From NCBI RefSeq assembly GCF_001316005.1, contig NZ_BBBJ01000003.1, positions 124,001-188,000 on the forward strand: a stretch of 64,000 bases of DNA, given 5' to 3'. The notes under the pieces were generated by a model. It saw nothing but the letters and a program-made list of their open reading frames with translations, had not been told where the DNA came from and ran no database searches. Positions 1 through 64,000 of this stretch are shown here, in pieces (position 1 is the first letter of the stretch; every line of letters starts with the position of its first letter). The stretch comes from Vulcanisaeta distributa JCM 11217 (GTDB taxonomy: Archaea > Thermoproteota > Thermoprotei > Thermoproteales > Thermocladiaceae). Made by a program: the position numbers and the translations under genes.

Positions 1-527
1 ATTGGTGGTATACTGAGTGATAGTGGTAGGTTGAGTAGGGCTAGGCCTGAGACCTTTGAGGTATTAGCGTGGTTGCTCAAATTGGCAGGTAGGATTATAG
101 AGATATAATTAATGCGATGAGTGAGGAGGTTACGTTTTCTGAGAGGATGGCTAGGGTTAAGGGTTTACTTAGGATGAGGGCCTATAGAGCTGGTGAATAC
201 ATAATATGCCTAAGCAATGTGAACGCCTATGAATCATCACTTGCTGACGTATTAATAAAGTCGGGCTGTGATGTAGCATTGGTGGTTTCGGAGCATGATG
301 GAGAAATGAGGTTATTTGGCAGGTGTAGTAGGAGAATTGCTGAGAGGGTCTCATTGGCTGAGGTCTTTAATGACTTAGCACGGTACTTCGGTGGCGAGGG
401 TGGCGGTCACGCGACGGCCGCTGCCTTAAGTGTTAAGGCCAGGATTGACGCAACGACAATGTTGATAAAGGCTTTGAATAGTATTGAAGAGAGGCTTGGT
501 ATTAAGGCGTCGAGAATAATTGAATAA
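1..527 (+). CDS. DHH/DHHA1-family phosphoesterase, 3' part, frameshifted
   Basis: Partial at the window edge. The first ~90 bases read as the end of a DHH domain (a SDSGRLSRARPETF-like stretch followed by LAWLLKLAGR). The part from 117 carries a DHHA1 domain ending in the signature GGGHATAAA, the nucleic-acid binding loop of this phosphoesterase superfamily (nanoRNase/RecJ-like). The two parts are in different frames. Adding one G at the AGGA near 91-93 joins them as ...AGRDYRDIINAMSEE..., so this is one gene and not two. Such enzymes use Mn2+ to hydrolyse short oligonucleotides or cyclic dinucleotides; which substrate applies here cannot be seen because the DHH motif lies outside the window. 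Confidence 0.72.
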
Positions 528-566
528 GTTATTTTAACTATTAATGGCTGGGCGCGTTAGGGCTTA

Positions 567-1929
567 TTACCTTAATCTTAATTCCATAATAACCTTGTCA
601 ATTAAGGGCATTGGTTCTCTAGGTTCATTAACCATACGATGCGCATTTACATTAATCACAACATCATTAACGCTTACGGTACTCACACCAACTCCAACAC
701 CTACATTACCCACCTGAGCATCAAATGACTGATTCGTCCTGGCTACCCCGTTAAATAACTGCAGTGTGCACCATGAAACCTCACTTAACTGCGATTGATA
801 TATTGGCGATAGGTATTGCGTTGGGGGGGTTACCGGTATTACCGATTTGTTGAAGAAATCATACGCCTGCAAATAGCCTCCAAATAGTAATGAGCCATTG
901 AGTAGGTATAACCCCCCCATTGGGTAATCCTTCGTTTCATAAACAGGTATTGAATAGCCGCTCTGCGTCACGTAATTGACCTGAAGCAGGTAGTAAGTAC
1001 CTGGTAAGCATGTTGGATTTATTAACGTGCCATTTGACAGTAGGAGTATTGGCGATGCATATATCACAGGCCCGAAGCGCAAGTCTCGGTCTTTGGTATA
1101 TTGCATATCCATAATTCGTTATTTCACCAATGGTTGTATTAGGACTAAGAGTTATGTGGGTTATCAATGATGAATTAACGTACTCACTAAATGAGTAGCT
1201 AAGGACTTGAAGTACCTCCTGAAAGCCCGAGCTTGGCCATGAACTCGCATTAATGCCTTGACCAACCCACATGGTGAATATGCTTAATCCAGGTAAACCA
1301 ACCTCGTAATACTCACTGACGCTATTGGTGGCTGGGTTATAGCCGTAGTAATAATTCCATAGGTAATACGGCTCACCATTGAGGGCAACCAAGTAACCAC
1401 CAACCGTACTTAACCCACTTAATACCTGCGCAAGACTTTCATTGCTTGTTTCGAAGGCGAAGACCACATACTCCATGTTATTTAAGTCCTCGGTTATTAA
1501 TACGTACCAATTCGCATACGTGGGTTGTGGATATAGTAGGTATAACGGGACTTTTAATGCCCACGTAATACCGCCGGTGTCGTTTGCGATAGCTGTTGCA
1601 TTGAGCAAAACCTCCTGTTGTATGGTGGTTCTTGACGCATTGATTACGTATAGTGTGAACTCCCTACCTGCCGTTGCCACCCAGATAGGTGTTATGTTGC
1701 TAATCAATGAGTCTTCACGATAAGTTAATGGGTACACATTAACGATGTTACTTAGGAACTGCACTGTGGGTCTTGAGTCCGTTAGGTTCATGCTTATTAC
1801 ATATGTCGTGTAGACTACCGGTGTAGGTGCTGGGCCATAAATAGTACCTGCGTAGGTAATAAATGAGATAAATATCAATAAAATCACTAGAGATACTGTA
1901 AATAATATCCACTTATTAGTCATCATCAT
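567..1929 (-). CDS. Membrane-anchored extracytoplasmic protein, unknown family, frameshifted
   Basis: About 450 residues. The first ~28 residues are a single hydrophobic segment after MMMTNKW, so the protein is probably exported and anchored by its N-terminus. The remainder is rich in Asn, Thr, Ser, Tyr and NxS/T sequons, typical of archaeal surface proteins. The frame changes near 1085-1090 between ...YAIYQRP and DLRFGPVIYA. Reading CCGGGAGAC instead of the present CCGAGAC would restore it. C7/G7 runs at 823-829 and 912-918 encode Pro-Pro and Gly-Gly in frame. A TATA element 26 bases upstream supports the start at 1929. I do not recognise the family. Confidence 0.6.
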
Positions 1930-1950
1930 TATTTAACGTTGTGCTACAAT

Positions 1951-1960
1951 TATATATAAG
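1951..1960 (-). promoter_or_regulatory. TATA element for the 1929 gene
   Basis: On the minus strand this reads CTTATATATA, centred 26 bases before the ATG at 1929. That is the spacing expected for leaderless archaeal transcription. Inferred from spacing only. Confidence 0.55.
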
Positions 1961-2034
1961 TTTCTCACCGCTAAGAGTTACTGAAATTATGAAACAGAAG
2001 TATTTTAGGGGGGGTTTGTTACTTAATAAATTGA

Positions 2035-3570
2035 ATGAGCCTAGACTTTCAGTTAATAAAACCAGTTGGTCAACTTAAGGAGTTAGAGAGATACCCATTA
2101 TATGAGCCATTTGCATACGCCACAATAGTCCAGGATGAGAGGACCGGGGGGGATATAATGTATTACCTCGAGGAAATAACACTTGACCCCATCGAGCAAC
2201 AGGTATATAAGGAGTTGGTGAGGATTGTAATGCTTGAGCTACCACCACCTGAGGAATTGACAAAAATGGGTGACGTGAAGAATTACTTGCTTAACGAGTT
2301 AAAGAAGATTGTTGGTAGGTACAGGAGACTCTTTAGAAACGTGCCACCATCGTCATTCGCCAAGTTCCTATATTACATGGAGAGGGATTTACTTGGTTAT
2401 GGACCTATTGATGCCCTGATGAGGGATGAGAATATTGAGGATATATCATGTGATGGCGTTGGTAGGCCCATCTATGTATTTCACAGGAGATATGAGTCTA
2501 TACCTACGAATATAGTTCCAATGACTGACCAGGCCCTTGATGACTTAGTCGTTAAGTTAATACACATGTCCGGTAGGCACGTTTCGGTAGCAACGCCAAT
2601 AGTCGATGCTCAGTTGCCTGATGGTTCTAGAATAGCAGTCACGTATAGGAGGGAGGTTTCGCCTGGAGGTTCGACGTTCACGATAAGGAAGTTTAGGAAG
2701 AACCCATTAACATTCACGGAGCTCGTTAGGTTTGGTAACATTAGTGCTGAGATTGCTGGTTACTTCTGGGTGATGCTTGATAATGGCAGGTCATTCCTGG
2801 TGCTTGGCGTCACTGGCGCCGGTAAGACGAGTTTCCTCAATGCCATGGCAACATTCATCAGGCCTCACATGAAGATAATAACCGTTGAGGAAGTCCCAGA
2901 GATAAACCTGCCTCACAAGAACTGGGTTAGGCTCGTCACAAGGCAGAGTTATGGAACTGAGAAAATAAATGAAATCACGCTATTTGACCTAGTCAAGGCA
3001 ACACTTAGAATGAGGCCTGACTACCTAATCGTTGGTGAGATTAGGGGGGGTGAGGAGGCCTACGTATTGTTCCAAGCAGTGAATACCGGCCATAGTGGTA
3101 TATCAACTATGCACGCGGAGTCCTTCGAGGCAGCTGTTAATAGGCTTATGAGCCCACCAATGAACATACCACCAGCATATATACCCGCCATGAACATATT
3201 CGTCATGATTAAGAGGGTTAAAATTGGTGGTAAGCTGACAAGGAGGGTCACCGAGGTTGGTGAGGTTTACATGGATGGTGATAAGATAAGGTTTAACACG
3301 GTATTTAGGTGGAATCCGAGGACTGACACTCATGATTCCTTCGTTGAAAAGAGTATTTTGGTTAAGCAAATTAGTGATATGACGGGTAAAGATGTTGATG
3401 AAATTCTCAGGGAGATAGATACTAGGGCTAAGATCGTTAATTGGATGTTGGAGAATGGAATATTCAATTTTGAGGATGTTTCAACGTACGTACAGACGTA
3501 CTATACAAACCCAGATAAGATACTTAACCAGGTCTTTGGGAAGGTGAGTGAAGTTGAAAGTACTACTTAA
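2035..3570 (+). CDS. Type II/IV secretion (VirB11/TadA/FlaI-type) ATPase
   Basis: 511 residues. An N-terminal helical domain precedes the RecA-like motor with Walker A GVTGAGKTS at ~258-266, an Asp/Glu box VEEVPEINLPH at ~285, Walker B IVGEIRGGEEAY at ~330-341 and the His box TGHSGISTMHAES. These proteins form hexamers at the inner face of the membrane and power assembly of type IV pili, archaella or DNA-uptake machines. The Walker B box normally reads GEIRG-E-E; the extra Gly comes from a G7 run at 3044-3050. No FlaJ/TadC-type platform and no pilin with a class III signal is seen next to it. The downstream gene overlaps by 23 bases, so the genes are probably co-transcribed. Confidence 0.88.
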   Translation: MSLDFQLIKPVGQLKELERYPLYEPFAYATIVQDERTGGDIMYYLEEITLDPIEQQVYKELVRIVMLELPPPEELTKMGDVKNYLLNELKKIVGRYRRLFRNVPPSSFAKFLYYMERDLLGYGPIDALMRDENIEDISCDGVGRPIYVFHRRYESIPTNIVPMTDQALDDLVVKLIHMSGRHVSVATPIVDAQLPDGSRIAVTYRREVSPGGSTFTIRKFRKNPLTFTELVRFGNISAEIAGYFWVMLDNGRSFLVLGVTGAGKTSFLNAMATFIRPHMKIITVEEVPEINLPHKNWVRLVTRQSYGTEKINEITLFDLVKATLRMRPDYLIVGEIRGGEEAYVLFQAVNTGHSGISTMHAESFEAAVNRLMSPPMNIPPAYIPAMNIFVMIKRVKIGGKLTRRVTEVGEVYMDGDKIRFNTVFRWNPRTDTHDSFVEKSILVKQISDMTGKDVDEILREIDTRAKIVNWMLENGIFNFEDVSTYVQTYYTNPDKILNQVFGKVSEVESTT

Positions 3571-3919
3571 ATTTAAAGACCTTAACTCCCTAGTTAAGTA
3601 TTTGAATGAGGAATTGAATAAATTATTAATAGCCAAGAAAGTACTGGAGGAGGAAATGAAGAAGGATTCTCTCGTGGATGTAATCGAGATAGGAAACAAT
3701 GGTAATATTAACATGAGGAGGGATAGAATATCAGAAATAATGAACGGGATGATTAAGGAGCTTAATAGTAGAATTGAACAAATAAACCTATTGCTTGAGG
3801 AGATTAAGGAGGAATTTAATGATAGTAATTTCACGGGAATTGTATTGCTAGAATTCAATAATGGAATACCAAACCGAGTGTTGCTATCGCAACCCTTAAC
3901 CCTGGGTGAATTCCAATGA
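3548..3919 (+). CDS. Small helical protein of the 2-7 kb array
   Basis: 123 residues starting at a GTG that overlaps the ATPase gene by 23 bases. N-terminal strand KVLLKF is followed by DLNSLVKYLNEEL and two long charged, coiled-coil-like helices. Near the end comes the strand-turn-strand FTGIVLLEFNNGIPNRVLL. The same order (KxFKxxNxL..., helices, hydrophobic strand, xxGIP or DSIP turn, strand) recurs in the protein from 4772-5176 and in looser form in its neighbours. No known family recognised. The overlap with an ATPase gene suggests a partner or regulatory role in that machine (inference). Confidence 0.6.
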   Translation: MKLKVLLKFKDLNSLVKYLNEELNKLLIAKKVLEEEMKKDSLVDVIEIGNNGNINMRRDRISEIMNGMIKELNSRIEQINLLLEEIKEEFNDSNFTGIVLLEFNNGIPNRVLLSQPLTLGEFQ

Positions 3920-4775
3920 TAGTGCCAATACCCATATTAGTGATAGCGATAATGATCGGAATGATAATACTAGGCCTAATTAGGCCTCCCCCTCACGGTA
4001 ATACTACCCCTACTTGGCATTTACATAATATTAATGTTAATACCCTACATATTACCAAACCTAATGATTAATCAATACCTTAATATTAAATACATAGTAC
4101 TTCCAGTAATAGGTTTAGCAATTGGCTATGGATTATCCATATTAATAAGTAAGTATATGAATATTGATGTACGTTCATTACTTGGATTAGGGCGGCCTCA
4201 AAGGAAGGTTAAGAGGCCAAAAACCGTAAGTAAGCAAAAGATTGAAAAGAAGCCTGAGATTAAGCCTGAGGATTTAGATAAGCTCATTAATGAGTCAATT
4301 AGTGCATTGAGACTTGGCATATCGACCAATGAGGCATTGGGTAGTTGGGTTGAGTATTATGATGGTTGGACAGACGCCATAATAAGTATTTCCAGGAGGT
4401 TTATTGATATTAAGGAGAGTGCCGATATTATAAATAAGGATGCACTATTCCTATCAAGGATTAAGCAATATGAAAGCAAGGCCCTAGCACTTGGCCTAAC
4501 CCTTAGGGAGGAATCAGCCTTTAAGAAGCAGAGGAGGTCAAGGGCTAAAGGCGGTGAGGAGAGGTTGGTGACCTACGTTAGGCCTGAGGAGCTAGTTAGT
4601 GAGTTGATGTCCACTGCACAGTTAATGAGTGGTTATGTTGATGAGTTCAACGAAATATTTGAAAAGTTGATTCACGATAAGGAGATCTCTCAGTACATGG
4701 TTAATTCACAAATACTTGTTCTCTATGTGGATGGCATACCTAGGAAGTTCATAACAATTAATAGGGGGTGGTTAA
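3917..4775 (+). CDS. Membrane protein with cytoplasmic helical tail, frameshifted
   Basis: Reconstructed. ATG at 3917 overlaps the previous stop (ATGA). The first ~25 codons form a membrane segment (MIVPIPILVIAIMIGMIILG). A C5 run at 3988-3992 then breaks the frame. With four C it continues ...LIRPPLTVILPLLGIYIILM into two or three more membrane segments, then a basic linker and a long helical region. A second odd run, G5 at 4764-4768, should be four: the protein would then stop as ...ITINRGG at 4775, ending in the VLYVDGIPRKFITI strand-turn-strand seen in neighbouring small proteins. It is too short and differently built for a TadC/FlaJ platform, but could serve as the membrane anchor of the ATPase at 2035. 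Confidence 0.6.
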
Positions 4776-5176
4776 CCCTCCTCATTCTGCATAATAATCA
4801 TTGCAGGTATTGAATCAACAAGTAAGGCGATTATTGGGCGGTTCTTATCAATATTAAGTGATTCTAACCTATCAATTACTGACTTTATAATTGCCGACCT
4901 CCTCTGCACATAGCCGGCAACATCATTGATAACATTACTTTTTGTGTTAGTACCCGGCTTATAAACAATCCTTAGGGAGAATACCTCTGAGGAACCATCA
5001 ATAAACCTAATATTCTCAGAAATCTCACTCGCCAATGCAGTATTATTCTCAGAACCAAGCACCTCATTCCAATTTTGCCTAAGCATATACATGAACCTAT
5101 ACGAATTACTTAATTCACCCTTCAATGCTTGAATTAACTCATTCATTGACTTAAATCTCTTAATTTCTATAATCAT
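4772..5176 (-). CDS. Small helical protein of the array, distal gene of minus operon
   Basis: 134 residues: strand MIIEIKRF, helix SMNELIQALKGELSN, more helices, and a C-terminal IIALLVDSIPAMIIMQ strand-turn-strand. It closely matches the layout of the plus-strand protein at 3548-3919 and the tail of 3917-4775. Its stop codon overlaps the stop of the converging gene at 4775. ATGA overlap with the gene upstream at 5173. Function unknown. Confidence 0.6.
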   Translation of the reverse strand: MIIEIKRFKSMNELIQALKGELSNSYRFMYMLRQNWNEVLGSENNTALASEISENIRFIDGSSEVFSLRIVYKPGTNTKSNVINDVAGYVQRRSAIIKSVIDRLESLNIDKNRPIIALLVDSIPAMIIMQNEEG

Positions 5177-5307
5177 GGTGATTCACCAATCAATTCCTCA
5201 AGTTTCCTAAACTGCTCCGGGTAATTTATATCACTTAATTTAATCGTTGTTTCAAAACTCCTTGAGTTACTATTAATCGCTGAGATCGCGTCATCAATCA
5301 TCTTCAT
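5173..5307 (-). CDS. 44-residue small protein
   Basis: Short open frame from ATG at 5307 to TGA at 5173, starting MKMIDDAISAINSNSRSFE and ending EELIGESP. The start overlaps the stop of the upstream gene and the stop overlaps the start of the downstream one (ATGA), so it fills an otherwise uncoding gap inside a tightly overlapped operon. This placement is the main support. Predicted helical, with a short strand TIKLSDI. No family recognised. Confidence 0.5.
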   Translation of the reverse strand: MKMIDDAISAINSNSRSFETTIKLSDINYPEQFRKLEELIGESP

Positions 5308-5813
5308 TATCCTGCCAATTCATCGGCCGTTAATCCAATAATACCGTTTAGAATACTCGGCACCTCAGTCGTTTCCTTAATACTGGGTAAGTAGAGCAAT
5401 GATGTGTCTGACATATCAGGTAATGAGTAGCCTATTATTACGTCTATTGATGAGTCATCTATCATAACCAAATATTCATCATTCACACCGAGCTTCTCGG
5501 CAAATTCCATGACCTGTTTAATGGACATGAGCACGTTTGTATAATAATTAATTGCGTCCCTAATCACCTCCTTGTAGCCATTAGCCGTTAATACATATAT
5601 TACCTCAATATCATCAACCTTAGTTGTTATGTTAGAATCGCCCTTAACATACGTAGCTGAGGACTTGCCCCTTAACTCTCTTGTTAATTTGCTCATGAGT
5701 TCGTTATCAGGGTTATACGCATATATCTCATTAATAATCTGCATTATTTCATTAAGCCTATTGCCAAGATCCAGCACTATATCCCTTAACTTATCACTTC
5801 TTAGTACTATCAA
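5307..5813 (-). CDS. Helical protein of the array (168 residues)
   Basis: Begins MIVLRSDKLRDIVLDLGNRL, with a helical middle and a central strand pair VDDIEVIYVL. A late EYLVMIDDSSIDVIIGYSL resembles the hydrophobic-strand / Asp-turn / strand motif of its neighbours. Overlaps both flanking genes by 1-4 bases, hence part of one operon (6574 to 4772). Function unknown; a structural or regulatory subunit of the neighbouring ATPase machine is a guess from context. Confidence 0.58.
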   Translation of the reverse strand: MIVLRSDKLRDIVLDLGNRLNEIMQIINEIYAYNPDNELMSKLTRELRGKSSATYVKGDSNITTKVDDIEVIYVLTANGYKEVIRDAINYYTNVLMSIKQVMEFAEKLGVNDEYLVMIDDSSIDVIIGYSLPDMSDTSLLYLPSIKETTEVPSILNGIIGLTADELAG

Positions 5814-6181
5814 GGTTGATCACCACTAGATGGTACATCACCGAAGTACCTAACCATGGCTTTAAGCTCATGATCCTTAAGCTTACCTAACCTGGCATCA
5901 AGGGCTTCATAAATTGCGTATTCTAGTTTAAGAAATTGAACAGCCTTTAAAAACAACTCCCTATAAGCCTCCTTTGACGGTTTTTTATATAGGACTATCG
6001 ATATTGAATTAGGTATATCAATGATCAACTTCTCGCTCTTATCAGGTAAATTGCCTTCATTATTAATCTTATTGTATATTTCATATAAGTTCTTCACGTA
6101 CTCCGTAACCCTTCTCTTACTCTCGAGTATCCTCCTATGCAATTCCTTTACATCGATGCTTATATCGAGACTCGCACTCAT
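5810..6181 (-). CDS. Helical protein of the array (123 residues)
   Basis: Starts MSASLDISIDVKELHRRILES and continues with two charged helices around the strand pair LIIDIPNSISIVLYKK. That pair is another version of the hydrophobic strand / D-x-P turn / strand found in the array. ATGA overlaps on both sides. No recognised domain. Confidence 0.58.
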   Translation of the reverse strand: MSASLDISIDVKELHRRILESKRRVTEYVKNLYEIYNKINNEGNLPDKSEKLIIDIPNSISIVLYKKPSKEAYRELFLKAVQFLKLEYAIYEALDARLGKLKDHELKAMVRYFGDVPSSGDQP

Positions 6182-6574
6182 GGCATTATCACCAACTTCG
6201 TCTTCTTATTAGCATAGTCTATCATGATCATTACAGATGCATTTCTATCCTTAATTCCACTTAAGTACTTACTCACCTTATCAATTTCACCTACTACATA
6301 ATTAATATTGCCATCTATCGTATTTAATTTGTTCAATAACCATGTTGAGTGGGGGTGCGATATGTATATTCAGTGCATGTGGTATAGCTTGCACCGTTAT
6401 TACCTGATGGGATGGTTGAAAACCAAGTTTCGCGAGTTTCTCTTCCGTGTCAGCATTTATTTTCAGTTTCTCCCTAATTTCACCATAACGTTCCCTTAGA
6501 TTCAATAATTGTTCTTTAATTATATTCAATTTAGTTATTGCATCCTCAACCGTATTAAATAATAGCACTAACAT
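6178..6574 (-). CDS. Helical protein of the array, frameshifted at a G5 run
   Basis: Reconstructed. The frame from 6574 (MLVLLFNTVEDAITKLNIIKEQL...) breaks at the G5 run 6351-6355. With four G it continues IAPHSTWLLNKLNTIDG... and ends SVMIMIDYANKKTKLVIMP at 6178. This restores both the strand / Asp-turn / strand ending typical of the array and an ATGA overlap with the next gene, which is strong local evidence that the break is not real. Preceded by a TATA element. First gene of the overlapping run. Confidence 0.6.
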
Positions 6575-6595
6575 TCAGATTCTCATTAATTAGGC

Positions 6596-6605
6596 TATAT
6601 TTATT
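6596..6605 (-). promoter_or_regulatory. TATA element of the minus-strand small-protein operon
   Basis: Minus strand AATAAATATA, centred about 26 bases before the ATG at 6574. Suggests one leaderless transcript running to 4772. Confidence 0.5.
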
Positions 6606-6650
6606 CTTTACTTGTGGAATTGATGATGAGATTCCACGTGAGTCCGTGTA

Positions 6651-6878
6651 TTAAGTCTCCTCCCTAATTAACCTGGAGATCTCACTTATGGCTCTATTTA
6701 TGTCCCTAATATCATTATGTATTGCCACTATCTCTGCAATGATTAATGAATTATCAAGGCACTTAATGAGTAGGTCAGCCCAGCTCTTTGAGTGATATAT
6801 CTGCTTAAGCTTTTTCAGCTCTTCATATTGCTGCTCATCAACCTCTATCACGATCCTCTTCTTGCCATTCTTAGCCAT
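6651..6878 (-). CDS. Ribbon-helix-helix-like small protein, possible regulator
   Basis: 75 residues. A basic start MAKNGKKR leads into a strand RIVIEVD, then helix EQQYEELKKLKQIYH and helix SKSWADLLIKCLDN. This is the strand-helix-helix order of CopG/Arc DNA-binding proteins, which dimerise to bind operators. A C-terminal amphipathic helix follows (IRDINRAISEISRLI). It lies directly upstream of the small-protein operon, so control of that operon is plausible but unproven. Confidence 0.5.
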   Translation of the reverse strand: MAKNGKKRIVIEVDEQQYEELKKLKQIYHSKSWADLLIKCLDNSLIIAEIVAIHNDIRDINRAISEISRLIREET

Positions 6879-6923
6879 GCAGCTAATGGACTATTAACTA
6901 ATTTTAAAGTTAACCTTCTAGAA

Positions 6924-9352
6924 CTACTTACCTCTTTTTAGCGACTTTGTAACACTGATCATGAATTCCGGTATTTCGACATACTTTACATAGTATTGAA
7001 TGAGGACTTTAATTACCTCTCTAAGCATCAACATAAGTGTTGACTTTCTAATATTAAGAACCTTGGCTGCCTCCCTCCATGGCCTCGCCTGCAACACCTT
7101 ACAGATTAGTGCCTCTTCATAGAACTGGGGCAGGGCAATATTATCAATGCCCCCCCTCCTCAGGTAATAAGTCTTCACAAGCTCCGTTATTGCATCGGCC
7201 GTGTTCTCATAGGTCATTGGACCCCCCCATGAATAGGCGACCAAGCGCCTAACCTGGGCCTCCGTGAGCCTAGGGCTGTATTCTGGGTCTAGGGCCTGAC
7301 CCCCCCAGTCAGTAAGTAGCATCCTGACTACATCAGGTTCCATGTCGTGGAATGGACCCTGCAATGAATTAAGTAGCCTTAGCCTAAACTCCTTATTCGC
7401 ATATATTGCAGCGTCCTTAGCCTTCTCACTTATCGGCTTAACAAGCAATACACTATACTCACCACTTATTGGATTCCTCTCGGGGGCTTATGTGAACAGG
7501 CATGTAACCATTCTTAATCCAGAAATTCAGTAACTTTGCATTTACACCAAAGCCAACACCAACCCAGTCAATACCCTTTTCCCTGGCCTCCTCCTCAATC
7601 CTCCTAAGCATCTCAGTACCAAGGCCCCCCCTATCCTGAAGCTCGGGGGGGTGCGTCGCAATCCTAATAATCCTCCAACCCTTCAATTTCGCGAAGTCCG
7701 TGAGCCCCCCCCAATACTTAATCAACCTATCTGGTATTATATTTCCGGGCAATTTTAATCCCCTCACAACCATGTCGATTAAGTCATCGCTTATGCCACC
7801 CTCCTCAGCCAACTCCACGGATACCACGATCTTTCCATTACTAAGTGTTAGAGCCTTATGAAGTGGTGCGGTGCGTCCATCATCATGCCAAGGTCATCAG
7901 GCTCATTCCTATAGTGAGCCTGGACATAAATGCCAAAGAATTGCCTAAGCCTATCCTCACTTTCCAGGAAAAACTCCTTGGGATTAGGTATTAGGTATTC
8001 GAATTTATGCTTACTTATTAATTCATAATCCTCATCAGTTATTTTTGCGGGCTCGGCATCAAGCAATAGTGTATCAAATAACCATTGCTCCACCGGGTCA
8101 TTTGGTGCATACCTAATTGGTTCCTTGAGTTCGTACTCAATAACCTTCGTACTCCTATCCTCACGCAAATACTTAAGGAACCTAAGGCTGAAGCCTCTAC
8201 CTGCACCCTCATAGCCATGTATTGTGGATGCATATATAACCCTGTTAAACCTCTCGTGTATTCCATATAGTACTGGGAGCGGTATCATTGCAGCCTCATC
8301 AACGACCACTATGTCCCTACCCTCCTCGCTGAGCATGTCGTATGGCCTCACATAATCTATGAAGATGGAGATGCCGACCTTGACCGAAACAACATCACCG
8401 CCCCAGTAACTCACGTCTACGTCGTAATTCAACGCCTTAAGGCCCTTTATCACGAACTCCATCAGCGTTGAGACATTGCTCGGGTTCATTGCCGTGACTG
8501 CGAACCGAGCCCTACCCTTAGCCTTCCTAAGCCTATGAGCAAGAGCCGCCAGCGCCAAGCCAATGATTGCTGACTTACCCCCCCCTACCCCCCCTATCCG
8601 CAATTAACACGACATTTACCTTTTTACCCTTCGGAGGTCTCTCAAGCAATACCTCCATTGCCCTAAGGGCCTCAACCTGGTCCTGGGTCTTCGCTAATTC
8701 GTAAATGACCTTTGAAAACCTAATTCTCTCAGGCATTACTATCTCCCTTGGCTTCCAGGGCTGTGAATCGCCAATGACAGGTTCCTTGATTACCTCATCA
8801 TTACCAACATTAATTATTAACGCCTTACTCATGCCCATTAACTTATTCCAGAACCTAATCTTCAGGAAATGCCTAACATCCTCAGGCCTGTACTGAGGAA
8901 CTAATAGGCTCTGCTGAAACTTCGTTAATTGCCTAACCCACTCATCCAGCGGTGGTATCATGAATACGTAAACACCACCACCCCCCCTAACAATGCCGCC
9001 CAACCTACCGACATCATTTGGCTTTAGGTCATTCATTAAGTCAAGGATTGCGAAGTCGACTGTGGTGCCGAGGAGCTTATCCGTATCCTTATATGGCCTA
9101 TAGTCAATACTTACGGGAATCCCTTCAACAAACTCCTTAAACTTACTCATTCTCCTCTGTGCATCTGAATATTCGGGTTGATACATGTACAGCCCATGCG
9201 GTTCCTTAACCATTGATGAGAATACCCTGAGGACTTCAGCGGCGTACTTGGCGAGTTTTTCCTCATCAGTGCCTACGAGGACTACGAGTCCTCTATGATT
9301 TGAGGATAACCCCCTCCTTAACCAAGCCCTGCAACAGTTCTACCCAGCCCAT
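6924..9352 (-). CDS. tmcA: tRNA(Met) cytidine acetyltransferase TmcA, multiple frame breaks
   Basis: About 800 residues, the normal TmcA length. TmcA uses acetyl-CoA and ATP to make N4-acetylcytidine in the tRNA wobble position (and in rRNA in archaea). Seen in order: N-terminal domain (NHRGLVVLVGTDEEKLAKY), RecA-like helicase module with the P-loop, DEAA box (VVVDEAAMIPLP), GNAT acetyltransferase (AxHP-ELQ-D-G-LG) and C-terminal helical domain (HISPERNPISGEYSVLLVKP). Breaks: C5 at 9310-9314, C8 and C7 at 8578-8585 and 8588-8594, a short CC at 7854-7855, and G5 at 7482-7486. The P-loop should read ADRGRGKSA; the two runs inflate both Gly codons. Start at ATG 9352 after correcting the first run. 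Confidence 0.92.
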
Positions 9353-9416
9353 ATCCTCTGTACAGCCTTACCAATGTGAATTAGGGCTTATAAACATATG
9401 CGAATTGCATTAATTG

Positions 9417-9469
9417 GTGATTAGGCGCGTTGGTTCTGAGCAGTGATGAGTGACGGGCGAGAAGGATGA
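9417..9469 (+). ncRNA. Box C/D guide RNA, second guide matching 16S rRNA
   Basis: Box C GTGATTA 9417-9423, a 12-base guide, box D' CTGA 9436-9439, a 3-base spacer, box C' GTGATGA 9443-9449, then a second guide beginning GTGACGGGCG. That guide is complementary to the universal CGCCCGTCAC of the 16S 3' decoding region. The final box D is weak (ATGA at 9466-9469), leaving a longer second guide. The first half has the exact spacing of archaeal C/D sRNAs that direct 2'-O-methylation with fibrillarin. It fills the intergenic space between tmcA and the next gene. Confidence 0.6.
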
Positions 9470-10024
9470 CTACCTCCTCGGGAATATTGACCTGCAGGAT
9501 ACCTCACCTTTCCTAAGCATGTTCATGAACTTAGTGTATGAGTCATAGACATCCCTAATCCACATATTAATACCCTTAAAGTACACAGGCTCTGTATTCA
9601 ATAACTCAAGCAGCTCATCAGCACTTAACTTATTTACGTAATAACAAGGGTCCTTAAGTAGTAATACCCTACGGTATTCCCGAGCCATAACCTCAGTAAC
9701 CGGCGTCCCCAGCTCATAATTAATATGCTTGATTAACGGCTCAACATCACTTAACGAAATATTATTCACAAAACCCTGCGCTCCCACTCATCAACAACGG
9801 AATAGAAGTACTTAATTAGGTCATCTAGGTATGGCGCCCATTATTAAAGTACATGAGGACTATTGGGTGATTAAGCCAGCCAGTCCTGCCATCCTGAGAA
9901 TGCCGAGCCTCCTAAGTATTGCAAGTATTACCTGCTTAGCCTCAACCCTCTGTTTACCAAGCCTTAAATCATCCAGGAAACCCGCCGATCTCCCATGGTC
10001 AATGTACGGCCTAAACACCTGCAT
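9470..10024 (-). CDS. Pyrimidine dimer DNA glycosylase-like protein (MSMEG_6728/DenV type), frameshifted
   Basis: Reconstructed from ATG 10024, placed 30 bases after a TATA element. The N-terminus MQVFRPYIDHGRSAGFLDD followed by RLGKQRVEAKQVI, then GWLNHPIVLMY, is the signature of the MSMEG_6728 family (Pfam Pyr_excise, related to T4 endonuclease V), small base-excision enzymes for UV dimers. Three single G/C losses restore one frame: CC at 9885-9886, CCC at 9837-9839 and CCC at 9774-9776. The C-terminal ~100 residues (LIKHINYELGTPV...) are less familiar. Family by recognition; repair activity here is an inference. Confidence 0.68.
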
Positions 10025-10048
10025 TAATGGAACGTAAATTATGGAGGT

Positions 10049-10060
10049 CTTTATTTTTAG
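10049..10060 (-). promoter_or_regulatory. TATA element of the glycosylase-like gene
   Basis: Minus strand CTAAAAATAAAG centred 30 bases before ATG 10024. It decides the start of a gene whose first exon-like piece is otherwise hidden by frame breaks. Confidence 0.55.
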
Positions 10061-10216
10061 TCCTTAAGGTAATAATTAATGAAGGTAGTACTTAAAAATA
10101 CGGTCTCTCCTTAAGGCACGTATGCTTATGAATAGCATCCAATTACATAGATATTACGTAAAAAATACGTTAAAGGACCCATTAAATAATGAGGCATTGA
10201 ACCAGGGTGATACCGC

Positions 10217-11708
10217 ATGATACCAATACACAGCGACCCCATACTAATAGCGTCATTAGCCTTACCCTTCATAGCCTCAGTAATAGCTGGGGGGGCAATA
10301 GGTAAAAAGTTTAGTAGGGCTGCCATGATAATTACCTCAGCTTCTTTTGCACCGCTTTTCGCATATGCATCATACCTATTAGCGCTCGGTAAAACTTACT
10401 TAATACCCCCCTTGGTTCTTTACCGAGACCAATAGGCATGATATATTTAATAAGTGACGGCCTTAGCAACGCCTTTGGCTTAGCAATAGCGCTTGTAGGA
10501 GTTGCACTAGAGATCGCCTCTTATCCATACATGAAGCATAGATTCCATGTTCTGGAACTACCTGAGCAATTCGACGTATACTACCTACTCTTCACATTAT
10601 GTGCTGCAAGCATGGAGTTACTAATATATTCATACAACCTACTATTAATTTATATAGCCCTTGAAGTATCACTAATAACACCGGTCATACTAATTTATTA
10701 CTATGGCTATGATACCCAGGGCAAATCAAGACGCTGGATAGCGCTTCTGTACTTCGTATATGGAATGCTGGCAAGCACATTATTCTTAATAGGCGCAGTC
10801 CTGGTTGCCCTAGAGAATAATACTATGGACCTCGCCGCGATAAAGAACATATCGCTCATAGCATGGGCACTGATGTTCATTGGGTTACTAATTAAGTTGC
10901 CAAGCTTCGGTCCGCATGTGTGGATACCTTGGGTCCATGGTTCCCATCCGACACCGGTCGCAGCCCTGATATCGGGTCTCGTTGGTTTAATGGCTTACGT
11001 ATTAGCAAGGATCTACATCATCTCCCCCCCATACTTCATTAATGAGTTTAGATTACCAATACTTATTTACGCCATAGTTGGTGGTATAATAATAAGCCTT
11101 GGCGTAATTAGGCATCAATATCATTATAAGTGGTTACTGGCGTACTCAACAGCGGCAAACTCCACATACCTACTAATAGGATTGGCATTGGGTTCTTACG
11201 GAATACTTGGATTAACAATGCATTACATATCGCATTTATTCGGCAAAACAGTCCTCTTCATGACCGCAGCCTCAATAATTGTTTACTATGAGGAGTTTGA
11301 TATAAGGAAGATGGGTGGGCTACAAACATATATACCATCGGTTGGCGCGGCCGCAGTGCTCGGTTGGATGGCTCTTTCTGGAGTATTAACTCTATCAATG
11401 CTCGCTGAATTCTATCTATTTCTCGGCTTAGTAAACGTCATACTGCATCATACCCACTATGGGTATTTATTGGCTTAGCCATTGGTTTAGCCACAATATT
11501 CGTATTAACGGGATACTACGGCTTTTGGACGCTGAAGCAGGTATTTTATGGGCAACCTAGGGGTAATTATCATAAGGTTAATGTTGATCCTAAGCTCGTG
11601 ATACCATTATACGTGCTTGGTCTCGCTGCGATAATACTTTTATTCCCACCAGCGTCAACGTATATCGTGCATTCAATATTAATGAGTATTAGCATGATAA
11701 TGAGGTGA
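10217..11708 (+). CDS. Complex I antiporter-like subunit (NuoM/NuoN type), two frame breaks
   Basis: About 495 residues with many membrane segments. The conserved core reads KLPSFGPHVWIPWVHGSHPTP then VAALISGLVGLMAYVLAR, the proton-translocating helix region of the NuoM/Mrp family, with later HYISHLFGKTVLFM. Breaks: C6 at 10406-10411 (four C gives LIPLGSLPRPIGMIYLISDG, joining the two parts) and CCC at 11453-11455 (four C gives HHTPLWVFIGLAIGLA, continuing to the TGA at 11708). It overlaps the NuoL-like gene by four bases. Together they would form the membrane arm of an NADH- or ferredoxin-quinone oxidoreductase. Only these two subunits are present here. Confidence 0.82.
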
Positions 11709-13710
11709 TGGCAATGTTCTCAAGTTCACTTGGTGAATTAATGGGATTAATGCTATTATCACCTATAATACTTGCAGCACCAATAGCTATTTACTGGTTA
11801 TTTAACCAAGACCCAAGGAAGGCTAAGCCACTGGCCTACTTAGCAGTTATTGGTCTTGGGATCTCTGCAATAATAGCTACATATATAGAGGTTGTATTCC
11901 CGTGGGAAATTGTAGCTTATAATATACCATGGATGATTTTACCAACATCAAGTGGTAGTATTACCATATATGTGTCATTCGTAGTTAATTTCCTTAGTCG
12001 AAACATGGGCCTACTAACGGCTTGGCTGGCCTTCATAATTGGTATTTACAGTCTTGATTACCTAGCCAATGATTATAGACTTGGTTGGTTCTGGTTTTTC
12101 TATAATCTTTTTGCTGCATCCATGTTACTTACTGTGTATGCTAATGACTTATTATTCATGTTTATTGGATGGGAAGGACTTGGCTTTAGTTCATGGGCAT
12201 TGATAGGGCATTGGTATAAGGATGATGATGAGTTATCCTACGTTGGTAGATTTGGTGAGAAATTAATTCTCGATAAGCCAGCCTGGACAACACCGTCATA
12301 CGCAGCCTATAGAGCAATAGCCACAATAAGGTTCGGCGACATGCCGATGCTCGGCGCAATAGCCGCAATAGGCATACTGGGTGGTTCCCTAATACTAACA
12401 CCGGTAAGTGGTGTCTCAGCCATAAACTGGTCACGTGTAATATCAACACTCGGCATTGGTGGTACCGTAGCCCTACTACTAGCTTTTATGCTTGGTCCGT
12501 ACACCAAGAGCGCTCAAGTTCCATTCAATGATTGGTTGCTCACAGCAATGACAGGCCCAACATCAGTCTCAGCATTACTTCACTCGGCAACGATGGTCGC
12601 CGCAGGCGTTTACATATTCATGAGATTAACCGAGTCCCTCTACGCAGCCGGCGTTATCACCTACCCAGGCGTTGAGATCATGTACCTAGTGACGGTCTAC
12701 GTAGGACTCCTAACGGCCTTACTTGGCGCATTGTTTGCGATGATGATTGATGAGAGGAAGGTTATCCTGGCGGGATCCACAATGTCCTCACTAGGCTTCA
12801 TGATGGGCGTGACTGCTTTGACTCCATTCATACCTCAAGTAATTCATGTGGGTGAGTACATCGTGCCGTTGGCGGTATTAGTCGCGTTCTCATATTTAAT
12901 ACTTCATGCCCTATCAAAGGCTACGTTATTCCTAGTGAGTGGGCATTTGATCCATGTAACTCATACCAGGTTTAACATGGGTAACCTAGAGTTGGGCAGG
13001 AGAATGAAGCTTGCATTCTATGCTACGTTAGCGGCAGCAATATCCCTTGGCGGCGTACCACCGCTCGCTGGTTATTGGATACACGCAGCAATGGATGAGG
13101 TGGCTACGGAGACCATATCCGTGGTTGGCTACGGCGCGTACATACTGATGTTACTGGCTAGTCTGGCTACGTGGCTTTCCTGGCAAGGTTTACATCCCTA
13201 AACTTCGTTAAGGGTGAGGCACCGCATATTCATGAGGAGCATGGGAAGTACTCATTAATGGTTGCTGCTTACACAATAACGGGTACCGCAGCGCTGGCAG
13301 CCCTGGCAATACCCTTTGTGTTAACGCCTCACATATTCATTGAGGCAGGTATAGATCCCGTGGTTATTACCATAGGCATTGTTTTATGGATAATTTTCGT
13401 AGCTGCGCTGATAAAGCCTAGGGTTGGTAATTTAGGATTAATAACGAAGATCTTCGAGAGAAGGTATTATATACAAGCTTTTATGGATGTGATTTTAGCG
13501 GGCTTTGGTTCTATACTAACGCTTGCTGCATTCTACATTTACAGGGGCATTGATATATTCTTCAACTTCATTATACCAGACGCGACGACTGCATTATCGA
13601 GGTACATAAGGACGATACAGAGAGGCTACTTAAGGACTTACCTTGAGATGATTCTGGTTACGCTGGCCGTGGCGATACTGATAATACTAATAATAATTGC
13701 GTTACTTTAA
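11705..13710 (+). CDS. nuoL: Complex I subunit NuoL-like proton antiporter, one frame break
   Basis: About 668 residues. NuoL hallmarks: MFIGWEGLGFSSWALIG early, then QVPFNDWLLTAMTGPTSVSA and LLHSATMVAAGVYIFMRL, with a soluble insertion HWYKDDDELSYVG and the C-terminal lateral-helix region. It pumps protons in the membrane arm of complex I. The frame breaks near 13171, where ACGTGG should be ACGGTGG (LATVAFLARFTSLN), an apparent loss of one G. Start could be GTG 11705, or ATG 11708 or 11714. Sits immediately after the NuoM-like gene. Confidence 0.86.
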
Positions 13711-13730
13711 AGTTGAAAGATCTCAAATGA

Positions 13731-14903
13731 TTATTTCCTCATTATTTGTTTTAGATATTCATTCTTAACATACAATATTAACTTGGGTAGGTCAATGCCC
13801 ATTGGGCATACCTCCTTACAATTACCAGAGTGTGTGCAGAGCATTGCGGCTGGTCCTGCCTCCATTATACCCCTAGTCACGGCCGTCCATGGAATACCCA
13901 TAGGCCCTGTGTACGGTGGCTTACCGAATCTTGGACCTATGGCCCAGTAGGTTGGGCAATGCATACTACACCTGCCACACCTTATGCAGAGCAGTATCTC
14001 CCAAAGCACTGGGTCCTTTGCGGCTTTTCTTCTACCATTGTCTACAAGGACCATGTGGAACTCCTTAGGTCCCTGGGCGGGTGATACCCTGTACATCTCA
14101 ACGTCGGCGGTACTGCTTGGTCCGGCGGTTAGGTTCACGTATGTTGGTGGGTAAAGCCCTGCATACGCCGCTTGCACGAGGGTCTCAATCATTGCGTGGT
14201 ATAGTGTCGGTACAATCTTCTCAATACCGTCATAGACGATGTGCACGGTGGGTAGCACACTCGTCATCCTTATGTTGCCCTCATTCTCAACAAGCAATAC
14301 CGCACCTGTGTCGGCGGCTATCGCGTTTGCGCCCGTAATACCCACATTAGCCCTGAGAAACTTCTCCCTGAGGAACTCCCTAGCCCTCTGTGCAATAGCT
14401 ACTGGGTCTGGTGGAACGTCTATCCCAAGTCTCTCCTTCATCACCTGGGCAATCCTCTCCTTAGTCATGTGCAGGGCAGGCGCCAGTATGTGGCTTGGCT
14501 CCTCATTGGCGATCTGCACCAGGAACTCCCCCCCAAGGTCCGTCTCCCAAACCTCATTACCCAACCCCCCCTCCAGGTAAGGTCTAAGCCCTGTTTCTGA
14601 GGCTACGTTATTCTTGCTCATAACGATTATCTTACCACTACCAACTATCTTACCCACGATTTCTCTAGCCTCATCAGACGTCTCAGCCAGGTAGAACTTG
14701 CCGCCTATCCTCTCGACGGATTTCTTCGTCAAATCTATGTAATAATCAAAGTTCCTAATTACCTCCTCCTTAGCCTTCCTGAGTTCCTTGGCCAGGTCCA
14801 ACAGGTATGGGTGTCTCCTTAGTATGTCGAAGACTGACGGTATGTTTGATGCCTTAGCCCTACTTATGGCTACGTCCCAATTCGGTGGTGCTAAGGACTC
14901 CAT
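13731..14903 (-). CDS. LutB-like iron-sulfur protein (LUD domain plus 4Fe-4S)
   Basis: About 390 residues, uninterrupted. An N-terminal LUD domain ([36 protein letters not shown]) is followed by two cysteine clusters, [12 protein letters not shown] and [12 protein letters not shown], for 4Fe-4S centres. LutB works with LutA and LutC in lactate oxidation; neither partner is seen here. The TATA element at 14928-14938 favours ATG 14903 over the GTG at 14915. Two C7 runs (14528-14534, 14565-14571) add a Gly to LGE and LEGLG; the family motif ETDLGE has no extra residue. Confidence 0.85.
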
Positions 14904-14927
14904 ATGAGTAATCACTACATTGCCATG

Positions 14928-14938
14928 TATTTAAATAT
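14928..14938 (-). promoter_or_regulatory. TATA element of the LutB-like gene
   Basis: ATATTTAAATA on the minus strand, about 30 bases before ATG 14903. Supports that start over the upstream GTG. Confidence 0.55.
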
Positions 14939-14958
14939 GAAATCTAACAGCACTGCAT

Positions 14959-15957
14959 TTACTTGCCGTACTTTAAATGCCACAGTCTCATGACATCATC
15001 TTCAATAAATTCATGAACCTCCTCCAACACCCTACCATTACTCATCAAATCAACGCCGGGTCTACCACCCACGACCTCGCCAATCACTGAGTAATTAATG
15101 CCCAACTTTCCCAACCTAGTCATTGCAACCTCAGCCTGATCCCTAGGAACAGTGGCTATTAACATACCGGAGCTTAGGGATTTAAGTGGGTCGATGCCCA
15201 ACGCATTAAATATGAGCTTAGTTTCCGGTAAGATTGGTATCTTATCCAAGTTAATCCTTAACCGTACATTACTAGCCTCAGCAACCTCGAGCAAACCCTG
15301 AAGTAGGCCGCCCTCTGTTGGGTCATGCATTGAATTTGCAATATCGGCAATTTCAAGCGCCTCCTTAACAACGCTTATCTCTTTGAGGAGCGACCTCGCC
15401 TTATTAATGGTCTCGTTAGAAATACCTCTACTCATCAATTCTTCCTTAAAGTCGTTAGCTAATACCGCCGTTCCCTCTAAGGCCACGTACTTAGTCACAA
15501 GAACCAAATCACCTGGCTTAGCGCCGGACGTTGTTACGTAATGATCGCCGACGCCCATTGCTGTGGTTGATGCAATAACCCTATCAAGGCCTGGTGTGTA
15601 CTCTGTATGACCACCGATTAATGAACCACCCAACTCAGTAAGTGCTTTATTGACGTCGGACATTATGGTCTTAATACCGTCCTCATTTACGTCGCGCGGT
15701 AATAATAAGGTGAGTAAGAACCACCTTGGTTTAATACCCCTAACCGCTATGTCATTCGCCACTATATTAATCGCAAACCAGCCAATACCCTCAACAGCGC
15801 CCGTTATTGGATCCGTATGCACCGCCATGTACTTATCACCAACTTTAATTATCGCAGCATCCTCGCCAACCCTAGGTCCAATAATTACATCACTATCCTC
15901 AATACCTAGGTTCGCAAAAATAATCCTCCTTAAAACATCATTACTTAGTTTAACCAT
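14959..15957 (-). CDS. AIR synthase-related (PurM/HypE/SelD superfamily) protein
   Basis: 332 residues, intact. The N-terminal half has GPRVGEDAAIIKVGDKYMA, HTDPITGA and NDIAVRGIKPRW, the ATP-binding signature of the PurM/HypE/ThiL group; later GGHTEYTP and NSMHDPTEGGLLQGL complete it. Members phosphorylate or activate substrates with ATP (HypE in hydrogenase cofactor assembly, PurM in purine synthesis). The HDPTEGG box and length fit HypE-like archaeal proteins best, but no other hydrogenase maturation gene is near, so the substrate is open. It has no G7/C7 run and no frame break. Confidence 0.78.
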   Translation of the reverse strand: MVKLSNDVLRRIIFANLGIEDSDVIIGPRVGEDAAIIKVGDKYMAVHTDPITGAVEGIGWFAINIVANDIAVRGIKPRWFLLTLLLPRDVNEDGIKTIMSDVNKALTELGGSLIGGHTEYTPGLDRVIASTTAMGVGDHYVTTSGAKPGDLVLVTKYVALEGTAVLANDFKEELMSRGISNETINKARSLLKEISVVKEALEIADIANSMHDPTEGGLLQGLLEVAEASNVRLRINLDKIPILPETKLIFNALGIDPLKSLSSGMLIATVPRDQAEVAMTRLGKLGINYSVIGEVVGGRPGVDLMSNGRVLEEVHEFIEDDVMRLWHLKYGK

Positions 15958-16010
15958 TACCTAGGGCTACCCTTAAACTCATTTAAAGGTTCAGGTTAGG
16001 GTAGGTAAGG

Positions 16011-16020
16011 TTAATATAAT
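16011..16020 (+). promoter_or_regulatory. TATA element of the threonine deaminase gene
   Basis: TTAATATAAT about 27 bases before ATG 16043. Confidence 0.5.
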
Positions 16021-16042
16021 ATTAATAACGTATTAGTGAGGT

Positions 16043-17296
16043 ATGGTGACACCGCGCGAGATTTATGAAAGGTCACTTGAGGCGCTGAAGGTAATTAAGG
16101 AGGCCCAGGCAAAAGGCCTCGTACATAGAACGCCATTAATAAGGTCTGAGACCTTAAGCAGTATGGCGGGTGCAAATGTTTGGTTGAAACTTGAGGCTCT
16201 TCAGAAAACCGGGTCATTTAAGGTTAGGGGGCGCTTACTTCGCGATTAATAATGTCGTTAATAAACTCGGTGTTAAGCATGTGATTACGGCATCCGCAGG
16301 GAACCACGCACAAGGTGTTGCGTACTCGGCTAGTCTCGTTGGTATTAAGGCAACCGTGGTCATGCCGCAGTTCACTCCCTGGATTAAGATAGCCAGGACT
16401 AAGAGGTATGGGGGGGCTGACGTAATACTCCATGGCGAATCCTACAGTGAATCTGAGGATTATGCAATGAAATTAGCGAAGGAGTTGGGGGGGCTTACTA
16501 CGTACATGCTTATAATGACCCAGACGTTATAGCCGGTCAGGGGGGGACCATAGGCTTTGAGATCCTTGAGGACCTCAGTAATGTTGATTACGTAATAGTG
16601 CCGGTGGGTGGTGGAGGCTTAATCTCGGGCATAGCATCCGTAATCAAGACCATCAATCCCAGGGTTAAGGTGATTGGCGTTCAGAGTGAGGGTGCACCAG
16701 GGGGGGCTTACCTAAGCCTTAAGAGTGGTAAGATAATTACAATCGAGAAGGTCGACACGATAGCCGACGGTATCGCTGTTAAGAGGATTGGCGACTTAAC
16801 CTTTAAATTAATGAGTGAGTTACTTGATGACATTGTGCTCGTTAATGATCTAGAGATTGCCAAGGCCATACTCACAATAGCCGAGAGCGTGAAGGTAATA
16901 GCCGAGGGCGCAGGCGCTGCTAGCGTCGCAGCCTTAATTAGTAATAAGGTTAAGGTCAGCGGTAATGTTGTCGTTGTCGTGAGTGGTGGTAACATTGATA
17001 TGAACATGCTATTTAGGGTAATTAGTAAGGCGTTGGCCCTTGAGGGTAGGATTGTAAAGATAAGTGGTTTATTACCGGATAGGCCGGGCATGCTTGGTAA
17101 GGTCACTTCAGTATTGGGTGAGCTTGGGGGGGTTAACATACTCGATGTTTTCCATGAGAGGTTTGACCCAACAATAACGCCGGGCTATGCCGAGGTCTCA
17201 TTCATCGTGGAACTACCGCCTGAGGAGGATGCCGCAGTTAAGGTCATTAATAAGCTTAAGGAGCTTGGCTTTAACTTCAGTATTGAGAAGCCGTAA
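16043..17296 (+). CDS. ilvA: Threonine ammonia-lyase with ACT domain, two frame breaks
   Basis: About 417 residues. PLP fold-type II enzyme converting threonine to 2-oxobutanoate. Seen: [15 protein letters not shown] with the PLP lysine, [11 protein letters not shown], the [12 protein letters not shown] phosphate loop and a C-terminal ACT domain ([17 protein letters not shown]). Breaks: G5 at 16227-16231 where four G give [10 protein letters not shown], and G7 at 16487-16493 where five give [15 protein letters not shown]. In-frame G7 runs at 16410-16416 and 16540-16546 turn the usual YGAD and GQGTIG into YGGAD and GQGGTIG. The repeated extra Gly in one enzyme is good evidence of systematic run inflation. 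Confidence 0.9.
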
Positions 17297-17297
17297 T

Positions 17298-17306
17298 ACT
17301 TTAAAG
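17298..17306 (+). promoter_or_regulatory. TATA element of the RidA gene
   Basis: ACTTTAAAG about 27 bases before ATG 17329, just after the threonine deaminase stop. Confidence 0.5.
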
Positions 17307-17328
17307 TACGTGGCATTAATCCTTAATA

Positions 17329-17711
17329 ATGCCGAGGACTACGGTATTTACGGAGAAGGCGCCTAAACCAATAGGCCCATACTCACAGGCCGTGCAGGTC
17401 GGTAACCTACTATTTGTTAGTGGTCAAATACCATTGATCCATCCACTGGGCAGTTAGTCAAGGGCGGTATCAGGGAACAGACTGAGAGGGTTCTCGAGAA
17501 TATTAAGGCCATACTCGAGACCGCCGGTTACTCGTTGAGTAACGTTGCTTGGGTCTTTGTGGCGCTTAAGGACTTGAGTAAGTTCTCGGAGTTTAATGAG
17601 GTTTACTCTAGGTACTTTAAGGAGAGCCCGCCGGCGCGCATCACCGTTGAGGTTAGCAATTTGCCTAGTGGCGCCTTGGTGGAGATATCGGTTATAGCAG
17701 TTAAGGACTAA
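17329..17711 (+). CDS. ridA: RidA family enamine/imine deaminase, frameshifted
   Basis: About 127 residues. RidA hydrolyses the reactive 2-aminoacrylate and enamines released by threonine dehydratase, which fits its place directly behind ilvA. Seen: [22 protein letters not shown], then [20 protein letters not shown] and the [20 protein letters not shown] signature. The frame breaks at CC 17431-17432; three C give [17 protein letters not shown], the family consensus. The loss of a single C here is not in a long run. Confidence 0.88.
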
Positions 17712-17793
17712 TGAATTCATTCCTAATCTTCAAATTGATTGTTATGATTTATACGCTATTCTTATTAATGGCCAGGTAATCAACTAACGTTGC

Positions 17794-18526
17794 TTGGCAA
17801 GTAACTCGATGGTTAGATTTAATAGGGATTATGTGACGGTCTCCGAAATAGCCCAGCAACTATTCTGTGAGTATAAGTTACACATGTCGATAATTGAGGG
17901 TAGGATTCAAACACCAGCGATGGAATTAGGGATAATAATTCACGATGAGGTATTTAGGGGGGGGAGAAGGGTTAATGAGGAGGAATTCATGAAAGCCGTT
18001 AAGAATAATGAACTTGTGGTCGCAACATTACCATTAATGATTAATATAGATGGGATTAGCATAATCGGTATACCAGACGCCATAGTGTTTATGAGGGGTG
18101 TTGCCAAGGCAGTCATTGAGTTAAAGACGAGTAATAGGTGGTTGGACAGATTATTTGATAGTGAGTATGTACAGGCACAACTGTACGCGTACCTAATCAA
18201 CAAACTTGGTCTGGGTGTTAACCCCCCTCGTTATGGTGGTGAAGGTAAAGCGCGACGTGAGTATTACGGAGAAACTACGTAGAAGTGTATTTTCTAATGC
18301 GATTAAGTACCTAATGAGCGCCGTGGAATTGCCTGCCAAGGTCAGGTTTAGGGACTATACAATGTACATTAACGAATTCGATAAGTCAATAGAGGCGCAC
18401 CTTAAGTGGGCCCTTGATTATTGGCTAATGCGTAGAGAACCTAAGGCCGCACCATCAATTGGTAAATGCGCTGTATGTGAGTTTAACTATAAGTGCCCAT
18501 TCAGGATCTACGGATCAACTCAATAA
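17794..18526 (+). CDS. RecB/Cas4-like PD-(D/E)xK nuclease with Fe-S cysteines, frameshifted
   Basis: About 240 residues. An N-terminal Cys in QQLFCEYKLH, the nuclease core GIPDAIVF...AVIELKTSN (PD...ExK) and a C-terminal CAVCEFNYKC triad together give four cysteines, as in Cas4 and AddB-type 4Fe-4S nucleases. A C6 run at 18222-18227 breaks the frame; five C join GLGVNP to LVMVVKVKRDV. G8 at 17957-17964 codes an extra Gly. No CRISPR array or cas gene lies near, so a stand-alone RecB-like exonuclease is the safer name. Start TTG 17794 or ATG 17809. Confidence 0.75.
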
Positions 18527-18540
18527 GTGCCTCATCCTTT

Positions 18541-19158
18541 TTACTCCTCAACGACCTCATTGTACTTTTGAACACGCTTTAGGTTCATTCGCCTTAACAT
18601 TGACAATACCTGGTCAATGTACTTATTCACCTCGTTTTCATTCAACCCTTTATCCTTAATTATCACCTCCATAACCCTGGCATAGCTCCTGTACTCCTCA
18701 TTTAACCTCCTCCAGGGTATACCTTTCAATGACTGCATTAATCCTTCATTAATTGGCAATAACTTCTTCACCATTAGGAATGATATTATTGGGTAACCAA
18801 CATAACCCCCCCTATGCACGGTTCCATTATCCGTACTATCAACCTCCCTTCTGGAAACATCCACATAGACCTTATACATCCTCGTACCATCAGAGGACTT
18901 AACCACTGCCTCCTTATCATTAATCACCTCAACCCTACCATCGGCAAGGGCCCCAAGAGCCTCGAGAACCTTAATCCTAGGCGGCGTCCTTAGGTAGGTG
19001 GAACTCACGTAATTACTTGCATAACCCTCATTTTTAAGCCATTTTAATAACCTAATTAAAGTTAAATGCCATAAAAAACACTGAGCCTTAGCATGGGCTT
19101 CAAGGAGACGAAGACAGTAGATCAAGTACTTAATGACGCCATTAAGTACATTAGGCAT
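18541..19158 (-). CDS. Conserved-looking hypothetical protein, start uncertain
   Basis: Open from 18541 upward. The reading from ATG 19158 would overlap the moeA start by 66 bases on the other strand, so a start below 19090 is likelier; GTG 19008 (VSSTYLRTPPRIKV) is one choice. Visible: IKVLEALGALADGRVEVIND, SSDGTRMYKVYVDVSRREVD, a GYPIISFLMVKKLLP helix and a basic C-terminal helical region. I do not recognise the family. A C7 run (18806-18812) gives HRGGYVGYP in frame. Confidence 0.5.
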   Translation of the reverse strand: MPNVLNGVIKYLIYCLRLLEAHAKAQCFLWHLTLIRLLKWLKNEGYASNYVSSTYLRTPPRIKVLEALGALADGRVEVINDKEAVVKSSDGTRMYKVYVDVSRREVDSTDNGTVHRGGYVGYPIISFLMVKKLLPINEGLMQSLKGIPWRRLNEEYRSYARVMEVIIKDKGLNENEVNKYIDQVLSMLRRMNLKRVQKYNEVVEE

Positions 19159-20358
19159 GTACCTAGGATAATCGAGGTAACCCTAAGCGAGGCGCTGAAT
19201 AAGTACATTGCCGAGGATATAACGGCTAGGTTTGACGTACCTGGATTCAACAGGTCTGCAGTTGATGGATACGCCGTGAGGAGTACGGATACGTTTGGTG
19301 CTTCGCCAACTAATCCGATAACGCTTAGGGTCGTGGGATTCATGCTGTCGGTGATGACCCAGGTAAGTACTCATTAAATCCAGGTGAGGCAGTTGAGATA
19401 AGTACGGGCGCTCCATTGCCCATCAACGCGGATGCCGTGGTCATGTATGAAGATACACGTAGGTCTGGCGATTACGTTGAGGTGCTGAGACCCGTACCAC
19501 CCATGGGTAACGTATCAAGGAGAGGAGAGGATGTTAGGGCAAATGAAGTGATGTATAGGAGGGGGGGGATGAAGATTCTTCTGGGATTTAGGGGTTCTGG
19601 CATCGATGGGTGTTTACAGGGTTAAAGTGTTTTCACCGAGGGTTGCGATAATAAGCACTGGTAATGAACTTGTGGAGGTAACGGATGTACCAGTTAATGG
19701 ACCACCGCCTGGCAGGGTGATTAATAGCTCAAGGTTCGTGATTGAGGGATTACTTAAATCCCTTGGTTGTGAACCGAATTACCTGGGTATCGTTGGTGAT
19801 AATGAAGATGAGATTGCTAAGACCGTGAGTAATGCTCTTAAGGATTATGATGCTGTAATTACGACAGGCGGAGTATCCGTGGGCAAGGTCGATTATACCA
19901 TAAGGGCTGTGTCAAGGTTAAACCCTGAGTATTTGAATCATGGTCTTTCAATTAGGCCTGGAAGACCAAATAGTATAGCTGTGGTTAATGGCAAGCCCAT
20001 CTTCATGCTTAGTGGTTTTCCCGTGGCTGCGGCGACCGGTTTTGATGTATTAGTAAGACCTATTTTGCTACATATGATGGGCGCTATTGATGATCCCAAA
20101 CCAGTCATTAAGGGAATCCTAACTAGGAGGGTTTCGACTCCCGTTAATACCAGGTCTTTCGTTAGGGTTAGGGCTTACCTGGGTAAGGATGGTAGGGTCT
20201 ATGTCGAGCCATTGGCATTAACGGGTAGTGGCATACTTAGTACTTTAGTTAGGGGGGGTAATGGGATCCTAGTTGTTCCTGAGAATAGGGAGGGTTTTGA
20301 TGAGGGTGATGAGGTTGAGGTAACGTTAATAAGGCCCTTATTCGTGGAGGAGATATAA
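19093..20358 (+). CDS. moeA: Molybdopterin molybdenumtransferase MoeA, two frame breaks
   Basis: About 420 residues. Inserts Mo or W into adenylated molybdopterin. Seen: ARFDVPGFNRSAVDGYAVRS, ISTGAPLPINADAVV, ISTGNELVE, TTGGVSVGKVDY, RPGRPNSIAVVNGKPIFMLSGFP (long match to domain III) and domain IV. Breaks: GGG at 19335-19337 (four G give VVGIHAVGDDPG) and near 19581, where CTTCTGG should be CTTCCCTGG to give the conserved PWDL-VLASMG. The latter is an apparent loss of two C. G8 at 19561-19568 and G7 near 20252 add Gly in frame. Confidence 0.9.
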
Positions 20359-20398
20359 CAAAGATAACTTTTTAACCTAATTCATTTAGCCCTTCCTC

Positions 20399-20872
20399 TT
20401 GGAGGCGATGTCATCCTCCATTCCTGAATATCTAAGGCAGTCGGTTAAGGTTAAGGAGACCGTCGATGGTGTGGAGATAAACTCATTTAAGGTGCCTCCG
20501 CATAAATTCTTCGTTAATGAGGAAATAACATACTTAACCCTGCCCCCCCTCAATGTCGATGAGAAGGTGCTGATAAATAAGATAAATGAGTTAAAGCTTG
20601 GTAGAAAAACAATTGAGAAGTTGTACGCAATAAGGCTGGATTCCGAGCCGTGGCAGTACAATGAACTTGAATTACCCGATCTACTTAATAATGAGGTTGA
20701 TGGTACGTCAATGGAGGGTAAGGGTAATGTGGCGTACTCAGCTTACATCCATGTAAATGGTATTAAGAACTTCCTCAAGATAGTGGCATTTAAATACGTG
20801 AGTTACGTTGAGGTGGACATAATTAGGCTTGCAGGTTATAGGGGCGTGGTTAGATACCTCATACACTTCTAA
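20399..20872 (+). CDS. Hypothetical protein
   Basis: 150-157 residues; TTG 20399 or ATG 20408. Alternating strands and helices (VKVKETVDGVEINSFKVPPH, DEKVLINKINELKLGRKTIEKLY, KGNVAYSAYIHVNG, YVEVDIIRLAGYRGVVRYLIHF). No membrane segment. C7 at 20543-20549 codes LTLPPLN. Family not recognised. A TATA-like ACTTTTTAACC lies upstream. Confidence 0.55.
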   Translation: MEAMSSSIPEYLRQSVKVKETVDGVEINSFKVPPHKFFVNEEITYLTLPPLNVDEKVLINKINELKLGRKTIEKLYAIRLDSEPWQYNELELPDLLNNEVDGTSMEGKGNVAYSAYIHVNGIKNFLKIVAFKYVSYVEVDIIRLAGYRGVVRYLIHF

Positions 20873-20880
20873 ACTTAGGG

Positions 20881-22303
20881 TTAGGCTTGAAGATCGTCAA
20901 GCTGAGGATTTAAATCAACATTGAATGCCAAGCCAAACCTCCTCTTTGTCTGAATCTTCAATTTATTTACAGCCGCCATTGCGTACTCAAGAAATTGATC
21001 CTCGCCAAAGTTGGCATACTCATGGGCCAGCCAGAGTAATTTATTGTAGTGTATTGGGTCCCTGTACATACTCATCAGTAGGTTTATGTGCTCATTAATG
21101 TCAATTTTATCATAAAATAATTTCCAGGGAACTCCCTGATTAAACATTGGCCAATCGTAGTACGGAATCTCAACCGTGAAAGGCGTATCGCTTTCATGGA
21201 ACTTAACATAAGTCATCACTATCCTTGGGAAGTTCATTAATACCCTCCTAACCCTGTCCAGTTCGTGATTGATGTCTAGGTTGCCGTAATCATCGACAGT
21301 TCTTAATCCCTCACTGTCCTCAATCCTATTCTTAATAAACTTCAAGAGGTTATCTAGCTGGGTCAACGATTTATGGTTTAGGTATGCATCCATGGCTCCG
21401 ATTAATAACTTCCTGGTCACACCAACCCTAATACCCTGCATCCTAGCCAACTCCTCCAGGAGCATTACATCGGATATTGACTGACTAAGGGCAGTCCTAA
21501 TACCAACCCTTATTAGATCCCTGTGCGCACCATTATAATTCCTGGCTAATTCTATCAACTTACCCCCCCTATAATTCCTAATCCAGACAATGCTGTACCA
21601 ATCAATACCCCTATTGAGTATATCGAGTAACTCCTTACTCACGTTAATGAACGGCGCATCACTAAGTATGATCTCCTTAAGCGCCTTAAACAGAATATAG
21701 TCCTTAAAGATCTTCAACTTAGAGTCCTTGGCTACGAACACCACGTTAACGCCAAGTTCCCTAGCCCTATCAAGCACATTATATAAACTCTCCAAAGCCC
21801 TTATGACCTCGGGTACGTAATAAAGGTCTAGGAATCCCTTCGTTAATATCAACTCATGAATTAACGCAGTAATCTTAGCGTATAAACTACCATCCAACAA
21901 TAGGAAGTCATACCTACCACCCTCTATCGCCCTCAGCGCAACCTCGCTCTCTATGTATGACAGCAATACCCATTTAATAGTTGGCGCGAATACAGGTACC
22001 CAATTGACAATTACATCCCTTATTGGCTGCTCACCAGCATTATTAACGGCGATGGCCCTCGCAATTATTATGGCGCTTCCATCCCTAAGCTCAAGCTCTC
22101 TCACACCCCCCCATCAACGGCAGTTGCCCTAATGCCATCAGACTTACTAGGTATGGGTAGGGGGGTTTCCAGAGATCCTTGGCATCGCTGGCATCGATAA
22201 TTTTACTTAATGTACCATGCATTGCATTAATCCTACCCAGCCTATGATCATTATTTAATTCCATTAACCTCCTATAGTAAATGTCATAAAATAAGTCGGC
22301 CAC
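20881..22303 (-). CDS. nurA: NurA-domain 5'-3' nuclease, frameshifted
   Basis: About 475 residues. The N-terminal part (MADLFYDIYYRRL...ALGQLPLMG) joins RELELRDGSAIIIARAIAVNN when the C7 run 22106-22112 is shortened to five. NurA features: an early catalytic Asp region, YDFLLLDGSLYAKI, and a second acidic box VVFVAKDSKLKIF. NurA resects DNA ends with HerA, Mre11 and Rad50. None of these partners is in the window, so this is either a solitary NurA or a second copy. Confidence 0.75.
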
Positions 22304-22436
22304 TAAACCATCAACGAGGCAACGTTATAATAGTTTTTGCTTACTCAAGTGCTGCTGAGCTTAGTGTTAGTTTTGGTGATGTGTAAGTAAACATTTATTA
22401 ATAGGGCCTGTGCCCCCCCAGTGCCGGTAATGAATT

Positions 22437-23193
22437 ATGAACCTAAAGTACGTAATAGCGATTGCCGTGATTACAATAGCCGTAGCAGTAATAGGCGCGG
22501 TCTTTGCATTGCGCATACTCTATAAGCCGACTGGGCCAACCTTTAATGAATTATTTACGTACACAAGCAATAATACTTACACGGCTAATTATAACTACTA
22601 TATCTACTCAAACATTGCTGGGCAGGTAAGTACTGAGAGTTATCTCTTCACGTATAGCCAGAGGGGGGGACCTACGGATAGGTACATAGTCGTCACAACA
22701 ACGAGCGCTCCACAAATGAGCCTATACATAGTAACCACCGAATTAAGTAATGGCACTATAATACAGTGCATAGTTGAGCCCCTATATGCTGGTTGCTCAT
22801 CCACAAATCAAACATTCAATTTAGTATACCTAGCACTCCCCCATAGTTAATACATCGTCATTCACATTAATCAGTGAACAGAAAATACTTGGTTACAATG
22901 CCTACTGCTACATGTCCAGGAACACTACGATGCTCGGTAACGTGATGCCAAGCGCCATACAGGCAGGCCTTGGCTCAGTACCCGTAAATGTAACGAGCGA
23001 GGTCTGCATGACACAGGACGGCGTGCCACTCCTAATAAAGCTGAGCGTGTTCACGACATTGAGTATAAGTGGGTATTCGGCGCCAATAAACATAACTCAG
23101 TCATTACAGGCCATTAGTGTTCAGGATGGCGTTTATCTAAGCAATAACGCCACAGCCTTACTCGAGTCCTTAGGCATTAATGAGACAGGATGA
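22437..23193 (+). CDS. Membrane-anchored secreted protein with paired cysteines, frameshifted
   Basis: About 250 residues. A single N-terminal membrane segment (VIAIAVITIAVAVIGAVFAL) leads to an extracytoplasmic domain. C5 at 22838-22842 breaks the frame; four C give YLALPIVNTSSFTL and carry on to MSRNTTMLGNVMPSA. The late pattern C-Y/M...TMLGN...EVCMTQDGVPLLIKLSVF resembles the protein at 49591-50381 (YCFTTT...ELCMLSNGVPTNVTIFIY), so the two look paralogous. Function unknown; a lipoprotein-like beta domain is possible. Confidence 0.6.
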
Positions 23194-23250
23194 AAAATTT
23201 AATGTAAGTCGCCATTAGTTTAAAAGGAGGTGTTTATTAACCGTGATGCC

Positions 23251-24084
23251 GTGAGTACGCCCAATGTAGAGGTATTTGTGCACCCAACATGTAGCACGTG
23301 CCACACACTAATTAGGTTGCTTAAGCAGTGGGGGGGTTACCTGGATAGGGTTAGGATAATAGATACGTCTAGGGACCCATACACGGCCATGGAGAGAGGC
23401 GTTAGATCAGTGCCAAGCATATTCATTAATGGTGAGTTGGTGTTCGCTGGGATAGTTGATTTCAAGAGACTCAAGGCGTTATTGGACGGTGAGTATTTAG
23501 GTAATAGGTTTGAGGGTGACTTAAAGGAGCTTGAGGAGAGATTTTTCCGAGGCGTTCTCGATAGTGTGGCAACGGCATTATGGCTATACGTTAATGAAGA
23601 CTGCAATGCCTTTCTACGTGATAGGGAGTTTACGTTGGCAATAACGAACATATCGATTTACAGTAATCGTGATGAGGCATATGATGAATTACGTAGGTAC
23701 TTAAGCGATGTCAACACATGTAGGGAGGCCATAAGGAGTAGGGAGGATAGGTTTCTAGCTGTGATAACCAAGAACTTCGCCAGGGAGATTTATTGGCTTC
23801 ATAATAAGTTCCTGGGTTGGAGTGAGGTGTCGAAGTTATATAGCAAGGAGGTCATTGCCCACTGGATGATCATACGAAGTGCCCTTGGCAGGGTTGGCCT
23901 TAGGGCGTACCCAATCAGTAATGAGAGGTTTAGGGAGAAGGTTGAGAGGGTTTATGAATACATGAGTAGGACGTTTGATGAGTACATGAAGCAAGTCGTT
24001 GATGAGCAAACAAGTATATTCGGTGATTCGGAGTATGTTGAGGTCATTGAAGGCTTCATGAAAAGTATAAAGGGGGGGTCTTAA
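23251..24084 (+). CDS. Thioredoxin/glutaredoxin-like domain fused to an alpha-helical domain
   Basis: About 280 residues. The first 75 are a thioredoxin fold with active site HPTCSTCHTL (CxxC) and the cis-Pro SVPSIFINGELV. The remaining ~200 residues are helical (FFRGVLDSVATALWLYVNEDC...), including extra Cys at NEDCNAF and VNTCREAI. A TTTAAAA element at 23218-23224 sits 30 bases before GTG 23251, favouring that start over the GTG at 23230. Reducing disulfides or sensing redox state is likely; the helical partner domain is not one I recognise. Confidence 0.68.
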   Translation: MSTPNVEVFVHPTCSTCHTLIRLLKQWGGYLDRVRIIDTSRDPYTAMERGVRSVPSIFINGELVFAGIVDFKRLKALLDGEYLGNRFEGDLKELEERFFRGVLDSVATALWLYVNEDCNAFLRDREFTLAITNISIYSNRDEAYDELRRYLSDVNTCREAIRSREDRFLAVITKNFAREIYWLHNKFLGWSEVSKLYSKEVIAHWMIIRSALGRVGLRAYPISNERFREKVERVYEYMSRTFDEYMKQVVDEQTSIFGDSEYVEVIEGFMKSIKGGS

Positions 24085-24101
24085 GCATGATTTGGTGAGG
24101 C

Positions 24102-25826
24102 ATGGATAGGGTAGTAATACTTGATGGGTATACGGATGAGCCGGCAGGGCTTGGTGTACCGCCTTACCTAGATGTTTATCCGCGTTATGTTGCTGGTGCT
24201 GTATGGAGTGTGGATAAGTCCGTCGATGTTAGGTATTTCACGATAGATCAGGTCAGGAATGATTGGGCAGGCTTTGTTAGGATTGCCAATGATGCCAGGG
24301 TACTCATTGTAATAGCAGGCATTGTAACGCCTGGTAAGTACCTTGGGGGGCGAGCCATAAGGCTTGAGGAGATTGAAAGAATCGCCAACATAATTACCAA
24401 GCCCATAAAGATCCTCGGAGGCCCAGTGGCCAGGTTTGGCTATGGTTCAGCAGGTGGTACAATAGCTATTCCTAGGAGTAGGTTTCAGAGGTATTATGAT
24501 TTGGTGGTCACGGGTGATGTTGATTTGGTCGTTTATGAATTACTGAGGAATAGCTACCAATCATCGAAGGTCTCACCCGCGTTGATGCACGTTGACTACG
24601 GGCTAATCAATAAATTCGCCGTGCTTGGCGCTCGAGTAGTCACCCAACACCCCAATTACGGCAAGAACCTGATCATCGAGCTTGAGACGTATAAGTCCTG
24701 CCCAAGGTACATCACTGGCGGCTGTTCCTTCTGCGCCACTGTTAGGTATGGCCCAGTTAAGTATAGGGAGGCTAAGGCAATTGTTGAGGAGGTTGAGGCA
24801 TTATATAGCCTCGGGGGGGTTAGCACTTTAGGCTTGGTAGGCAGGCCGACTTCTACACCTACATGGCTCACGACACGGGTAAGCTGGACTTCCCAAGGCC
24901 TAACCCAGGGGGCTATTGAGGGGTTGCTCGTTGGCATTAGAAATGTGGCGCCTGAACTAGAGACGCTGCATATTGATAATGTTAATCCAGGTACAATTTA
25001 TCATTGGCCTAGGGAGAGTATTGAGGTTACGAAGATATTAATGAAGTACCACACGCCTGGTGACGTGGCTGCGATGGGCATTGAGACTGCGGACCCTAGA
25101 GTTGTCAAGTTGAATAACCTCAAGGTGATGCCTGACGAGGCTTACTTCGCAATTAAGACAATCAGCGAGTTGGGTAGGGCTAGGGGGGGTTGGAATGGAA
25201 TGCCTGAGTTACTGCCCGGCATTAACTTCGTCATTGGACTGCCTGGCGAGACAAGGGAGACCTTCAAATTGAATATTGAATTCCTTAGGAGGTTGTTGAA
25301 TGATGATGTTTGGGTCAGGAGAGTTAACATTAGGCAGGTCCTTGTACTACCACCAACACCACTATGGAACCAGGCAGAGGACATCCGGCAATTACTGAAG
25401 GACCATAGGAAGTACTTTCTAGCCTTTAAATACTGGGTCAGGAGGTACTTCGACCATGAAATGCTCAGGAGAGTCGTGCCTAAGGGTACAATACTGAGGA
25501 GAGTATTCACGGAGGTTCACTATGGAAATGGAACGTACGCGAGACAAGTCGGTTCATACCCACTGTTAATTTACATACCTGCAAGGATAGAGCTTGGGAG
25601 GTGGATCGACGTTGTTGTGTCAGAGCACGGCTTTAGATCCGTGATTGGCGTGCCATATCCGGTTAGCGTTAATGAGGCACCAAAGAGACTTCTTAAGTAC
25701 GTTCCCCCCCACATGAGTAGGGAAATACTGAACAAAATAATTGCGGCAAGGCCAATAAAGGACCATGAACAGCTAAGGAATATAATAAATAATAACGATG
25801 AATTAAGTAAGTATTTAACGTTATGA
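24102..25826 (+). CDS. Radical SAM protein with C-terminal helix-hairpin-helix, internal compensated frame breaks
   Basis: 574 residues. Cluster motif CPRYITGGCSFC (Cx7Cx2C), SAM-binding GIETADPRV, GINFVIGLPGETRETF, and a C-terminal HhH (LNKIIAARPIKDHEQLRNI). This is the archaeal radical SAM/HhH family of unknown substrate. Residues ~242-268 are out of frame: AGC at 24822-24824 should be AGGC, and G5 at 24908-24912 should be four. Corrected, the segment reads HFRLGRQADFYTYMAHDTG then KLDFPRPNPGAIE, which fits the family. Because both frames stay open, ordinary gene calling would miss the error. Confidence 0.82.
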   Translation: MDRVVILDGYTDEPAGLGVPPYLDVYPRYVAGAVWSVDKSVDVRYFTIDQVRNDWAGFVRIANDARVLIVIAGIVTPGKYLGGRAIRLEEIERIANIITKPIKILGGPVARFGYGSAGGTIAIPRSRFQRYYDLVVTGDVDLVVYELLRNSYQSSKVSPALMHVDYGLINKFAVLGARVVTQHPNYGKNLIIELETYKSCPRYITGGCSFCATVRYGPVKYREAKAIVEEVEALYSLGGVSTLGLVGRPTSTPTWLTTRVSWTSQGLTQGAIEGLLVGIRNVAPELETLHIDNVNPGTIYHWPRESIEVTKILMKYHTPGDVAAMGIETADPRVVKLNNLKVMPDEAYFAIKTISELGRARGGWNGMPELLPGINFVIGLPGETRETFKLNIEFLRRLLNDDVWVRRVNIRQVLVLPPTPLWNQAEDIRQLLKDHRKYFLAFKYWVRRYFDHEMLRRVVPKGTILRRVFTEVHYGNGTYARQVGSYPLLIYIPARIELGRWIDVVVSEHGFRSVIGVPYPVSVNEAPKRLLKYVPPHMSREILNKIIAARPIKDHEQLRNIINNNDELSKYLTL

Positions 25827-25905
25827 AGATTCCGCATAATTATAATTATATAAATCATTATTAAGGATATAAAGTACTTCAGAGGTAGGGGGGGTTTGAA
25901 GGGAA

Positions 25906-26298
25906 ATGCGTGAGGAGGCAGAGCAATGGTTAAGGGAGGCGACTAGAGAACTTGAATTAGCGCGCCATTTACTTGAGATTGGATACCTCAATTATGCAGC
26001 GTTTCACTCTCATCAAGCTGCGGAGAAGGCGTTAAAGGCGTTAATCATAGCAAGGTTAAGGCTATTACCACCAAAGACCCATCTACTGGAGTTGGCTGAA
26101 AGATTGAGGAGTAGTGGTATACCTGTTGATGAGGTGATTGACGATTTAAGAGATTTGAATCTCCATTACCTGGTCGCTCGTTATCCTGACGCAGCCAATG
26201 GCGTGCCTAGCGAGGTTTATTCAAAGAGGGAGGCTCAGCATTGTGTTGAGTCTGCTTCTCGGGTGATTGAATGGGTGAAGAAATTATTAGTGAGTTGA
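25906..26298 (+). CDS. HEPN-domain protein, likely toxin of a HEPN/MNT pair
   Basis: 130 residues, all helical. HEPN signatures: WLREATRELELARHLLE, AAFHSHQAAEKALKALI and an Rx4H box in LRDLNLHYLVARYPDA. HEPN partners of MNT proteins act as RNases that are silenced by nucleotide addition. Overlaps the MNT gene by 28 bases. A G7 run (about 25888-25894) lies just upstream of the start. Confidence 0.85.
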   Translation: MREEAEQWLREATRELELARHLLEIGYLNYAAFHSHQAAEKALKALIIARLRLLPPKTHLLELAERLRSSGIPVDEVIDDLRDLNLHYLVARYPDAANGVPSEVYSKREAQHCVESASRVIEWVKKLLVS

Positions 26299-26698
26299 GG
26301 AGATACGTTAAGTGCCTAATTAATCGTGGCTTTAGCATTAACTCAGTCGTACTGTTTGGGTCACGTGTAAGGGGGGGTGACTGGCTAGTTGATAGTGATG
26401 TTGACTTACTAATCATCGTCCCAAACTCGGGTAAGGACTTCCTTAACAGGATTCGTGAATTCACGGCTTGCTGGGACTCGAGAATAGCCCTTGAGGTTTT
26501 CCCATACACGCTTGATGAGGTTAAGAGGCTGATGAATAGGGCTCAATCTCACTCTATGATGCTCTGGACTACGGCATTGTAATACATGATGATGGGACCT
26601 TCGAGAAACTAAGGGAGATTTTCAGGAAAGCCATTAATGAGGGAGTAATTAGGAGAGTGGGTAGTTGGTGGTCGATCCCTGAGAAACGAGTATTTTAA
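26271..26698 (+). CDS. MNT minimal nucleotidyltransferase, antitoxin partner, frameshifted
   Basis: About 142 residues. Nucleotidyltransferase motif VVLFGSRVRG...DSDVDLLI with the GS and DxD residues. G7 at 26371-26377 inserts a Gly (family reads RGDW or RGDY). The frame breaks at 26561, where ATGATGCTC should be ATGATGGCTC; corrected it continues MMALDYGIVIHDDGTFEKL to a stop at 26698. MNT proteins transfer AMP to a Tyr of the HEPN toxin. Confidence 0.83.
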
Positions 26699-26731
26699 GT
26701 GAACAGCCGAAACAAAAAAGCCCACTAACTA

Positions 26732-27712
26732 ATGATAAAAATGATGCGCACAAGCCCTCTATTAAACTGGAGGGTGGGTGCCGCGGCAATAACGGTAATG
26801 CTTGTCCTAGCCATAGTCATGGTATTGGCAATATATGGAACAAACCCAATAAGTATCTACAACTCATTAACACCGACATATTCCTTTAGCGTTATTGCGA
26901 ACTTTAGTGATGGAAATGTTAACCAAACAATGATGCAGGAAATGATAAAGAACACATTTAGTAGTGCCCTGAGTGGTTTCATTACTTTAACCAAACCACC
27001 ATACCCAATAATTAATGTCAAACCCTTTAAAAATACGTTGGTCACATTCCAATTACCCAACAACTATGGATATAGATACGCATCGATTATCGTTCATGAG
27101 GGTGTGCTATACGTGTACTTATGGAATAGCGCTAACGACTATAAACTATATGCCGTTGTAAAGCGCCCAATGGCCAGCGTGAGAGTAGAAATTATTTATC
27201 CACGTGAAGGAAACTTCACGCCAGTGGGTATATTCAGGATTGAGAAATTCGTAGTGCCATTACCAGGGCTAAGCAGCGCCAATGATCCAGAGGTTTATTT
27301 TGAGTCTTACTCAGCCGTGTGGTATATTGGCAGTGCCGTGGCCGCCAATACCACCGCCGCGGGTTGGTTCTTCATTAATCCGGGAGTTTCCGTTGAAAGT
27401 ATATTGGATGATGGTAATGCCCAGCCAGGTTTTGGCTATGCATTATGTCCTGGCGCGACAAATGCGCCAGGGACTAATTATGGTGTTGGGTCATTCGCTG
27501 CACAAACACAAACCGATGCAGGCTACGCATTTTATGATTGTGGAATTACTGTCGTATTAAGTAACTGGCCTTGGGTTGGCATGGACGCCAACGGCAATGT
27601 TTATTACCCAACCTCATTCCCCCCCGGCGCCAAGTCCATAGAGGCGGCATGCATATGTACTGGTGCATCATTTTACTTCGAAGCACCACCGCCTTTACCC
27701 GGTGAGGGTTAA
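26732..27712 (+). CDS. Membrane-anchored secreted protein, unknown
   Basis: 326 residues. N-terminal membrane segment (VGAAAITVMLVLAIVMVLAI) then an extracytoplasmic, Asn/Thr/Gly/aromatic-rich domain with four late cysteines (ALCPGATN, FYDCGITV, AACICTGAS) and a proline-rich end PPPLPGEG. C7 at 27619-27625 codes SFPPGAK. Probably a surface or exported protein; no family recognised. Confidence 0.55.
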   Translation: MIKMMRTSPLLNWRVGAAAITVMLVLAIVMVLAIYGTNPISIYNSLTPTYSFSVIANFSDGNVNQTMMQEMIKNTFSSALSGFITLTKPPYPIINVKPFKNTLVTFQLPNNYGYRYASIIVHEGVLYVYLWNSANDYKLYAVVKRPMASVRVEIIYPREGNFTPVGIFRIEKFVVPLPGLSSANDPEVYFESYSAVWYIGSAVAANTTAAGWFFINPGVSVESILDDGNAQPGFGYALCPGATNAPGTNYGVGSFAAQTQTDAGYAFYDCGITVVLSNWPWVGMDANGNVYYPTSFPPGAKSIEAACICTGASFYFEAPPPLPGEG

Positions 27713-27735
27713 TTACCTAATACCTCAAAGTCTAA

Positions 27736-28263
27736 TCAAGGAACTTCAAACGTTATACTCTCGTAGTTGCCAACCCTAAGGCCCTTCTTTACCGTCAACC
27801 TCAGTATGTTCCCACCACCCAGTATGGAGCCCTCGCCGGCGAATTCATACTCAATAATCCTGAAGCCAGGTGGGAAAAGCCAAACAATCTCATAGTCATA
27901 CTCAGCAACCTCCTCCTCATAATAATCCTCATATTTGTTAATACCTTTCCTTAAATTGCCCTTGAAGTAAATATAAAACTCGAGATACGGCCTATCAAAG
28001 GAGCCCCTAAAGCCGAGACCAACATCAACTACCCTAGCCCTAATAACTTCACCATTAATTTTAATAGTTTCCTCGTCCAGGAAGCCCTGCATATTCCCCC
28101 CCATGATAGTCCTCAACTCATTAAGTAGTCCCTCCCTATCCCTAAGCAGGTTCCTGTAATAATGATCCTTATCTAAATACTCAAAGATCAAATCTTCCCA
28201 AACACCGCCATCAATGCCCATCGTGAATATTCCCTCGGCATGTATTGGCACTGGCTCACTCAT
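27736..28263 (-). CDS. Hypothetical acidic protein
   Basis: 175 residues, no signal peptide. Strand-rich second half (RPYLEFYIYFKGN, YDYEIVWLFPPGFRIIEYEF, ILRLTVKKG). A TATA-like CTAAATTA lies ~24 bases before ATG 28263. C7 at 28096-28102 codes IMGGNM. Family not recognised. Confidence 0.5.
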   Translation of the reverse strand: MSEPVPIHAEGIFTMGIDGGVWEDLIFEYLDKDHYYRNLLRDREGLLNELRTIMGGNMQGFLDEETIKINGEVIRARVVDVGLGFRGSFDRPYLEFYIYFKGNLRKGINKYEDYYEEEVAEYDYEIVWLFPPGFRIIEYEFAGEGSILGGGNILRLTVKKGLRVGNYESITFEVP

Positions 28264-28348
28264 TAGGTTAGTTTCTTAATTTAGGTTCAAAAGCCTTGTT
28301 TGGGCTTCTCAGGGCCTAAATTAGAGTTTATTAATAACTTATTGCTAA

Positions 28349-28915
28349 GTGGTTACTGTGGATGAGATTATTTACGTGATTGGTCTGTTGATCACGATAA
28401 TAGCCTACCTGGCGGCATTCACGTATTGGCTGGGCAGGAAGTTCGAGGGCATTGATTGGAGGTTTAGGGATTTGGAGGAGAGATTGAGTAATAGGATTAA
28501 GGAGGTAGAGACTAGGTTGGAGAATAGGGTAGCTAATTTAGAGAATAGAATGAGTAATTTAGAGGGTGGGCTTAAGTCGGCTGTTGTAAATGTTAATTCA
28601 CTCCTTATTGAGTACATGGGGGGGCTTAAGGGCTTGTTCTCGCAGGATGAGGTTAAGGTGTTGACTAATGAGGTTAGTAGGATCGTCGGTATGGTTAGGG
28701 CTAACCCAATTAGTAAGGAGGAGCTTGAGTTCATTAAGTCCGTGTTCTCCAAGGACCCTGATCAAATGAGCGTTGAGGAGCTTGAGAGGGTCATTGAGAT
28801 TGCAAAGCGTTGGTGGTGGGAGGACAACTCCGAAATAGCCTTCAAGGTATTCCAGGTGGCGAGTATAGTGAGGGCTTATAAATTGTACGGAAAGAAGAGG
28901 CAACAGCAGTCATAA
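28349..28915 (+). CDS. Membrane-anchored coiled-coil protein
   Basis: 188 residues from GTG 28349. One membrane segment (IIYVIGLLITIIAYLAAF) is followed by a long heptad region (LEERLSNRIKEVETRLENRV, ANLENRMSNLEGG) and then a compact helical domain. The G7 run at 28618-28624 codes MGGLK. Typical of archaeal tethered coiled-coil proteins of unknown role. Confidence 0.6.
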   Translation: MVTVDEIIYVIGLLITIIAYLAAFTYWLGRKFEGIDWRFRDLEERLSNRIKEVETRLENRVANLENRMSNLEGGLKSAVVNVNSLLIEYMGGLKGLFSQDEVKVLTNEVSRIVGMVRANPISKEELEFIKSVFSKDPDQMSVEELERVIEIAKRWWWEDNSEIAFKVFQVASIVRAYKLYGKKRQQQS

Positions 28916-29034
28916 TGAGTATTTGTCTATATTATTTCTATAAATATCCTAGGAAATAATTATCCTATACACCATATATGCATTTAATTTTATCAATATA
29001 TAATGCGTTACAAGTCTCTTGGTGAGTCGAGCCG

Positions 29035-29046
29035 ATATATATATAT
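29035..29046 (+). promoter_or_regulatory. TATA element of the large secreted protein
   Basis: An alternating AT stretch centred 27 bases before ATG 29067. It selects that start over the further-upstream GTG. Confidence 0.55.
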
Positions 29047-29066
29047 CAGTTAAGCTTGAAGAGATT

Positions 29067-30801
29067 ATGCCTAGGATAATGAAGAAGGGGGGTTGTATAC
29101 CTAGTACCTATACTCGTTTTGATATCTGTAATGTCCCTAATGGGTACGTTATTGAGTATGGGCGTACCAACCACGCCGTACATCACGATAACCGTCCTAA
29201 CACCACAAAATAAGACCATCACGAACGCCTACGTGCAGGTCTTCGCACTATTACCGCCAGGTTATAAGGAATCGTTGGTGGAGGTGTGGAATGGCACGAC
29301 AAACACGCTTGGGCAGGCCTACGTACCGCTAAATAGTATAGCCCCCAATAGCCAGGGAGTGGGTTAAGGAGGGCTTCGGTAATGCCGGCGTTGGTCTGGA
29401 GGTAATAGTAACTTATGTCAATGGGACGACGCTATACTCACGCTTCTACTTCATAACGTATAATCCTAAGGACTTGCTCAACACGGCATCGCTATCAATA
29501 CCATTCTTAAACTATGGATCCGTAAGTATAAGACTTGAGAGGTTGGGGGGGACTATTAACGTGAATAGTGGCACAACCTTTAGCACTCCAACACCGCCAC
29601 CTCCGCCAGGCTACCCATTCTGCCAATGGAATCTTGTCTGGAGTAAGCAGACCGGCACGACTTATATACCGCTTATATTCGCAGTGGACCAGTATACCAG
29701 TAATACGAACTTTATAGGTGATACGGCAGCTGGTGTTGCGCAGTCATCATCAACAACACTTTATTTTTACGCATCAGTGGGTATAGAAACCACTGAATTC
29801 ATATATGAAGTTAGTGGCGAGTCATTTTATCAATCCTTTAGTTATAATTATACTGCTGATGGATTCGATTATGAGTGGCCTATAGCCGCTATTTACGTGC
29901 AGGGCACGTTAGGTACGGCGGAGTTCGTAGATTCATGCAACCCCCCCAACTATTATGCTTATGAAGCCTATGTTCAAAGCGCAAATTTAAGCATGTTATA
30001 TACGGCGCATAAAGTCGGTACGCAGTACGTGAGTAATGCGTTGAACTTCCTGAACCAGTACGTGGGTATAGTCACGGTACCATTTGACGAGTTTGATCTG
30101 TCATCCGCTGGGCAGGCATATGAGTATAGTTATCTCTACATGCAGGAGTACTCGCAGGACTACCCATTCCTCTACGCAATACCCGTTGGCGACATGATAC
30201 TTAATTTATTAAGTCCTGAGACCATACCGTTTGACCCGGCTATTGAGGCTTCGTTATTCGCCGAGGTGCAAACGCAGTCGGTAAGTGTTACGTATAGTAA
30301 TTTAATAATAACTGATTATTTAAATACGTTAGTTTACGGTGACTTATTGGGGATAGCGCCAATGTTCAGTATAAATACAATGGTCAGACATTCTACCCAG
30401 TGCTTAGTGGTTTCTATGTTGAACCGCCAGGTAGTTATTCTGCGTCAACGAACATTGTTGCGTGGGGGGGTCCTAGCAGTGTTTCAGCGCCTGAGTGTTT
30501 ACCTCCACCAACAATCACCTATGACGTTAATGTATACATTGATGAATCCCCCCCACTACTTGTGCCGGGAGGTACGATTACGTACTATGTCTATAATGAG
30601 GTTAACGGACAGCTAGTTGCCTCGGGTACTATCAACGTGCCCTTCCATAAAACGGCTCAGTTAAGTATATCATTACCGCCTGGTCAATATGAAATTGAAT
30701 TTTACTACAATGGCTACACAACGCAGGAGGGTACGATTACGTTTTATTCCTCAGGGCCAGCGATAGTGTATACTAACGTGCAGGCAACACCCTGTGGTTA
30801 A
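29067..30801 (+). CDS. Large secreted surface-type protein, three frame breaks
   Basis: About 575 residues when joined. N-terminal membrane segment (VVYLVPILVLISVMSLMG) then beta-rich repeats with Asn, Thr, Ser and Tyr, a proline cluster (TPTPPPPPG) and a final Ig-like or carboxypeptidase-regulatory-like fold (GQLVASGTINVP, SLPPGQYEIEFYYNGY). Breaks: G6 at 29087-29092 (four G give KKGVVYLVPIL), C5 at 29342-29346 (four give SIAPIAREWVKEGF) and near 30369, where TTCAGTAT should be TTCAGGTAT. Looks like a cell-surface or S-layer-associated protein. I cannot name the family. Confidence 0.6.
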
Positions 30802-30888
30802 GTTGAGATAATGGAGTTTATGGAGTTAAAAACCAACATACATAATACATAATTTTACTAGCATAAGCTAGATAAAGGCGAGCAAATT

Positions 30889-31502
30889 CTAGGCAATATG
30901 TAGTGATTCTATGTAGTTCGTTGCTCCGGTTAGTATCATTCCTATGGCTAGTGCGGCTATTATTAGGCTCATGAACCTGCCAAGCACCTTAAGTGTGTTG
31001 CTGCCCAGTTTTCTTAGTAATGGTTGTGAGAACCTGATTACGACGTATGTAAATGCTGAGCTTAGGAGCGCCGCTATTATAACCTCGTAGATTGGGTATA
31101 GTGCTGAGAAGAGTATTAACTCTGTTATTGTACCTGGCCCAACAAGTAATGGGGTCACTATGGGCACAAGTACGAATTCCTCAGGCTCCTTAACAGTGCC
31201 AACCGCCCTGGGTCCGCCGGCCATTAGCGTCTCCATGCTATGCCCATGAGGAGTATGCCACCTGCTATCCTGAAGGCGTCCAGGTTAACGCCGAAGGCCT
31301 GCAGTATGTACCTGCCGCCGACTGCGAATATCACCATTAATAGGGGGGGTACGCTGATACCAACCAGTTGGTAGACCCTCCTTAATTGTTCTGGTTCCAT
31401 ATTTATTATGTATATGGAGAGTGTCGGTATCGCACCTATTGGGTTGAGTATTGCTATTAATTGCCCCGTCATATTTAGAATGTCTATTAAGGCTCCAGGC
31501 AC
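30889..31502 (-). CDS. MarC family integral membrane protein, frameshifted
   Basis: About 204 residues, six membrane segments expected. Recognisable by LIAILNPIGAIPTL, GVNLDAFRIAGGILLMGIAM, LVPIVTPLLVGPGTIT and the C-terminal hydrophobic segments. The frame breaks near 31237, where GCATGG should be GCCATGG (GIAMETLMAGGPR). G7 at 31343-31349 turns ISVPLLM into ISVPPLLM. Role of MarC proteins is unknown; some are annotated as NAAT-type transporters. Confidence 0.85.
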
Positions 31503-31653
31503 GGTTAATTAACGCATAATTACTATAATAACCTTTCACTCAATCATTTATATCATCACACACTCAGTGGGGGGGGCAAGTGGCTCACTGATCACCAGTG
31601 CGATAATTAATGCGTAAAAACCCGCTTAAAGCCCTTACGGTGTTGGGTAATTA

Positions 31654-31701
31654 ATGATGATGAATTGGGAACTGATTAGTGACGATGGGTATCCTAACTG
31701 A
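31654..31701 (+). ncRNA. Box C/D guide RNA
   Basis: Box C ATGATGA 31654-31660, an 11-base guide, box D' CTGA 31672-31675, a 3-base spacer, box C' GTGACGA 31679-31685, a 12-base guide and box D CTGA 31698-31701. The spacing is exactly that of archaeal double-guide sRNAs. It lies in the gap 31503-31765 between marC and metE, which otherwise holds only a G8 run at 31569-31576. I could not assign its targets. Confidence 0.72.
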
Positions 31702-31765
31702 TCAGCAAGGATAGCACTCTTCATTTTTATCGAGCCGGTCCGTACTCATCACTTAAGGAACAACC

Positions 31766-32920
31766 TCACTTCTCACCGTACTTACTCCTTAAAATCTTTG
31801 CCGCCTCAGTCATTGAGCGTATCTTTGAGAAGGCTATCCTCCTCTCAAACTTCCTATACATACCAGGCGCAAATCCACAATCTGGGTTCAGCCAAATCCT
31901 CCTCGGGTCAAGAACCCTCACAACCCTTTCAACCCTCTGAACCACGGTTTGCGGATCCTCAACCTGCGGATTCCTAACGTCAATGACGCCAAGCCCAAGC
32001 TCCTTATCACTGGGCAAGTCCTTAGCGAAGACCGCCGGGTCACCACTACCTGGGCTTGCATACTCAAGTACGTACTGCCTAACCTTTATGTCATAGACCT
32101 CAGGCGCGAGCCTCTCGAAGCCTATACCGTAGAACGGCGAGTCTGGATTCGGCCACCTATCCATGTGCATGCCAATCCTAACACCGTCAATCCCCTTTAT
32201 CGTCTCATTTATTAAGTCCCTGGCCAGGTAAAGCTCATTCTTAAACCCCCTGTACTTCTGCCCATGTATTGCCTCAATGACCTTCCTATACCTGTCCGGC
32301 TCATTCTCCCTAGCCTCTATTAAGTCGCCAAGCATTGGTTCATCAAGCTGTATGAAGTCCACACCGGCGTCTCTAAGCCTAATGATCTCCTGCCTAAGCA
32401 CCTTAATGTAGTCCTGGGCCAAATCCTCAGGCTGTGGGTATACCTGCCTTGAGTACTTCGCGTCCCAGGTCTCCCACATGATCAAGTACGGGCTTGGCAA
32501 CGTGACCTTAATCCTCCTATCCGTGACAGACCTAGTGAACCTGAACTCATCAAGCGCTATCACGGCATCCCTAATCTGCTCAACAGCCACAGCCCTCCAG
32601 TAGGTCAACTGAGCCTTATACTGCTTCATTATCTCTATCGCCCTTGGATTAATGTCAGTCACATAAATCAACTTAAACCCAGGTATTTTCTGGCCGACAA
32701 ACGCCACGAAACTAGTCCTCCTCTGCTCCCCCCCATCAGTTATGACGTCCAAACCTGCGAGCTCCTCCTCCTTAACCGTCAACTTAACCGCATCGTCTAA
32801 GTACTCATCAAGCTCCTCCTTACTAATCTCACCCTTATTATACCTATCAAAGGCCTCTATCAACCACCTTGGCCTTGGGAAACTGCCGACTACCGACGTT
32901 GTGAAGGTTAGCTCCTGCAT
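31766..32920 (-). CDS. MetE-like cobalamin-independent methionine synthase core
   Basis: 384 residues, the short archaeal form equivalent to the catalytic C-terminal half of MetE. Zn and substrate residues appear in SVGSFPRP, VITDGGEQRRTSFV, DFIQLDEPML, IGMHMDRW and LNPDCGF. It transfers methyl groups to homocysteine to make methionine; archaeal forms may use a corrinoid donor. C7 at 32728-32734 inserts a Gly into TDGEQRR. Otherwise intact. Confidence 0.88.
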   Translation of the reverse strand: MQELTFTTSVVGSFPRPRWLIEAFDRYNKGEISKEELDEYLDDAVKLTVKEEELAGLDVITDGGEQRRTSFVAFVGQKIPGFKLIYVTDINPRAIEIMKQYKAQLTYWRAVAVEQIRDAVIALDEFRFTRSVTDRRIKVTLPSPYLIMWETWDAKYSRQVYPQPEDLAQDYIKVLRQEIIRLRDAGVDFIQLDEPMLGDLIEARENEPDRYRKVIEAIHGQKYRGFKNELYLARDLINETIKGIDGVRIGMHMDRWPNPDSPFYGIGFERLAPEVYDIKVRQYVLEYASPGSGDPAVFAKDLPSDKELGLGVIDVRNPQVEDPQTVVQRVERVVRVLDPRRIWLNPDCGFAPGMYRKFERRIAFSKIRSMTEAAKILRSKYGEK

Positions 32921-32940
32921 TACTTAGTACGAATTACTTA

Positions 32941-32950
32941 GTTTATAAAG
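32941..32950 (-). promoter_or_regulatory. TATA element of the MetE-like gene
   Basis: CTTTATAAAC on the minus strand, 26 bases before ATG 32920. Confidence 0.55.
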
Positions 32951-33018
32951 TATTACGCCAAAGCCCAACACGGAGGTAACAACTAATTATTTAGAATTTA
33001 TAGATGTGAGTATAAAGT

Positions 33019-34098
33019 TTACGGCGCCGGCCCAATACCAGCAACCTTTGGGTACGGCCTAGCCTCCCAAACAGCCCTCAAACCGCACACATACCTTGTC
33101 AGTCTCTCCACGCCAATGCCGAAACCCGCGGTCTTCAGTGGGTATAACTCCCTAAGCATCTCCAGGTACCACCTATACTTATTTGGGTCCTCACCACCCT
33201 CCCTCATTCTAGCGATTACCTTAACAGGTTCATACTCACGCTCAGCACCGCTAATAGCCTCACCGAAGCCTCAGGATAAAGCATGTCAAAGTCCCTAAGT
33301 ATGCCAGGCCTCTGCGGGTCTTCACGGTCGTAGAATCCCCCCCTAGCTCCCTTGGGGTAATCAATTATGAAGAATGGATTCTCATGATATGCGGAAAGAA
33401 GCTTCTCACACTCCCACCTAATCTCAGTATTTGGCGGATTTTTACATCCAAGTTCATTAACGAGCTCCACAGCCTCCTTATGCGTATACCTCCTGAATGG
33501 TTTCTTAAAATCTGGGAGTTGCCTATTGAGCTTCGTCTCAAGTTCCTTACCGTAGTTATCCTTAACCCTCTTAACCACGTATATAATCATGTCCTCAGCA
33601 AGGTCGATTACCTGGTCGTAAGTGGCGCCATAAACCTCAAGATCAAGTTGGTAAAACTCAACAAGATGCCTACCAGTAAAGACGCTATCATTTGGCTCAA
33701 ACCTAATGTTAGGGCTTAGGAAGTAGATCTTGCCTAATGACGCAGCCATGTACTGCTTATAGAGTATGGCGCTTGACATAACCTTATACTCCATGCCGTA
33801 GAAATCCACGGTGGCTTGCTTCGCACCCCCTAATCCCTGGATCAGTCACTGGGCCTATTATTGGTGCCAATACCTCAGTAAAACCCCCCCTTGAGTTTAG
33901 GAAGTCCCTTAACGCGTCTATTATCTCGGCCTGGACCTTAAAGACGAGTTTATACTTATCCTCCCTGGCCCACCTCCACGAGTGAACAAGCCACTCCCTG
34001 AGGAACTCCAGGTATTTACCCTGGTCAGAAACCATCTTTTCAAACTCCAGGACGGCAGGGTGGAAATAAGGCTCTCTCCTCTCGGGCCACTTATCCAT
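33019..34098 (-). CDS. AsnRS-like class II synthetase or asparagine synthetase (AS-AR type), two frame breaks
   Basis: About 360 residues. Class II catalytic core: PIIGPVTDPGIRGAKQATVDF, motif 2 region NIRFEPND...FYQLDLE, ENPFFIIDYPKGARG-FYDRED and motif 3 FGIGVERLTRYVCGL. There is no N-terminal OB-fold anticodon domain. That suits the archaeal AsnRS paralog that makes asparagine rather than charging tRNA. Breaks: C5 at 33826-33830 (four give RGAKQATVDF) and CC at 33269-33270 (three give YPEGFGEAISGAERE). C7 runs near 33337 and 33884 insert Gly. Confidence 0.78.
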
Positions 34099-34174
34099 AC
34101 GGCAATTCTAATGTTAATTGTCTTTTAAACATGCCTTAAAAAATGACAATAAGAACAGCGTTAATACCAACATA

Positions 34175-35674
34175 TTATCCGTTATTAATCATGAAGTCAA
34201 TGTTTAATGCATCCTTAACTACTGAGGAAAACTTGTCAATTTGCCTCATTAACAAGTCAATGCTAGTTAAGCCCTGTGAATTACGTTTAGGCAGTCCAGC
34301 GATTTCCCTGGCCATATTAAGCACGAAATTCCTGAAGTTGGGATCACCTAATGAATCATGAAGCGTTACTCCGATTACCAAATCCCTTTCCCTAAACACC
34401 CCCCCATCTACCTGTTCCGCAGGTCTTCCATTCCTCTCCTTAATCATTATCAATGGTTCATCACCAACGTACTGAGGAACGCCCCTATGTATCTCATAGC
34501 CCCCCCTAACCTCAATACCCTCTAACTCACCCCCCCTTAATCCAACAGCCTTTGAGAGCGATACTATCTTTTCAACGCCATATACCGTGTTGACATTGAC
34601 CAGGCCAAGCCCGTTATAGTTACCTGGAACACCTGCCTCAAGACCATGCGGATCGCTTAATACCTTACCCAATGCTTGAAAGCCACCACATATGCCTAGT
34701 ATAACGGCTGAACCCTTAATCCTCATTAATGCCCTATCCAAACCAACCCTCCTCATCCAATCAAGGCTCGCCACAACGTTCTTGGAACCAGGCAGTATAA
34801 CGAGGTGCGGTTCACCTAATTCCTTTGGGCTCCTGACTACCCTAACCGTGACATCATCCTCGAGAATCAATGGGTAAACATCATTGAAATTAGAAATGTA
34901 TGGATACGCAATTAACGCAATATCTAGTGGTCCATTACCAATTGGCCTTAAATCCATGGAATCCTCAGGCCACAGCCACAAGTCATCAACGTAGGGTAAA
35001 ACCCCCCCAAGGACAGGCCTACCCGTCCTCTCCTCAAGCCACTTTATTGCGCTATCAAGTAGTCTCTCGTCACCTCTGAACTTATTGATGATGAAGCCCC
35101 TAACTAACCTCCTCCACCTCGGTGGTAATGACCTCATTAAGCCAAGCCCCTGAATAAATGAGCCACCTCTATCTATGTCAAGTACCACAAACACGTTTGC
35201 GCCAAGCCACTCAGCGGGTCTGAAATTAGCTATATCCCTATTAGCGAGGTTGGGTTCATAAGCCGACCCAGCGCCCTCGCCAATTACTACATCATATTCC
35301 TCAGTCAACCTACGTATGCTGACCTTAACGGCATTAATTGCGAGGCGGCGTATTGGATAATTGTTAAGGTATTCGTTGAAGGATAGTTGAGCCCTTGGCT
35401 TACCAAGTATTACGTATTCAGCCCTATCACTTGACATGGGCTTTATTAGGATTGGGTTGTGATAAATGCTGGGCATTAAGCCGGCCACGTAGGCCTGCAT
35501 GGCCTGGGCCAGCGCTATCTCGCCACCCTCAATGGCTGGGTAGCTATTAAGTGACATGTTCTGCGCCTTAAACGGTGATGCGTGAAAGCCCCGGACCCTA
35601 AGTATTCTTAGTAATGCACTAACTATTGCGGTCTTTCCTGAATCGCTCATTGTTGATAATATGTATATATTCAC
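34175..35674 (-). CDS. cobQ: Cobyric acid synthase
   Basis: About 500 residues. An N-terminal ATP-binding domain (TMSDSGKTAIVSALLR, SPFKAQNMSLNSY, VFVVLDIDRGGSF) and a C-terminal glutamine amidotransferase domain with nucleophile in GICGGFQALG and His in YEIHRG. Amidates four side chains of adenosylcobyrinic acid diamide. GTG 35674, 27 bases after a TATA element, gives VNIYILSTMSDSGKT, so the longer frame up to 35791 is not needed. C7 runs inflate VRGYEIH to VRGGYEIH and VLGVLP to VLGGVLP without breaking the frame. Confidence 0.92.
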   Translation of the reverse strand: MNIYILSTMSDSGKTAIVSALLRILRVRGFHASPFKAQNMSLNSYPAIEGGEIALAQAMQAYVAGLMPSIYHNPILIKPMSSDRAEYVILGKPRAQLSFNEYLNNYPIRRLAINAVKVSIRRLTEEYDVVIGEGAGSAYEPNLANRDIANFRPAEWLGANVFVVLDIDRGGSFIQGLGLMRSLPPRWRRLVRGFIINKFRGDERLLDSAIKWLEERTGRPVLGGVLPYVDDLWLWPEDSMDLRPIGNGPLDIALIAYPYISNFNDVYPLILEDDVTVRVVRSPKELGEPHLVILPGSKNVVASLDWMRRVGLDRALMRIKGSAVILGICGGFQALGKVLSDPHGLEAGVPGNYNGLGLVNVNTVYGVEKIVSLSKAVGLRGGELEGIEVRGGYEIHRGVPQYVGDEPLIMIKERNGRPAEQVDGGVFRERDLVIGVTLHDSLGDPNFRNFVLNMAREIAGLPKRNSQGLTSIDLLMRQIDKFSSVVKDALNIDFMINNG

Positions 35675-35696
35675 TAAGGGCGTTATAGTATTAAGG

Positions 35697-35706
35697 CAAT
35701 AAATCT
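35697..35706 (-). promoter_or_regulatory. TATA element of cobQ
   Basis: AGATTTATTG on the minus strand, about 27 bases before GTG 35674. It supports the shorter start. Confidence 0.5.
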
Positions 35707-35772
35707 TTACCTCATCATCTAAAGAAGAAAATTTAAGTACCTTAGCGTAAAGAATTATCAAGTGATGTTTAT

Positions 35773-36375
35773 ATGACCGAGTGGGCCACAATGAGGAATT
35801 ATAGGTTATGGGTGGGCTTAGCCCTCATGGCGTTATCCACATACCTAATCATTAAGCTTTATGATAACCTCTTCCTAAGCCTTAAGGTGCCTGTTGTTGC
35901 CATAGGCCCTGATGGCGTTTTAAAGGTTATTGGGTCAATACAGCCATTCACAAGCCCCGTTCTTGCATACGATATCATACTAAGCATAGTATTGACGGCA
36001 ATTTTATCATCACTAGCCTCGGTACTTATTTACTCCTCAATAGTGAGTAGTAGGTATGGAGGCAATGCCGCTAATCAAGGTGGTTCAGTCGTCAGCGTGA
36101 ATGATGATAGGGTCATTAACGCCATAAGTTCCATTGCATTATCAAGTCTAGAGAAGAAAGCCCTTCAGGTGATACGTAGGAGGGGGGGTGGCATGATAAC
36201 GCAGGCGGAGTTAGGGCGTGAGTTAGGGTTGAGTAAGTACCAGGTATCAAGGCTTGTGAAGAGACTTGAGGTGAAGGGGGGGGTTATTGAGAGGAGGAGG
36301 GCTGGTGTCACCAATGTTTTAATTCTACGTAATGGTTTTAACACCCTGGACAAGCCCAGAAAGAATGAGAACTAG
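35773..36375 (+). CDS. Membrane protein with C-terminal winged-helix DNA-binding domain
   Basis: 200 residues. Two membrane segments (LWVGLALMALSTYLII and AYDIILSIVLTAILSSLASVL) flank an outside loop. After a linker comes a MarR-like winged helix (ALQVIRRRGG...ITQAELGRELGLSKYQVSRL then VKRLE..KG.VIERRR). Such tethered regulators sense the membrane or outside. Start ATG 35773 or 35791. G7 at 36182-36188 and G8 at about 36276-36283 add Gly. Its 3' end overlaps the converging regulator by 51 bases. Confidence 0.7.
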   Translation: MTEWATMRNYRLWVGLALMALSTYLIIKLYDNLFLSLKVPVVAIGPDGVLKVIGSIQPFTSPVLAYDIILSIVLTAILSSLASVLIYSSIVSSRYGGNAANQGGSVVSVNDDRVINAISSIALSSLEKKALQVIRRRGGGMITQAELGRELGLSKYQVSRLVKRLEVKGGVIERRRAGVTNVLILRNGFNTLDKPRKNEN

Positions 36376-36648
36376 GTTATCCCTATTATTCTGAGCATTT
36401 ATCAATGCCTCAAGGCCCTTCCTAGTAAGGTAAACCCCCCCTGAGTAAGGTTCCCACCTAACTAGGCCTAGACCCTTCAACTCATTTAAGTAACGTATTA
36501 ACCTATCATAAGGTACACCAACCATCATTGCAAGCCTACTTAATTTATCACAACTCCCCATTTTATCTAGGGAAAGCAGTATGTCCGCGTATATCTCAAT
36601 CCTAGTCCTCGGTTTCTTCCTGTACATCAAGAGACATAGTCTCTGCAA
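36325..36648 (-). CDS. Winged-helix transcription regulator
   Basis: About 100 residues; ATG 36627 (MYRKKPRTRIEIYADILLSL) is a good start. HTH LSRLAMMVGVPYDRLIRYLNELKGLGL and wing GVYLTRKGLEAL match the archaeal HTH_45/Sso10a-type fold. A palindrome and repeat lie 40-95 bases upstream and could be its own operator. Convergent 51-base overlap with the gene at 35773. Confidence 0.7.
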   Translation of the reverse strand: MQRLCLLMYRKKPRTRIEIYADILLSLDKMGSCDKLSRLAMMVGVPYDRLIRYLNELKGLGLVRWEPYSGGVYLTRKGLEALINAQNNRDNLVLILSGLVQGVKTIT

Positions 36649-36690
36649 CAGTCTTTAACCATATCGTAAAGGCGCACAGGCAACTAAACG

Positions 36691-36721
36691 GCAACCTTAT
36701 TGCAACCTTTATTAAGGTTGC
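36691..36721. promoter_or_regulatory. Operator-like palindrome with an extra direct half-site
   Basis: 36702-36721 reads GCAACCTTTATTAAGGTTGC, a perfect palindrome of 8-base arms around TATT. A further copy of the half-site, GCAACCTTAT, sits at 36691-36700. It lies upstream of the winged-helix gene on the minus strand and downstream of the gene at 36765, so binding by that regulator is the simplest reading. Confidence 0.55.
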
Positions 36722-36764
36722 AAAACACGCAATAATTTTAAATTATTTTTAACACTGTAGGGAA

Positions 36765-37337
36765 TTATGAGTGCTTCTTAACCGATACATGAATTACTGG
36801 AATCATCACGCACTTGCCACTGCCCGTAATGACAACATTATTCACAGCACCAAAGTCCACATTAACGTCGTAACTAGTGCCATTAACAATAATGGGGCTT
36901 GGTCCAAGGGGGGGTATTTCGAACTTGCCGCTCGGTAATGTGCAATTATATGTTTGCCCATTGGCTACGGCTTGAACACTAACAACGTATAGTCGTATTA
37001 TGTTATACGTACCATTAGTTAGTGAGCACTGGGCAGCGAGTTGACTTGTATTAACTAACTGTACTAAGTCAAAAGTCGTTTGTGTTAGGCTACAGGTTAC
37101 CCAAGTATTGTTGCCACCACCCTCCTTATGAAAGGCGATCTCACTTATTGTTACGTATAGGTGATCAACCTTAACAGGCTTGTCAGATAAGTAAACATAT
37201 ACCTGACTCGCGGGGCTTGTAATTCCACTAGGTGCTATGCCTATGCCATGCCCACTAAGCATTAAGTATGCAACTACTCCTATTACTACCACTACAACCA
37301 CTATTGCACCTATGACCCAACCCTTCACCTGAACCAC
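36765..37337 (-). CDS. DUF4382-like membrane-anchored protein
   Basis: 190 residues from GTG 37337. A membrane segment (VIGAIVVVVVVIGVVAYLML) is followed by a domain matching the DUF4382 pattern: VYVYLSDKPVKVDHLYVTIS, EIAFHKEGG...W, DLVQL and LTNGTYNIIRLYV. Two or three cysteines may form disulfides outside the cell. C7 at 37352-37358 separates the TATA element from the start. Confidence 0.7.
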   Translation of the reverse strand: MVQVKGWVIGAIVVVVVVIGVVAYLMLSGHGIGIAPSGITSPASQVYVYLSDKPVKVDHLYVTISEIAFHKEGGGNNTWVTCSLTQTTFDLVQLVNTSQLAAQCSLTNGTYNIIRLYVVSVQAVANGQTYNCTLPSGKFEIPPLGPSPIIVNGTSYDVNVDFGAVNNVVITGSGKCVMIPVIHVSVKKHS

Positions 37338-37360
37338 CCAACGTCACGACACCCCCCCAA

Positions 37361-37370
37361 TTTTAATAAG
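37361..37370 (-). promoter_or_regulatory. TATA element of the DUF4382-like gene
   Basis: CTTATTAAAA on the minus strand, 28 bases before GTG 37337. Confidence 0.5.
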
Positions 37371-37455
37371 GTATACTGGAGAAACCACCGTGGAATTTCC
37401 GTGAAAAGCACCATTAATTATTTTAAAACATGAAAATTACATAAACCCAACCGTA

Positions 37456-38798
37456 ATGACTGAAAGGATCACCTGGCTAAAGAGGGACCTAAGCACACTG
37501 GAGCTGCTAGCTCTTGGTTACTCGGATGTATCATCAACCTATTACTTCACGCTAGGCATAGTTGCGCTTAACTCAGGGCCTCTACTGCCAATAACGATGC
37601 TTCTAGGATCCCTATCCCTATGGCTCGTTGGGCTAGCATACGTGGAATTTGGAAGTTCAATACCAAGGACAGGCGGTGCCTACTACTACATACGCCGTGA
37701 ACTGGGTAATACCTGGGGCTTTATTGCAGGTTGGCTATTGAGCTTTGACCAAATACTAATGATAGCATACGGCGCCCTGGGCACGATTAATTACCTCAGC
37801 GTAATTATACCTCCTGCCTCACGATGGCCCATTAACTCCATATTATCAATCTTAGTAATAATTTAGTAATAATAATGATAATGGTGATAAATATACTTGG
37901 AGTAAAGGCCTCAGCCCGTTTTAACCTAACCCTACTGACGATTGACTTAATTGGAATAATGGCATTATTAGTATTCGGTTATTACCTGGTGATTAATCGT
38001 GGAGTTGCCATGCCTAGGCTAACATTCAATTATGATTATTTAGTTCATGGACTGACATATTCACTTAGGGGTTACACAGGCATTGACGTTATTGCTCAGT
38101 CAACTGGAGAGGCCATGACGCCTTACATATCAGTACCAAGAGCAATAATTGGGGGGGTATCTGCGTTATCGACTGTCGTGGCATTGCTGCTATCATTATT
38201 GGCGATATTATCGGGCGCGTTAACGATAGTTTCCAGCAATGTTGGTGATCCCATAGGTGCTCTGGCGAGATACCTGCTCCATAATACGTATCTATCCACC
38301 TATATCTCGATATCAATAGCAATAGTGCTCCTCATATCCGTCAATGCCGGCATCGTGGACTTCTCAAGGAGTATCTACGTAATGAGTGAAGACGGCTTGT
38401 TACCAGGCAGGTTAAGCAGTGTTCATGGTAGGTATAGAACGCCTCATTTAGCAATAATAATCTCATCATTAGTAGCTATGCTATTCGTGATACCAGGCAG
38501 TGTTGAGCTTATTACGGACTCCTACGCAATAGCCTCAACCATCGTATATTTAATGACTATGATCGCATTAATAATATATAGAAATAAGGAACCCAACCTA
38601 ATGCGTTACTTCAGAATACCGGGCATAGTCGTAGGGCAATTAGAAATACCCATTGTATCTATTGTCGGTATTGCCATATATACATTCTCGATTATTCTCA
38701 TAACCCTAGTTAAGGCGATATACGTGTTAATGGTGTTGTCATGGTTATTCATAGGCACGCTACTGTACATGCTTAATAAATCTTCTCGACGCACTTGA
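37456..38798 (+). CDS. APC family amino acid permease, frameshifted
   Basis: About 447 residues, ~12 membrane segments. APC features: LALGYSDVSSTYYFTLGIVA, SIPRTGGAYYYIRRELG and SLRGYTGIDVIAQSTGEA. The frame breaks near 37862-37866, where TTT should be TTTT to read ILVIILVIIMIMVINILGV. This is the one clear break in an A/T run. G7 at 38151-38157 codes IIGGVSA. Its 3' end overlaps the RCK gene by 26 bases. Confidence 0.85.
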
Positions 38799-39423
38799 CC
38801 ACGGAGTCCGAGGCACCAACAATAAGTAATTTATCACCAGCCTCAATCCTAAGTTCCTCATCACTAATTATCACGTCCTCACCCCCCCTTATAATCAGTG
38901 GTATTGCCACACCGCACTTCCTGGCAACATCCCTAACCTCCTGGTTTATGTATGGCGACTCCGAACTAATCACGACGTAATATGCCTGCACCTTATCATC
39001 GGAATAAAGCAATTGCTTAAATGGCAACCTTAGATAATGGGCAATCTTCGATAGGATGGCGTCCACAATAGGTATTGCGTAGATGCCTAACTCAATGAAT
39101 GAGTCAAGGTACCTCTCCTTATTACTAACCAATGCTATTATTGTTGGTACACCCCTCGACTTCGCAATCCTAGCAACCTCCAGGTTGGATTCATCATCCA
39201 TGGATAGAACCACAACCTCACTCTCATCAATTCCGGCATCCCTGAGTATTGATTCATCCCTTGGATTACCTACATGGACATAGGCAGGGACACCCCCCCT
39301 ACCCAGTTTTGCCTCATTCTCATTACCCGCTATCATACTTACATCATAGCCATTACCGACTAATAGCCTAGCAACTACGACGCTTATCTCATTCACCCCC
39401 CCTATAATCAACGCCTTACGCAC
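38773..39423 (-). CDS. TrkA/KtrA-type RCK protein
   Basis: 216 residues. A Rossmann RCK-N domain (ALIIGGVNEISVVVARLLVG, SILRDAGIDESEVVVLSMDD) and an RCK-C domain (IIRGGEDVIISDEELRIEAG). It gates K+ or other transporters in response to NAD(H) or nucleotides. The converging APC permease is a possible partner. Three C7 runs insert Gly at 38882, 39293 and 39396, one of them in the nucleotide-binding turn. Confidence 0.82.
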   Translation of the reverse strand: MRKALIIGGVNEISVVVARLLVGNGYDVSMIAGNENEAKLGRGGVPAYVHVGNPRDESILRDAGIDESEVVVLSMDDESNLEVARIAKSRGVPTIIALVSNKERYLDSFIELGIYAIPIVDAILSKIAHYLRLPFKQLLYSDDKVQAYYVVISSESPYINQEVRDVARKCGVAIPLIIRGGEDVIISDEELRIEAGDKLLIVGASDSVVKCVEKIY

Positions 39424-39456
39424 AAGCCTTAAGCAAGGCTGTATTTAAAAACCGAT

Positions 39457-40430
39457 TTATCTAAGGTCAACCTGCCTACCATAACCCTCAAGAAACCTCC
39501 TCAAGTCATCCTCCCTAGGCAGGTTTTCCTCATCACCCCCCCTAACCATCACCACCATCGCAGCCGCTGCCGAAGCCCTCCTCATGGCACTCTCCACATC
39601 ATGACCTCTAAGTATTGATGCAAGGAAAACACCCGCATAGGCATCACCAGCACCTATGGGATCCTTAACAGGTACCCTAAATGCATCGACCTTAACAACC
39701 CTACCCTCCCAATATGCCACCGAGCCCTTAACGCCAAGCTTAAGCACAATCCTATCAATGCCGAATCTTGAACGTAACTCCTTAAACACATCATCAATTG
39801 CGGACACGCCAAGCAATAAATTTGCCTCATCCTCATCGAGGAACACAATATCCACGAAACTAAGCGCCTTCGAAAGCACGTTAATCGCATCCTCCACCCG
39901 CACCCACAGCTTCCTCCTATAATTAACATCAAATGACGTAGTAACACCCTTACCGCGGGCGATCTCCAACCCCCCTAAATGCTGCTGACCTAGCGGTGTC
40001 GCTAATGGCCATGGTTATGCCCGTCGTATGAAAAACCCTGGCACTACCAACGTAGTCTGGGTCCACATCATCAGCTTAAGGCCGAGGCTGCGGAACCCCC
40101 CCTCCTGTAATAGAGAACATCGCTGACGCCAGGTATTGGATAATTCCTCTGAACGAAGTATATGCCCGTGGGCCTCTCAGGGTCGAACTTAATATGACTA
40201 ACATCAACACCCTCGCCCCCCCTAAGCCAATTATAGATGAATAGACCAAACTCATCAGCACCAAGCCTAGTTATCAACCCACAACTAACGCCAAGCCTAA
40301 CCAGGGCAACGCATACGTTGGCCTCGGTACCCGTTGCGTGCTTCTCGAAGTAAGTAACGTGCCTAAGCGGTCCATCAGTAACGGCATTAAACTGAACCAA
40401 GGGCTCGCCCAAAGCCACAACCTCAGGCAT
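39457..40430 (-). CDS. kdgK: 2-keto-3-deoxygluconate kinase (PfkB family), two frame breaks
   Basis: About 320 residues. VVALGEPLVQFNAVTDGPLR, HATGTEANVCVALVRLG, DERP-like substrate loop RPTGIYFVQRNYPIPG and the PfkB signature DPIGAGDAYAGVF match crenarchaeal KDG kinase of the Entner-Doudoroff pathway. Breaks: near 40073 (AGCTGATG, probably AGCCCTGATG) and C6 at 39970-39975 (five give FRGLEIARGKG). Extra Gly from C7 runs at 40096, 40216 and 39536: the usual RKGSAGS and VRGDNE become RRGGSAAS and VRGGDEE. Confidence 0.85.
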
Positions 40431-40491
40431 TGAAGGTGTAAAGACCGCGGCCTATTAAGGAATTACTCTAACAAATTCAGGGAAGCTAAAA

Positions 40492-40501
40492 CCTTAAAAA
40501 C
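40492..40501 (+). promoter_or_regulatory. TATA element of tRNA-Val
   Basis: CCTTAAAAAC about 25 bases before the tRNA 5' end at 40522. Confidence 0.5.
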
Positions 40502-40521
40502 AACACAATTAATGAATCATC

Positions 40522-40622
40522 GGGCCCGTAGTCTAGCCTGGTAGGATGCCCAGGGGCTGACGCCCCCCCGTACAAGCCTGACGCGCGGGAGATCCCGGGT
40601 TCAAGTCCCGGCGGGCCCACCA
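40522..40622 (+). tRNA. tRNA-Val(GAC) with intron, CCA encoded
   Basis: Acceptor GGGCCCG pairs with CGGGCCC, the T arm is CCGGG-TTCAAGT-CCCGG, and the D arm holds AGCCTGGTAGG. After removing 24 bases (40552-40575) the anticodon arm folds as CCCGC-CTGACGC-GCGGG, anticodon GAC. Discriminator A 40619, then CCA 40620-40622. The intron lies between positions 29 and 30, inside the anticodon stem, a known noncanonical site in Thermoproteales needing the archaeal splicing endonuclease. Confidence 0.9.
40552..40575 (+). other. tRNA-Val intron at position 29/30
   Basis: 24 bases. It contains GGGGC-TGAC-GCCCC, which would be a perfect hairpin if the C run had four C; the sequence shows seven (40563-40569). 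It also repeats the anticodon loop sequence CTGACGC of the mature tRNA. Confidence 0.8.
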
Positions 40623-40762
40623 CGTTTATTACTACCTAAGTTGTTTCGGCTTACGTGACTATCAATCTTCATCTACACGATGTTAATAATGGCGTTTTGC
40701 TTAGGTTTAGATATTATTAATTCTTTTACATGTATAATACTATAAGTTAGATTTATGGATAA

Positions 40763-40772
40763 AATTTATAAA
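40763..40772 (+). promoter_or_regulatory. TATA element of the acyl-CoA synthetase
   Basis: AATTTATAAA about 27 bases before ATG 40795. Confidence 0.6.
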
Positions 40773-40794
40773 TATTAATATTAATAATAACATT

Positions 40795-42494
40795 ATGCGT
40801 TTCATCAAGGGTTTCCCATCAACCATGATGGATGATTATCCACTAAATGTCCATGCAATATTAAGGCATGCCGCGTTGTATTTTGGTGAGAATGAGGTTG
40901 TGTCTAGGGATGTCGATGGTAGTATTGTTAGATTAACATATCGCGATGTTTATGATAGAGTTCAGAGAATGTCCTCCATGCTTGAGAGTGAGTTGGGTGT
41001 GGGGGGGCCTGGTGATAGGGTTGGCGCGCTCGGTGTTAATACCCATAGGTATTACGAGCTTTACTTTGCTGTGTCGGGTATTGGTGCCGTTTTCGTTGAG
41101 ATGAATTTTAGGCTATCACCCATTGAGATAGCGCATGTGGCTAACCACTCAAAGGTTAAGGTGCTCTTCATAGATGCGCCACTCCTAACTCAATTTAGGG
41201 GGGGCGTAATTCCGCAATTTAAGCATGTTGAGAAGGTAGTGGTTATGGGTAAGGTAAGCGAGCCCATTGAATTAAGCGGATTGAAGGTTTACGATTATGA
41301 AGACCTAATAAAGAGTGGTAGTAAGTACGATTTTCCTTTCATTGATGAAAGATCGGCATGCTGTGCGTGCTATACATCCGGTACTACGGGTATGCCTAAG
41401 GGCGTTTATTACTCCCATAGATCCTTCGTACTGCACGCAATGGCGATTCACCAGGTATTTCCCATGGGCCAGGTGATGCGCTCCTACAGCTTGTTCCACT
41501 ATATCACGTGAATGGTTGGGGGGGAATGCCATTCGCAGCCACCATGGTTGGTGCAAAGCTTGTTTTTCCGGGCGTATGGAGCATTAACGACTTGAAACCC
41601 ATAATTGATTTGATGATTAACGAGAAAATAACGCGATCAAACGGTGTGCCCAGCGTATGGATTTCCATACTTAATTACCTAAGATCGATGAGTCCTAAAC
41701 CACGATTTAGCATGAGAGTTGTAAGCGGTGGTTCGGAACCGCCGGTGGCTATGATGAGGGGTTTAAGTGAATTTGGTATTGAGGTTGTGCATGCGTATGG
41801 GTCTACCGAAACGTCACCGTTAAGCCATGTCTATGTACTTAAACCTAAGGTGCTTGAGAAGTTGAGGAACGAGGATGAGTATTGGGAGCATAGGGCTAGA
41901 CAGGGTTTACCCATATTTCCAATGGAACGTAAGGTCGTTGATGAGTATGGACGTGATGTACCTTGGGATGGAAAAACACCGGGTGAACTGCTTGAGAGGG
42001 GGGGTCCCTGGGCAATCAGGGAGTACTTCAATGATCAAAGGACATTCGACTCCTTCTATGGAGAAGGTGTTGACCTCTGGTGGAGAAGTGGCAATGCGGT
42101 CGTTATTGATGGAGATGGGTACATGAAAATCGTGGATAGGCTTAAGGACTTAATAAAGAGTGGTGGTGAGTGGATATCAAGCGTTGATATGGAGAATTAC
42201 CTAATGGCTCATCCAGCGGTTTATGAAGCTACAGTAGTTGGTGTGCCACATCCAAAATGGGGGGGTGAAAGACCATTAGCCTTTGTTGTTTTAAAGCCTG
42301 AGTATAAAGATAGAGATAAGGAAGCGCTTAAGAGGGAATTACTTGACCACTTATCGCACAGGTTTGCAAAGTGGCAATTGCCAGAGATATTGTTTGTTGA
42401 TTCGATACCAAAGACCAGCACTGGAAAGTTCGATAAAAAGGTGTTAAGGGAGCAGTTCAGGGATTACTTTAAGCAGGAAGGCGGATTAAGTTAG
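40795..42494 (+). CDS. AMP-forming acyl-CoA synthetase, frameshifted
   Basis: About 566 residues. ANL superfamily: P-loop YTSGTTGMPKGV, HAYGSTETSP, WRSGNAVVIDGDGYMKIVDR, LKDLIKSGGEWIS and the C-terminal lysine PKTSTGKFDKK. Activates a medium- or long-chain carboxylic acid. The frame breaks near 41480, where GCGCTCC should be GCGGCTCC, giving VMRLLQLVPLYHVNGWG. G7 runs add Gly at NGWGMPF (41518), ERGPW (41998) and at the nearly invariant KWGERPLA (42259-42265). Confidence 0.92.
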
Positions 42495-42505
42495 GTTTTA
42501 ATATG
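42495..42505 (+). promoter_or_regulatory. TATA element of the K+ channel gene
   Basis: GTTTTAATATG about 29 bases before ATG 42529. Confidence 0.5.
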
Positions 42506-42528
42506 TCGTTATTTATGCTGATAAGTTT

Positions 42529-43557
42529 ATGGTAATACCAGTCACGGTTCTAAAATTATTAAGGAGATTTCGTAGAGCTGTCCGGAGCATGATCTTCTAC
42601 TCACTAATCCTATTTTTGGTTGTTTTATTCATTGGGGGGGCTCTCATTATGTACTTAATCGAGCATGGGAAGAACCCTGGATTTAATAATTACTTTAATT
42701 CTGTTTGGTTTGTGATGGAGACCATAACCACGGTTGGTTATGGTGATATAGTCCCTAACACGTATCTAGGTAAAATCGTTGATATGGTCATAATGCCCGT
42801 GGGTATTGCCGTAATAAGCCTATTAACGGCTTCAATAGCCACGGAGCTAACGAACATAGCAATAACGAGGAGTATGGGTCATCACACAACCTCAAAGGGT
42901 AAGCACATTGTCGTGATAGGAGATGTTGATAGAGTCCTGAGGGTTATTAATGTTATTGAAGAACTGATGAATATGAGGGGGGGTGAGATCGTGGATATTC
43001 TCTATATAGGTAATGGCGATAAGCCACCGGCATTACCTACTGACGTTGAGTTTATTCGTGGAGATCCATTTAATGCCAGTGACTTATTGAGGGCTGGCGT
43101 GGATAGGGCTTCCACTGTGGTTATACTTCCATTTAATGATGTCGATGTTAAGACGGCGGATGCAAAGGTTATCCTATTAATTATGAGTATTAGAAAGTTG
43201 AATCCTAATGCTTACATAATTGCTGAGGTTCTTAATGAGGCTGATAGAGATTATGCCCTGAGCGCCGGTGCTAATTCCGTGATATCCCTAGGCTCCTTCA
43301 CGACTGTCATGATAGCTAATGAAGTCTTTAATCGTGGATTTTCCTCGGTATTAATGAACATAATTAATAGGGGGGGTAATCTAGATTTAATGGAGGGTAA
43401 TGAATATGTTGGAAAGCGGTTTATGGAGGTTGTGCAATTGGTTAAGTTCAGGTTGAATTACTTAGTCATTGGTGTGATTAGGAACGGTGAGGTCATTCTC
43501 AATCCAGGTAATGATTTTGTGATTCAGTCAGGCGATTCGTTGCTCGTCATTAAATGA
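42529..43557 (+). CDS. Two-TM potassium channel with RCK domain
   Basis: 342 residues, intact. Two membrane segments flank the selectivity filter TITTVGYGDIVP (TVGYGD), then a cytoplasmic RCK-N domain (KHIVVIGDVDRVLRVINVIE, RAGVDRASTVVIL) and RCK-C (IRNGEVILNPGNDFVIQSGD). Ligand-gated K+ channel of the MthK type. Three G7 runs code extra Gly. Its 3' end overlaps hemD by 34 bases. Confidence 0.92.
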   Translation: MVIPVTVLKLLRRFRRAVRSMIFYSLILFLVVLFIGGALIMYLIEHGKNPGFNNYFNSVWFVMETITTVGYGDIVPNTYLGKIVDMVIMPVGIAVISLLTASIATELTNIAITRSMGHHTTSKGKHIVVIGDVDRVLRVINVIEELMNMRGGEIVDILYIGNGDKPPALPTDVEFIRGDPFNASDLLRAGVDRASTVVILPFNDVDVKTADAKVILLIMSIRKLNPNAYIIAEVLNEADRDYALSAGANSVISLGSFTTVMIANEVFNRGFSSVLMNIINRGGNLDLMEGNEYVGKRFMEVVQLVKFRLNYLVIGVIRNGEVILNPGNDFVIQSGDSLLVIK

Positions 43558-44231
43558 CCCGTCAGTAGTCTTAAAACTCCATTAAGTGTGTACTCACTTG
43601 GCGTTAGGGGGGGATTTATACCATCACTCCTCATGCGGCTCTCCGTAACCCTGCCAATGGCTATTGCAGGCTTTTTCTTAAGTACGTCTCCGGCGCAATT
43701 CCTTACTGCCTCATAGGTCATGGGGGGGCTCATAAAGATGATGTAATCAACGTAGTTCATTAGCTTACACGCGATCTCAGCATTAATGGAGTTTGGCCTT
43801 ATATCGTAAATACCGTACTCAACAACATCAAAACCGAGCCCCTTAAGTTCATTAACTATGTAATTACCGCCTCTTAATGACCTTAATACCACGACCTTAC
43901 CACGTGGTAGATCACGCATCATATTTATTATACCGTAGCTCGAGAACTCCCTAGGCATAATGCATGCAACGCCCAATTTCTCAATCTCACTACACGTTTG
44001 CGGTCCAACACCAATAATCTTCGCATTATTTAACCGCCGTAGTCTCTCACCCACATACTTCACTACGGTGGTACTCATTACAATAACGTAATCAGCATTA
44101 TCAAGCGATACCTCATTAATTACGTGTTCATTAGGAACAATATCAATAACAGGCACTTGAATTACGTCAACACCAGCAAGGTGAACCGGCCTAATCTTCC
44201 CTGATGCCCTAAGGACTAATACCTTCGTCAT
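43524..44231 (-). CDS. hemD: Uroporphyrinogen-III synthase
   Basis: About 235 residues; ATG 44231 (MTKVLVLRASGKIR) preferred over 44243. Two-lobed HemD pattern: VIVMSTTVVKYV, KIIGVGPQTCSEIEKLGV, VVVLRSLRGGNYIVNEL, YIIFMSPPMTYEAV and IAIGRVTESRMRSDGI. Cyclises hydroxymethylbilane to uroporphyrinogen III. The usual SP-T becomes SPPMT through a G7 run at 43722-43728. Overlaps genes on both sides. Confidence 0.85.
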   Translation of the reverse strand: MTKVLVLRASGKIRPVHLAGVDVIQVPVIDIVPNEHVINEVSLDNADYVIVMSTTVVKYVGERLRRLNNAKIIGVGPQTCSEIEKLGVACIMPREFSSYGIINMMRDLPRGKVVVLRSLRGGNYIVNELKGLGFDVVEYGIYDIRPNSINAEIACKLMNYVDYIIFMSPPMTYEAVRNCAGDVLKKKPAIAIGRVTESRMRSDGINPPLTPSEYTLNGVLRLLTGHLMTSNESPD

Positions 44232-45189
44232 CCCTAACACCAATCTCCTTAACCAAAGACTTAGCCGTGAGCTCGATGGCTTCCCTACTGCTCATGCTTG
44301 GTCTCCAGCCGACCTCCCTGACTATCTTATCGATTGATAATAACATTCGCTTAACATCACCAGGCCAACCCCCCCTCCCATCTGGTGTTGCTGGTTTATA
44401 ATTGATCCTCGGGTTGAAGCCGGATGCCCTAATGACTATGCTCACTATATCTCTAACACTTATTGAGTCCCAATTCCCAATATTATACGTGTAAATACCG
44501 CCATTCTTCACGGCATATTCCCAGGCCATTAATGTGGCGCTTATAGTATCCGTTATGTATAGGTACGACTTCTCCTGAGTTCCATCGCCAAGGACCTCGA
44601 GTTCTTCTGGATTCTTCTTAAGCTTCATTAGTAGGTCGTAAACTACGCCATGCCTAAGCCTGGGCCCAACAATATTCGCATACCTAAGAATTACGCAGTT
44701 AATTCCGTAAAGCCTAGCGTAGGTCCCACACATGACCTCACCAGCGGCCTTGGCTGCTCCATAGACGCTTATTGGTTGTATTGGGTGATCCTCAGGTGTT
44801 GGTATGGTCTTGGCATCGCCATACACGGTACTTGATGATGCATATACCACGGTCTTAACCCCCCCGTACTTACGGGACAGCTCAAGCACGTTAAATGTTA
44901 CTAAGACATTCTCATCAAAGTGAATCCTAGGTTCAGTGACTGATACCCTAACCTCTGGATTCGCTGCCAGGTGAAACACTGTATCAACTCCCTGAAACGC
45001 ACCTGGATTACTTGGGCTCTTTAAATCATCCTTAATGAACCTAACCCTATCAATTACATCCTTAAGCCTATTTAGGTCCCCCCCTGAACTTAAGTTGTCA
45101 ATAACAACCACGTCAAATCCCATCTCAACAAGTCTCTCTGTTAAGAATGAGCCTATGAAACCGGCGCCGCCTGTCACCAACACCCTCAT
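44209..45189 (-). CDS. NAD-dependent sugar epimerase (UDP-glucose 4-epimerase type)
   Basis: 326 residues, intact. Extended SDR: VTGGAGFIGSFLTERL, FHLAANPEVRVS, YASSSTVYGDAKTIP, YGAAKAAGE (YxxxK), ILRYANIVGPR. Interconverts nucleotide sugars, probably for glycan synthesis. C7 runs give SSGGDLN, KYGGVK and GRGGWPGD where the family has a single Gly. Tail overlaps hemD by 23 bases. Confidence 0.88.
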   Translation of the reverse strand: MRVLVTGGAGFIGSFLTERLVEMGFDVVVIDNLSSGGDLNRLKDVIDRVRFIKDDLKSPSNPGAFQGVDTVFHLAANPEVRVSVTEPRIHFDENVLVTFNVLELSRKYGGVKTVVYASSSTVYGDAKTIPTPEDHPIQPISVYGAAKAAGEVMCGTYARLYGINCVILRYANIVGPRLRHGVVYDLLMKLKKNPEELEVLGDGTQEKSYLYITDTISATLMAWEYAVKNGGIYTYNIGNWDSISVRDIVSIVIRASGFNPRINYKPATPDGRGGWPGDVKRMLLSIDKIVREVGWRPSMSSREAIELTAKSLVKEIGVRDDEGISP

Positions 45190-45195
45190 CGCTAA

Positions 45196-45603
45196 TCACC
45201 TCATCAATGCAATACTAACCAAGCCGATTATTAACCCAAGAAGAAGCCCTGTGTTGCCAAGGACTATTTGAATTAGCAATAAGACAAGTAGTGCTACCCT
45301 CACAGCCCTACTTATTCCATGTGCCTGCCCCCCCTGCACCGCGTTTGTTATTAAATACGTCATTACTAGTATTAGTATTATTGATATAGTGCCCATTATC
45401 CCAATATAACCTCCCTGCAAGACACTACTTATTTGGGATGTGTATATTGATGGGAATGCCGACATCATGGACTCTATGAAGCTTGGACTCACATAATACT
45501 CAAACTGAAGGTAAATGAGAATTCCCGCATTAATTAAGTACAGTAATAGGCTAATTCCGTAGAGAATGTGCCATGCCCTAATCCCCCCCTGCGACTTACT
45601 CAT
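45196..45603 (-). CDS. Four-TM hypothetical membrane protein
   Basis: 135 residues. Membrane segments around WHILYGISLLLYLINAGILI, GYIGIMGTISIILILVMTYLI and two near the C-terminus (VALLVLLLIQIVLGN, GLLLGLIIGLVSIAL). Tandem with the epimerase and the rhomboid-like gene. C7 runs code VQGGQ and SQGGIR. Family not recognised. Confidence 0.6.
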   Translation of the reverse strand: MSKSQGGIRAWHILYGISLLLYLINAGILIYLQFEYYVSPSFIESMMSAFPSIYTSQISSVLQGGYIGIMGTISIILILVMTYLITNAVQGGQAHGISRAVRVALLVLLLIQIVLGNTGLLLGLIIGLVSIALMR

Positions 45604-45621
45604 TAGCTAAAGCCACTGGAC

Positions 45622-46371
45622 TTAGGTTATAAATATTGCAATGATAACCCCCCCGGCGAGCATGCTAATGAAGTGACCAAGCCTATTAATTCCAATGCCG
45701 TCCACCACAAGCACAGGTGGTATCGGTATTAAGAGCCACAGCGACTCGTAAACCGTATATAATATTATTAGGAAGTTGAGCGCATGCATGGGCCTAACGG
45801 GTCCCTTCACGGTGTTTATCAACGATGTCATTAAAACAACCCCCCCCATTAATCCCATCGTTATCGCTGACAATCCATAGGTTACAATGACCCTATTGTA
45901 CATCAGGGATAGAATCACTGTGGAAAGCCCAATACCCACTATGCCCGTCAAAACACCGGCCAATAAATAATACCTCAACCTTAGCTCTAGAACGGCAATG
46001 GCGGTTACGAATATGAATATGGGCAATGTACCAACAAGGTCGGTAACGCTATCTGGCAATAATGATACGAATAAGTAAATAATAACGTAGAGGAAGCCCT
46101 TAATTATGTTCTGTCTCATTTCAGTGAGCGCCTTATTCAAAATTAGCTCCGGCTTTATTAGGAAAATCGATGCATAACTAATCAGTACTATTAACGTTAT
46201 TACGGCTATGTAAGAATAGCCAACATTCAATCCCTTACGCAACCTACCTAATACGTAAATAAATAATATGAATAATATAAACTCTGGAAATAGGGCGTAA
46301 TAACTAGGTATTAATACTGCGACCAATGTACTTATTGCCGCAATTATTAATACGGCTGGGTAATAAAGCAC
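45622..46371 (-). CDS. Rhomboid-like intramembrane protease candidate
   Basis: 249 residues, about seven or eight membrane segments. TYGLSAITMGLMG resembles the rhomboid serine motif (GxSA...G), and the late INRLGHFISMLAGG resembles the His helix (GHxxG...G). If so, Ser and His form the catalytic dyad in the membrane. C8 at 45840-45847 sits two residues after the serine helix and adds a Gly. Moderate confidence: overall similarity outside these motifs is low. Confidence 0.5.
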   Translation of the reverse strand: MLYYPAVLIIAAISTLVAVLIPSYYALFPEFILFILFIYVLGRLRKGLNVGYSYIAVITLIVLISYASIFLIKPELILNKALTEMRQNIIKGFLYVIIYLFVSLLPDSVTDLVGTLPIFIFVTAIAVLELRLRYYLLAGVLTGIVGIGLSTVILSLMYNRVIVTYGLSAITMGLMGGVVLMTSLINTVKGPVRPMHALNFLIILYTVYESLWLLIPIPPVLVVDGIGINRLGHFISMLAGGVIIAIFIT

Positions 46372-46460
46372 GAGCTGATGCCTTAACTCTCATGATCGCT
46401 CTTGATCCATGAATATTAAGTTTTTAATATGCATTACATTGATGTTATTAACGGCACCCT

Positions 46461-47036
46461 GTGAAGATCGTTATCGTACTTCATGGATCGAGGGATCCTA
46501 ATTACGTAAATAGCGTAAGGCGTTTTGCAGAGAATGTTGGCGTTGATTATGCATTTGTTTCATACTCTAAACCATCAATAAACGAAGTTGTTGGTGACCT
46601 ATACATACCGTTGTTTATTGGGTATGGTAAAGACTATGAGAGGGCGGTGGATATAGCGGGCTTTGAGGCACCGCCATTACTTAAATGGCCAGGTATAAGG
46701 GATTTCCTCCTAAGTCTTGGTCCTGGTCTATACGTATTTCATGGAGATAATGATCAAAGATTCATTGAGAACGTAGGTGATTTGAACCTCTATGACGTCG
46801 CATTCCTCAAAATTGAGCCTACGCTCAGGAGCTACTTAGCCAATCACTGTCCAAATAGGGTAATTCCCGTGGTCCTTACCCAAGGCATGATTTATAAGGA
46901 GATCCTAACCATGGTGAAAAACTCATGCCCTAATGCCGAGGTTCTAAGACCCCCCCTCTTTGAGCTTCAGAGGTTCATGAATTACTTCAGGGATTCATTA
47001 CCATGGTTAATACAAAGCACTAGGCGGGTTAGATAA
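46461..47036 (+). CDS. cbiX: CbiX-like sirohydrochlorin cobaltochelatase
   Basis: 191 residues from GTG 46461. The start VIVLHGSRDPNYVNSVRRFAE is the CbiX signature with its metal-binding His; a second HGDNDQ occurs later. Inserts cobalt early in anaerobic B12 synthesis. C7 near 46950 codes LRPPLFEL. Followed two bases later by cbiB. Confidence 0.75.
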   Translation: MKIVIVLHGSRDPNYVNSVRRFAENVGVDYAFVSYSKPSINEVVGDLYIPLFIGYGKDYERAVDIAGFEAPPLLKWPGIRDFLLSLGPGLYVFHGDNDQRFIENVGDLNLYDVAFLKIEPTLRSYLANHCPNRVIPVVLTQGMIYKEILTMVKNSCPNAEVLRPPLFELQRFMNYFRDSLPWLIQSTRRVR

Positions 47037-47037
47037 T

Positions 47038-47997
47038 ATGGAGACAATTGAGCCAATAATGCTATATTACATTACGATACTAATAACCTCGGTAATACTC
47101 GACATAGCACTTGGTGAACCCAAGGGCATACTCATAAGGATTCACCCAGTGGTTATTACTGGTAATATTGCATTTAAATTATTTAAGCCAAGCAATAAAC
47201 TTTTTGGAATATTTTTATGGTTCATTTCCGTGATTCCAATAATAATTACTTACTACTTAGTACCGCGTATCCTAATGATTATTAATGTTGTGATTGGGAT
47301 TATCATTTACGCATATTTCCTAAAATTAACATTTTCAATAAGGTTAATGAGGGATTATGCTAAGAAGATATTGAGGAGTATTGAATTGGGTGATTTAAAT
47401 AATGCCCGCGTGCTAACCCAGCAAATTGTTAGGAGAAATGTTTGGGAACTAGACATGGCCCACCTGATATCCGCCGTGATAGAGAGTCTCGCTGAGTCCT
47501 TCGTCGATGGTCTTCTCTCGCCTCTGTTCTACTTCGCATTACTTGGATTACCTGGAGCTCTACTTCAGAGGCTGTCAAATACCATGGACTCAATGGTTGG
47601 TTATAGGGGGGGATGGCCGTATGAGGACGTTGGTTGGTTTTCGGCTAAAGTCGATACCGCGTTAAATTATATACCCGCAAGATTATCCTCGATAGTTATC
47701 CTAATAGCGTCTGGGTTAGTAGGGTTGAATTGGAGGGATAGTGTTGTGGTGGCCTTTCGTGAACATCGTAACGTAAGGAGTGTTAACTCTGGGTGGCCCA
47801 TGGCATCCTTTGCGGGTGCGCTTGGGATTATGCTTGAGAAGATTGGTGTTTATAGGATAAATGATGGTATGCCCAGTCCTGACGTAACTAGGCTGAAACT
47901 TGCCCTTAAGTTATTTGATGTTTCTGTTATCGTCGCGTTAGTAATTACTTCAGCTTTATTAATCCTTAGAGTGTTCTTTGTACCATTATTTATTTAG
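47038..47997 (+). CDS. cbiB: Adenosylcobinamide-phosphate synthase CbiB
   Basis: 319 residues, integral membrane. Motifs LDIALGEPKG-LIRIHPVV, AVIESLAESFVDGLLSPLFY, RLSNTMDSMVGYR..WPYEDVGWF, KVDTALNYIPARLSS and NSGWPMASFAGALGI. Attaches aminopropanol phosphate to cobyric acid. G7 at 47606-47612 adds a Gly after YR. Couples with cbiX upstream. Confidence 0.9.
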   Translation: METIEPIMLYYITILITSVILDIALGEPKGILIRIHPVVITGNIAFKLFKPSNKLFGIFLWFISVIPIIITYYLVPRILMIINVVIGIIIYAYFLKLTFSIRLMRDYAKKILRSIELGDLNNARVLTQQIVRRNVWELDMAHLISAVIESLAESFVDGLLSPLFYFALLGLPGALLQRLSNTMDSMVGYRGGWPYEDVGWFSAKVDTALNYIPARLSSIVILIASGLVGLNWRDSVVVAFREHRNVRSVNSGWPMASFAGALGIMLEKIGVYRINDGMPSPDVTRLKLALKLFDVSVIVALVITSALLILRVFFVPLFI

Positions 47998-48072
47998 TGA
48001 ATGTTCTCAACAGAATGAATAATTAAATTATTACCCATATGTAATTAATGATCTTTATTTTTTACGGTGGAT

Positions 48073-48090
48073 TATATGACGGGTCATATA
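48073..48090. promoter_or_regulatory. Operator-like palindrome upstream of an Lrp-like regulator
   Basis: TATATGAC-GG-GTCATATA, perfect 8-base arms, 60-77 bases upstream of ATG 48150 and before a TATA-like CCTTTTTATAC. Likely regulator binding site; autoregulation is an inference. Confidence 0.5.
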
Positions 48091-48149
48091 TAATATTTAG
48101 GAATAACCTTTTTATACTAGTGCTATCAGGTGTATTTTAGTAGATTACT

Positions 48150-48658
48150 ATGTCTTCCATAACCACATCAAGTGGAGAGTCAACACCGGCTGAAATTGAG
48201 AGGCAATTAACGGAGAGGCAACTCCAGGTTCTTCAATACCTACTTAAAAAGGCAGTCCCACTTAAGGTATACACGGTTTACGCAGACCAGGATGAGCTGG
48301 CGAGGGAACTAGGGATGACTAGGCAAGCGCTTAGCGTGCACCTTAAGAAGCTTAAGGACTTTGGGCTGATAAGGACTGGTCGTGAGTTCGTTGATGTCAC
48401 CGATAAGGCCCTTAAGGTATTGAGGATGAGTTCTAATGAGGCGATAATACTCGTTAAGGTGCAGCTAGGTATAGGACAATAATTTATGAGAAGGTTAAGG
48501 AGTTACCAATTGAGAAGGCCTATAGGGTATCTGGTGATTACGACTTGATATTAATAACGAGGGAGGTTAACGTTAATGATATACTACGCGTGCTCAGCAT
48601 GATGGAGGGTATCGAAGATACTAAGACCTTCATATCGCTGGAGACACTCAGGGAGTGA
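48150..48658 (+). CDS. HTH regulator with C-terminal Lrp/RAM-like domain, frameshifted
   Basis: About 170 residues. N-terminal winged helix (QVLQYLLKKA, DQDELARELGMTRQALSVHL, KKLKDFGLIRTGREFVDVT) followed by a ligand-domain-like region. The frame breaks near 48464, where CAGCTAGG should be CAGCCTAGG; corrected it continues VQPRYRTIIYEKVKELPIEK to TGA 48658 and ends IEDTKTFISLETLRE, an Lrp-type ending. A palindrome upstream may be its operator. Confidence 0.72.
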
Positions 48659-48765
48659 ATCGCTAGTAAGGGCTAGGCATTAATTAAATAATACGGTATT
48701 AATCTCATTATTACCACGCTGGAAGGTTTATTAACCATATAGGGATTACGCATTTACGTAGCATT

Positions 48766-49479
48766 ATGGAGACAATAAATCCTGAAGTAAGGATTGATAC
48801 ATACATAAGGAATGTGGCTAACGCGCTTGAGCAAATAGAAAGGGAGGGCATTAAGAATGACGTAATTGAAATAGCCAGGGCATACCTAAAGGACTCAATC
48901 TACTACCTATCAAGGGGTGATCAATTTAATGCATTAGCAACGATAGCCTATGCCGAGGGCCTCCTCGACGCATTAAGATTCCTTGGAATAGCCCATTTTA
49001 ATTGGAGCAGGATAGATGACTTAATCAGGAGGGCTCAAAATAAGGTGTTTGTCGCCGGCACGTTTGAGATAATACACCCAGGGCACATAGCCTATCTAAG
49101 GCATGCCTGGACTCTTGGACGCGTAGTTGCGGTGATTGCCCGTGACTCCACGGTTAAGAAGATTAAGGGTAGGGACGTGATCATACCTGAAAACCAGAGG
49201 CTGGAGGTTGTTAGTAATATTGTTTATGTTCATAAGGCCAGGCTTGGCTATGAGGGTGACATGTTCAGGGTTGTTGAGGAGGAGAGACCAAACATAATAT
49301 TGCTCGGGCCCAATCAGCCATTTAGTGAGGATTCATTAAGGGAGGAATTGAAGAAGAGAGGTTTAGAAAATATAGAAGTTATTAGGTTCAACGACTATGT
49401 GGACTGCCCGCTCTGCAGCACGACAAAGATACTCAAGGCCATAAGCAGCAAGTTTAATCAGGGTAATCAAATGCTCTAA
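48766..49479 (+). CDS. DUF357-like domain fused to RibL-type FAD synthase
   Basis: 237 residues. Residues ~1-80 match the DUF357 helical pattern (IARAYLKDSIYYLSRGDQFN, AEGLLDALRFLGIAHF). Residues ~95-230 are a cytidylyltransferase fold with GTFEIIHPGHIAYLRHA (HxGH), IPENQRLEVVSNI and late CPLCSTTKI. The latter half resembles archaeal RibL, which adenylates FMN to FAD. Whether the fusion is common I cannot tell. Confidence 0.78.
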   Translation: METINPEVRIDTYIRNVANALEQIEREGIKNDVIEIARAYLKDSIYYLSRGDQFNALATIAYAEGLLDALRFLGIAHFNWSRIDDLIRRAQNKVFVAGTFEIIHPGHIAYLRHAWTLGRVVAVIARDSTVKKIKGRDVIIPENQRLEVVSNIVYVHKARLGYEGDMFRVVEEERPNIILLGPNQPFSEDSLREELKKRGLENIEVIRFNDYVDCPLCSTTKILKAISSKFNQGNQML

Positions 49480-49590
49480 TCACTATTATACAAAGCATTA
49501 AGTACCTTATTATTTATTAAGGACTTATTTAATGACCTTAATGTGAGTGGACTGAGAATCAGGAAGTTACTGAATTTATACAGTGGCTTC

Positions 49591-50381
49591 TTAAGTTCTC
49601 ATCATAAGGCGTAATGACTCAGGGTATGAGCCCCCCCTCGTTATTTGTGAGAACTCCTGCTGATTGAACACAAATGAGTAATTTATTAGTGTCATATTTA
49701 TGTTCATGACCATATTACCAAGCATACCCTGACGCGCTGGGTATATGAATATCGTTACGTTTGTTGGTACGCCATTGCTTAACATGCATAGTTCCGTTAT
49801 GTTCACGACGATTGGTAACCCCCCCTGTAGCTCACCCTGAGTTGGCGTTAATGTCATAGTTGTTGTGAAACAATAAGTTGTTTTTCCATTCCAAGTACCC
49901 TTACCCACATACTTACTTTCATTTAATGCAAGCACTACGTACTTAGTGAGGTTTACGTAAGGCGCGCAATGGGTCATTGTTTGCTGTCCCATGAAGTTGA
50001 ATTCAACCGCGTAGCAAAGCTCGTCATTATACCTCCAAAGCGCCATATTAAAGTTAATACCAGCCCCCCCATGAAGTGCCTGAATGATAATGTGCCATTT
50101 ATTACAGTGGCATCACTTATCGGCGTTCTAGATATGGTAACGATACCCATTAAAGGACCCATTTGAAATGGAACATTGGGTATTCCCGGGAATTCATTAT
50201 TTATCATGAATGTGGAGCTGATTACGAATTTATAGGTCGCCGTAACATTCCTCATGAATAACTCCTTGGCGTTTAGGAGGGCTGACTCTGGGCCTCCGTT
50301 CACCGACACTGCGAGGTACGTAACCGCGCCTGCGATTATAACAACTATGAGTATAGTCGTAATTAATAACGAGGTTTTCAT
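49591..50381 (-). CDS. Membrane-anchored secreted protein, paralog-like of 22437, frameshifted
   Basis: About 260 residues; ATG 50381 (MKTSLLITTILIVVIIAGAV) fits a TATA-like CCTTTTAATAA upstream. One membrane segment, then a beta-rich domain with cysteines DELCYAVEF, MTHCAPY, TTYCFTTT and ELCMLSNGVPTN. The frame breaks at C7 50064-50070; five C give HFMGAGINFNMALWRY. The CMxxxGVP motif and order match the protein at 22437. Confidence 0.6.
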
Positions 50382-50421
50382 CAATTCCATTTAAATCTGC
50401 GAATTATTAAAAGGTTTTGAC

Positions 50422-51916
50422 TCAATACCTCCTCGCAATCCTCAGCCAATAATTTGCCTGCTTATCATTACATGCCAAGTCCCTCAAACCACCAATATCC
50501 TTGCTCGCATCCTCATCCATAGGCACACCCAGAGCGTCAGCATCAAGCAATTGTTGTATTGCCATTCCACAATTATTATCACCGCTCCAGGGAACCTCAA
50601 CAACGCCACCATTATCAAGGTGCTTCCTAGCTTCATCTACCGTGGTGGCTCTGGCAGTCATGGATCTAAGGAAGTCCCATGCCATACTCCTCATATTATT
50701 ACCTATTTCATTAAGTAATTCCTTCACTGTATCGGCGATTCCCTCGCGCGGCGCAACGTACTTCTCCATGGTATCTCTCCTAGCCAGTACAACCTGCCTA
50801 CTCTCAACATCCTTAGGACCAACCTCTATCCTGAGCGGAACACCCATCATCTCCCAATAATTATACTTCCAACCAGGCGTCCTATCGGTCCTATCATCAA
50901 CCCTAACCCTAACACCAGCATTGGTTAGTTCCTCCGTTATTGACCTAACCTCCCTCATTATCGCCTCCTCCGTGCCCTTATACATTATTGGGACTATCAC
51001 GACCTGTATCGGCGCTACGTTGGGCGGTAATGCGAGGCCCTTATCATCCCATGCACGGCAATCATCGCTGCAATAACCCTTTCTGAGATTCCATAGCTAG
51101 TGGTATGCACGTACTCCCAATCGCCGTTTGGCGTTAAGTACTTAACGTCGAAGACCCTTGAGAAGTTCGTGCCCAGGTAATGAACGGTACCAATCTGCAT
51201 TGTTTTTCCATCGGGCATAACCGTGTCAAAGGCTATTGTATAGACGGCGCCCGCGAATTTATCCCACTCAGGTCTTTGACTTATTAAGTAGGGTATACCC
51301 AGGTAATCAAATATTTTCTTATAAATCTCCATGGCTTCCTTAATTTGTCTCTCCGCATCCTCCCTATTCGCATGTGCCGTATGAGCCTCCTTAAACATCG
51401 ATATTTCCCTAAGCCTAATCATGGGCTCGTGGCCTTAGTCTCAGCCCTAAACACACTGACTATTTGGTAAACCTTGAATGGTAGGTCTGTATGGTCCTTA
51501 ATCCATAATTTGAACATGGGCATCATTGCCGTTTCGCTGGTAGGCCTTAACACGAGTCTCTCCTCACCAGTACCACCCTTACTTACCCAGAAGACCTCGT
51601 TCTCAAACCCCCTAATGTGCTCGCTCTCCTTTGAGAAGAACTCGTATGGTATGAACACCGGAAATAGTACCTCCTGATGCCCCGTCTCATCATGAACAAG
51701 CCTGACGTAGGATTCAACGAGTCTCCTAATCCTCATGCCATACGGCCTCCATACGTATGCGCCCTTCACTGGGTATCTATAGTCATAAACCTCCGTCTCC
51801 ATTATAACCCAGTTAAACCAGTCCGTGAAGTTCCTCCACTTCTCCCTAGGCCTTTTCTCCCCAGACTTGATGAGCTGTAGCTTGGCAATAAAGGTCCCTC
51901 GATTGTGCTTAAGCAA
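50422..51916 (-). CDS. proS: Prolyl-tRNA synthetase, two frame breaks
   Basis: About 495 residues, archaeal/eukaryal type. Class II motifs: [82 protein letters not shown] and the C-terminal anticodon domain ([17 protein letters not shown]). Essential, so the breaks are telling: GGG 51423-51425 and CCC 51048-51050 each need a fourth base, giving KATSPMIRLRE and [16 protein letters not shown]. Start not resolved: TTG 51916 is the first available, but the conserved region begins near [10 protein letters not shown]. Confidence 0.93.
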
Positions 51917-51951
51917 GGCCTTAAAAGCATTGTGCCCGCAACCAGGCAGTA

Positions 51952-51961
51952 AGTATTTAAG
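51952..51961 (+). promoter_or_regulatory. TATA element of the ferredoxin gene
   Basis: AGTATTTAAG about 26 bases before ATG 51983. Confidence 0.5.
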
Positions 51962-51982
51962 CGCGTTGAGTATTTAGAATTG

Positions 51983-52183
51983 ATGAGATTCAGGATGAGA
52001 ATTGAGGTATTAAGTAATTGCGTTGGTTGTGGAATTTGCTGGACAGTATGCCCAAAGGGCGTATTGGCAGGTAAATTGAGGGATAAGGCCTACGTGTTAA
52101 ATGAATCGTTATGCTCAGGGTGCTTCTCCTGTCAAAGCAATTGCCCATACTCAGCGATCAGGGTAACGCCAACTCAGTACTAA
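51983..52183 (+). CDS. 2x[4Fe-4S] ferredoxin-like protein
   Basis: 66 residues with two clusters: CVGCGICWTVCP and CSGCFSCQSNCP. Small electron carrier or iron-sulfur subunit. The TATA spacing favours ATG 51983 over the TTG at 51980. Its last four bases overlap the converging gene. Confidence 0.88.
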   Translation: MRFRMRIEVLSNCVGCGICWTVCPKGVLAGKLRDKAYVLNESLCSGCFSCQSNCPYSAIRVTPTQY

Positions 52184-52887
52184 GTAATTATTGGAAGACC
52201 TATCGACTTAATGAAGCTTATATACCCACGGTCGTTAATAAGCCGTATAAATGCCTCCGTTAAGTCCCTACTCGTTACCACGTAATCCCCAATGTAGGTA
52301 ATTACATAATTAACGACCCCACTTAGATAATTAATGCCCAACTCGCCACGTGATATGAGCACCATTAAGTCAATGGGCATGGGCATTAATGGACCTAGTA
52401 AAATGGAGTTGTTTGACTTGGTGGCGTTCTTTATAAATTGAATGTAATCATCAACCACAACGACAGGTCCATCGGGCAGAACTAGGGAAGTAACTCCTTC
52501 CTTGAAAAGTCCTAACCACTCATCATAATCAACCCTACCACTAAGCCTATACTTAATTATCAACCTAGCAATGCTAACACCCAAATCCACAGACATCCTA
52601 AGCCTATCAATACTATCATAGCAATCAATCATTGCTGAAGGCTCAACAATCATGACCTCCCTTAAAAACTCCGGGACCCAGCCCCCCCAAAGCCTCATGA
52701 ATGAGTTCCCAAGCCTCATAAGCAATTCAATGGCTTCCCTGGGGGGGTTTAGCACGGCTAATCTGCAGAATTCCCGCGGTAATGGCAGTGACAGCGATTT
52801 ATAACGCTTAATAACGATCATAAGAATGTTCCTTAACATGGGCATTGATGCCTCAATCCTTGGTGAGTAGATTATCAAGTCCATCAA
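52180..52887 (-). CDS. Hypothetical protein
   Basis: 235 residues, mixed helix and strand, with REFCRLAVLNPPREAIELLM, RLSGRVDYDEWLGLFKEGV and LPDGPVVVVDDYIQFIKNA. Two runs (C7 52682-52688 and G7 52741-52747) code WGG and NPP. A C/D RNA lies just upstream on the same strand. No family recognised. Confidence 0.5.
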   Translation of the reverse strand: MMDLIIYSPRIEASMPMLRNILMIVIKRYKSLSLPLPREFCRLAVLNPPREAIELLMRLGNSFMRLWGGWVPEFLREVMIVEPSAMIDCYDSIDRLRMSVDLGVSIARLIIKYRLSGRVDYDEWLGLFKEGVTSLVLPDGPVVVVDDYIQFIKNATKSNNSILLGPLMPMPIDLMVLISRGELGINYLSGVVNYVITYIGDYVVTSRDLTEAFIRLINDRGYISFIKSIGLPIIT

Positions 52888-52923
52888 TTAGTAATGCTTT
52901 ACTTAATATTAAAAGAGGGTTCG

Positions 52924-52982
52924 TCAGATAAACCCGAGTTCCTCATCATTACCGTTCCTCAGAGGCCTGTTTCCCTCATCAA
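52924..52982 (-). ncRNA. Box C/D guide RNA
   Basis: On the minus strand: box C TTGATGA (52976-52982), a 13-base guide, box D' CTGA (52959-52962), a 9-base spacer, box C' ATGATGA (52943-52949), a 15-base guide and box D CTGA (52924-52927). Flanking GGTT and AACC can form the terminal stem. All four boxes are near-perfect; the spacer is longer than in the other C/D candidates here. Targets not assigned. Confidence 0.65.
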
Positions 52983-53023
52983 CCAGGTTTGTTTATATTA
53001 ATGCATTAATTAAGTTATTTTCG

Positions 53024-53758
53024 ATGGGGGGGAACTACGAAGTCTTTACCGGCATTTGTAAGCGTATTAATTGCCCAGGGGGGGATTACGTGGACCTAAT
53101 ATTGGGTGAATTATCGAATCTAGGCGTGAACGAGATTTTAAATGACGGTGGTGTTGAGTTCATGGGATTTAGGTTATTGGGTAAGGGCCAGAACAGTTTC
53201 GTATTTAAGTGCCGCGTTGGTGATGAGTATTACGCCTGTAAGATTAGGCGTTTCGACTCGTCAAGACCAAGCCTAATGAACGAGGGTAGCTATCTCAGGC
53301 TTGCGAATTCCGTCGCGTTGGGCCGAGATTAATTAAGTACGCAAGTGACGTATTGATTATGGAATTGGTGAGTGGCGTGCCTATACAGGATTATGTAATT
53401 ACGGCGAGCTCAGCGGAGTTAAGGGTAATACTCAGGGACTTGCTTTGGCAATGCCGTAGATTGGACTCCATAGGCCTAGCCCATAATGAGTTGAGTAGGC
53501 CGGAGGATCACGTAATCATTAGTAATGGCAGGGCGTTTATAATAGATTTTGAAAGTGCCAGCTTAAATAGTAGGGTTAGTAATGTCGCCCAAATATTGAA
53601 TGCGTTGATAATGGGTAGGGTTTATTCAGGGTCGTGTTAGGGCAATTATGGGCGTGAGTATTGATTTCGATAATTTACGTAGTGCAATCAAGAGGTATAA
53701 GGTTACGAGGAGTGATGATGACTTTACACAAATACTAAGGTTACTTGGCCTTGAGTAG
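53024..53758 (+). CDS. COG2112-type Ser/Thr kinase-like protein, two frame breaks
   Basis: About 245 residues. Gly-rich loop LLGKGQNSFVFK, the lysine YACKIRR, catalytic loop GLAHNELSRPEDHVII and metal loop IIDFESAS: the short archaeal kinase family with HxELSRP and DFE. Breaks: GGG 53320-53322 needs a fourth G (LGPRLIKYASDVL), and 53629-53631 needs one G fewer or two more (YSGRVRAIMGVS). Ends at 53758, overlapping the converging PUA gene by 18 bases. Confidence 0.82.
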
Positions 53759-54266
53759 TTCCTGGGCTAAATTCCATATCTTATCTCCAAGGTGATGAAT
53801 AACCTTTATGACCTTACCCTTACTCGTACTCCTCATATCATCAGCCGTCATGAGGGATACTCCAATGGCGATGTACCTACCCTTAAGATCCTTAATTAGC
53901 AACACATCACCCACACCAAAGTTACCGCTTATCTCCTTAATGCCTGGCCTCATTACGTCAGCTCCATTGACTATGTGCGGTACCGCGCCATCATCAACGG
54001 TCACGGTGGGGGTAGCTGGGCATGTATGATGGGTTGAGGTAAAAGTACGTTAGTAATGGTATTACATACTCCCTTTGGCTTGAGTCAACCTTTACCGTTA
54101 GTTTCGCCACTAATGGCTTATCGTCGATTAAGTATACAGTAGTTGCCTCATTAAGCTCATAAACCTCAACCTTCTTGGCATTCCTGAATACGGGCCCCCC
54201 CAATTCACCAACCGCATTGCTTAATTCCTTAATGTCCTTATTGCTAAGGAAGTACCTCTTAACCAC
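53741..54266 (-). CDS. PUA-domain RNA-binding protein (MCT-1/COG2016 type), frameshifted
   Basis: About 175 residues. N-terminal KRYFLSNKDIKELSNAVGEL and C-terminal PUA domain (TVDDGAVPHIVNGADVMRPG, GDVLLIKDLKGRYIAIGVSL). Archaeal relatives of MCT-1/Tma20 bind RNA in translation. G5 at 54008-54012 breaks the frame; four G give PSYPTVTVDDGAVPH. C7 at 54195-54201 turns ELGPVF into ELGGPVF. Confidence 0.85.
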
Positions 54267-54312
54267 AGCAATTATTTGCAGGGCTCATTAATAAGCATTT
54301 AGTACGTAACTC

Positions 54313-54323
54313 AATATTTAATA
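54313..54323 (+). promoter_or_regulatory. TATA element of the tRNA-binding protein
   Basis: AATATTTAATA, 28 bases before GTG 54346. Confidence 0.5.
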
Positions 54324-54345
54324 GCAGGCATTTAGACTTACTATT

Positions 54346-54684
54346 GTGTCCACCGAGACGATAACGAGGGCTGATTTTGAAAAGGTGGTGCTTAAGGTTG
54401 GTAAGGTAATACACGCAGAGAGGGTTCAGGGTTCGAGGAAGCTGTTGAGACTCATTGTTGATATTGGTGACGAGAGGAGACAAATAATTACTGGACTCGC
54501 CGAGTTTTATAAACCCGAGGACTTAATTAATAAGTACGTGGTCGTGGTTGCGAATTTAGAGAGTAGGAAGATCTTTGGCTATGAGAGTCAGGGAATGATA
54601 CTGGCGTCTTGTGATGAGAAGAACCCAACAATAATAACGATTGATAAGCCACAGGATGAGCAAATAGGTAAGAGGGTCTGCTAA
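54346..54684 (+). CDS. MetRS C-terminal/EMAP-type tRNA-binding OB-fold protein
   Basis: 112 residues from GTG. VVLKVGKVIHAERVQGSRKL, IVDIGDERRQIITGLAEFY and NLESRKIFGYESQGMILAS match the stand-alone tRNA-binding domain (MetRS beta subunit or Trbp111 type). It binds tRNA structure and aids methionylation. Intact. Confidence 0.88.
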   Translation: MSTETITRADFEKVVLKVGKVIHAERVQGSRKLLRLIVDIGDERRQIITGLAEFYKPEDLINKYVVVVANLESRKIFGYESQGMILASCDEKNPTIITIDKPQDEQIGKRVC

Positions 54685-54724
54685 AGGTGTATTGCTTTAA
54701 ATTCCCCCCCGTTTAAAATCGATA

Positions 54725-55911
54725 ATGGTGAACATAGAGTATTACGTATTAGATAATGGACTAAGACTATTGATAAACAGTTGAATCATCAACGGTAGGA
54801 GTAGCCATTGGCGTAGGCATAGGATCTATATATGAGGATGAGGGTTTACGAGGCATAAGCCACTTTGCAGAACACATTATTTATAGGGCATACCCAAACA
54901 TTGACCTGGAGATAGAGGGGGGTTAGGCGGCGTTTCAGACGCGTATACTGAACGAACACTCACAATGTACCTATCGAGGTAATACCAAGCGAATTAAGGA
55001 ATCTACTGAGACTCATTCATAAAATGTTTAGTAATAAGAGGGTGAATGAGGAGGACTTTGAGAGGGAGAGGAGGGTCATTCTTTCAGAGATAAGGATGAG
55101 AAATGATGACCCAGGCACGTTAATATACGACCTTGGGCCTAGGGCATTGTTCGGAGATAGCGATTATGGCGCCCCAATCATTGGTTCCGAGGATAGTATC
55201 TCCTCAATAACCGTTAAAGACCTTAAGGAATTTCTAGAATCCTACTACACGCCAGATAATACGGTAGTGAGCATCGTTGGTCCTATAAACATGACAATAA
55301 ATGAGGTAATGGAATTATTTAATAAGTGGGAGGGTAGATCAGGTAGTAAGAAAAAACCAACAATAGGCAAAGGAGGACCAATAATCATTAAGAGACCCAT
55401 TGAATCGGCATATTTATCATACTCCTGGCAATACAATGTAACTAATGAGGATCCACTCCTACTATCAATCAAATCATCATTACTGGAATTCCACTTAGTA
55501 AATGGACTCAGCTCATACCTAGTGTCTAGGTTCAGGAGTAAGGGTTTGACGTACTCAATCGATATGGATAGGGATTACCTGCCAGGTACTTATTACTATC
55601 AATTAGTGGTTTCCGCTATCAATGAGGAGAATATCGACGCCGTGAAGGAGGAGCTGATTAATGCATTATTAAGCATTAATGATTTATTTAATGATGAGTA
55701 TTATTTAAGCAAGCGATTGAATTACCTTAAATACCTAATAAGCGATTATCTACGTAGACCGCTGCAAATAGCCGAGTCCCTGAGCTATATGGAATTGAAG
55801 CTCAGTAATCACGATATTGATAGATTCAACAAGGGACTTGAGGAGCATTTCCGGGACTCCCTGAGCAACCTAGTTACTGATGGTGTATGGTCTGCAATAA
55901 TACCCTCGTAA
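54725..55911 (+). CDS. M16 family zinc peptidase, three frame breaks
   Basis: About 395 residues. Inverted zinc site HFAEH in GLRGISHFAEHIIYRAYP, with the distal Glu in the FERERRVILSEIRMRNDD region. GLGGVSDAYTERTLTMYL and the C-terminal half complete the fold. Breaks: near 54780 (AACAGTTGAA, probably AACAGGGTTGAA), G6 at 54917-54922 (four give IEGLGGVSDAYTER) and near 54972. A TATA-like GCTTTAAATT lies ~27 bases upstream of ATG 54725, with a C7 run between. Confidence 0.83.
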
Positions 55912-55921
55912 TATTGATGTA

Positions 55922-55935
55922 TTACGTATACGTAA
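55922..55935. repeat. Perfect palindrome in a convergent intergenic gap
   Basis: TTACGTATACGTAA, followed at once by a near copy (ATTACGTATGCG). It lies in the 62-base gap between the converging M16 and sirtuin genes. No T-run follows, so a terminator is not evident. Confidence 0.4.
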
Positions 55936-55973
55936 ACATTACGTATGCGTCTCAATAAAGTATTATTAGTGTA

Positions 55974-56749
55974 TTATTGTTGTATTCCCAGCCTATCCTT
56001 AATCTCCCTGAGCAGTAATGTCATTGCATCACCAGCCTTACACTGTATTATCACGTCAGCAATGTAATCGAGCTCTGTAGGTTCCATATTTATTATAATA
56101 ACCTTACCACCCATTTCCTTAACAAATATCGGTATATACGCCGCGGGATAGACGGAGAGTGATGATCCTATAACGAGAACAGCATCACTCATTAAGGCTA
56201 ATTCCCTGGCCTTATCGAAATCCTTAACGGGCTCCCCAAATAATACTGTGTCAGGTTTAAGAATTCCACCGCACTCATCACAGAGTGGTGGTATTTGACC
56301 ACTATCTATTTTCCTAATGACAACCTCCATTGGGTAAGTACGGCCACACGCAATGCATACCGCCCTCTTCATTGTGCCATGGAGCTCAATCACATTCTTA
56401 GAACCGGCGGCTTGGTGAAGTCCATCAACATTCTGCGTGATTACTGCCTTTATTATGCCTAATCTCTCGAGTTCGGCCACGGCATAGTGCGCCCTGTTTG
56501 GCTTAGCCACGAATAACGTACTCATTCTCATCCTATAAAATAGCCAGAAATCCTTCGGATGCTGTAGGAAGTAGTCTATAGTCGCTATTTCAGGGCTGTA
56601 CTGCTTCCATAATCCCTGAGGACCTCTAAAGTCGGGTATTCCTGATTCCGTGGATATCCCGGCGCCGGTGAAGGCTATGGCGTGTCTGGCATTAATTAGT
56701 ATGTCAGCGGCTTCTTAATATCCTCAATACTGCACTGGCCCTCACTCAT
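55974..56749 (-). CDS. cobB: Sirtuin NAD-dependent protein deacylase, frameshifted
   Basis: About 258 residues from ATG 56749. FTGAGISTESGIPDFRGP, ITQNVDGLHQAAGSKNVIEL (catalytic His in ELHG), a zinc ribbon CIACG...LCDECGG and IGSSLSVYPAA. Removes acyl groups from lysines using NAD; Alba is a classic archaeal target. The frame breaks near 56711, where AAGAAGCC should be AAGAAGGCC (IKKAADILINARH). Without this correction the NAD-binding N-terminus would appear missing. Confidence 0.9.
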
Positions 56750-56844
56750 AATCAGTTATTGATTTGGTAATTATCAGCATTATAAGTATTAGTCCCATTG
56801 ATAACGGAGGATTTATATTGCGGCAGACCCCCCCTTATTTAAGT

Positions 56845-56894
56845 GTGATGAGCTGACGACGGACTGAGTTATTGATGAACGCGTTGGTGGCTGA
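56845..56894 (+). ncRNA. Box C/D guide RNA, first guide matching 16S rRNA
   Basis: Box C GTGATGA 56845-56851, guide GCTGACGACGGA, box D' CTGA 56864-56867, a 4-base spacer, box C' TTGATGA 56872-56878, guide ACGCGTTGGTGG and box D CTGA 56891-56894. Both guides are 12 bases, the textbook layout. The first guide is complementary to CCGTCGTCAGC, the conserved 16S segment near E. coli position 1050-1060. It overlaps the 3' end of the converging glycosyltransferase reading frame by 26 bases. Confidence 0.78.
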
Positions 56895-57453
56895 TCTCAC
56901 TGTATATAGCTTCAACATCATCCATGGATCTAACCTCCACGGCATTAATTCCATAGTGATTCCTGAGGGATTCGTACGTCGGCTTATTATGTGCAATAAC
57001 GTATAATGCCGAGGAGAAGGCATACCTCTCCCAATCCCTTATTGTTAAACTCAGTAGGCTTATGCTATCACCTGATCTAATGGGTTCGGTGGAGTAGGCA
57101 CTGACTATGTATGGTACCTTAAGTCTCTGTGAAATTACCTTGGCAATGACAGCCGCGATCCAATCATGCGCATGCACAAAGTTTATATCCCTGGGTATTA
57201 CGTAGGGTATTCTGGAGAGTATTTCCACGAGTAGGAAGTGCATGTATGCAACAACGTCACTGAACCACCTATCACTTACGGTGAATATACGCACATTACC
57301 ATCCATGTAACTACCATCAAAGTTGGCCGGGTGCACTAGGTATATTTCGTACCTATTGGATAATCGTGTGACTAGGTCCCTAACTTGAAATGCCAATGAC
57401 CCAATGATCCTATACGGTGGGTACTCCGTCGATACGTGCAAGACCTTAACCAC
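56869..57453 (-). CDS. Half-length GT4/GT5-type glycosyltransferase (N-terminal domain only)
   Basis: 194 residues from GTG 57453. VLHVSTEYPPYRIIGSLAFQ, DINFVHAHDWIAAVIAKVIS and VPYIVSAYSTEP are the N-terminal Rossmann domain of starch-synthase-like glycosyltransferases. The C-terminal nucleotide-sugar domain (~200 residues) is absent, and nothing downstream restores it in any frame before the C/D RNA. It ends in EISHQRVHQ. Adjacent to a GH57 gene, suggesting alpha-glucan metabolism, but possibly a remnant or a noncatalytic subunit. Confidence 0.65.
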   Translation of the reverse strand: MVKVLHVSTEYPPYRIIGSLAFQVRDLVTRLSNRYEIYLVHPANFDGSYMDGNVRIFTVSDRWFSDVVAYMHFLLVEILSRIPYVIPRDINFVHAHDWIAAVIAKVISQRLKVPYIVSAYSTEPIRSGDSISLLSLTIRDWERYAFSSALYVIAHNKPTYESLRNHYGINAVEVRSMDDVEAIYSEISHQRVHQ

Positions 57454-57458
57454 AGAAT

Positions 57459-57698
57459 CTAGCAGTAAATACTACTTAATTTAATTATTGCAGTTGACGT
57501 TAGATGTACGGAGTCGTTAATCGTATTAACGTAACCAAGCACCTTAAGCTTGTCAACAATGCTCCTAACCTCCTCAACCTTTAAACCAACGATCCTCGCC
57601 AGATCCTCAAGTTTAATGGCCCGTTCCTTATCAATGGCAGCCAATGAGTGCAGGGTCTGCATTATGGTCCTTATCTTTGACTCGTAACCAACTTCCAC
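57459..57698 (-). CDS. Small winged-helix/HTH protein
   Basis: 79 residues from GTG 57698. IRTIMQTLHSLAAIDKERAI, KLEDLARIVGLKVEEVRSIV, DKLKVLGYVNTINDSVHLT is a helix-turn-helix with wing. Located five bases upstream of the glycosyltransferase start and divergent from GH57, so it may regulate these sugar genes. Confidence 0.6.
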   Translation of the reverse strand: MEVGYESKIRTIMQTLHSLAAIDKERAIKLEDLARIVGLKVEEVRSIVDKLKVLGYVNTINDSVHLTSTAIIKLSSIYC

Positions 57699-57778
57699 AG
57701 AGTATTATTAATCAATTTCCTTCTTAATAAACTTCTCTATCCTTAATACGTTATTAGAGATTGAAATGACAAAAAGCA

Positions 57779-57790
57779 CTTATATAATAA
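57779..57790 (+). promoter_or_regulatory. TATA element of the GH57 gene
   Basis: CTTATATAATAA, 25 bases before GTG 57809; it favours that start over the TTG at 57800. Confidence 0.55.
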
Positions 57791-57808
57791 CTATCCGTAT
57801 TGAAGGCA

Positions 57809-59574
57809 GTGTCTATAGAGCTAACAACGAATAAGGTACTTTACGAGCCGGGCGAGGACGTGGCGATAAGCATAGTGGCTAGGGGGGGATTAATGAGTAG
57901 GGAGGATATCGAGTTATCAGTAATTAAGGATTCTCAGGAAATAAGTAGGTGGACCCTGCAGGCGATACCTCCGGAATCGGAAATTATGGATTATGTTAGG
58001 ATAAATGATGTGGGTACTTACGAAATAACCGCCAGGTGCTGCGGTTCTGAGGTTAAGACGCCAATAATGGTTATTAATAGGCCGGAGACACCATTAAGGT
58101 TCGTTCTGGTTTTTCATAATCACCAGCCAATTCATAAGTACCCAAGCGGCATTTATCACGGGCCGTGGGCATTCCAACATACTTGGTCTCCTGAATTTTA
58201 CCCAATATATGACGTAGGCCCCCTACCTACTGCACGCCAGATTAGCGAATAAGTACAGGGTTTCCATAACGTATAACCTAAGCCCAAGCCTATTGTGGCA
58301 GTGGGATGACTTACTGCGTAATGGCGTGCTCATCGAGAGTGGGGATCACGTTGAATACGTAGGTCCCTGGGATCCACGTACGGGGCTAATTAAGGAGGCG
58401 ATTGACACATATTCAAGATTAGCCAGTGAGGGTGTCATAGAAGTATTAACGAGTTTCCTAGCCCACCCAATCGCTGGTTATTTAATTGAAAAGTTCGAGG
58501 TTTATGACTTATTACGGTGGGAGTTGAGTAGGGGGGGGAGGGAAGTTACGAGGAGGGTTTTGGGTGTGGATGCGGTGGGTATGTGGCTCCCTGAGTTGTA
58601 CTTTTCTGAGAAGTTAAGGAATATTCTCTGTGATGAGGGCATTAGGTTCATAGTCCTTGATGGTGTTTATCACCTTGGTGAGGCCATTAAGGATAGGAGT
58701 TCCATCTACAGGGTTTATAAGCACGACTGCTTAACGATACTTTTTAGGGATACGGCACTTAGCGACTTACTGAGCTTTCAACTCAACAAGGCCAGCAATA
58801 CCCAGGAGGCCGATGTCAACGCCAGGAGATTAATTATAGAGTTAATGATGAGGATTAACCACGCCAGAGATGGTGTAGTTACAATGGCTTTAGATGGGGG
58901 GGAAAATTGGATGATATTACCAACACCAAACCCATACGCCGCCCTGCTCCTCGAGAAAATAATGATGTATTTATCGCAGGCCAGGTCTGATGGTTATGTG
59001 ATGCCCATTAGGCCGTCAATAATTAGGGAGTTTCATGATGAAATTAAGGAAATACCAACCACCTCATGGCTGGGCTCGCCGGCTAAGTGGATTAGTGAGA
59101 GGGCAGATGTGCAGTCAAGGCTTTGGTCAATGGCTCAAGTCGCAGTTAGTAAGTGGGGGGTTGTATGAGGAGGTTTTTGGAGAGGATGAGGAATTAAGGA
59201 TGTCCCTCGCAATGACGCTGGATAGCGATTATTATTGGGCTGAATTCGTAAATATAAATCACGTGGGTGAATGGGCATACTCCGTAATAAATAGGGTTGA
59301 GAATGCGCTTAACTCATTGAGGGTTAGGTTTAACCTGAGAAATGGTCAATTAGAGATTGTCGTTAATAATGGTTGGATTAGAGACGCAAACTTATTACTT
59401 GGTATTGAAACGCCAGAGACGTACATGGAGTATAACGTTAAGATTCGGGCAGATTCGTCAGAGTCCATGGTAATTAATGGATTCAATGATGTAACCATAT
59501 CATTACTTTCACCAAAAACAAAAACACAGATTAAGAAGCCCATCAAGATAATGCGTGGAGCTATGAAACGCTGA
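57809..59574 (+). CDS. GH57 family glycoside hydrolase, two frame breaks
   Basis: About 588 residues. An N-terminal beta domain (~90 residues) precedes the GH57 barrel: VLVFHNHQPIHKYPSG (HxHQP), NLSPSLLWQWDDL, GMWLPELYFSEKLR with the catalytic Glu, and ALDG-ENW with the conserved Asp. Acts on alpha-glucans (amylase/branching enzyme/4-alpha-glucanotransferase group). Breaks: C5 at 58219-58223 (four give DVGPYLLHARLANKYR) and G6 at 59155-59160 (five give SKWGLYEEVFGEDEE). G7 at 58896-58902 changes the near-invariant DGENW to DGGENW. Confidence 0.88.
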
Positions 59575-60734
59575 TTATACTCGACCCATTAATTAAGTGC
59601 GTAATATCCCTACTGGATATGCGCATTGTTATATAATCATAGACATAATCCATACTTAAATCTCCATAATCAATACGTAGAGCAACACCCCCCCTCATGG
59701 CTCTCCCTCCCTTATCACATAGCCAAAGCCCCCCCATGACCAAGCCCAGGAAGTGGCCATCTTAAGTATTGTCTGTGAGTTCAATTCCCCCCCACCCATT
59801 AACAGCCTCATCACCTTGATCTCCTCCCAAGGATCAGGCTCTATCAACGCGACATTATCAGTACCAATAAGTGGCTTTAACCCCCCCCTCCTCACCATGG
59901 CACCCACCCTCGCCAACTTACCAACAAACTCAATGTTTGACCTTGGACACGTGACTATGGGCAATAAGGGTATTTTCGCTATATCATCATCATTTAATTG
60001 CGTCAGGTGTACAAACACCGTGTTTCCAGTCACCAACGTGGTTAATGCCCTATTCAAGTCATTATCGAGGTACGTATCCTCTGTCTCCGATACATGAGTG
60101 CTTATGGGTAATCCACGTGAGCCACTCAACCTGGAAACGAGCTTTAACTCGGCCATCGTGTAGTTAAGCGGTGATATCAATGATACGCCGAATCCCCCCC
60201 TATCAACGAAATACTTCACCTCATCCTCAAACTCCTCATCGACATCATCCTCCTCGCTAGGCTTAACATAGACCTGAACGTACTAGGCTCAGCAAGTGGT
60301 ACAACGCACAGTCCAGCTCTTTTAGCCTCCTCAACAACGATATCCGCGAATATCCTGCCATACTCAATAATTACCAATAAACAACCAACACCGTAATTCC
60401 TAATCCTATGAAACACGGCGGCTAACCCATTCCTTAATGACTCAGGTCTTGCCCTACGTAAGTAATAATACTTTAGGCCGTATGGAGCACCAACCACATC
60501 ATCAATGTAGTACTTATTGAATAAGCCCATTAGGAAGTAATCAAGCACGTGAATATGAGCGTTTGTTAATTGAGGCATTAATAATGTATTTCTCAAATCG
60601 ATAACATTATTACTACCCGGTACCTTGCCAATGCCCACCACCTCACCGTCAAGGATGTCAATAACCGCGTCCTTAATTGGCTGTAGTTCCTGGCCAATTA
60701 ATGCGATTGAGGACTTAATGCTTAACCTGCGCAT
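59561..60734 (-). CDS. Amidohydrolase-superfamily metal-dependent hydrolase, two frame breaks
   Basis: About 390 residues. Metal ligands in LLMPQLTNAHIHVLDY, ISTHVSETEDTYL, FVHLTQLNDDD and LIGTDNVALIEPDPW; nearest to the SAH/guanine/atrazine-type deaminase branch. Breaks: near 60283 (CTAGTACG should be CTAGGTACG, giving VQVYVKPSEEDD) and GG at 59699-59700, where a third base gives EPMRGGVALRIDYG. C7/C8 runs add Gly at five places. Substrate unknown. The 3' end overlaps GH57 by 14 bases. Confidence 0.75.
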
Positions 60735-60794
60735 TCGAGGAAAGATGGGCTTAGGAGTAATTAAATTAATGCTTTATTCAATATTTATCATCTA

Positions 60795-61897
60795 ATGAGG
60801 ATAGCAGTCGTAGGCTTAAACCCAGGGACTGCAATTTATGCGCAGTACCTGGCTAAGGATGGTCATGACATCACGGTATTCACGGAGAGCCAGGGTGATG
60901 TAGTAATCATGGACTTACTACCACATTCTTCCCTGAATATCGTGAATAGAGAATCAATTAAATTATTTACAAGGAGATACCTCGAGGATGTACTCGGTAT
61001 TAACATATTGAGTGTTAAATTGAGTTCAATAGCTATAAAGGAAGGTAAAGTAGCAATAATGAATGAGGTTGGTGGGCAGGGCATTATAGGTAGGTATGAT
61101 AAGGTTGTAGTTGGTTCTGAGGTATTGCCGGGGGGGGAGTCAGGTAATTGCGTAAGTGTTTATAAGATAGCGCTGTCACCAGGTGATTACGTAATTAATG
61201 GCGGTGACGCGGGTAAGAATACCGAGTTTCTAATGCTCATGGCAGATATTGGTGGGCGTATCATTATAAATTCTCCAACAGCCATTGATGAAGACATTCT
61301 TAAGTACTTGCCAATAAACAAAGGTGCAGGAGCTGGGGGGGGTGTGTATCCACCGATTATGTCGTGGTTAAGCCGTTGATAGACGTGGTTGATAAGGGTG
61401 GTTGGTTAATTGGTAGGGGGGGGTTCATGCTTAGGGATTCATTGAGTGGCATTGAGTATGTGATTAATAGGGATTATCAATTAATTATGATGGGGGGGAA
61501 GTTACTGGCAATGAGGGATTTGGGCGTTATTGATTCATTACCGTTGATGCCACGCCTAGAAATAGGCTTCTCTCGCAATTGGTCATTCCTATCCGTGGGG
61601 GGGCTTACACAGCATGAATTAAGTGCCGTTTTTAGGGATTTATCATCATCCAGGGTGGCTTATCACTCAGGTGAGACTGACATAATAGCTAAGGTTATTT
61701 ATCGAGGCAATAAATTACTGAGCCTTCAGTTATTGGCTAGGGGGGGCATTAAGTTACTCAATTGGTTCTCCTCAATCTACTCCCTAATAATGCTTAACAA
61801 TGCGGCTTACCTACTGCTCGATATGGGTTATGAGACTGCCTTTGGCGTTGTTCGTGGATTACTCGAGCAATTAATGCTAAATTTATACAATATATAG
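60795..61897 (+). CDS. FAD/NAD(P)-dependent oxidoreductase-like protein, frameshifted
   Basis: About 365 residues. N-terminal dinucleotide fold RIAVVGLNPGTAIYAQYLAKDG then HDITVFTES and a later YDKVVVGSEVLPGG, typical of pyridine-nucleotide oxidoreductase relatives. The usual second NAD motif is poor. The frame breaks at G8 61335-61342; six or three G join GAGAG to CVSTDYVVVKPLIDVVD. Five more long G runs lie in its second half, the densest cluster in the window. Activity uncertain; it may be a degenerate or specialised member. Confidence 0.55.
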
Positions 61898-61958
61898 TTT
61901 GTTATGGTTAATAAGTTAATAAATAAGCTTTATTAATGACCTAAGCGAGCATCACTTA

Positions 61959-63313
61959 GTGCCTGGTATCTTAGCTAATGTTGATTACGAGGAACCACTA
62001 ACTAGGTATAGGATAAGGGAGGTGCTCATTGAGGCTCGTAGGCGGTCAATAAGCTATATAGATAAGATGAAGCAGGAGGTTCTTGCGGACTCATTCTACG
62101 TACACTATAGGCAGCCAATACTCAGGATGCCCACCGAGAATGAGGACATGGAAACCTCGCTGTGGAGGTTCGTGGTCTCTACATACATAAGGAGTGAGGC
62201 CTACAATGACGTGTCCAGGATAACCAGGTTGAATGGTAGGTTGTCCAGGGTAATGGCAATTAAACTGCTCAAGGTGTATAATAGCATATTGAGTAAGATG
62301 GATAGGAATGAGGCCTTTAGGCAAATGGTTGAGTCAGCGATGGATCAGAGGAGCTCCTCATCCAGGGAGAGCAGGATGAACCTAGAGCGGGAGGTTAGGT
62401 CATTAATAAACTTCTACGTTGGTAGTATGAAGAAGGTGAGCGAGACTGTTAACAAGGTTAAGATGCTCTTTGGGGGGGACTCCGTAGGCCATGAGATAGC
62501 GGACATACTACTGAGTACGGACATTGACCCATATAGGCTAAGGCTAATTTCAATGTTAAACTCACTGATTAGGTTGATCGTGGACACCAGGTACACGGTG
62601 GATGTGGTGGAGGATAGGGATGCCGAGCGTGTTGGCACCATTGGCGGGGGGGTTAAACGCATGACGAAGGCATCGGAACTCAGGGACATGATACCAAGCG
62701 AGAGGATGCTCATGAAATTCGCCAAGCCAGTATTCGCGTATAAATTAGCCATGGGCAACGTACTAGTTAGGGAGAGGAGAGCCGTTAAGAAGCCCAAGAT
62801 CTACATGCTAATTGATAAGAGTGGCTCGATGTTCTACACGGTTAATATAAACATATTTGAGGTGGGGGGGCCATTAGTAAGATCACGTGGGCCACGGCAT
62901 TGGCTGTGATACTTGCCATGAAGGGTGGAAACCTAGCCGTCAGGTTCTTCGATCAGCAGGTATACCCAATGCTAACGAATAAGAATGACATAATAAAGAT
63001 GCTCCTCTCATTAATACCGTTGGGTGGCACAGACATAACAAATGCCGTGAGGGCCGCAGTGCAGGATGCCCTGGATAAACCATCACTGAGGGATTATAAA
63101 TTGGTCGTTATAACCGACGGTGAGGATGATAATGTTGACCCGACAGCATTCAATAAGGCGAAGTCCGTATTCAGATCAGTTAAGGTATTATTAATTGGTG
63201 GTGAGAATAGTGTTATTGAGGAGAATGTGGATACGATAAAGATTCAGGAACTAACCAGCGAGAGCTATCCCACACGATTAAGAAGATTTAGCCTCGAAAC
63301 AATTAAGTGGTGA
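61959..63313 (+). CDS. VWA (MIDAS) domain protein, frameshifted
   Basis: About 450 residues from GTG 61959, ~28 bases after a TATA-like AAGCTTTATTAATG. A helical N-terminal half precedes a C-terminal von Willebrand A domain with MIDAS residues MLIDKSGSM, LGGTDITNAV and VVITDGEDDN. Similar to CoxE/ViaA-type proteins that act with MoxR AAA+ ATPases as metallo-chaperones; no MoxR is in view. G7 at 62864-62870 breaks the frame; five G give FEVGAISKITWATALAVI. The tail overlaps the PTPS gene by 36 bases. Confidence 0.85.
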
Positions 63314-63700
63314 GTCACAGACAAGCACTTGAACCTCAACAACGTCACTAATTCCCAATTTCCTCAGTATTTCCATCACCCTATCCATGAAGTACCAAGC
63401 AACACACTCACCGGTGGCTCCCTCAGGTATGCAGGGTATCTCAACAAACTCACTTGGCATTAATCCCTGGGTATTCTCCATGCTCGACTTTATGTACTTA
63501 CCATCGAAAGTATTAACGATCCCCTGGACCTCACGCCTAACCCCATCAATGTCGGTCACGAGCATCCTCCTACCCCTAACACAGAGCCTTATTGTGATGT
63601 CATAATTATGCCCATGAACGCCACCATAAACATCACTAAACCTAACCCTGTGAGCTCCAGAGAACATGAACTTCATGGATAGGCAGGTGGTCTCAACCAC
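63278..63700 (-). CDS. 6-pyruvoyl-tetrahydropterin synthase / QueD-like protein
   Basis: About 140 residues. Zinc histidines in FMFSGAHRVRFSDVYGGVHGHNYDI, later TGECVAWYFMDRVMEILRK and a C-terminal strand VVEVQVLVC. The PTPS fold makes pterins or, as QueD, the carboxy-tetrahydropterin precursor of archaeosine. A TATA-like element at about 63720-63733 favours GTG 63700 over ATG 63739. The catalytic Cys usually found just before HGH is absent (VYGGVHGHNY), so the reaction may differ. Confidence 0.78.
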   Translation of the reverse strand: MVETTCLSMKFMFSGAHRVRFSDVYGGVHGHNYDITIRLCVRGRRMLVTDIDGVRREVQGIVNTFDGKYIKSSMENTQGLMPSEFVEIPCIPEGATGECVAWYFMDRVMEILRKLGISDVVEVQVLVCDSPLNCFEAKSS

Positions 63701-63745
63701 GGGCAATCGTAATAATACGCATAAAAATGCATTTCCCATAGATTA

Positions 63746-64000
63746 ATGGGAATGATTGGTAAGGTCATCATCGCAGGAGGAGGACCTGGTGATGAGGGAT
63801 TACTAACGCTTAGGTGTATTGAGGCTCTGAGGAGCGCTGATGTAGTGATTTATGACAGGTTAATACCTAGATCGGCCTTGAATTATGTGCGTCAGGGAGC
63901 TCAATTAATCTATGCTGGTAAGGAGCCGGGCAGGCACACGATGGAGGAGGACGAGATAATAAGAGTTATGATTAACGAGGCGGGCAGTGGTAAGACTGTG
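63746..64000 (+). CDS. cobA: Uroporphyrinogen-III C-methyltransferase, 5' part
   Basis: Runs off the window end. From ATG 63746 (or 63752) it reads GKVIIAGGGPGDEGLLTLRC then IEALRSADVVIYDRLIPRSALNYV. This is the SAM-binding start of SUMT, which methylates uroporphyrinogen III to precorrin-2 for cobalamin and siroheme. Works with hemD, cbiX, cbiB and cobQ elsewhere in the window. Confidence 0.88.
   Translation, partial: MGMIGKVIIAGGGPGDEGLLTLRCIEALRSADVVIYDRLIPRSALNYVRQGAQLIYAGKEPGRHTMEEDEIIRVMINEAGSGKTV

Follow-up and report, generated by a model that had tools for sequence, protein, structure and literature searches.

The tRNA-Val(GAC) gene of Vulcanisaeta distributa JCM 11217 carries an intron in which a run of seven C stands opposite a run of four G, and this raises the question of whether the three additional C belong to the organism or only to its sequence record. 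The gene was analysed within its window, by which we mean the whole stretch of 64,000 nucleotides. The window lies within contig C3 of the strain's assembly (G000; 2.08 Mb, 19 contigs, completeness estimated at 67%). Our answer is that the seven-C run is almost certainly an error of the record with a sequence-assembly origin and not a real feature.

The same-genus set comprised 12 Vulcanisaeta genomes, namely G000, V. distributa JCM 11216 (G003; NZ_BBBI01, accession BBBI01) and ten others. V. distributa G008 was the reference for window synteny (80 kb), proteins, rRNA and tRNAs; G008, G010 and G004 are complete genomes. Vulcanisaeta sp. JCM 16159 (G002) and Vulcanisaeta sp. JCM 14467 (G005) are drafts with the accession prefixes BBDN and BBDM, respectively, and G020 is an assembly from another genus.

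The tRNA-Val gene and its intron

The features of the locus were as follows.

40522..40622, + strand: tRNA-Val(GAC) gene, intron and encoded CCA included (ARAGORN, Rfam, relatives)
40552..40575, + strand: tRNA intron at position 29/30 (cloverleaf by hand, alignment of relatives)
40553..40556, + strand: unlengthened G4 in the 5' arm of the intron stem (sequence, relatives)
40563..40569, + strand: C7 run, lengthened; CCCC in G008, G010, G005 and G002 (relatives)
40580..40582, + strand: anticodon GAC (sequence, cloverleaf, conservation in relatives)
39970..39975, no strand assigned: C6 run where the neighbouring gene changes frame (-3, -1, -2), one of the assembly's frame-breaking errors (protein matches)

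The Rfam tRNA model RF00005 matched 40522-40619 with 44.2 bits over the whole model, with 35 bases separating the anticodon-stem arms. When the anticodon arm was laid out by hand as CCC + GC / CTGACGC / GCGGG, the cloverleaf placed the intron between positions 29 and 30, with its ends at 40552 and 40575. Without these bases the tRNA was complete, with a full cloverleaf by hand and exons conserved in the relatives. The anticodon called by ARAGORN (gene position 38, in the loop of the intron hairpin) was rejected, and cloverleaf and conservation placed the anticodon at 40580-40582. The intron loop also reads GAC at 40559-40561 by coincidence, and ARAGORN, run with its bacterial setting, put the anticodon there.

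Introns of this crenarchaeal kind are excised by the tRNA splicing endonuclease at a bulge-helix-bulge-like motif, and the tRNA-Val intron is a predicted substrate of this enzyme. The central helix of the motif was absent from the single-sequence fold. Laid out by hand, three of its four pairs formed at the junctions (40549-40570 C-G, 40548-40571 G-U and 40547-40572 U-A) and one was an A-C mismatch (40546-40573), so that the motif is imperfect compared with the strict form of crenarchaeal introns. Position 29/30 is named among the non-canonical archaeal tRNA intron positions in excerpts of the published list (PMC4090602). The intron resembles the non-canonical tRNA introns of crenarchaea (Thermoproteales) in being a short stem-loop, in its position as given in those excerpts and in its presence in relatives of the same genus; it differs from them only in how long one run of its stem is written, which we explain as an error. 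The tRNA-Val intron itself is an ordinary crenarchaeal tRNA intron, and beneath the record there would be an ordinary crenarchaeal tRNA-Val with a 29/30 intron, presumably with the GGGGC/GCCCC stem of the relatives.

Read directly from the sequence, the hairpin consists of a 5' arm GGGGC (40553-40557), a loop TGAC (40558-40561) and a 3' arm GCCCC (40562-40566). The first-pass annotation had described a GGGGC-TGAC-GCCCC hairpin exceeded by three C, with an unchanged complementary G4. Both points were borne out, with seven C at 40563-40569 and G4 at 40553-40556. It had also read the intron as an RNA case of runs inflated from four to seven and had named conservation of the longer intron in relatives as evidence against it. 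Seven C was found in none of the four same-genus counterparts (L010 in G008, L009 in G010, L012 in G005, L011 in G002), all of which have CCCC, in support of that reading. The intron is 24 bases long as written, 21 in G008, G010 and G005, and 20 in G002, which has one G fewer on the opposite side of the stem. The proposal that the hairpin offers a structural test held in part: the hairpin and its three left-over C are real, but the test is weak alone, because seven C do not prevent that hairpin from forming. Folding of the intron RNA by itself yielded this hairpin and three left-over C, at -10.1 kcal/mol; for the four-C intron of V. distributa the same hairpin came out at -9.9 kcal/mol. Structure alone is thus no bar to seven C, and we judge the seven C wrong by the relatives and the assembly-wide pattern, not by folding energy.

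Very similar GGGGC...GCCCC introns occurred at the same place in tRNA genes L002, L003, L004 and L006 of G000 and L015 of G003. One stem run was written as seven in each of the four introns of G000, and both were in L015.

Run lengths in the window and across assemblies

The window contained 1135, 53, 14, 8, 102 and 12 G/C runs of lengths 3, 4, 5, 6, 7 and 8, respectively, compared with 1475, 239, 35, 4, 0 and 0 in the syntenic 80 kb of G008. A second-order Markov model predicted approximately 264 window runs of length 4 and approximately 3 of length 7. The spectrum of A/T runs in the window was normal. Counted over whole assemblies, isolated 7-runs numbered 3857 in G000 (2031 + 1826) and 4803 in G003 (2522 + 2281), and the ten remaining genomes of the genus had 0 to 5 each. 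The tRNA-Val intron is one of thousands of lengthened-run cases in G000. Among 81 genomes of the class, the only further genome with thousands was G020 (7958), the next having 310; in 398 genomes drawn from the phylum, G020 not included, the next highest count was 340. The same signature, an excess of G/C runs of exactly seven and a deficit of four, was thus seen in G020, from another genus. The affected assemblies have estimated completeness values of 67, 67 and 47%, and the complete genomes of the genus were unaffected.

Individual runs were compared between genomes where the three flanking bases on both sides were identical, so that a minority of the runs was covered. Among 28 G/C 4-runs of G008 aligned with the window, 17 were written as 7, 7 as 4, 3 as 5 and 1 as 3. 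When G003 was compared with G002, to which it is 95.3% identical, 141 such runs were aligned, of which 78 were 7, 52 were 4, 5 were 5, 4 were 6 and 2 were 3; runs of five became 5, 6, 7 or 8, and A/T 4-runs were unchanged in 145 of 145 cases. The "+3 step" of the first-pass annotation accordingly describes most changes but is not fixed, since 4 to 5, 4 to 6, 5 to 7 and 6 to 8 also occurred in the rRNA and in the G003/G002 pair. In G002 itself, some sites had a shortened G/C 3-run.

Of the sites that G000 and G003 share, 18 had 7 in both, 9 had 4 in both and 14 were discordant (Fisher p=0.10). Run status is thus at most weakly associated between the two assemblies, unlike an inherited trait. 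In 951 pooled runs of four or seven from G000 (L122-L125), G003 (L052-L055) and G020 (L110-L113), the share of length 7 was strand-symmetric (290 of 466 for C, 311 of 485 for G). Sequence context was considered as the main cause of lengthening and rejected, as it had little effect in these 951 runs (next base p=0.019, previous base p=0.058, C versus G p=0.59). A rule by which one of two paired hairpin runs is lengthened was also rejected: four other intron stems of G000 fit it, whereas the G003 stem has both runs lengthened. Pooled neighbouring runs at most 15 bases apart were both 7 in 24 cases, mixed in 18 and both 4 in 7, a split that speaks against any one-run-per-pair rule.

Lengthened runs in rRNA, tRNAs and proteins

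In the 23S rRNA of G000, aligned with that of G008, seven stood for four at 22 places and eight for five at 7 places; the comparison covered G000 runs of at least four (70 rows) and took the longest reference run within eight columns, so that single rows are approximate. Mature tRNAs were affected as well. One anticodon loop had eight C compared with six in G008 and G010, and the D-arm of a tRNA-Leu had G7 compared with G4 in three relatives. Lengthened runs were also present in acceptor arms, in a reading that covered 30 of the 37 tRNA matches and in which some runs were trimmed by the match ends. A tRNA with anticodon CCC (Gly by codon; L094:1501-1578, L126, L127) has C for the usual U at position 33. 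The same C33 is found in G008 and G010, both of them complete, in a loop that reads CCCCCGA by hand numbering.

Where window 7-runs lay inside protein matches, 77 of 80 added one residue relative to V. distributa; a further 22 lay within no protein match. When G008 proteins were matched to the DNA and genes were scored as broken if more than one frame was needed along a single gene, 28 of 73 genes were broken in G000, 30 of 81 in G003 and 35 of 82 in G002. The corresponding numbers in complete genomes were 2 of 82 (G010) and 1 of 79 (G004). The window showed 39 frame changes, 22 at a G/C run of at least four and 17 elsewhere, indicating that other indel errors exist too.

Origin of the lengthened runs

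We are highly confident that the three extra C are not present in the organism and belong to an assembly-wide artefact of homopolymer length, likely from a flow-based draft batch. The lengthening affects many sites throughout the assembly, includes sites that would not tolerate it (rRNA, mature tRNAs, reading frames) and goes with the assembly rather than with descent, since G003 alone is affected in a pair with G002 that is 95.3% identical and since G020, from another genus, is affected too. Lengthening of 23S rRNA and mature tRNAs could hardly be tolerated in a cell, and together with the broken frames and the assembly-bound pattern it argues for an artefact. G/C runs of at least four would have been reported too long, mostly four as seven but also four as five or six, five as seven or eight and six as eight. 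Somewhat over half of such runs would be affected, A/T runs and nearly all G/C 3-runs being spared.

The likely source would be an Ion Torrent PGM-type run combined with a consensus step in a batch of culture-collection drafts; we infer the platform for the window's own record. Ion Torrent PGM is documented for BBBK01 (V. souniana JCM 11219), a sister accession of that of G003 (PMC9872577), and, in an excerpt of its report, for a further draft from this collection, assembled with Newbler 2.8 (PMC3900890). Errors of flow-based methods (454, Ion Torrent), as excerpts of the literature describe them, are alike in being confined to homopolymers and in producing frameshifts and miscounted runs. They are unlike the present errors in that here there is a strong +3 preference at length four, only G/C is concerned and many runs are intact.

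Read-level homopolymer errors are mostly of one base. A jump of three with few intermediates is odd for such an error and counts against the artefact explanation; the change from four to seven rather than to five looks like the work of a consensus or calling step and not of random read errors. G002 and G005, drafts of the same collection, lack the G/C effect, which counts against a collection-wide cause; a batch or processing step must therefore matter, and the cause is batch-specific at most. A literature search at abstract level found no description of the exact pattern, G/C-only and mostly +3 at length four.

An artefact introduced by a different technology or during software conversion, instead of by flow-based sequencing, would account for the +3 change with few intermediates and the restriction to G/C, and it gains from G002 of the same collection, which has a different anomaly (L056-L059; A/T runs of 6, 7 and 8 numbering 0, 9 and 3 per 80 kb). 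Given the Ion Torrent PGM record of the sister accession and the excerpted one of the other collection draft, we consider such an origin unlikely, though it retains some chance. It is very improbable that the other runs are mostly artefacts and the seven C of the tRNA-Val intron are nevertheless genuine: introns tolerate changes of length and the hairpin still forms, but four same-genus counterparts have four C, and about 60% of window G/C 4-runs are lengthened to seven in any case (17 of 28 against G008). Practically no credence is left for a real mutational process that, in one other genus as well as in some Vulcanisaeta lineages, lengthens G4/C4 by roughly three bases, with the frame kept by selection in genes, for although the excess is very large, consists mainly of +3 changes, is alike on both strands (290 of 466 and 311 of 485) and leaves the frame intact in 77 of 80 cases, it reaches 23S rRNA as well as mature tRNAs (anticodon loop, D-arm, acceptor arms), is accompanied by frameshifts in one third of genes, differs between strains 95% identical, shows no clear inheritance at shared sites (p=0.10) and occurs in assemblies estimated at 67, 67 and 47% completeness but not in the complete genomes of the genus. 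Real expansion or phase variation would be confined to sites where it is tolerated or regulated, and close relatives would share it by inheritance; the 23S rRNA, the G003/G002 pair and the shared sites showed otherwise, and a Vulcanisaeta lineage tolerating a real genome-wide step of about +3 at G4/C4, rRNA included, is very improbable.

With the artefact as the preferred explanation, public genomes serving as species representatives contain thousands of lengthened G/C runs, which distort tRNA and rRNA calls and introduce spurious residues into proteins. Frame breaks occur in approximately one third of genes of the affected records, and their completeness estimates are probably lowered. Claims that runs expand, that frames shift or that a tRNA has an unusual structure are unsafe when made from such a record alone. 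The count of isolated G7/C7 runs against that of G4/C4 runs provides a simple flag for affected records.
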